Origin: a virus
IMG/VR virus record: IMGVR_UViG_3300027976_000170
Span: 1-27,583 of that record
Reading direction: 5' to 3' (one strand)
Length of the DNA: 27,583 bases
Shown: positions 1 through 27,583 of the stretch, one piece after another
Numbering within the stretch: the stretch's first letter is position 1
How the letters are laid out: each line of letters opens with the position of its first letter
The notes under the pieces: generated by a model
The model's database searches: none
Told to the model about the DNA's origin: nothing
What the model saw: the letters and a program-made list of their open reading frames with translations, nothing else
Translations under genes and position numbers: made by a program

Positions 1-1
1 A

Positions 2-331
2 GGCCTAGAGTCTGAAGTGTTTTTGCTTGGTATCTGGAAAGACTACGAAGAGCTAGAATCTTCTCTATCCATGCCAGAGATACTAGCAACTCTAAATTCA
101 AAAAGAGATTTGGATTATCAAGAAAAAAAGTTTTTAGCTGCCATTCAGGGCGTAGACCTAGATAAGCAAAGCGGCAAAAAGAATGAGTGGGAAGAGATGA
201 AGGCAAGAGTCTTTAGTAAGGGACAGGCATCCAATGCCAGTGACGTAGTCGCCCTGCAGGGTGCAAATGCTCAGAAGGCAGGCTTTGGCATAGGAATGGG
301 GCTAAGCTACCAAGACCTTACAAAAAAATAG
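2..331 (+). CDS. Tail assembly chaperone-like protein, 3' part only
   Basis: The reading frame is open from the first base of the window to TAG at 329-331, so the gene begins upstream. A GTG at 17 is possible but has no ribosome binding site, and the conserved-looking stretch runs across it. The visible 109 residues are soluble, charged and largely helical (SMPEILATL, EKKFLAAIQGVDLD), with a Gly-rich end (KAGFGIGMGLSYQDL). The place, two genes before the tape measure, is where siphoviruses keep the chaperones that hold the tape measure soluble before tube assembly. The assignment rests mainly on that position and on resemblance from memory. The gene ends on a run of seven A just before its stop. 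It could equally be another small tail protein. Confidence 0.5.
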   Translation, partial: GLESEVFLLGIWKDYEELESSLSMPEILATLNSKRDLDYQEKKFLAAIQGVDLDKQSGKKNEWEEMKARVFSKGQASNASDVVALQGANAQKAGFGIGMGLSYQDLTKK

Positions 332-347
332 CTCTTTGTGATATAAT
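318..347 (+). promoter_or_regulatory. Extended -10 promoter upstream of the second chaperone gene
   Basis: A perfect TATAAT at 342-347 is preceded by TG at 339-340, giving the extended -10 form TGnTATAAT. The -35 region is poor (TTACAA at 318-323, spacer 18). Transcription would start near 354, about 30 bases before the ATG at 384. It would let the second chaperone and the tape measure be expressed apart from the upstream gene. Confidence 0.45.
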
Positions 348-383
348 GGTTCTAGCCTAACTATGGGCGAACGAGAGGAAACA

Positions 384-707
384 ATGGCGACAACAGTCAA
401 CGAAAAGAATACACTTGTACTCATCGATGGAACAAAGATTGAAGTTCGTCCACTCAAGATATCACTACTTCGTAGCTTTATGAAAAAGTTTGAGGGAATT
501 GCAGCGGTGGCGGAAGATAACGATAAGTCAATGGATTTGCTTATGGGGTGTGTACAGATTGCAATGCAACAGTACAAGCCAGAGCTAGCGGAAGACTTAG
601 GTGCCCTAGAGGATAACCTAGATCTTCCAACAGTATACAAAATTGTAGAAGAGGCTTCTGGAATTAAACTTTCAGACACTTCTGTAGCAAGCAATTTTGC
701 ACGATAA
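384..707 (+). CDS. Putative tail assembly chaperone
   Basis: This is a 107-residue soluble protein directly upstream of the tape measure gene. The pattern IDGTKIEVRPLKISLLRSFM, then a helical middle and an ending LPTVYKIVEEASGIKL, looks like the small gpG-type tail assembly chaperones, which bind the tape measure protein and guide tube polymerisation. I chose ATG 384 over the in-frame ATG at 363 because GAGAGGA at 373-379 is well placed for 384. In many siphoviruses the two chaperone frames are joined by a programmed frameshift. Here this gene's own frame has a stop at 339-341, so it is read as an independent gene. Function is inferred from place and pattern. Confidence 0.55.
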   Translation: MATTVNEKNTLVLIDGTKIEVRPLKISLLRSFMKKFEGIAAVAEDNDKSMDLLMGCVQIAMQQYKPELAEDLGALEDNLDLPTVYKIVEEASGIKLSDTSVASNFAR

Positions 708-727
708 TTAATAAGAGGTGCTAGTGA

Positions 728-3700
728 ATGGCTGATATCCAGTCAAACTTAAGAATCAATGTAGACACTGGAAATGCTTTAGCGCAAATCAAGAGTCTAC
801 AGAGACAGATATCGGCTTTTCACGACTCCCTTAGAAATTCTGGAAATGCCGCAAATCAGGCAATCTCAAATAATCTTTCTAAAAATCTTTTAAATTCTGT
901 AAATTCTACGCAGAAATTTTCTGCATCTTTAACAACAGTCAATGACGCCTCGCAGTCATTCACGAGCGCACTTGAGCGTAATAAGCTGTCCATGGGGCAG
1001 TATTTTAAGTTCGCAGGTGGCTCTACAAAAACTTTTGGCAAGCTATTTAAAAATGAATTTAATACAATTGAAACTGTTGCCCGCGAAAGAGTAAAGACTT
1101 TACAGACGCAGTATATCCGTATGGGAAGAGATGCCAACGGGGCACTTGAGGCCATTAAGGTCAGACCTCTTCGTCTAGACATGCAAAACCTGGGTACACA
1201 GGTTGCAATGACTGCACAGAAGCAGCAACTATTTAATCAGCTTATGAAGCAGGGGTCTACAAATCTTCTAAACTTTGGTAAAAATACTCAGTGGGCTGGT
1301 CGTCAGCTTATGGTTGGCTTTACAATTCCGCTTGCACTCATGGGATCTATGGCTATAAAAGAGTTTAGAAAGATTGAAGAGCAAGCTGTAAAATTCCGAA
1401 GAGTTTATGGAGGAATGTTTAACTCCAGTTCTGAGACTGAAAAGGCTTTGCAGAACGTTCGTGAGCTAGCAAACGAGTTTACCAAGTACGGAATCGCAGT
1501 CGAGAAAACCATTGATCTTGCTGCCAAGGTTGCGCAGATGGGTAACGCTGGAGCAGCACTAGAGCAGCAAGTTGTTCAGGCCACAAGGCTTTCTGTGCTG
1601 GGCGGCATGGAACAGATGGACGCACTAGATACTACGATATCGTTAACCAATGCTTTTGGAATTGAAGTTGAAGATCTGGCTAACAAAATAAACTTTCTTA
1701 ATGCAGCAGAAAACCAAACAATTCTATCTATCGAAGATTTCAACACAGCAATACCTCTCTCTGGTTCTGTTGTAAAGCAGTTGGGTGGAGACGTAGAGGA
1801 CCTCGCCGTTTTGCTAACTGCAATGCGTGAAGGTGGAATTAACGCCAGCCAAGCTGGTAATGCACTAAAGTCTAGCTTAGGTAGGCTTATTGCTCCTAGT
1901 CGTAATGCAAAGGAAACACTAGGAAGCTTTGGGATTGATGTTCTCGGCATTGTAAATGAAAATGCTGGAAACTTAATGGGTACTATCGATACCCTTGCGT
2001 ATGCACTAAATGCGCTAGACCCATTGAGCCGAGCAAGATCAATCGAGGCACTCTTTGGAAAGTTCCAGTTTGCCAGGATGTCCACTTTGTTTTCCAATAT
2101 CGTAAGGGATGGTAGCCAGGCCAGCAAAATACTAAAGCTAACGACAGCCTCTGCCGCAGAGCTGCAGGTCGTTGCAAATAGAGAGCTCAAGGCCGTAGAG
2201 GAGTCTCCAGCATTTAAGCTGCAAAAGCAAATAGAGCAGCTACAGGCATCACTAGCACCTCTAGGTGCAGAATTTATAAAGGTTCTCTCACCGCTGATTG
2301 ATTTCGGTATAAAGGTGCTGAAAAGCTTTAATAACATGGATGATGGGGCGAAGGCTTTTGTTACAAATGTAGTAACAGCTCTTGGACTCATAGCCCCCGT
2401 TGCTCTTATGAGCTTTGGTCTGATAGCCAATGGTATTGCAAACTTTATCAAGGGCGCTAACTTTGTAAGAATTTTATTTGGTAAGCTAGCTGGAGCTGGT
2501 ACTGGGTTAAATCAGATGACAACCTATATGACACAAGAACAGCTTGAAGCTACAGCGTCTGCTACATCGCTTGGTCACGCACACAGCCAGCTAACTTCAA
2601 CCTTCACATCTGAAAAAATTGCACTAGATGGCCTGATCAATTCTTATCGAAATGCCACATCTGCAATGTCTGCCTTTTCTGGTGTTAGTGCTCAGTCTAG
2701 AATTAGACCTGGAGCTGCACCAACTCAAACTAAGAAGTACGCATCTGGAGTTTTGAGCGTTCCTGGCCCAAAGGGTAAGGGAGATGTTGTACCAGCTATG
2801 CTATCTCCAGGTGAAGCAGTTATACCAGCAAAACAGGCTGATAAGTATCGAGGATTTATTCAGCAAATGATTTCGGGTGGGGTACCTGGATTCTTCAAGG
2901 GTGGTTTTATTGGTATGCCAAAGTCTTCTAAGTCAGTTATAAAAGACAGAGAAGCTGGCAAAGAAATTTTCCAGAATGTTGCTAATAGCAAATATAAAAA
3001 TGTTGCACCAACTGAGTATGGCCATCAGTTAGCTAAGACAACTGGTCACAGCTTTCCAATTTTTGGATTAGGTGGAGTTTACCTATCTCCATCTGGTAAA
3101 AAAGTTTTCGTAAAGCCAGTTAGAGACGAAAAATCCGCACTTGCTGAACAGAGGGGCACTCAGATTGCAAGGATGGCCCATGACCTAAAAGCTCCTGAGC
3201 AACGAATAGTTGTTATGCGTGACCCCACAGACATGAAAAGAAAGAGAAAGTTCTTAGCTCTAGAGTCAGACCTGAATCCGCAGTTTGTAAATAACGACGA
3301 AAAGGCTGTATTTAATAAAGAACAATACTTTAGGCAACTCACAGCATCACTTCTTAGAGCAGACAAAGACTTGGCTGCTGGAAACATGTTCGGTGATGTA
3401 GTAGCCGACGTTGGCCCAGCTGGAGTCTTCAGTCGTGCATCTGGTGTTAGGGACTATTCTTCCGACCTACCCTCTATGGAAGATCAGGCAACTGTAAACC
3501 TTCTTGGCGTTAAGGGCGGAGCAAAGCGGGCATTCGCAGAGTCAACTGTTGGACTAATGGGCGACATGGGCGGCCAACAATACCATCAGAACATGCTTAG
3601 GGAGATTCAGAGGGTACTACCCAAGCTTCGTCAGACAGTCGCTAGCTTTGGTCTGACAGATACAAAAGACATAGATGTTTATAATGGAATGATCAGGAGA

Positions 3701-6700
3701 CTTGAAGAGGGCCTTAATGTGGACTGGTCTCGATTCCACACAATGCACTCCGCTGTTAAGGTAAGTAAGCCAAGGCAGACTACAAAGCCGATGCCTGCCT
3801 ATTCAGATGGCGTTTTGAGCGTCCCTGGACCAAAGGGCAAGGGCGACGTAATACCAGCTATGCTATCTCCAGGTGAGGCTGTAATCCCTGCAAAGAAGGC
3901 ACAGAAATATCGTGGATTTATCCAGCAAATGATTTCTGGAAATATCCCTGGATTTCGTGGAGGAACTCCTGGACTTGGCATCGATGTGGGAGAGAAAAAG
4001 TTTAATCTCAATACCACTGCTTCTGCTGCAGCAATAATTCAGAAAGAGGCATCGACATTCGCAGCAACTGGGCAGGATGCTGCAAGGGTTGTGTCTCAAA
4101 CTTTGTCTTTGATAGAAAAGTCTGTAAAAACTGGTTTGGGAGACTTTAGATCAAAACTTGCAATAATTAATGAGGCTGAAACTGGCATGGGTCCAAAACC
4201 AACTCTAGCAAGGGCTGGAAACGAAAAGGCCGCAGAAAAGGTTCAAGGAAAGCCAGGCTCCATTCCAAGCATTCCAAAGCAGGTTGCAAACGATCCAAAC
4301 CTTAAAAGACCTTTTGACTTGGCAAGCGGACAAGCTCAAGGGCAGTATGAACATGCTGTATCCAAGGGCATCAGCCCTAAAAAAGCAATTGACATAACGG
4401 GATATGATCCTAATGACCCTAGCAAAACTGGGGTTGAACAATCTCATCGCGGCAAGATGGGCGCAATGAAGTCCGATCCGCTTGCTTGGGCAACTGGAGC
4501 AACAGACCTAGATTCTAGGATGGAAAATAACCAGATTGATGTTATGTCTAGGGGCGGCGAAGATGGACGTCAAATGCAAATCTTTGAGGCAGCAGCCAAA
4601 AGTCTGGGGCTAAACATAACGAGCCTTCGTGATACAATTTTGCAAAACTCAGCATTGTCAGAATCAGAAAGATCTCAATTCGCTGCCGTTACAAAGGAAG
4701 TCTCGACAAATCCAGAGCTTTCTGCTGGAAAATTTAGAACAAAAGCAGATGAAAACTCTTACATGATGAAGAATCAGATGCTTGATGCTGGCTACGAAAA
4801 TGTCGATATTCAAAATCAAACAGACTATAGAGCATACGTAGATGAAAGAGATCCAGCATTCGCTGCAGTAGATCAAAGGAAGAGCGAAATAGTTAATTCT
4901 TCTAGAAGAGCGTTGGAAGAAAAAGATCCAGAGCTGGCTCAAAAAGCTTTTAATGTTGGAGACGAAATCGGAACTAACCTTGTTGCTGGAGCAAAGCAAG
5001 GTGCAGACGAAGAGGGAGATATGCGCTCCCCATCTCGTGAAATGTTCGAGCGGGGAAAGAACCTTGTTCGTGGAATACTTGACGGTGTTCAAGAGGGATA
5101 CAGAGAGTCTTCCGGCGAAACTCTTCCAACTTCATCTGTTCCAAAGCCACCATCAATTCCAGGATTAGATGCTCCAAAGCCACCTCCAATTGTTAATCAG
5201 GATAAAGCTAGGGGGGCATCCATTGGCAAGAAGTTCTTCAAAAAGACAGAAGGCTTCCTTGAAAACCAAATTATGGGAGATGGAGCCTTTGGCAAAACAG
5301 CTATGGGCACAAATCTTAGAGAAGCATTTGATGCCAATAATGGCATAGGTCCCGTAGAGGACATAGGGGGAGAGACTCAGCTTGATAGGAGTAAGAGGGA
5401 GCTTTTAGCTCAGCAGCAAAGCGTTCAAGCAGTAAACGCAGCTCAGCTTAACCAAGAAAAATCTATCAATATCGAGGATGGTATTCTCAATGATGAAGAG
5501 GCTATCAATATTCGTAATGAGGACGGATCTCTAAAAACTAGAAGACAAATTATTCAAGAAGAGAAGGACCTTCAAAACAAAAAAGCAATGAACCAAAGGC
5601 AGCAAAATCGAGAAGACAGAAAACTTATTGCTCAAGATAGAGCTCAGAAACGTCAGTCTCGTGCAGGAAAAGCTTTGGGTGTTTTGGGGACAGCTTCTAT
5701 GGTGGCAGGAATGGCTTCTGGCGTGGAAGGGAAGGTTGGGGAAATTGCACAAAAGATAATGCCAGCCCTATTTGCTCTTTCAGCAATTGCTCCAATCCTT
5801 ATGGCACTCTCTTTGCCTCTAGCAGCACTTGCATTAATAATTGGTGGAGTTGCTTTTGGCTTGTACAAGTGGAACGAGATGATAGAGAAGTCTAGAAAAG
5901 AAGGTGAGGCTCTTGGTAATGCCTTGACTTTGTCCACCGACAAGCTTATAGCTTTTGCTGAGTCTACTGGCAAGGTGTCAGCTACGGAGGAGCGCAGAGC
6001 AACTGAGGTAAATCAGCTTTCCGGAGAAAGCGAAAAGACTAGAAAATTTGGGATGACGTTCCTGCAGTCTGATGGAGGCAAGGGGCTTCTATCAGACATA
6101 GGTACAATGACTTCTTCTGGAATGGGCAAGCAAGAGTCTGCAGAGGCGTCTGGAAGACAGCTAGCTATGATGATGGCCCAGGGTCTCATAAGCTCTGGAG
6201 AGGCATACAGTATTGCTGCAGCAATCGGCACTGAGCTGAACGATTATAATTTCTCTGCGAGCCTGGTTGGATCCCTGGTAGAGCTTACTGGTCCAAACGG
6301 GGAAGACCTAACCAAAGACCCACTGAAGGTAATGGTTGCCATTCAAGAAGAGTCTATGTCGAGTGTATCTGACTTTGCAGCACTAGCTGCAGACCAAGAG
6401 ACTTTGGCAAATGACGTCAAGGATAAGATTTCAGAAAAAAGGATTAAAGCCAGAACAGAAAGAGACTTGCGTTATGCCCAAGGCGGATTGGATAGCATTG
6501 CGGCAGGATATGAAGGCTTCATTGCAGATGCAAGCAAAATCTTATCTCTATCTCCTTTTTCTACGCTTAACCCCCAAGACTTGTACTCAGACGAAGTTGT
6601 TGGAAATAATGACTTAGAGTTTATTATTGAAAAAAACAAGGAGTCGGCAAAGCTTCAGTCCGCCAGCATTCAGGTTGGAGTAAATCAGATACAGCAAAAT

Positions 6701-9700
6701 CAGCAGCTTCTAGACTCTCTGACCAAGCAATACTCGACTCAAATAAAGCAAAAAGAAGAACAAGTTGCTCAAACCAAGGATGCAGAAAAAAAGCTAGCTT
6801 TAGAAAAAGATCTAGAAGCACTCTATGCGAAGAGAGATTCAGACTTAGCTACACTTAATGCAAGAAATGCGACATCTATGGATCAAATAGTTGCAATGAA
6901 GGACACCCTAGATCCTAAAGTGTTTGACGAAGCCATAAAAGCTTCAGTGCTTTCTCAGTTTGAAGATGACGACCCGATGAAAATACTTGCAGAAAATGCA
7001 GTTAAGAATCTTAATGCCTTAGAAAACTCTAGCTTTAAAACTCAGATTCAGTTGCAGTTTGCCTCTGGAGAGCTGAGCATGGATGGTGTTCAAAAGCTTC
7101 TTGACATAGTGGATAAAAACCCCAGAATAAAATACAGGTTTGATGCAATTGTCGACATGAAGGGGGCCGCTCAGGGGGGCCAGCTTCTAGACTTGTTAGT
7201 AAAAACTGGTATGAGCGAAGATGGAATAAGCAGACAAATCGATATTTTTGCAGGAATAAGCTCAACTGAAGACTTTGACCAGAGAATGGAAGCCCTAGCT
7301 CAAGTAGCTAACATGGCTACTGAGTATGGGTTTAAAGTAAATCTAGAAACCACAGATAATAAAAATACATTAGAAGATGTCACGAGAATGGTCAATCTCA
7401 TAAAAGACATGCCAGATACGGTTACTCAAGAATTCTTGGTGGAATTTAATAAAGATTTGAAAGACCCAGACCTTCAAGCAATTATTGACAATTGGGATAC
7501 CATTTTCGGCGTGGGCATGACTGGCTCAGCACAAGTGCTTGTTGATTTTGTGGCAACTGGAGATTTTGACTCGATTAGCAGATACTTTGATAGTCTCGGC
7601 CTAGACGCACAATCAAGGGCTGCATATGGTAAGTCTATGGCGATGAGCCCAGGATTCGAGCAAGAGATAAGAGCCAAAGCAGCAGCTAATGATGTCGCGA
7701 ACCGACTTAACAAAACGGAAGAGGGAAAAACCCCCAAAAAAGACCCTAGCGGGAACAAGTCAGACCCAGTTGAGAACATTCTTAATAAACTAAAGCAGTT
7801 AAGAAACCATACGATTGATGCTACTGGTGGTTTTAAAGAACTGCTTCGTGTTCTTGGGGGCAACAAGGAAATAACAGTATTTAGGGGAATGGATCAACTT
7901 AGCTTGGGTGCAAAGTTTGGCAAAGAGTTTGCTGGATACCTTTCTGGATTAGACGAAGACACGCGCAAACTTTTTGTAGAGTTTAAAAAGGGTGGGCCAA
8001 TCCTTACAGAAATTGGCCAAGCAATGCGGAAGGCATTTGCTGATGTTGCAATTGGTGAATTCCAGATAAATCTAGTAGAATCCATGACTGCTCTTTTAAA
8101 TCAAAGAACTGCAATGGAGACACTCACAAAAAAGGGTGTCGAGTACGCAGATGCCCTTAAGCTAGCAACAAATGAAACCATAGCACTTGCTATTGCTTCA
8201 GGAGAGCTAAGCGGAGGAGAGCTAGATGAATTAATCGGTAAAGTAAAAGAATTCAGGAAAGAATCAGAAATTAGCAGTGTCATAGACGACGTTAACAAGG
8301 CGATAAATGATTTTGTCGATGACTTATCCGTAAGAAGAAAGATAAACTTAAACTATTCTGACCTGCAAGAGCAAGCAATCCTTAATGACGGCACCCTACG
8401 GGCAATGGTTAAGCTTGGACAGGCTGGATCAGATGCCTTTAAGACAAGACTTCAGCAAATAATGTCAAGCCCAGATTTCTTAAATGATGTATTCTCAAGG
8501 GGCTTTTCGAATGTACAAGAAGCATTTAGGGTGCAAGAAGAGCAATTATCTAAATCCTTTGAGAATGCCCTAAAGAGTGGAACACTAGCAGACTTCAGTT
8601 TTGCTGAAAAATTCGGTATTGATGAGCTAGCAGCTATGATAGGGATGACTGAACAGCAAATAAAAGACTTAATGGACATAGATGGCCCAGTATCTATAAT
8701 TGAGATTGCCGAGCAGCAGATAGCTACCTTAAACTATGAGATGGATGACTTCCAGGCACAGCTAGATGAAATTAGCCTAAAAGAAGAAAAGATTAATAGC
8801 AAGTACGAGGAAAGACTCTCTGCTCTAGATAAGACTCTAAAGATAAACAAGGAGAATGCAGCTATACAGAAGAGCCAGCTTTCGCTTGCATCAGCATTAT
8901 CAACTGGAGACATAGCAGCAGCAGCGAAGGCTGCTCAAGAACTTAGACAGCAGCAAGCAGATGCCAGAGAAGTAAGCCAAAAGAACACCCTTGAAAAATC
9001 TAGAGAGCAAGAACTAGCGGCAATTGTATCGTCAAACCTTCTAACCAGAGAAGAGATTGAAACCAGGGTTAAAGATATACAAAGGAAAATAGCTGATATA
9101 GAAGAGTCTAGGCTAGAGCCAGCACAAAGACTACTAGAGTTGTCAGGACTACTAGAGAGCAAGCAGCTAGATTATCAAACAGTTTTGAATAAGACCAAAG
9201 AAGCTTGGGATAACATTAAGCTATCTGTCGATGCAGCAAACATAACTGGAAAAGACTTTATCGATACAATGAATGCTGCGATAGCAGCAGCTGCCGCATT
9301 GCCAGGAGCAATTGCTGCCCAAAACGATGCACTTGGTGGAGCAGGAGAGCCAAGACCAGCTAATTCGACAGAAGCAGCTGCAGCGCCAGAAGCAATTAAG
9401 CCAAGAATTAACTCATCATACACTGTTGCTGCAGAAGCACAAGCTGCTGGAAACACCAGGGCAGCCGTTATAGATAGGGACACGGCGAAGACTGCTGCTA
9501 TAGCTGCTGTTCGGGATGGAGGACTATCGGTTGGGAACACAACAATAAAGGCTTCCAGCACTCTAAATTTTGCTGAGCAAGTCCAAGCTATTGTTCTTTC
9601 TAATAGAGAGGCATTTGCTAATTCCACAAGCGCTTCTCAAAAGAGTGCTCTTCAAAAAGAAAACGTTCGATTGATGCAAGCGTCTGGTCTAAGGTTTGCT

Positions 9701-10078
9701 GCTGGAGGCGCTGTGCCTGGAGATATGGGTGGCGGAAAGATAAGAAGATTTGCCGCTGGCGGTGGAGTAAAGTATTATCCTATGGGAGGCCTTATTCCAT
9801 ACAAGGCTCAGGGTGGACTTTTCCAAAGCATTAACACGGATACTGTGCCAGCAATGCTAACTCCAGGAGAGTTCGTGGTTAGGCGTTCAGCCGTAGATGG
9901 CTTTGGAGTTAATAATTTAAAATCAATAAATAATGGCACATACGCAGGCGAATCAGTGTATAATTATAGCGTCAACGTAAACGTTAAATCAGACTCAAAT
10001 CCAGATCAAATAGCTAGATCCGTAATGAATCAAATTAAGCAGGTAGACTCTATGAGACTAAGGGGTAGTAGGTTCTAA
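728..10078 (+). CDS. Giant tail tape measure protein with embedded kinase-like segment
   Basis: The 3116-residue protein sets tail length, fills the tail tube and normally leaves with the DNA at ejection. Start ATG 728 follows AAGAGGTG (713-720). A hydrophobic stretch at about 189-212 leads into a TP901-type tape measure core (about 215-560). More hydrophobic stretches lie near 543-574 and 1647-1716, a tail-associated SPSR motif at 1434-1437, and helical coiled-coil-like sequence at about 2668-2838. The Gly-rich C-terminus carries VPAMLTPGE, common at tape measure ends. Two further copies of that motif sit in near-identical 49-residue repeats (674-722 and 1028-1076), enclosing a segment with kinase-like motifs. 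Residues about 1140-1430 match nothing I recognise. At 0.15 nm per residue this implies a tail up to about 460 nm, less if the insert stays folded. The stop overlaps the next start (TAATG). Confidence 0.95.
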   Translation: MADIQSNLRINVDTGNALAQIKSLQRQISAFHDSLRNSGNAANQAISNNLSKNLLNSVNSTQKFSASLTTVNDASQSFTSALERNKLSMGQYFKFAGGSTKTFGKLFKNEFNTIETVARERVKTLQTQYIRMGRDANGALEAIKVRPLRLDMQNLGTQVAMTAQKQQLFNQLMKQGSTNLLNFGKNTQWAGRQLMVGFTIPLALMGSMAIKEFRKIEEQAVKFRRVYGGMFNSSSETEKALQNVRELANEFTKYGIAVEKTIDLAAKVAQMGNAGAALEQQVVQATRLSVLGGMEQMDALDTTISLTNAFGIEVEDLANKINFLNAAENQTILSIEDFNTAIPLSGSVVKQLGGDVEDLAVLLTAMREGGINASQAGNALKSSLGRLIAPSRNAKETLGSFGIDVLGIVNENAGNLMGTIDTLAYALNALDPLSRARSIEALFGKFQFARMSTLFSNIVRDGSQASKILKLTTASAAELQVVANRELKAVEESPAFKLQKQIEQLQASLAPLGAEFIKVLSPLIDFGIKVLKSFNNMDDGAKAFVTNVVTALGLIAPVALMSFGLIANGIANFIKGANFVRILFGKLAGAGTGLNQMTTYMTQEQLEATASATSLGHAHSQLTSTFTSEKIALDGLINSYRNATSAMSAFSGVSAQSRIRPGAAPTQTKKYASGVLSVPGPKGKGDVVPAMLSPGEAVIPAKQADKYRGFIQQMISGGVPGFFKGGFIGMPKSSKSVIKDREAGKEIFQNVANSKYKNVAPTEYGHQLAKTTGHSFPIFGLGGVYLSPSGKKVFVKPVRDEKSALAEQRGTQIARMAHDLKAPEQRIVVMRDPTDMKRKRKFLALESDLNPQFVNNDEKAVFNKEQYFRQLTASLLRADKDLAAGNMFGDVVADVGPAGVFSRASGVRDYSSDLPSMEDQATVNLLGVKGGAKRAFAESTVGLMGDMGGQQYHQNMLREIQRVLPKLRQTVASFGLTDTKDIDVYNGMIRRLEEGLNVDWSRFHTMHSAVKVSKPRQTTKPMPAYSDGVLSVPGPKGKGDVIPAMLSPGEAVIPAKKAQKYRGFIQQMISGNIPGFRGGTPGLGIDVGEKKFNLNTTASAAAIIQKEASTFAATGQDAARVVSQTLSLIEKSVKTGLGDFRSKLAIINEAETGMGPKPTLARAGNEKAAEKVQGKPGSIPSIPKQVANDPNLKRPFDLASGQAQGQYEHAVSKGISPKKAIDITGYDPNDPSKTGVEQSHRGKMGAMKSDPLAWATGATDLDSRMENNQIDVMSRGGEDGRQMQIFEAAAKSLGLNITSLRDTILQNSALSESERSQFAAVTKEVSTNPELSAGKFRTKADENSYMMKNQMLDAGYENVDIQNQTDYRAYVDERDPAFAAVDQRKSEIVNSSRRALEEKDPELAQKAFNVGDEIGTNLVAGAKQGADEEGDMRSPSREMFERGKNLVRGILDGVQEGYRESSGETLPTSSVPKPPSIPGLDAPKPPPIVNQDKARGASIGKKFFKKTEGFLENQIMGDGAFGKTAMGTNLREAFDANNGIGPVEDIGGETQLDRSKRELLAQQQSVQAVNAAQLNQEKSINIEDGILNDEEAINIRNEDGSLKTRRQIIQEEKDLQNKKAMNQRQQNREDRKLIAQDRAQKRQSRAGKALGVLGTASMVAGMASGVEGKVGEIAQKIMPALFALSAIAPILMALSLPLAALALIIGGVAFGLYKWNEMIEKSRKEGEALGNALTLSTDKLIAFAESTGKVSATEERRATEVNQLSGESEKTRKFGMTFLQSDGGKGLLSDIGTMTSSGMGKQESAEASGRQLAMMMAQGLISSGEAYSIAAAIGTELNDYNFSASLVGSLVELTGPNGEDLTKDPLKVMVAIQEESMSSVSDFAALAADQETLANDVKDKISEKRIKARTERDLRYAQGGLDSIAAGYEGFIADASKILSLSPFSTLNPQDLYSDEVVGNNDLEFIIEKNKESAKLQSASIQVGVNQIQQNQQLLDSLTKQYSTQIKQKEEQVAQTKDAEKKLALEKDLEALYAKRDSDLATLNARNATSMDQIVAMKDTLDPKVFDEAIKASVLSQFEDDDPMKILAENAVKNLNALENSSFKTQIQLQFASGELSMDGVQKLLDIVDKNPRIKYRFDAIVDMKGAAQGGQLLDLLVKTGMSEDGISRQIDIFAGISSTEDFDQRMEALAQVANMATEYGFKVNLETTDNKNTLEDVTRMVNLIKDMPDTVTQEFLVEFNKDLKDPDLQAIIDNWDTIFGVGMTGSAQVLVDFVATGDFDSISRYFDSLGLDAQSRAAYGKSMAMSPGFEQEIRAKAAANDVANRLNKTEEGKTPKKDPSGNKSDPVENILNKLKQLRNHTIDATGGFKELLRVLGGNKEITVFRGMDQLSLGAKFGKEFAGYLSGLDEDTRKLFVEFKKGGPILTEIGQAMRKAFADVAIGEFQINLVESMTALLNQRTAMETLTKKGVEYADALKLATNETIALAIASGELSGGELDELIGKVKEFRKESEISSVIDDVNKAINDFVDDLSVRRKINLNYSDLQEQAILNDGTLRAMVKLGQAGSDAFKTRLQQIMSSPDFLNDVFSRGFSNVQEAFRVQEEQLSKSFENALKSGTLADFSFAEKFGIDELAAMIGMTEQQIKDLMDIDGPVSIIEIAEQQIATLNYEMDDFQAQLDEISLKEEKINSKYEERLSALDKTLKINKENAAIQKSQLSLASALSTGDIAAAAKAAQELRQQQADAREVSQKNTLEKSREQELAAIVSSNLLTREEIETRVKDIQRKIADIEESRLEPAQRLLELSGLLESKQLDYQTVLNKTKEAWDNIKLSVDAANITGKDFIDTMNAAIAAAAALPGAIAAQNDALGGAGEPRPANSTEAAAAPEAIKPRINSSYTVAAEAQAAGNTRAAVIDRDTAKTAAIAAVRDGGLSVGNTTIKASSTLNFAEQVQAIVLSNREAFANSTSASQKSALQKENVRLMQASGLRFAAGGAVPGDMGGGKIRRFAAGGGVKYYPMGGLIPYKAQGGLFQSINTDTVPAMLTPGEFVVRRSAVDGFGVNNLKSINNGTYAGESVYNYSVNVNVKSDSNPDQIARSVMNQIKQVDSMRLRGSRF
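2747..2893 (+). repeat. Direct repeat copy 1 inside the tape measure gene
   Basis: This 147-bp in-frame repeat encodes residues 674-722 (beginning GVLSVPGPKGKGD, ending GVPGF). It is the same length as the copy at 3809-3955, and 44 of 49 encoded residues are identical. It contains VPAMLSPGEAVIP, a variant of the motif found at the C-terminal end of this protein. Differences at the DNA level are mostly third-base changes, so the duplication is old and held at protein level. Confidence 0.9.
2894..3808 (+). other. Protein-kinase-like segment within the tape measure protein
   Basis: Residues 723-1027 lie exactly between the two direct repeats. In order they show a Gly-rich hairpin (FGLGGVYLSPSGKK), a candidate ATP-binding Lys796 in VFVKP, a helix with candidate partner Glu807 (ALAEQRGTQIARM), a hinge-like strand (KFLALESDLN), a catalytic-loop-like D881-LAAG-N886 (the Asp-x4-Asn spacing of kinases), and D894-VG resembling the metal-binding Asp-x-Gly. 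The order and spacing resemble HipA-like or PI3/4-kinase-like folds. The usual His of the catalytic loop is absent, and the stretch between Asn886 and Asp894 is short. It may be an active kinase, a decayed one, or a chance resemblance. Confidence 0.5.
3809..3955 (+). repeat. Direct repeat copy 2 inside the tape measure gene
   Basis: This is the second 147-bp in-frame copy, encoding residues 1028-1076 (ending NIPGF). It differs from copy 1 at five residues only (V to I, Q to K, D to Q, G to N, V to I). With copy 1 it frames the kinase-like segment. Confidence 0.9.
9839..9880 (+). repeat. Partial third copy of the repeat motif at the tape measure C-terminus
   Basis: Residues 3038-3051 read DTVPAMLTPGEFVV, matching the core DVVPAMLSPGEAVI of the two internal repeats. 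Only the core is shared. The surrounding Gly-rich sequence (FAAGGGV, PMGGLIP) is of the kind usually seen just before the end of tape measure proteins. Confidence 0.7.
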
Positions 10079-10719
10079 TGGCAACTAAAGATTACCTATT
10101 AGGAAGAAAAGGCCAGCGTGGCCGTCCACAGGGTATGCTGTTTTCGGATAATCCAGGTACCATCGTAGACGGTTTCTATATTCCTAATGGAATAGAAATT
10201 GGGGCAGACACAGCAGAAACAGATGAGTCACTTTTGAGTCAATTTATAATATTGTCTGATGACAATAGAGATGCGATATCCATGCAACAAGATCGAATTG
10301 AGCAAAGACAAAGAATGATTAATGGAAGAATGCGATCATATCATATTGCAGATAAACTTAACATTAATACTTCTTGGAACATGTTGCCATCAAGAGCGTA
10401 CTCGCTCCCCGCAGACTTTGACGAAGCTACTGGAAAGTCTCCATATAAAAACTCAAACAACCAGGAATACACTACCGATGGGGGAGCAGGAGGTGTTGAG
10501 CTTTTAGATTGGTACAATAATCATCAGGGTTCTTTTTGGGTTTACTTAGCATACGATAATTACAAAAACTTTGGAGATGACCCATCCTCATTTAATAAAT
10601 TAAATAGATATAATGAAATAGTTGAAGTATTCTTCGCAGACTTTCAGCACAGTGTTGAGCGTAGAGGCGGAAGCAATTATGACTTTTGGAATATATCTTT
10701 GGCACTGGAAGAGGTATAA
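10078..10719 (+). CDS. Tail protein downstream of tape measure (possible distal tail protein)
   Basis: This 213-residue protein starts on the ATG that shares a base with the tape measure stop (TAATG). The place right after the tape measure is where siphoviruses encode the distal tail protein, the ring that caps the tube. The N-terminal part is polar and rich in Gly and Asp. The C-terminal third (FFADFQHSVERRGGSNYDFW, then ISLALEEV) looks like a beta-rich tail-tube-like or distal-tail fold. No catalytic motif is visible. The role is inferred from synteny and the C-terminal pattern, so 'minor tail protein' is the safe name. Confidence 0.55.
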   Translation: MATKDYLLGRKGQRGRPQGMLFSDNPGTIVDGFYIPNGIEIGADTAETDESLLSQFIILSDDNRDAISMQQDRIEQRQRMINGRMRSYHIADKLNINTSWNMLPSRAYSLPADFDEATGKSPYKNSNNQEYTTDGGAGGVELLDWYNNHQGSFWVYLAYDNYKNFGDDPSSFNKLNRYNEIVEVFFADFQHSVERRGGSNYDFWNISLALEEV

Positions 10720-13700
10720 TGTTCCAGGACCAAGAGTTAAAAAATCACCTAGAAACTTCATCCGTAATAAACCTAGAGTCTTCTGTTATTGCAGAGTGGA
10801 ACATGAATATTGCAGAAAATGTTTCTAAGATAGGAAACTATCGGTATAGGCCGCTTGAAAGAATAACCCTGCCAGTTGCTGAGCAGAGTGTCTATGCAGC
10901 ATTGCCAAATAATTTTACGGAATACGATGAGGGCAGATTCTATACTGGAGCAACAGATGCAGACACCATCTTTGATGGCGGAGTAGATGACCAAGACATC
11001 CCTATAACATTCTTATCTCAAAAAGAAAAAGAAAAGCTTTTATTTTCTTTAGAAGATTGCTTTAATAAGTTTAGGCCCAGGTCTGGTATAAATAAACTAA
11101 GATACTTTGCTGATAGATACACATTTCACTCAAATCCAGAGCAAGCAAGACGTCCAAGGTATTACATGGCACACAAAGATGACCAGTTTAAATACTGGAC
11201 ATCCTACCGTACCGATTCTGGGGTAGAACGTGGAATAGCAAACCAACCATACCAAAATCAACACTACATAGACGACACAGCTCCATTTATAGTATATAAA
11301 AACCAGGTCCCAGCAAACAGAATTGTAGTAAAGATGCAGACGAATGTTGGGGACATCGACTTAGGGCCATTCTCCAATCTATCCTCGCCTTATCCAGATC
11401 CATTTTATGGATATCAAAATCAGACTACTCCAGCAAAGTGGAAAGTTCAATACCTCTCTGGAGATAGCTGGATTGATGCACTATCGTTTGATGTGAACTC
11501 ATCCAGGACTGATGGAACAGCAATTATCAAAAGTGATGGCTACATTGAGATATCCTATGGGCTAATCATTCCAGAACAATACAAAGATATATTCGTAAAG
11601 TCTGGGGACTACTCTTCAGAATCCTTGTTGCCACAAACCAGTTTCTTGGGGTCTTCGTACTTGGTAAAAAAATCTGCAACAGATGTAGGTAAGTATTATG
11701 TATGGAGCGGTACTTCTTATGAGACATTTACTCCGATTTACGGCTGGTATTTACAAGAACAAGACATGAATGAGAACACTGCCCTTGTTTCAGAAATGAC
11801 AAATCCAGAAACATACTTGGATGAATCAAACGGAGAGATAAGAAATACAGAGTTTCAGTATCTATCTGGTCTTCGGTTAGTAGTAGATACTATGAATGTT
11901 CAAGATTCAACATTTGATCTTATAGAGCTATCTCCAAGATTAAAGACAGACCTTTCTGAAAAAACTGTGTCATTTCAAATTTCTAAAAATGCCTCTGATC
12001 TTGGCATTAGCGGTATGCCAGTAGGTCAGCTTCTGGCATCTACTGGATCAATAGAAATCTTTGACTATGATAATGCTTTTATTAAAGAAAATTCAAATAG
12101 CATAGTTTCTAGTTTTATATCAAATAATTTTCAAATTAAATTTTATGAAAAAATATTTCTACCATCAAAACTGGTGAGATATGTGCCAGTCAAAACAATG
12201 TACTCTGACGGATTTCCGAAAGCCAACGCCAACAATAGGTCTATTAATATAAACCTAAGAGACCTATTCTTTTACTTTGAGTCAATCAATGCTCCACAGG
12301 TATTAATACAGAACGCCTCTGTTAGCTATGCCGTATCTCTTATAATGGACTCAATAGGATTTGCTAATTATCAATTCTTAAAAGTATCTGAAGAATCAGA
12401 GGCTGTTATTCCATATTTTTATGTTGGACCAGATATGACGGTAGCTCAAGTTCTTAATGATATAGCAATCTCAACTCAAACAGCAATGTTCTTTGACGAA
12501 TACAATAACTTTATCATGATGAGCAAAGAGTATATGATGCCAGAAGAATCTACCAGAGATGTAGATTTAACGCTATTTGGATCAAAGGACTTTATAAAAG
12601 ATGAAGCTTACACAAACAAGCAGACATCTGCGTACCTTGCAAACATTGAAGAGGTTACCTCTCAGGATAACGAAGTTTATAATGATGGAAAAATAAACTA
12701 TACATCTAGATATATTCAAAGATCAGTAGGAACGATTCAGCAAGCATCACTTCTGGATGAGGAAAAATTTTGGACATATAAGCCAGCACTTCTTTGGGAG
12801 GTCACTGGAACTGAGGCTACTAAGTCTCAAAACGATCAGTCAAATACTCAATCAAGCTATGTGCTTTCGGCTATGCCATTAAACTCTGACCTTAGCCAAT
12901 CAGTTCCGCAGGTCATAAATAGGCAAGTGGTTAATAACGTAATTGATTTTGGAGAAGGGATTTACTGGTTGAGCAGGTATAGGGGCTATTTCTATGCAAA
13001 CTCAGAAGTAGTAAAATATGATGCAATTCAGTTTAACATTTCTGGTACTGGCAATGTTTGGATATCTAGTACACAAGAATATCAAAAATACTTTTCAACA
13101 ATTCCATTTAATGGAAAGCTGTACCCCACTGGCCTAGTAAGAATATACTCTGAGCCTAGTTTTGAGGTTATAGATGGAACCACCTACCTTTCAAATGGCG
13201 CTGTCGTAAAGCATGGGAGGGGGCAGTTCGGAACTGAGATTGTTTCTCATACAGCTGGAATAGATCCTTATTGGTATAATAATGACAACGTGCGAGGATG
13301 CACCATGTCATCATCACACCTTTTTTCCAATACCCCTGTTCCCACTACAGAAATTGGGGCAGCTGGGATTAACAATATTCTTGCAACAAAGACAACAAGG
13401 AATAGCATTATCCGTAACTTTATGAGCAGTTCCTTTATTAACGAGAATACAGCAAACAATCTTTATTCTACTCAGAAAGGTTCTGTACAGGCATCCGCCC
13501 TAATCATGAATGGTCCCAGATTTAACACCACAGAATCCCCCCTTGACTTTATTTCATATGTACATAAGCCATTAACAAATAAGTTTAAGCACTTCGGAAC
13601 AAGGATGAGGATAATCGGAAAGATTGAAAACAATGAAAATAGAGATCAAACCCCAGTAGGAAGTACTTCATACTACGAAGCTCCTGGCGCAACCCCAGCT

Positions 13701-15020
13701 AATAATATTAATATTGGTGGAGCTTCTGGCGGACTGGCCGTAATGATTAATCCAGAAACAAACAACGGATACTATTTTGAGCTAATAGCCTTGACAGACA
13801 TTGACGGAACCACGCAGGATACTGGACCAGATATCTTTAACTTAGTGTTTTATAAGATAGAAAAGAAAGTCGGAGATTCTTCAGCCATACCAGTAAAGCT
13901 ATGGACTGGACTTGCGAATATCATAGCTGACAGCGGAAGCTTCGTTGGTCAGTCTCGTATGGTTGGCGAGACAAACTCTACCGTATATGACGTCGCAGTC
14001 GAATATCAAAACTTTGGAACATCTAGAAGATTTTATTTATATATAAATAATAAGCAGGTTGCAACGGTAGATGACCCTAGCCCACTGCCAGAATATAACA
14101 ACATGGGATTATTCGTAAGAGGTTCTGCAAGGTGTATGTTTGAAAACATATATGCCATTGCAAACAACTACAGCCAAAACACAATATTTGCACTCGACAC
14201 TCCAGTAAGCTCAGTGTTTGATGACGACGAAGTCCTTGTTAGCGAATCATTTAGAAAATATTCTATGAGCGGTATCGTAAAGCAAACCTATCTCTCTGGT
14301 ATTAGCTCATCAGAACCGCCGAAATACAACATGTACTTTGATGAGTTTGGAACTATTATGCGAGAGGCCTCTTACTTTAATGTGAGATACGATAAGGCTT
14401 ACCCTGCATTGTACGCAAAGCTTTCTCCTACTTATAACAGCATAAAGGGCTATACTGTATCTGGCTTCTTAGCTGGGGCATACGGTGCAGAGTTCTTAAT
14501 ATTTAATGCCACAGATACAGCTTTGAGCCTAGATGAAAGTAGCGGAAATTATCTTAGGATTCAGGGTGTTACATTCACGCAGGAGTCAGTCAATGAATTA
14601 AGTGTGGATGAATATTTTTCTAGAAAGAGTGACTTTTCTAATATAGACTTTGTTCCTACTAGCACCATATCTTCTCCATCTGTAGCCAAGCAACAGTACC
14701 AAGACATTAAATTCAGTCGCATGACCCATGGCAAGAAAGAGTTTTCTCTCCAGGCGCCATACATTCAAAGCCAGGATGATGCAAATAATCTTATGGGGTG
14801 GATGATATCTAAAATAATGAAGCCAAGAAAATCTTTAGGAATCAAAATTTTTGCAATGCCGATTATTCAACTTGGAGACATCGTAAAGATAGACTATACA
14901 AATAAAGATGGGGTATCTGAAATTACAAACCCATCAAGCAGGTTTGTAGTGTATAGTATTGAGTACGACAGGTCCTCTGCTGGACCATCTATGAACGTAT
15001 ATGTTAGCGAGGTTGTGTAG
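10719..15020 (+). CDS. Large minor tail protein / tail hub-like protein with a jelly-roll domain
   Basis: The protein has 1433 residues. Start ATG 10719 overlaps the previous stop (TAATG); a TTG 33 bases earlier is less likely. Position two genes after the tape measure suits the tail hub or tail-associated protein that forms the tip. The sequence is dominated by beta-strand, with aromatic and Asn/Ser-rich segments. Residues about 945-1155 look like a LamG/concanavalin-type jelly-roll (YYFELIALTDIDG, then FYLYINNKQVATVDD and MGLFVRGSARCMFENIYAI), a fold often used to bind sugars. The C-terminus (GIKIFAMPIIQLGDIVKIDY, then FVVYSIEYD) resembles the end of hub domains. No peptidase or glycosidase active site is evident. 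It probably takes part in host recognition at the tail tip. Confidence 0.75.
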   Translation: MFQDQELKNHLETSSVINLESSVIAEWNMNIAENVSKIGNYRYRPLERITLPVAEQSVYAALPNNFTEYDEGRFYTGATDADTIFDGGVDDQDIPITFLSQKEKEKLLFSLEDCFNKFRPRSGINKLRYFADRYTFHSNPEQARRPRYYMAHKDDQFKYWTSYRTDSGVERGIANQPYQNQHYIDDTAPFIVYKNQVPANRIVVKMQTNVGDIDLGPFSNLSSPYPDPFYGYQNQTTPAKWKVQYLSGDSWIDALSFDVNSSRTDGTAIIKSDGYIEISYGLIIPEQYKDIFVKSGDYSSESLLPQTSFLGSSYLVKKSATDVGKYYVWSGTSYETFTPIYGWYLQEQDMNENTALVSEMTNPETYLDESNGEIRNTEFQYLSGLRLVVDTMNVQDSTFDLIELSPRLKTDLSEKTVSFQISKNASDLGISGMPVGQLLASTGSIEIFDYDNAFIKENSNSIVSSFISNNFQIKFYEKIFLPSKLVRYVPVKTMYSDGFPKANANNRSININLRDLFFYFESINAPQVLIQNASVSYAVSLIMDSIGFANYQFLKVSEESEAVIPYFYVGPDMTVAQVLNDIAISTQTAMFFDEYNNFIMMSKEYMMPEESTRDVDLTLFGSKDFIKDEAYTNKQTSAYLANIEEVTSQDNEVYNDGKINYTSRYIQRSVGTIQQASLLDEEKFWTYKPALLWEVTGTEATKSQNDQSNTQSSYVLSAMPLNSDLSQSVPQVINRQVVNNVIDFGEGIYWLSRYRGYFYANSEVVKYDAIQFNISGTGNVWISSTQEYQKYFSTIPFNGKLYPTGLVRIYSEPSFEVIDGTTYLSNGAVVKHGRGQFGTEIVSHTAGIDPYWYNNDNVRGCTMSSSHLFSNTPVPTTEIGAAGINNILATKTTRNSIIRNFMSSSFINENTANNLYSTQKGSVQASALIMNGPRFNTTESPLDFISYVHKPLTNKFKHFGTRMRIIGKIENNENRDQTPVGSTSYYEAPGATPANNINIGGASGGLAVMINPETNNGYYFELIALTDIDGTTQDTGPDIFNLVFYKIEKKVGDSSAIPVKLWTGLANIIADSGSFVGQSRMVGETNSTVYDVAVEYQNFGTSRRFYLYINNKQVATVDDPSPLPEYNNMGLFVRGSARCMFENIYAIANNYSQNTIFALDTPVSSVFDDDEVLVSESFRKYSMSGIVKQTYLSGISSSEPPKYNMYFDEFGTIMREASYFNVRYDKAYPALYAKLSPTYNSIKGYTVSGFLAGAYGAEFLIFNATDTALSLDESSGNYLRIQGVTFTQESVNELSVDEYFSRKSDFSNIDFVPTSTISSPSVAKQQYQDIKFSRMTHGKKEFSLQAPYIQSQDDANNLMGWMISKIMKPRKSLGIKIFAMPIIQLGDIVKIDYTNKDGVSEITNPSSRFVVYSIEYDRSSAGPSMNVYVSEVV

Positions 15021-15499
15021 TGGTAAATCCAACACCAATGATTCCACAGTCTACCGCAAGCTCTTCAGAGTTAGGGATTAGAGTAGCGAGTCCCGACATC
15101 ATTCTTATTGACAACGAAGCTCTATCGATAGAGCTTATGACAAACTTAGTCTTTGAAAATATCGGTGGCAGAGAAATTCTAAGCATTTCCAGAAGCGACA
15201 CCGTAAATGGACAAAATATAATTTATCAACCAATATCAAATTTAGCAAACATTAACCTAAAATATAATCCACTAAACATAATTGCCCTGCAGAATACAGC
15301 AGATAACTTATTTAGAAGCTTCGCCATTGAGCTCGGAGATCATATTCCAACAGTGGGATCTGGCCCTGACGGTACATTTGTATATTCAGAAATTGGCACA
15401 GGCAACCTAGTCGTTGATCTTATTGCGTTAGATCCAGAATACGAAGTAGAAATTCAAGTTCTTGCGGCTGGAGAGATTCTAGATGATACAATATACTAA
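15020..15499 (+). CDS. Small tail-tip protein of unknown function
   Basis: This 159-residue protein starts at GTG 15020, which shares a base with the preceding stop (TAGTG), a tight coupling typical of this tail operon. The sequence is beta-rich with conserved-looking stretches (ELGIRVASPDIILIDNEALS, GREILSISRSDTVNGQNIIY) and an acidic C-terminus. I recognise no family. Its place between the hub-like protein and a collar-fibre-like protein suggests a structural part of the tail tip. Confidence 0.7.
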   Translation: MVNPTPMIPQSTASSSELGIRVASPDIILIDNEALSIELMTNLVFENIGGREILSISRSDTVNGQNIIYQPISNLANINLKYNPLNIIALQNTADNLFRSFAIELGDHIPTVGSGPDGTFVYSEIGTGNLVVDLIALDPEYEVEIQVLAAGEILDDTIY

Positions 15500-15507
15500 G
15501 GATTATT

Positions 15508-16683
15508 ATGATAACAAATACTGGTAAAAACATTCTTGCTAAATATCTGGTTGGGCAGGCACCAGCTTACGCCTCTTATATTGCTGTAGGCTGTGGCCCA
15601 CAAGCTGTAGATAGAGATCTCGGAACCTTTGGAGACTATTCTTCAAAAAACTCTTTAGACTTTGAGATGTTCCGTGCACCGATTATTTCAAGAGGATACG
15701 TAAACGAAGATGGAATAGATAAGATCGTTCTTACTGCAGAAATGCCTACAGAAGAAAGATATGAAATTACAGAAATTGGAATTTTTTCAGCTGGGGCAAA
15801 CCCATCAGCTTCAAATGTTGACAGTCGTCTTTTGTATGGATTTACTCAAACAGAGAACTGGGAGTACCACTCTGAAACGCTTGCCGAATCTATTGAAAGT
15901 ATTTATAGTCCACTAGATGGTGGTAACAATGACAACATTATTATTGGTGAATATGACCCATATAATAGTGGAACTCCAAAAGACTATAAAGTATTTCAAA
16001 CAAATGCAGATAACAGAATCTTTACACTAGAAGACAGAGTTCTTAGAAACGAAAGATGCAGGTTCTTAAATAACATTATTATGATGCGTGGAAACACTTC
16101 AGACATTTCCGTGGGGCTAGATGGAAGGCTTAATGTAGATTCTGGAAACCACATTCATCTTAATGGAATTAACACATCTATTTTTGATAGGCAAGCCCCG
16201 ACAGATGAAATCAGGTTTGCCTTTTCTTTAGTCAATAAAGATGGTGGGTCTTTGCAGACGCCAGATGAGGTTAGAGTAATCCTTGAGTTCGCATCTGGTG
16301 AAGGAGCATCGGTGCAGGACTATGAGTCAGCAAGGTTTGAGTTTGCTTTGGAGAATGGAACTGAGCCAGGACAATTTGATTTTTCAAAAAATAGATATTT
16401 TGTTGTAACCAAGCAGCTACAAGAGCTATTTAAAAGCTCTAACTTTTCATGGACAGCAATGAACCTAAGTAAAATATACGTTTCTGTTGTTGATGATGGC
16501 TCTCCATCCGAAGAATACTACATAGCAATTGACGCGATAAGAGTTGAAAATGTAACAGCTCAAAATCCATTATATGGTTTAACTGGATATTCTGTAGTTA
16601 AAAGTATAGACGCTCTTCCATTAATCAAGATAGCCAATACTACAAACTACATTGAGTTTAGATTTGCGATAGGCATAGAGTAA
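15508..16683 (+). CDS. Tail fibre / tail-collar-fibre-like protein
   Basis: The 391-residue protein has ATG 15508 preceded by AAGGA at 15498-15502. The N-terminus (MITNTGKNILAKYL, then YIAVGCGPQAVD) and the following ITEIGIFSAG have the pattern of tail-collar fibre N-terminal domains, which attach fibres to the tail tip: a short helix, then a strand with AVG, and later an E-I-G-[IV]-F motif. The remaining two thirds is beta-rich and Asn/Asp-rich, probably the exposed part. It ends in a TAATG overlap with the next gene. It likely acts in attachment or fibre anchoring on the virion surface. Confidence 0.65.
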   Translation: MITNTGKNILAKYLVGQAPAYASYIAVGCGPQAVDRDLGTFGDYSSKNSLDFEMFRAPIISRGYVNEDGIDKIVLTAEMPTEERYEITEIGIFSAGANPSASNVDSRLLYGFTQTENWEYHSETLAESIESIYSPLDGGNNDNIIIGEYDPYNSGTPKDYKVFQTNADNRIFTLEDRVLRNERCRFLNNIIMMRGNTSDISVGLDGRLNVDSGNHIHLNGINTSIFDRQAPTDEIRFAFSLVNKDGGSLQTPDEVRVILEFASGEGASVQDYESARFEFALENGTEPGQFDFSKNRYFVVTKQLQELFKSSNFSWTAMNLSKIYVSVVDDGSPSEEYYIAIDAIRVENVTAQNPLYGLTGYSVVKSIDALPLIKIANTTNYIEFRFAIGIE

Positions 16684-17183
16684 TGGTAGACAGAGGAATC
16701 AAAAAGGCAAAAGTTCTAGAGCGGAACCTTCCAGACATTATACCTACACTGCAAGGATATCTTGTTAGGTATAGAATTGTATCAGAGGACCGAAACAGGT
16801 TGTCACACTGGTCTCCTATATTTTTAGTTCAACCAGAATACACATTTGTTTCTGGAAATACTTCGCTAGGAAAATCATTAAATCATGTTGATATAGTTTG
16901 GGATGCTGTCACGATTGAAAAAGATGGGGCATATATCAGGAAAGCAAGAGATTATGATATTTGGCTTAGGTGGGACAAGGGGGATGGTGGAGACTGGATC
17001 TATGCAGAAAGAGTGCAGCAAAATTCAGCAACGTTTATTATTCCAAATACTTATTTCATTGAGGGGATAGATCAATCGACCAAGCCAGATGTGCTTACAG
17101 TAGAATTATTCCTAAAGGGAAGACCAATAACAAGGGACCTAGACTTTTTAAAAGTTTATACTATTGGACCAGAAGCAGTTTAG
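16683..17183 (+). CDS. Minor tail protein, possibly fibronectin-type III-like
   Basis: The protein has 166 residues and starts on an ATG that shares a base with the previous stop. YLVRYRIVSEDRNRLSHWSP and the later DIWLRWDKGDGGDWIYAERV resemble the alternating strands of fibronectin type III or similar immunoglobulin-like domains, which decorate many phage tails and may bind cell-surface polysaccharide weakly. No catalytic motif is visible. The assignment to the tail rests on its place within the run of tail genes. Confidence 0.55.
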   Translation: MVDRGIKKAKVLERNLPDIIPTLQGYLVRYRIVSEDRNRLSHWSPIFLVQPEYTFVSGNTSLGKSLNHVDIVWDAVTIEKDGAYIRKARDYDIWLRWDKGDGGDWIYAERVQQNSATFIIPNTYFIEGIDQSTKPDVLTVELFLKGRPITRDLDFLKVYTIGPEAV

Positions 17184-17193
17184 GTGCTATAAT
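17165..17193 (+). promoter_or_regulatory. Extended -10 promoter before the last tail gene
   Basis: TATAAT at 17188-17193 is preceded by TG at 17185-17186 (extended -10). A fair -35, TGGACC at 17165-17170, lies 17 bases upstream. The predicted transcription start, near 17200, falls only about three bases before ATG 17203 and downstream of the AGGAGA ribosome site. A transcript from here would therefore be almost leaderless. Confidence 0.45.
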
Positions 17194-17202
17194 AGGAGAA
17201 CT

Positions 17203-17646
17203 ATGGCAATTATACCACTACCAGAAAGAGGTCAACCACTTGACCTCACATATATTTATCAGATAGCAAATGCAATTAATAACATTTCTACTCAGGTATC
17301 TTCCTCGACATACAAGTATGTGACGATTGATACCCCTAGTAATGGCAAGCAGAGCCTAAACAACTCTGAGACAAGAATGATCGCTGCCTACAAAGAAGTC
17401 GTAAATAATACGACTGTCAATGCTGGAAATGAAAAATCATTCGAGTACTTCATTGAGCCAGAGCTAAAGTATCCACCAATCGTAACAGCAACACCAATAA
17501 ACATTGCTGATACATCTGCTGGCAAAAATGTAAGCGTAATCCTTAAAAGCGTAACTACTTCTAGGGTGGAGGGTGTTGTTAGGTTTAACTCTAGCGGAGA
17601 TGCCTCGGTAGCTGTCAATATTATTATTATCGGCGTACCAAGCTAG
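17203..17646 (+). CDS. Small tail fibre tip-like protein
   Basis: The 147-residue protein starts at ATG 17203, five in-frame codons or more downstream of other possible starts but with a strong AGGAGA at 17194-17199. The N-terminus is helical (LDLTYIYQIANAINNIS). The rest is beta-rich, ending in a run of hydrophobic strands (SVAVNIIIIGVPS), an arrangement typical of short trimeric fibre or spike tips. No enzyme motif is present. It is the last gene of the tail block and has its own promoter-like sequence. The fibre-tip role is an inference. Confidence 0.6.
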   Translation: MAIIPLPERGQPLDLTYIYQIANAINNISTQVSSSTYKYVTIDTPSNGKQSLNNSETRMIAAYKEVVNNTTVNAGNEKSFEYFIEPELKYPPIVTATPINIADTSAGKNVSVILKSVTTSRVEGVVRFNSSGDASVAVNIIIIGVPS

Positions 17647-17656
17647 TCGGTTAATT

Positions 17657-18205
17657 TTGGCACCGAATCCAAAACGTGGCTATAGAACTCGAGAAGAGTA
17701 CAACGAGGCTCAAATTATTCCTGGCAATAAAAAGGTTTGGTTTTTAAATGGAGATCTTGTAAGATCTCATCACATAAATAGAGCAAATGGAATAATGTCT
17801 GTTTATAACATTATTCATGATAGGATTGAAAGCTGCTTAGTTTTTGATTTTAAAAGAAACAGGGAGCGAGCCTACACAGTGGGAGAGGCGGCTGATCTGG
17901 TAAATAGGCACAAGAAGTATATGCCACAGCTTATGAAGCGTGAAGTGATCCCCCGTCCGACAGGCTCTCAAAAAGGAGGGGCAACTGGATGGCAAGTAAG
18001 AAGTTATTATTCAGAGTCGCAAGTTAGAGAGATTCGTGATATACTTGCTTCCTACTCTATGGGGAGACCTAGGGCAGATAAGCTTATAACAAATAACATA
18101 ACTCCATCTCCACAAGAGTTGACTAGAAGGATGGGAGATGGTATACTAACTTATACAAGAACAGAAGACGGAAGATTCATCCCAGTTTGGGCAGAGAGCA
18201 TTTAA
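17657..18205 (+). CDS. MerR-like helix-turn-helix DNA-binding protein
   Basis: The 182-residue protein uses TTG 17657 as the most likely start; only a weak ribosome site is visible, and the preceding gene ends 10 bases upstream. Residues about 73-100 (YTVGEAADLVNRHKKYMPQL) form a winged helix-turn-helix of the MerR/excisionase type, followed by a basic loop and a helix (SESQVREIRDILASY). An N-terminal part (KKVWFLNGDLVRSHHINRAN) may form a second module. The protein sits exactly where tail genes give way to replication genes, so it may regulate the switch between early and late transcription or help in replication initiation. The target is unknown. Confidence 0.65.
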   Translation: MAPNPKRGYRTREEYNEAQIIPGNKKVWFLNGDLVRSHHINRANGIMSVYNIIHDRIESCLVFDFKRNRERAYTVGEAADLVNRHKKYMPQLMKREVIPRPTGSQKGGATGWQVRSYYSESQVREIRDILASYSMGRPRADKLITNNITPSPQELTRRMGDGILTYTRTEDGRFIPVWAESI

Positions 18206-18219
18206 GAGAGAGAATGGTC

Positions 18220-18426
18220 ATGAATAACGAAGAAACTAAGGTAACAGTCGGCTTGGGGTATACCCTCAACCTAGGAAACTTTCAATCATTGAGAGTGGAC
18301 ATTAGCGTTGCAGACAGCAAGCGTGATGGAGAAAACACAGAGCAAGCTTTTGATCGTGTCTACGCATTCGTAGAAGAGAAGCTGTCTGATAAGGTTCGAG
18401 AAGCCTCGTCTGAACTAGACAAGTAA
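18220..18426 (+). CDS. Conserved small protein of unknown function
   Basis: This 68-residue protein starts at ATG 18220, chosen over ATG 18214 because the AAGAGAGAG at 18204-18212 is better spaced for it. The first half is strand-forming (KVTVGLGYTLNLGNFQSLRV, then DISV) and the second a charged amphipathic helix (AFDRVYAFVEEKLSDKVREA). The stop shares a base with the next ATG (TAATG). Its place in front of the helicase gene suggests a role with the replication proteins, but nothing in the sequence names it. Confidence 0.7.
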   Translation: MNNEETKVTVGLGYTLNLGNFQSLRVDISVADSKRDGENTEQAFDRVYAFVEEKLSDKVREASSELDK

Positions 18427-18734
18427 TGGCTGATCGCAAGGAGAGATTCTCTTTGCTCAGCCGATACGGCAAGTATCATACTGCACGGTATGAGCAGAGA
18501 CCTCAAATCAATTTAAACGTAGAACAATGGGCAGCAGACGCTCTAGTAGAGTCTTATACCTTAGAGTATTGCTACGACCTGCTACAATACTATTTCGAAG
18601 TAGCCCAAAATCCAACATGGAAATATTTTGCTAACTACGCACATGACATCATTTCTAAGCGTGAAGTATACAAGCAAGATTTATCCGAGAGACAGCAGCG
18701 AAGAGCTGCAGCAAAGAAGTGGTTGAGTGAATAA
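18426..18734 (+). CDS. Small helical protein preceding the helicase gene
   Basis: This 102-residue, mostly helical protein is rich in Tyr, Arg and Lys (YTLEYCYDLLQYYFEVAQNP), with a strongly basic C-terminal helix (SERQQRRAAAKKWLSE). Its start overlaps the previous stop and its end overlaps the helicase start by 8 bases, so the two are probably translated together. A helicase loader would fit this place and composition, but no sequence motif supports that. The function is unknown. Confidence 0.65.
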   Translation: MADRKERFSLLSRYGKYHTARYEQRPQINLNVEQWAADALVESYTLEYCYDLLQYYFEVAQNPTWKYFANYAHDIISKREVYKQDLSERQQRRAAAKKWLSE

Positions 18735-19947
18735 CGTAGAGTCCAAATTAATATCGGCAGTCCTAGAGGATAAGCAGGTGCACGTTTTGCTACAGGCAAA
18801 CGTGGACAACCTTCTCCGTACCCATAAAGACATCTGGGAGTTTATACGAACCTACTCTGAGAGGAATGGGTCTGTACCTCCAACTTCAATACTTGTAGAA
18901 AAGTTTAGGGACTTTCAGCCTGTCCCAGGAATCGGAACCACCAAGTATCACTTGGAAGAGTTGCAGGCAGAGTATCTTAATGATAGCCTAAAGGACATGA
19001 TCCGCACGGCAGCATCAGATATTCAAAATGGCGAAGGCGTCAAGGTATTGGAGTCATTAATTACTGATACTTCTGCCCTAAAGAAAAACACCTCTGCGAT
19101 CAGGGACATTGACGCCACTGACATCGAAGACGCTGTTGCCTATTACGAGCATGTGCAAAAGCAAACTGCTCTTGGCGTACAAGGTATTAGAACGGGGCTT
19201 CCAGGATTTGACGACTATCTGCCAGCAGGAATTACTGCAGGACAGCTAGGGGTGTTCCTTGCGTATCCAGGTATTGGTAAGTCTTGGTTGTCCCTATACT
19301 TTGCGGTACAGGCATGGAAGCTAGGCAAGACTCCTATGGTAGTAAGCCTAGAGATGAGCGAGACAGAAGTTCGTAACCGTGTATTCACAATTATGGGAGA
19401 GGGGCTCTGGTCTCACAGGAAGCTTTCTGCAGGCGACGTAGAGGTAGAGGATCTCAGGCGTTGGCACAAGAGCAAGCTAGAGGGTAAGCCAGAGTTTCAC
19501 ATCATATCGAACGACTCTGGTGGAGAGGTAACGCCCTCGGTCATTAGAGGTAAGATCGATCAGTATAAACCAGACTTTATTATTGTTGACTACCTACAGC
19601 TTATGTCTCCAAACCAGAAGTCTGACAACGAGACTGTTAGGATGAAGAACCTTTCTCGAGAACTAAAGCTAATGGCTATCTCAGAAGAGATACCTATCCT
19701 AGCCATATCCTCAGCGACCCCAGATGACGTCACGAAGCTAGATACCGTGCCTACCCTAGGACAAACTGCTTGGAGTCGTCAGATCGCTTACGACGCCGAC
19801 TGGGTACTTGCGCTGGGACGTGGACCAAACTCTGATGTAATTGAATGCGTATTTAGGAAAAACCGTAATGGTTTTATGGGGGAGTTTATGGTTCAGGCAG
19901 ATTTTGATAAAGGTTGGTATAAATACCGAGCTTTCGAGGATGTGTAG
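18727..19947 (+). CDS. dnaB: Replicative DNA helicase, DnaB-like
   Basis: The 406-residue protein starts at GTG 18727 within the end of the preceding gene. It would form a hexameric ring that unwinds DNA at the fork using ATP. The N-terminal helical domain covers about residues 1-110. The RecA-type motor shows Walker A at 181-186 (PGIGKS, Lys185), a MVVSLEMSE helicase strand, Walker B ending in Asp288 (DFIIVDYLQLM), and a C-terminal KNRNG motif followed by a GEFMVQADFDKGWYKY strand, as in DnaB proteins. It is somewhat short compared with bacterial DnaB (about 450-470 residues). The primase gene follows after one small gene, giving a normal helicase-primase module. Confidence 0.93.
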   Translation: MNNVESKLISAVLEDKQVHVLLQANVDNLLRTHKDIWEFIRTYSERNGSVPPTSILVEKFRDFQPVPGIGTTKYHLEELQAEYLNDSLKDMIRTAASDIQNGEGVKVLESLITDTSALKKNTSAIRDIDATDIEDAVAYYEHVQKQTALGVQGIRTGLPGFDDYLPAGITAGQLGVFLAYPGIGKSWLSLYFAVQAWKLGKTPMVVSLEMSETEVRNRVFTIMGEGLWSHRKLSAGDVEVEDLRRWHKSKLEGKPEFHIISNDSGGEVTPSVIRGKIDQYKPDFIIVDYLQLMSPNQKSDNETVRMKNLSRELKLMAISEEIPILAISSATPDDVTKLDTVPTLGQTAWSRQIAYDADWVLALGRGPNSDVIECVFRKNRNGFMGEFMVQADFDKGWYKYRAFEDV

Positions 19948-19953
19948 TATACT
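19948..19953 (+). promoter_or_regulatory. Possible -10 box for a leaderless transcript
   Basis: TATACT lies seven bases before ATG 19960, so transcription would begin at or next to the A of the start codon. No Shine-Dalgarno sequence precedes that ATG, which fits leaderless translation as used widely in actinobacteria. No convincing -35 is seen at 17-18 bases, so this is weak. Confidence 0.25.
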
Positions 19954-19959
19954 ATATGT

Positions 19960-20292
19960 ATGGAAAGCTATCACCACAAGGTAATCAAAAGTTTCAATCT
20001 CCAGGGAGACATCTACGATGACTCCGCAATAGTAAGGCTACGAAAAGAGTACGCCACACTTTTGCGCACAGAGATGAGTCTTTCTGGCTACGTTCCTAGA
20101 ATAGATATATCTCAAGACTTCACAATAGAATACAACGAAAAATCAAAGATATTCAACTTTAAACTAACAATATATGGTTCATACATAGGAAAGAAAAAAA
20201 GCGAATGGGTACTGGGACTAGACGGTTCAAAACCAATTTATACTCAGAAGAGCAAATCAAACGAGTTCTCACGGGATCAGGCCTCACAATAG
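19960..20292 (+). CDS. Conserved unknown protein overlapping the primase gene
   Basis: The 110-residue protein starts at ATG 19960 without a visible ribosome site. It opens with YHHKVIKSFNLQGDIYDDSA, then a helix, then a strand-rich part (IFNFKLTIYGSYIGKKKSEW). It carries a weakly ordered polar C-terminus. Its last 88 bases overlap the primase gene in another frame. Genes of this kind often precede primase in related phages as I recall, which supports it being real, but I cannot name a function. The charged, soluble sequence suggests an accessory replication factor. Confidence 0.65.
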   Translation: MESYHHKVIKSFNLQGDIYDDSAIVRLRKEYATLLRTEMSLSGYVPRIDISQDFTIEYNEKSKIFNFKLTIYGSYIGKKKSEWVLGLDGSKPIYTQKSKSNEFSRDQASQ

Positions 20293-21149
20293 AGGGTGAA
20301 GTCGATGTTGACTTCTTGCTGTTCTGCCCATTCCACCCAAACCACCGTACTCCAGCTGGAGAAGTTGACAAGTCCAAGGGAACTTTCTTTTGTTTTTCCT
20401 GCCACAAGGTTGCAGACTTAGAAGAACTGGTCATGCATACAACTGGCAGAACTTATTTCGAGTCAGCCAGATTTATCAAGAGCAAGCAAGCAGAAACTAA
20501 CATAAGCCTAGAAGTTGAGAGAAAGCTAATAGACAAGCCTACGTACGTCTTGTTCGATGAAGTTACTATTCAGAGGCTTGCCTCTACGGCCTTACAGTCT
20601 CCGAGAGCAAAAAACTACTATTCTGGCAGAAACATTTCCGTAGAGTCCATGGAGACTTTTAAGCTTGGCTATTCTGAAAAGCGGGACATGGTGACTATTC
20701 CAGTCCACGCCCCAAACGGAATGCCTCTTGGTTTTGTGGGCAGATCCATCGAGGGTAAAGAGTTTAAGAACACCCCAGGATTGCCCAAAGCAAAGACCTT
20801 GTTCAACTTGCATAGAGTAAAGAATGCAGACAGAGTTTATGTTGTTGAATCTTCCTTTGACGCTATAAGGCTACACCAGTGTGGCTTTCCAGCGGTAGCT
20901 ACCTTGGGATCAAACGTATCCAACATACAAACAGACCTACTACAAAAATACTTCAATAACGTAATTGTTATTGCGGATAATGATGAAGCAGGCGGTAACA
21001 TGAAAGACAGGATAATTAAAAAACTTGGCTCTCGAGTATCCGTAATACAACTAAGTGAAAAATACAAAGACATTGGCGACATGTCTGACGAAGATATAAA
21101 AAAGTTGGAGTATTCGTTTGACAAATCAATAGCCAACATGCTAAAATAA
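20205..21149 (+). CDS. dnaG: DNA primase (CHC2 zinc finger and TOPRIM)
   Basis: The 314-residue protein would make RNA primers for lagging-strand synthesis. A CHC2-type zinc-binding set is visible: Cys41, His44, Cys63, Cys66 (CPFHPNHRTP and FCFSCHK). The TOPRIM catalytic region has Glu215 (VVESSFDAIRL) and the Asp258-x-Asp260 pair (IADNDEAGG). It lacks the C-terminal helicase-binding domain of bacterial DnaG (about 600 residues), which is common for phage primases. I keep ATG 20205 because the following RFKTNLYSEEQIKRVL is a typical primase N-terminus, even though this makes an 88-base overlap with the upstream gene. The ribosome site is weak, suggesting translational coupling. Confidence 0.9.
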   Translation: MGTGTRRFKTNLYSEEQIKRVLTGSGLTIEGEVDVDFLLFCPFHPNHRTPAGEVDKSKGTFFCFSCHKVADLEELVMHTTGRTYFESARFIKSKQAETNISLEVERKLIDKPTYVLFDEVTIQRLASTALQSPRAKNYYSGRNISVESMETFKLGYSEKRDMVTIPVHAPNGMPLGFVGRSIEGKEFKNTPGLPKAKTLFNLHRVKNADRVYVVESSFDAIRLHQCGFPAVATLGSNVSNIQTDLLQKYFNNVIVIADNDEAGGNMKDRIIKKLGSRVSVIQLSEKYKDIGDMSDEDIKKLEYSFDKSIANMLK

Positions 21150-21173
21150 TACAAATAAAACAAGGAGAAAAAA

Positions 21174-21830
21174 ATGAGTATTACAAGAGGACTAAAAGAC
21201 ATCAACGCACTACTAGACAAGCCAAAGTATGAGTCTGGCGGAGAAAAGGTTCGATGGCTGAAGCTTGCAGACGGACAGTCGGCAAAGATTAGGTTCATCG
21301 AAGAGCTTGACGAAGACTCTTCTAGCTATTCAGAGGATAGAGGTCTTGCAGTAGTTGTTAAGGAGCACACGAATCCCAAGGATTACAAGCGTAAGGCTTT
21401 GGACACCATGGATTCTGAAGGTCGTGACTGGGCAGAAGAGATGTCCAGAAAAGACCCAAAGGCAGGATGGAAAGCTCGACTACGTTTCTACTGTAACGTT
21501 CTTGTAGATGATGGTCTTGAGCCTCCATACGTTGCAGTTTGGTCCCAGGGTATTGGTAAGCAGTCTGCGTTCAATAACCTACGAGAGTATGCTCTAGAAA
21601 CTGGAAGCATTTCAAATATGTCGTGGAAGATTAAGCGTAATGGTCAGGGAACAGAGACTAGCTACACCTTGATCCCGACATCTCCAGATTCTGAGCCTTT
21701 TGACTGGTCTGGACACACACCCTTCAATCTAGAGAAGGTTGTTCGTCACGTGCCATATGCAGAGCAGGAAAGCTTTTACCTGGGCTTTGACGCTCCAGCC
21801 TCGCTAACCTCTACCAATATTGACTGGTAA
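21174..21830 (+). CDS. Single-stranded DNA-binding protein, gp32-like
   Basis: The 218-residue protein has a strong AAGGAG upstream of ATG 21174, as expected for a protein needed in bulk. The N-terminal SITRGLKDINALLDK and the later WLKLADGQSAKIRFIEEL, RLRFYCNVLVDDG and WSQGIGKQSAFNNLREY follow the pattern of the T4 gp32-like OB-fold proteins annotated in actinophages. In T4 gp32 zinc is held by one His and three Cys. Here His65 is kept, but the positions I align with the cysteines read Asp77, Asp85 and Ala88. No acidic C-terminal tail is obvious (ends STNIDW). A hairpin terminator follows directly. Confidence 0.75.
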   Translation: MSITRGLKDINALLDKPKYESGGEKVRWLKLADGQSAKIRFIEELDEDSSSYSEDRGLAVVVKEHTNPKDYKRKALDTMDSEGRDWAEEMSRKDPKAGWKARLRFYCNVLVDDGLEPPYVAVWSQGIGKQSAFNNLREYALETGSISNMSWKIKRNGQGTETSYTLIPTSPDSEPFDWSGHTPFNLEKVVRHVPYAEQESFYLGFDAPASLTSTNIDW

Positions 21831-21840
21831 GTAACACATT

Positions 21841-21869
21841 GTGGGGGTAGCTAAGGTTACCCCCACTTT
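21841..21869 (+). terminator. Rho-independent terminator after the SSB gene
   Basis: GTGGGGGTA (21841-21849) pairs perfectly with TACCCCCAC (21858-21866), and a G-T and a C-G pair extend the stem to a four-base TAAG loop. TTT follows, then a U-rich but interrupted stretch. It would end transcripts from the SSB gene before dnaE. Confidence 0.85.
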
Positions 21870-21879
21870 GTCATTTCTA

Positions 21880-21908
21880 TTGACTTTTCATACTTCCCAT
21901 GGCATACT
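21880..21908 (+). promoter_or_regulatory. Sigma-70-like promoter for dnaE
   Basis: TTGACT (21880-21885) and CATACT (21903-21908) are separated by exactly 17 bases. Transcription would start near 21915, leaving a leader of about 22 bases with AAAGAGGA before the TTG start of dnaE. Coming right after the terminator, it would give the dnaE-recA block its own control. Confidence 0.75.
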
Positions 21909-21936
21909 TATTAAACACAAAAAAGAGGACACTTAA

Positions 21937-24900
21937 TTGACGTATAACGGACTCCATGTTCACACACACTATAGTTTGTTTGATGGGATTGCTACGCCCC
22001 AGGAGTATGTCGACAGGGCAGAGATTTTAGGCATGAAAGCTTTAGCCATAACCGATCACGGATCTCTGTCTGGACACAGAGAGTTTTACCGAATGGCTAA
22101 GGAAAAGGGAATTAAACCTGTCCTAGGAGTAGAAGCCTACATAACTGCAGACAGATTTGACCAGCGAGGCAACGATGCCCGTGAAGGATTACTAGACTTA
22201 GTTTACAACCACGTTATCATCCTTGCTAAGAATCAGATTGGCTTAGAGAACCTAAACAAGCTAAATGAGATTGCTTGGACAGAAGGTTTCTTCAAGAAGC
22301 CACGCATTGACTACGAAGTTCTAGAGAAGTATGCAGAGGGGCTCATAGTGACCTCTGGCTGCCTCTCAGGAGCCCTCGCAAAGGCTATCGAAGCAGAAGA
22401 GCTGGCAGAAGCTAAGAGGATCATAGAGTGGCACAAGAGGGTATTTGGGGACGATTACTATATTGAGATCATGCCACATAATCCTCCAGAAGTAAACGTG
22501 CAATTGCTTGCATTGGCAGATCAGTATGGAGTTAAGCCTATCGTTACCCCAGACTGCCATCACGCAGATGAAAGCCAGAAAGAGATTCAGGAATTAAAGC
22601 TTATTCTTAATAGCTATTCCAACAAAGTATTAAAAGAATCTACCTACGACAAGTCACTGAAGCACGAAGGCCTAATGGATAGGCTTGACTATTTGTATGG
22701 TGAAAGGAAAATGTCTTTTGCCAACTTCGAGATTCACCTGCTTTCTGACGAAGAGATGCGCAACGCCATGAAGGCTCAGGGTATTGATAGAGAAGACATG
22801 TATGACTCTACTCGTGAAGTTGCGGATAAGGTGGAAGACTATGAGATCCAAGACCATCTAGACCTTTTGCCTGTTCAGTACCAGAACCCTAACGGAGAGC
22901 TTCGAGAGCTTGCCCTAGCTGGACTAGAGCTTCGAGGTGTGAACACTGAGGAATATCGGGAAAGACTAGACGAAGAGCTAGAGATCATTCAGAACAAGGA
23001 CTTTGGTCCTTATTTTCTGGTTGTTCGTTCTATGATTGCTTGGGCAAAGAAACAGAACATTATGGTTGGACCAGGAAGAGGCTCTTCCGCAGGATCCTTG
23101 CTCTGCTACGCCTTAGAGATTACGGACATTGACCCTATTCAGCATGGACTCCTGTTCTTTAGGTTTATCAATCCAGAGCGTAATGACTTTCCAGATATCG
23201 ATACCGACATTCAGGACACAAGGCGTGAAGACGTCAAAGATTATTTAGTTAGACAGTACAAGCATGTTGCATCCATCGCTACATTCCTACAGTTTAAAGA
23301 CAAGGGTGTTGTCCGAGACATAGCTCGAGTCTTGCACATCCCTCTGACAGACGTCAACAAGGTTCTAAAGGTAATTGACACCTGGGAAGATTACTGCCGA
23401 TCCAAGCAGTCTCAATGGTTTAGGGACAAGTACCCAGAGATTGAACACTACGGAGAGCAGTTGAGGGGCCGAATCAGGGGCACTGGTATCCACGCAGCAG
23501 GTGTTGTAACATCCAAGCAGCCTATCTTCAAGTTTGCCCCTATGGAGACTAGGGTCTCTCCTGGAAACAAGGAGAGGATTCCCGTAGTCGCAGTAGACAT
23601 GGAAGAAGCAGAGCGTATCGGTCTGATTAAGATAGACGCACTAGGTCTAAAAACATTATCTGTTCTAAAAGACACCCTAGACATAATCGAAAGTCGCCAT
23701 GGGAAAAAGATAGATCTTCTTAAGACAGATATGGAAGATTCCAAGGTGTATCAAATGCTGTCTGACGGATACACCAAGGGTGTGTTTCAGTGTGAAGCAA
23801 CACCTTACACAAACCTTCTCGTAAAGATGCGTGTTAAAAACTTTGCAGAGCTTACGGCATCCAATGCTTTGGTCCGTCCAGGAGCTGCGAACACTATTGG
23901 TAAAGACTACATTGCTCGGAAGCAAGGCCGTCAAAGCATAAGCTACCACCACCAGGTATTCAAGCAGTTTACTGTTGAGACCTATGGCTGTGTCCTGTAT
24001 CAAGAGCAGGTTATGCAAGCTTGTGTTCACTTGGGTGGCATGTCTATGGCCGAAGCTGACAAGGTTCGTAAAATCATTGGAAAGAAGAAAGACGCAAAAG
24101 AGTTTGACGTTTTCAAGGACAAGTTTATTGCTGGCGCTTCTCAGTATCTTAGCCCTAACGTGGCTGCCGATCTGTGGCATGACTTTGAAGCACACGCAGG
24201 GTATTCTTTTAATAAGTCTCACGCCGTAGCCTACTCCACGCTTTCATACTGGACGGCATGGCTAAAGACACACTATCCCCTAGAGTTTATGTATTCCATT
24301 CTAAAGAATGAGAAAGACAAGGATGCTAGGACAGAGTACCTTATCGAAGCTAAGCGTATGGGGATTCCCATCAAGCTTCCTCATGTTAACGACTCTGACG
24401 GCGACTTTAAGATCGAAGGCAAGGGTATCCGTTTTGGGCTAACAGGAATCAAGTACATCTCAGATAACATTGCAGCTAAGTTCATGGCTTCCAGACCGTT
24501 TAGCTCTTACCAAGAGCTGGAGAAGTTCTGCCTGACCAAAGGTAGTGGCGTGAATAGCAGGTCCTTGCAAGCACTACGGGTAGTCGGGGCAGCAACATTT
24601 GAAGACAATCCCCGTAACGACCAAGAGATTAAGGAAAACCTTTATGACTTCTTAAATCTACCAGAGTTCAATATATCAGTTCCGCAACACTTCCACGCAT
24701 TCATAAGCGACGTTGAGGAGTTCGAGGAAAAGGGATCCTACATCTTAATGGGTATGGTCAAGAGCATTAAGCGTGGACCTGGGTGGTCTCGTGTAGAGCT
24801 ACTTGATAAGACTGGCAGCACTGGGATCTTTGATGACGAGCAAACAACCATAGAGCCAGGAAAGACTTACCTTCTTCTAGCTAGTGATAACAGGGTGTTG

Positions 24901-25212
24901 AATGCTATTCAGATTGACGATATTGGTAAGGTAGAATCATCACTAACTAAATACCTTAACTACAAGACTCTTCCCTTTAAGGATGAGGAGATGTACGTGG
25001 TATCGTTTAAGCCTAGGGTAACTAAAGCTGGAAAGAAAATGGCATACTTAACACTGGCAGATGCTTCCAGGGAGCTTCATCCAGTAACAGTCTTCCCTAC
25101 GCAATTTGCTAAGGCATACATGAAAATACAAGAAGGCAGCTCGTATGTCTTCAGCTTCGCAAAAACAAAAGATGGAACAATAATTATGGAGGACGTACAT
25201 GACAACAATTGA
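21937..25212 (+). CDS. dnaE: DNA polymerase III alpha subunit, DnaE type
   Basis: This 1091-residue replicative polymerase starts at TTG 21937, seven bases after AAAGAGGA. The N-terminal PHP domain shows all nine metal ligands expected of an active proofreading PHP: His7, His9, Asp16, His41, Glu66, His92, Cys142, Asp206 and His208. The polymerase site has GPGRGSSAGS, the catalytic pair Asp422 and Asp424 (PDIDTD), and the third Asp567 (IKIDALGLKTL). Helix-hairpin-helix-like sequence follows. The C-terminus carries two OB-like stretches (about 925-985 and 1015-1088) and then stops. The tau-binding domain at the end of bacterial alpha subunits is missing, which explains the shorter length. It shares an operon with recA, whose start lies 14 bases inside this gene. 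Confidence 0.96.
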   Translation: MTYNGLHVHTHYSLFDGIATPQEYVDRAEILGMKALAITDHGSLSGHREFYRMAKEKGIKPVLGVEAYITADRFDQRGNDAREGLLDLVYNHVIILAKNQIGLENLNKLNEIAWTEGFFKKPRIDYEVLEKYAEGLIVTSGCLSGALAKAIEAEELAEAKRIIEWHKRVFGDDYYIEIMPHNPPEVNVQLLALADQYGVKPIVTPDCHHADESQKEIQELKLILNSYSNKVLKESTYDKSLKHEGLMDRLDYLYGERKMSFANFEIHLLSDEEMRNAMKAQGIDREDMYDSTREVADKVEDYEIQDHLDLLPVQYQNPNGELRELALAGLELRGVNTEEYRERLDEELEIIQNKDFGPYFLVVRSMIAWAKKQNIMVGPGRGSSAGSLLCYALEITDIDPIQHGLLFFRFINPERNDFPDIDTDIQDTRREDVKDYLVRQYKHVASIATFLQFKDKGVVRDIARVLHIPLTDVNKVLKVIDTWEDYCRSKQSQWFRDKYPEIEHYGEQLRGRIRGTGIHAAGVVTSKQPIFKFAPMETRVSPGNKERIPVVAVDMEEAERIGLIKIDALGLKTLSVLKDTLDIIESRHGKKIDLLKTDMEDSKVYQMLSDGYTKGVFQCEATPYTNLLVKMRVKNFAELTASNALVRPGAANTIGKDYIARKQGRQSISYHHQVFKQFTVETYGCVLYQEQVMQACVHLGGMSMAEADKVRKIIGKKKDAKEFDVFKDKFIAGASQYLSPNVAADLWHDFEAHAGYSFNKSHAVAYSTLSYWTAWLKTHYPLEFMYSILKNEKDKDARTEYLIEAKRMGIPIKLPHVNDSDGDFKIEGKGIRFGLTGIKYISDNIAAKFMASRPFSSYQELEKFCLTKGSGVNSRSLQALRVVGAATFEDNPRNDQEIKENLYDFLNLPEFNISVPQHFHAFISDVEEFEEKGSYILMGMVKSIKRGPGWSRVELLDKTGSTGIFDDEQTTIEPGKTYLLLASDNRVLNAIQIDDIGKVESSLTKYLNYKTLPFKDEEMYVVSFKPRVTKAGKKMAYLTLADASRELHPVTVFPTQFAKAYMKIQEGSSYVFSFAKTKDGTIIMEDVHDNN

Positions 25213-26209
25213 TGAGGCTCTAGCTTTGTTAGATCCAAGGTTACGAAAGAAAGTGGCACCAGCCGTGGGCATTAAGACAGAGTTTCAGCCTACTCCCAGT
25301 CCGGGACTTAATAAAGCATTGGGTGGAGGATTCCCCTATGGAAGGCAGGTTCTTCTTTGGGGAAGCAAGTCAAGTGCAAAATCTTCTCTGTGCCTGCAGA
25401 CAATCGGGTTGGCACAAAAAGAAGGAAAGCTTTGTGCTTGGGTTGACGCAGAGATGTCCTACGATGCAGAATGGGCTGAGAGGCTAGGAGTAGATCCCAC
25501 ACAGCTGATTTACTCAGAGGCCAGGAGCATCAACGACATGGTAGATGTTGTCGTGGCCCTGCTGCATGCAGGCGTAGACATGATTGTGATAGATAGTATA
25601 AGCTCTCTTCTTCCAGCGGTATACTTCGAGAAAGACTCTACAGAGTTGAAGCAGCTAGACAACACTAAGCAGATTGGGTCAGAGTCAAAGGACCTAAAGC
25701 ATGCTTGGATGATGATTAACTATGCGAATAATCAGGAGAAGCCAGCTCTTATTGTGGCTATCTCTCAGGCCAGGAATAACATTACAGCAATGTATACTCA
25801 GTCTATTCCAACTGGAGGTAATGCAACTCAGTTCTTTTCCTCGACTATCGTAAAGCTGTTCTCATCCTCATCTGATGGTCAGGCCATTAAAGGCAAGATT
25901 CAAGTTGGAGACAAGCTGATAGAGCAAAAGCTAGGTCGGACAGTTCGCTGGGAGGTTCAAAACTCTAAGACCTCTGCACCAGGAGAGTCTGGAGAGTATG
26001 GGTTTTACTATAAGGGAGATCTTATTGGAATCGATGTTATTGGAGACCTCGTAGACACGGCAGAGATGGTGGGCTATGTGGAGCGTACAGGGGCTTGGTA
26101 CATCCTTCCAGACGGGACCAAGGTTCAGGGAAGAGATGCGTTCGTAAAACGTGTCAGGGAGGACTCTGCCCTTCAGCAAGAGCTTAGGGGCAAGGTTAAT
26201 GGGCTCTAG
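25199..26209 (+). CDS. recA: RecA-like recombinase
   Basis: The 336-residue strand-exchange ATPase starts at ATG 25199 after GGAGG, overlapping the dnaE end by 14 bases. The Walker A loop is G55-SKSS-A60-K61-S62, so the usual Gly before the Lys is Ala. The catalytic Glu85 (WVDAEMSYD) and Walker B Asp132 (DMIVIDSISSLLP) are in place. The DNA-binding loop region is visible around AISQARNNITAMYTQSIPTG and GGNATQFFSS. It likely supports recombination-dependent replication and repair together with the SSB and the downstream nucleases. The C-terminal lobe is retained, though the acidic tail of bacterial RecA is missing. Confidence 0.93.
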   Translation: MTTIDEALALLDPRLRKKVAPAVGIKTEFQPTPSPGLNKALGGGFPYGRQVLLWGSKSSAKSSLCLQTIGLAQKEGKLCAWVDAEMSYDAEWAERLGVDPTQLIYSEARSINDMVDVVVALLHAGVDMIVIDSISSLLPAVYFEKDSTELKQLDNTKQIGSESKDLKHAWMMINYANNQEKPALIVAISQARNNITAMYTQSIPTGGNATQFFSSTIVKLFSSSSDGQAIKGKIQVGDKLIEQKLGRTVRWEVQNSKTSAPGESGEYGFYYKGDLIGIDVIGDLVDTAEMVGYVERTGAWYILPDGTKVQGRDAFVKRVREDSALQQELRGKVNGL

Positions 26210-26384
26210 CCGATACAGCATATACACCGGAAAGTTTAATTGTCATGTATGCAAGGACCCCGTGACCTCTCTTAGGCATTATCCAGAGGTAACGGAGCTT
26301 ACTTGGGTGTGTGGACAAAACCACCTAACTAAGGTACAATTAACTATAAAGAAGATAAAGAGAGACCATGAGCGAGAGAAGTGA
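26199..26384 (+). CDS. Small zinc-ribbon protein
   Basis: The 61-residue protein starts at ATG 26199, overlapping the recA end by 11 bases; it ends 17 bases inside the next gene. CHVC and, 21 residues later, CGQNH (Cys-x3-His-type spacing) make a plausible CCCH zinc site, with a basic C-terminus (IKKIKRDHEREK) suited to nucleic acid. The overlaps on both sides and the paired metal ligands support a real gene. The function is unknown. A role with recombination or replication is inferred from its neighbours only. Confidence 0.7.
   Translation: MGSSRYSIYTGKFNCHVCKDPVTSLRHYPEVTELTWVCGQNHLTKVQLTIKKIKRDHEREK
26312..26340 (+). promoter_or_regulatory. Sigma-70-like promoter before the resolvase-like gene
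   Basis: TGGACA (26312-26317) and TACAAT (26335-26340), each five of six matches to consensus, are separated by 17 bases. Transcription would start near 26347, about 20 bases before ATG 26368. It lies within the zinc-ribbon coding region. Confidence 0.65.
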
Positions 26385-26658
26385 AGCTAAGAGAATGGGC
26401 GCCAAGCTTGGCAAGAATTCTGGAAGAGGCCAAACAAAAGGTGACGCATTTTGGAAAGGCTTTACTGTTGATTTTAAAGAAGTGGGTAAAAGCTTTACTA
26501 TCAATAAAGATGTTTGGGCCAAGGCCTCTACGGATGCAGTCAAGAATAAGAACGATCCTGCAATAATTGCAGTTATAGGAACAGATTCATTTAAGACAAG
26601 GCTAGCCATCATAGAGCTATCGCTATTAGAGCAACTATTGGAAGAGAGAGAACAATGA
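26368..26658 (+). CDS. Holliday junction resolvase-like nuclease
   Basis: The 96-residue protein has ATG 26368 preceded by a purine-rich AAAGAGAGA. KNSGRGQTKGDAF followed by VDFKEVGKSF fits the PD-(D/E)xK core of Hjc-type resolvases: a Ser/Arg turn, Asp26, then Asp35-x-Lys37 on the next strand. Such enzymes cut four-way junctions left by recombination and replication so that DNA can be packaged. It is shorter than archaeal Hjc (about 120-140 residues). The neighbouring recA and exonuclease genes support this role. A different small endonuclease of the same fold is possible. Confidence 0.65.
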   Translation: MSERSEAKRMGAKLGKNSGRGQTKGDAFWKGFTVDFKEVGKSFTINKDVWAKASTDAVKNKNDPAIIAVIGTDSFKTRLAIIELSLLEQLLEEREQ

Positions 26659-27278
26659 AGACACTAATGCTAGATATAGAAACAACACCCCTGCAGGTTT
26701 ATACTTGGGGATTGTGGGATCAAAATATTGGAATTAATCAGATTATCAAGAACACAGAGATGATGTGCTTCGGCGCTCGCTGGTATGGACAAAAGAAAAC
26801 AGTCTTCAAGTCTGTTCACCACGATGGCAAGAAGAACATGCTAGAGTCTCTTTGGAGCCTAATGGACGAAGCAGATGTTCTTGTTGGCTGGAACTCAGCT
26901 GCGTTTGACCACAAGCACATCAACAGGGAGTTTTTAGAGAACGGCTTCTCAGCTCCTGAACCAACCAAAGACCTAGACCTTATGAGTATCGTAAAGGCTA
27001 ACTTCAAGTTCCCGTCTAACAAGTTAGACTATGTTGCTCAGACTCTTGGGGTTGGCTCCAAGGTCAAGCACTCGGGATTTGACCTATGGCTAAAGTGTAT
27101 GGCAGGAGATCCAAAAGCTTGGGTCGAGATGAAGAAGTACCAGATTCAAGATGTTAACCTGCTAGACGAGCTCTACGATATTCTTGTGCCTTGGTTTCCA
27201 GCTTCTGGAAGCGTCACTAGCAAGGAGAGACAAGACATAGCAGACTCCATGAAAGAGAATCCTGTTGACGCAGCCTAG
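26655..27278 (+). CDS. DEDDy 3'-5' exonuclease (DnaQ-like)
   Basis: The 207-residue protein starts on an ATGA overlap with the previous gene. It is an RNase H-fold 3'-5' exonuclease: exo I Asp7 and Glu9 (MLDIETTP), exo II Asp85 (VGWNSAAFDHKHI), and exo III Tyr162-x3-Asp166 (YQIQDV), the DEDDy variant. The order and spacing match the ribonuclease H-like proofreading family. It may proofread for the DnaE polymerase or trim 3' ends in repair and recombination. The protein is free-standing, not fused to the polymerase. A sigma-70-like element lies shortly after its stop. Confidence 0.88.
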   Translation: MKTLMLDIETTPLQVYTWGLWDQNIGINQIIKNTEMMCFGARWYGQKKTVFKSVHHDGKKNMLESLWSLMDEADVLVGWNSAAFDHKHINREFLENGFSAPEPTKDLDLMSIVKANFKFPSNKLDYVAQTLGVGSKVKHSGFDLWLKCMAGDPKAWVEMKKYQIQDVNLLDELYDILVPWFPASGSVTSKERQDIADSMKENPVDAA

Positions 27279-27297
27279 GGCTGAGATGGTGTATACT
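27265..27297 (+). promoter_or_regulatory. Possible promoter before the last gene
   Basis: TTGACG (27265-27270) and TATACT (27292-27297) are both close to consensus, but the 21-base spacer is longer than usual, so the pairing is doubtful. A second TATAAT (27308-27313) directly abuts the ATG at 27314 and is more likely just the spacer between AAAGG and the start. Confidence 0.3.
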
Positions 27298-27313
27298 AGA
27301 GTAAAGGTATAAT

Positions 27314-27583
27314 ATGGAAAACAATACACAGGACAGAAGCACTCTAGACCAGGTAAACGGTTTGGCCGAGATAGCAGACTTCATGCAAGATGAGGAGCTA
27401 ACGGCTGCGCTTGTTATGGTTGCTAAATTAATTATTAAGCCAGACATTCCTTTCCAGGTTGCAGTGGTAGAGATTGTAAGGCTACAGGCGATCGCAGCAA
27501 AAATGTCTTTTCGTGCAACTTGGATGGTAAACGTAGAAAAAGGAGATAGAGCGAAGAAAAACATATACTTTACAGCAGCAGAG
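27314..27583 (+). CDS. Unknown protein, 5' part only
   Basis: ATG 27314 follows AAAGG at 27303-27307 and opens a frame that runs to the end of the window without a stop, giving 90 residues. The visible part is helical and acidic at first (STLDQVNGLAEIADFMQDEE) and then mixed hydrophobic (LTAALVMVAKLIIKPDIPFQ), with a basic end (VEKGDRAKKNIYF). It would follow the exonuclease after a 35-base gap. I recognise no catalytic motif. The helical, soluble sequence fits a small replication-associated or regulatory phage protein, without stronger support. Confidence 0.65.
   Translation, partial: MENNTQDRSTLDQVNGLAEIADFMQDEELTAALVMVAKLIIKPDIPFQVAVVEIVRLQAIAAKMSFRATWMVNVEKGDRAKKNIYFTAAE

Follow-up and report, generated by a model that had tools for sequence, protein, structure and literature searches.

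The window analysed here comprises the whole 27,583-nucleotide stretch of the viral record IMGVR_UViG_3300027976_000170. Its long ORF of 3116 residues is, judged by a Pfam match and by its place in the tail module, a phage tape-measure protein (TMP). The match to PF10145 (PhageMin_Tail) covers TMP residues 246–444 (E 3.6e-23, above the Pfam cut-off), and by tblastn the N-terminus resembles proteins annotated as tape measures in 507 phage records. Those of Streptomyces and Gordonia phages are among them, with the Streptomyces phages scoring best (best E 2e-63). Downstream of the gene lie genes for minor tail and tail proteins, and a replication module comes after these. The GC content is 42%, which together with an actinophage-like tape measure would fit a freshwater actinobacterium as the host.

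Within the TMP, two direct repeats of 49 residues agree at 44 of 49 amino acids and share 80% DNA identity (Table 1). The interval that the preliminary description had read as an embedded kinase-like domain (2894–3808, TMP residues 723–1027) is exactly the stretch between these two repeats, and similar repeats stand on either side of the domain in many relatives.

Table 1. Features of the tape-measure ORF, with positions in the window
Feature	Position	Strand	Basis
TMP ORF, 3116 aa	728..10078	+	PF10145 match; tblastn to annotated tape measures
Upstream 49-residue repeat (GVLSVPGPKGKGDVVPAMLSPGEAVIPAK...PGF), residues 674–722	2747..2893	+	80% DNA identity with downstream copy
Predicted atypical-kinase-fold domain, residues 727–1011	2906..3760	+	AF2 pLDDT 91.8, pTM 0.91; VIA Z 11.8 to CotH kinase, 8.9 to HipA
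Gly-rich hairpin FGLGGVYLSPSGKKVFVK, last residue beta3-type Lys796	3062..3115	+	model strands; K796 in 111/111 and 23/23
Glu807, on alphaC-like helix	3146..3148	+	109/111 (2 Gln), 23/23
Hinge-like strand KFLALESD, residues 841–848	3248..3271	+	strand in model
Catalytic loop D879-K-D881-L-A-A-G-N886	3362..3385	+	D879, D881, N886 invariant in 111/111, 23/23
Metal-binding D894-V-G896 (DFG-like)	3407..3415	+	invariant in 111/111, 23/23
Downstream 49-residue repeat, residues 1028–1076	3809..3955	+	copy of upstream repeat
Second cargo-like stretch, between downstream repeat and SPSREM motif	3956..5026	+	translation; no Pfam match
SPSREMFERG motif, residues 1434–1443, closing the variable region	5027..5056	+	sequence
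Long hydrophobic stretch, residues 1673–1715, downstream of the kinase domain; candidate membrane-inserting part	5744..5872	+	hydropathy
Third, diverged copy of motif (DTVPAMLTPGEFVV), near C-terminus	9839..9880	+	sequence

Predicted structure and active site of the domain

TMP residues 727–1011 are confidently predicted to adopt a two-lobed atypical-kinase fold of the CotH/HipA/PI3-4K/Fam20 type. The AlphaFold2 model built from 79 homologues has a mean pLDDT of 91.8 and a pTM of 0.91 (a model from three sequences was unusable, with a pLDDT of 37). Strands 783–786 and 792–798 surround the Gly-rich turn and are followed in order by helix 801–816 with E807, the hinge-like strand 841–848, helix 864–877, the loop from D881 to N886 and then D894-x-G896. 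The kinase-type order of elements proposed from the sequence is thus seen in the model, with K796, E807, D881, N886, D894 and G896 at the positions claimed for them. When the model was compared with the PDB using VIA-align 2, the best matches were CotH (Z 11.8), CtkA (10.7), PI4KIIa (9.8) and LepB (9.2), followed by Golgi casein kinase/Fam20C (9.0), HipA (8.9) and VPS34 (8.7), and further PI3K, PI4KIIIb and HipA entries were found down to rank 50. Every one of the 50 PDB matches listed is LepB or a kinase of atypical or lipid type (Z 11.8–7.7), so that the kinase-fold reading of the preliminary description held in a two-lobed structure closest to CotH, CtkA, PI4KII, Fam20C, HipA and PI3K. Foldseek also placed kinases on top in the PDB, weakly; because its best E is just 9.5e-3, the fold assignment draws its support from the VIA Z-scores and the residues. 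At a threshold of E 1e-3, six phage proteins in BFVD match the domain model, with TM-scores of at most 0.55 over the query, and the matches include phage proteins annotated as ADP-ribosyltransferase or portal as well as HHTV-1 gp13. The latter lies in a head module between terminase and a MuF-like gene and carries VLTGNRDIHGGNFIVDDDGVPQPVDNG beside two zincin-like motifs.

Searches of Pfam, PHROGs, PDB and INPHARED with the domain, by sequence or profile, returned nothing significant. HipA_C (PF07804) matched none of 12 domain members at E up to 10, nor anything in the record; the CotH profile (PF08757) did not match the domain; and for PI3/PI4 kinases and Fam20C there was neither a Pfam match nor such a PDB sequence by profile. 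Matches to Pyridox_oxase_2 (E 0.19) and ribosomal L2 (E 0.35) were rejected as chance. Aligned by hhalign with a nine-sequence HipA profile, the domain scored 15.4, which is not significant since column-shuffled controls reached 19.8; the best path, whose score lies within this shuffled range, lines up E807, the hinge and D881/N886 with the corresponding HipA elements. The domain is therefore taken as a new family on a known fold. What is claimed is the fold and the active-site pattern, and not membership in HipA or CotH; the proposed kinship with HipA or PI3/4-kinases stands for the fold, through the structural matches, with no significant link through sequence profiles.

Among 111 unique domain sequences (down to 38% identity), K796, D881, N886 and D894 are present in every one, and two have Gln in place of E807. 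These counts are partly biased, as one search pattern contained the DKDL motif, and a second set of homologues was therefore gathered by the TMP N-terminus alone. In the resulting 23 unique homologues (38–76% identity), found without kinase motifs, the pattern of beta3 Lys, alphaC Glu, catalytic Asp and metal-binding Asn and Asp is present every time: K796, E807, D881, N886 and D894 are each conserved in 23/23, which bears out the expectation that these five residues would not vary freely. Only 31 of the 285 domain columns are invariant in this set, and the other 254 vary. Among the 68 columns with K, E, D or N, seven are invariant and include the five named residues (hypergeometric p 2e-6); the others are D879, which stands where an HRD-like motif has its His, and N924. 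In close pairs, dN in the kinase domain is 0.036–0.052 against a dS of 0.57–0.85 (dN/dS about 0.04–0.07), which shows the domain to be under purifying selection. Compared with the relative L004, the domain of the window is 76% identical and the rest 69% and 44%. The preliminary description had taken the missing catalytic His and the short gap between Asn886 and Asp894 as possible signs of inactivity. This concern carries no weight against activity, because D-x4-N and D-x-G are invariant, D879 occupies the His position without exception and the gap is modelled with high confidence.

Occurrence and exchange among tape measures

The domain occurs in at least 341 viral contigs and lies inside a tape-measure protein wherever this could be checked. 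Used alone as the query, it retrieved near-identical contigs only; a tape measure of 67% identity opened the family, and iterated alignment searches of viral contigs raised the number of loci from 13 to 58, 257 and 341. No relatives were found in 84,980 prokaryotic species genomes (bacteria and archaea, two scans) or in 50,697 phage records. The family has therefore gone unannotated: although it occurs in at least 341 viral contigs, neither Pfam nor PHROGs nor the cultured-phage records contain it. Each of 170 ORFs examined holds one copy of the domain, and the complete ones are at least 1790 residues long. The conserved TMP N-terminus is also present in 165 of the 170, and at least four of the other five run off the 5' end of their contig. 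The start of the domain ranges from about residue 600 to residue 1367.

The presence of the domain varies between related tape measures. It is carried by 24 of the 80 TMPs gathered by their N-terminus; scored over 64 related TMPs, it is present in 24 and absent in 40. TMPs with 62–64% N-terminal identity to the window lack it, and others at 59% have it. Where it is missing, other sequence fills the slot, mostly without a recognised family and in one case with weak similarity to DUF3626. The alleles are likewise shuffled: some TMPs that are 95–100% identical N-terminally carry kinase alleles only about 50% identical, and some dissimilar TMPs carry kinases that are 85% identical. For instance, L218 and L232 share 95–100% identity over residues 1–600, about 20% over 721–1020 and 40–62% over the kinase, and past the kinase mostly 67–95% over 1440–2220. 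The reverse pattern is seen between L014 and L025, where the kinase is 80–90% identical, the rest mostly 45–70%, and the part after the downstream repeat 18–20%. These alignments show that the module moves between tape measures and that tape measures change cargo. Recombination at the framing repeats could exchange one cargo for another, and the swapping pattern suggests that hosts differ in the target or in its counter-measure.

Proposed function and relation to known systems

Given a kinase-shaped domain with intact active-site residues in a slot whose contents differ between relatives, the tails of these phages may hold a protein-modifying enzyme that is delivered together with the DNA. The reading considered probable is that the domain is an atypical kinase of a new sequence family, forming an exchangeable cargo module of the TMP and acting as an effector delivered from the tail. 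Enzymatic activity is likely and delivery to the host is plausible; as precedent, tape measures are known to fill the tail tube and to leave it when the phage infects (summarised in PMC13277306). The domain would bind ATP and metal and ride in the tail tube. It would enter or reach the cell with the tape measure, which would leave the tail before the DNA does, and in the first moments of infection it would move phosphate (or possibly AMP) onto a host target. The hydrophobic stretch further along the TMP could help to bring the N-terminal cargo to the far side of the membrane. Since ATP is found in the cytoplasm, a target there is favoured, on the assumption that the cargo arrives in it.

A kinase-fold enzyme could also act on phage proteins in the producing cell (the TMP, the tube or chaperones, during tail assembly) and not in the next host. 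The domain is made in that cell, where ATP is plentiful, and its best structural match, CotH, phosphorylates structural spore-coat proteins (PMC7821199). However, an enzyme needed for assembly would not be expected to be present or absent among closely related TMPs, or to have alleles about 50% identical in near-identical TMPs, and this role is considered unlikely. More doubtful still is a degenerate kinase fold (pseudokinase) serving as a binding or spacer module: the short Asn–Asp gap and the Gln in place of E807 in 2 of 111 sequences would agree with it, whereas the Lys, both metal ligands and the catalytic Asp stay invariant while 254 of 285 columns vary. The kinase-fold family is noted for varied chemistry, such as AMPylation by SelO and glutamylation by SidJ. 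The same fold might thus serve either of these reactions here, or the phosphorylation of a small molecule or lipid; the structural matches span lipid kinases (PI4K, PI3K) as well as protein kinases, and this is given a lower probability again. That chance small motifs and a middling structural match mimic a kinase would agree with the Foldseek E of 9.5e-3 at best and with a HipA profile comparison no better than shuffled columns, but it is very improbable and largely refuted by a match list that is headed by a Z of 11.8 and contains only kinases, by the high confidence of the model, and by the presence of the five named residues among seven invariant charged columns.

If the delivered kinase is active, a modifying enzyme would reach the host no later than the first phage DNA and earlier than any phage gene expression, and tape measures would be a place to seek anti-defence effectors and a possible natural protein-delivery scaffold. 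In a wider and more tentative proposal, the tape measure of a widespread lineage of uncultured phages would be a polymorphic effector carrier whose repeat-framed slot holds interchangeable enzymes, including the new kinase family; sent in before the genome, these would modify the host or disable its defences. The injection of enzymes from phage heads is already known, as are wall-cutting domains in tape measures. Virion-delivered enzymes are known as a class; for the carrier and the family described here no description was found in the literature searched. As the preliminary description had supposed, no account of a kinase in a tape measure was found in the open-licence papers searched; nor was one of a swappable cargo slot there, and such an absence is not proof.

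Among kinases of similar fold, the closest structurally is the CotH spore-coat kinase (PDB 5jda, 5jd9; Z 11.8 over 216 aligned residues), which shares the Lys/Glu and Asp/Asn/Asp arrangement of atypical kinases. It differs in sequence (7–8% identity, no PF08757 match), and the domain sits inside a phage tape measure. CtkA (Z 10.7) and HipA (Z 8.9) are also similar, and the D-x4-N spacing equals that of E. coli HipA (D309–N314), whereas the gap from Asn to Asp is 18 in HipA and 8 in the domain, which has no HipA_C match and is seen with no HipB-type partner. PI4K type II, PI3K, Fam20C (Golgi casein kinase) and the LepB N-terminal domain belong to the same fold group (Z 9.8 to 8.6), but no sequence similarity to them was detected and their context differs.

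As carriers, MuF fusions, T4 Alt and the polyvalent proteins of PMC5512222 are likewise large virion-type phage proteins fused to putative entry-acting enzymes, although these are head or portal proteins and the carrier here is a tape measure. The kinase group of the polyvalent proteins has lost the whole C-terminal subdomain and has a conserved Gln in the last N-lobe strand (PMC5512222). Membership in it was set aside, judged by that description: the model keeps helix 864–877 and five more helices past D894, and its strand has E846/S847 in place of Gln, with E in 106 of 111 sequences. Tape measures with lytic transglycosylase, Rpf or peptidase domains also have an enzyme built in; these act on the cell wall, whereas a kinase fold would act on an ATP-requiring target, probably cytoplasmic. 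The Sle1/Tme tape-measure-like effectors of actinobacterial contractile injection systems have interchangeable functional domains (PMC13277306). They belong to bacterial contractile systems, their modules are C-terminal and that paper mentions no kinase, but they share with the tape measures described here a tape-measure-derived carrier with interchangeable domains.

Variation within the tape-measure protein

Glu807 is the Glu of the αC-like helix in the atypical-kinase-fold domain of the tape-measure protein (TMP). A small set of homologues, L048 together with the close copies L049–L050, has Gln at this position (AALSQQRATMIVR) and retains the remaining catalytic residues. Where a TMP lacks the kinase domain, other domains occupy the variable region that otherwise holds it (the slot), as at loci L181 (11291–13990), L184, L188 and L243; the L181 slot sequence displays weak similarity to DUF3626 (E 2.4e-4). 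The slot of many related TMPs contains a His-containing motif of the type Q[ED][ST]H or DRAHV...AENNLSNSL, and these sequences might represent another enzyme family. Six otherwise similar TMPs (L218, L232, L237, L251, L087 and L226) carry a second and a third strongly variable region.

Locations of features in the window and in related TMPs
Feature	Location	Context
Stretch without recognised identity (second), VEQSHRGKMGAMKSDPLAW...	3956–5026	Directly after the downstream repeat
Replication module	18727–27278	Immediately downstream of the tail module
DnaB-like helicase, primase, SSB	within 18727–27278	Replication module
RecA/UvsX-like recombinase, DnaQ-like exonuclease	within 18727–27278	Replication module
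PHP-domain-containing DNA polymerase III alpha subunit	21937–25212	Replication module
Further variable TMP regions	residues ~2280–2460; ~2640 to C-terminal region	L218, L232, L237, L251, L087, L226

HHTV-1 gp13

The structural match HHTV-1 gp13 (L171:9436–12738) combines two zincin-like HExxH motifs and a HipA/PI4K-like catalytic loop in one protein. It is a head-module protein of an archaeal tailed virus and carries no annotation.
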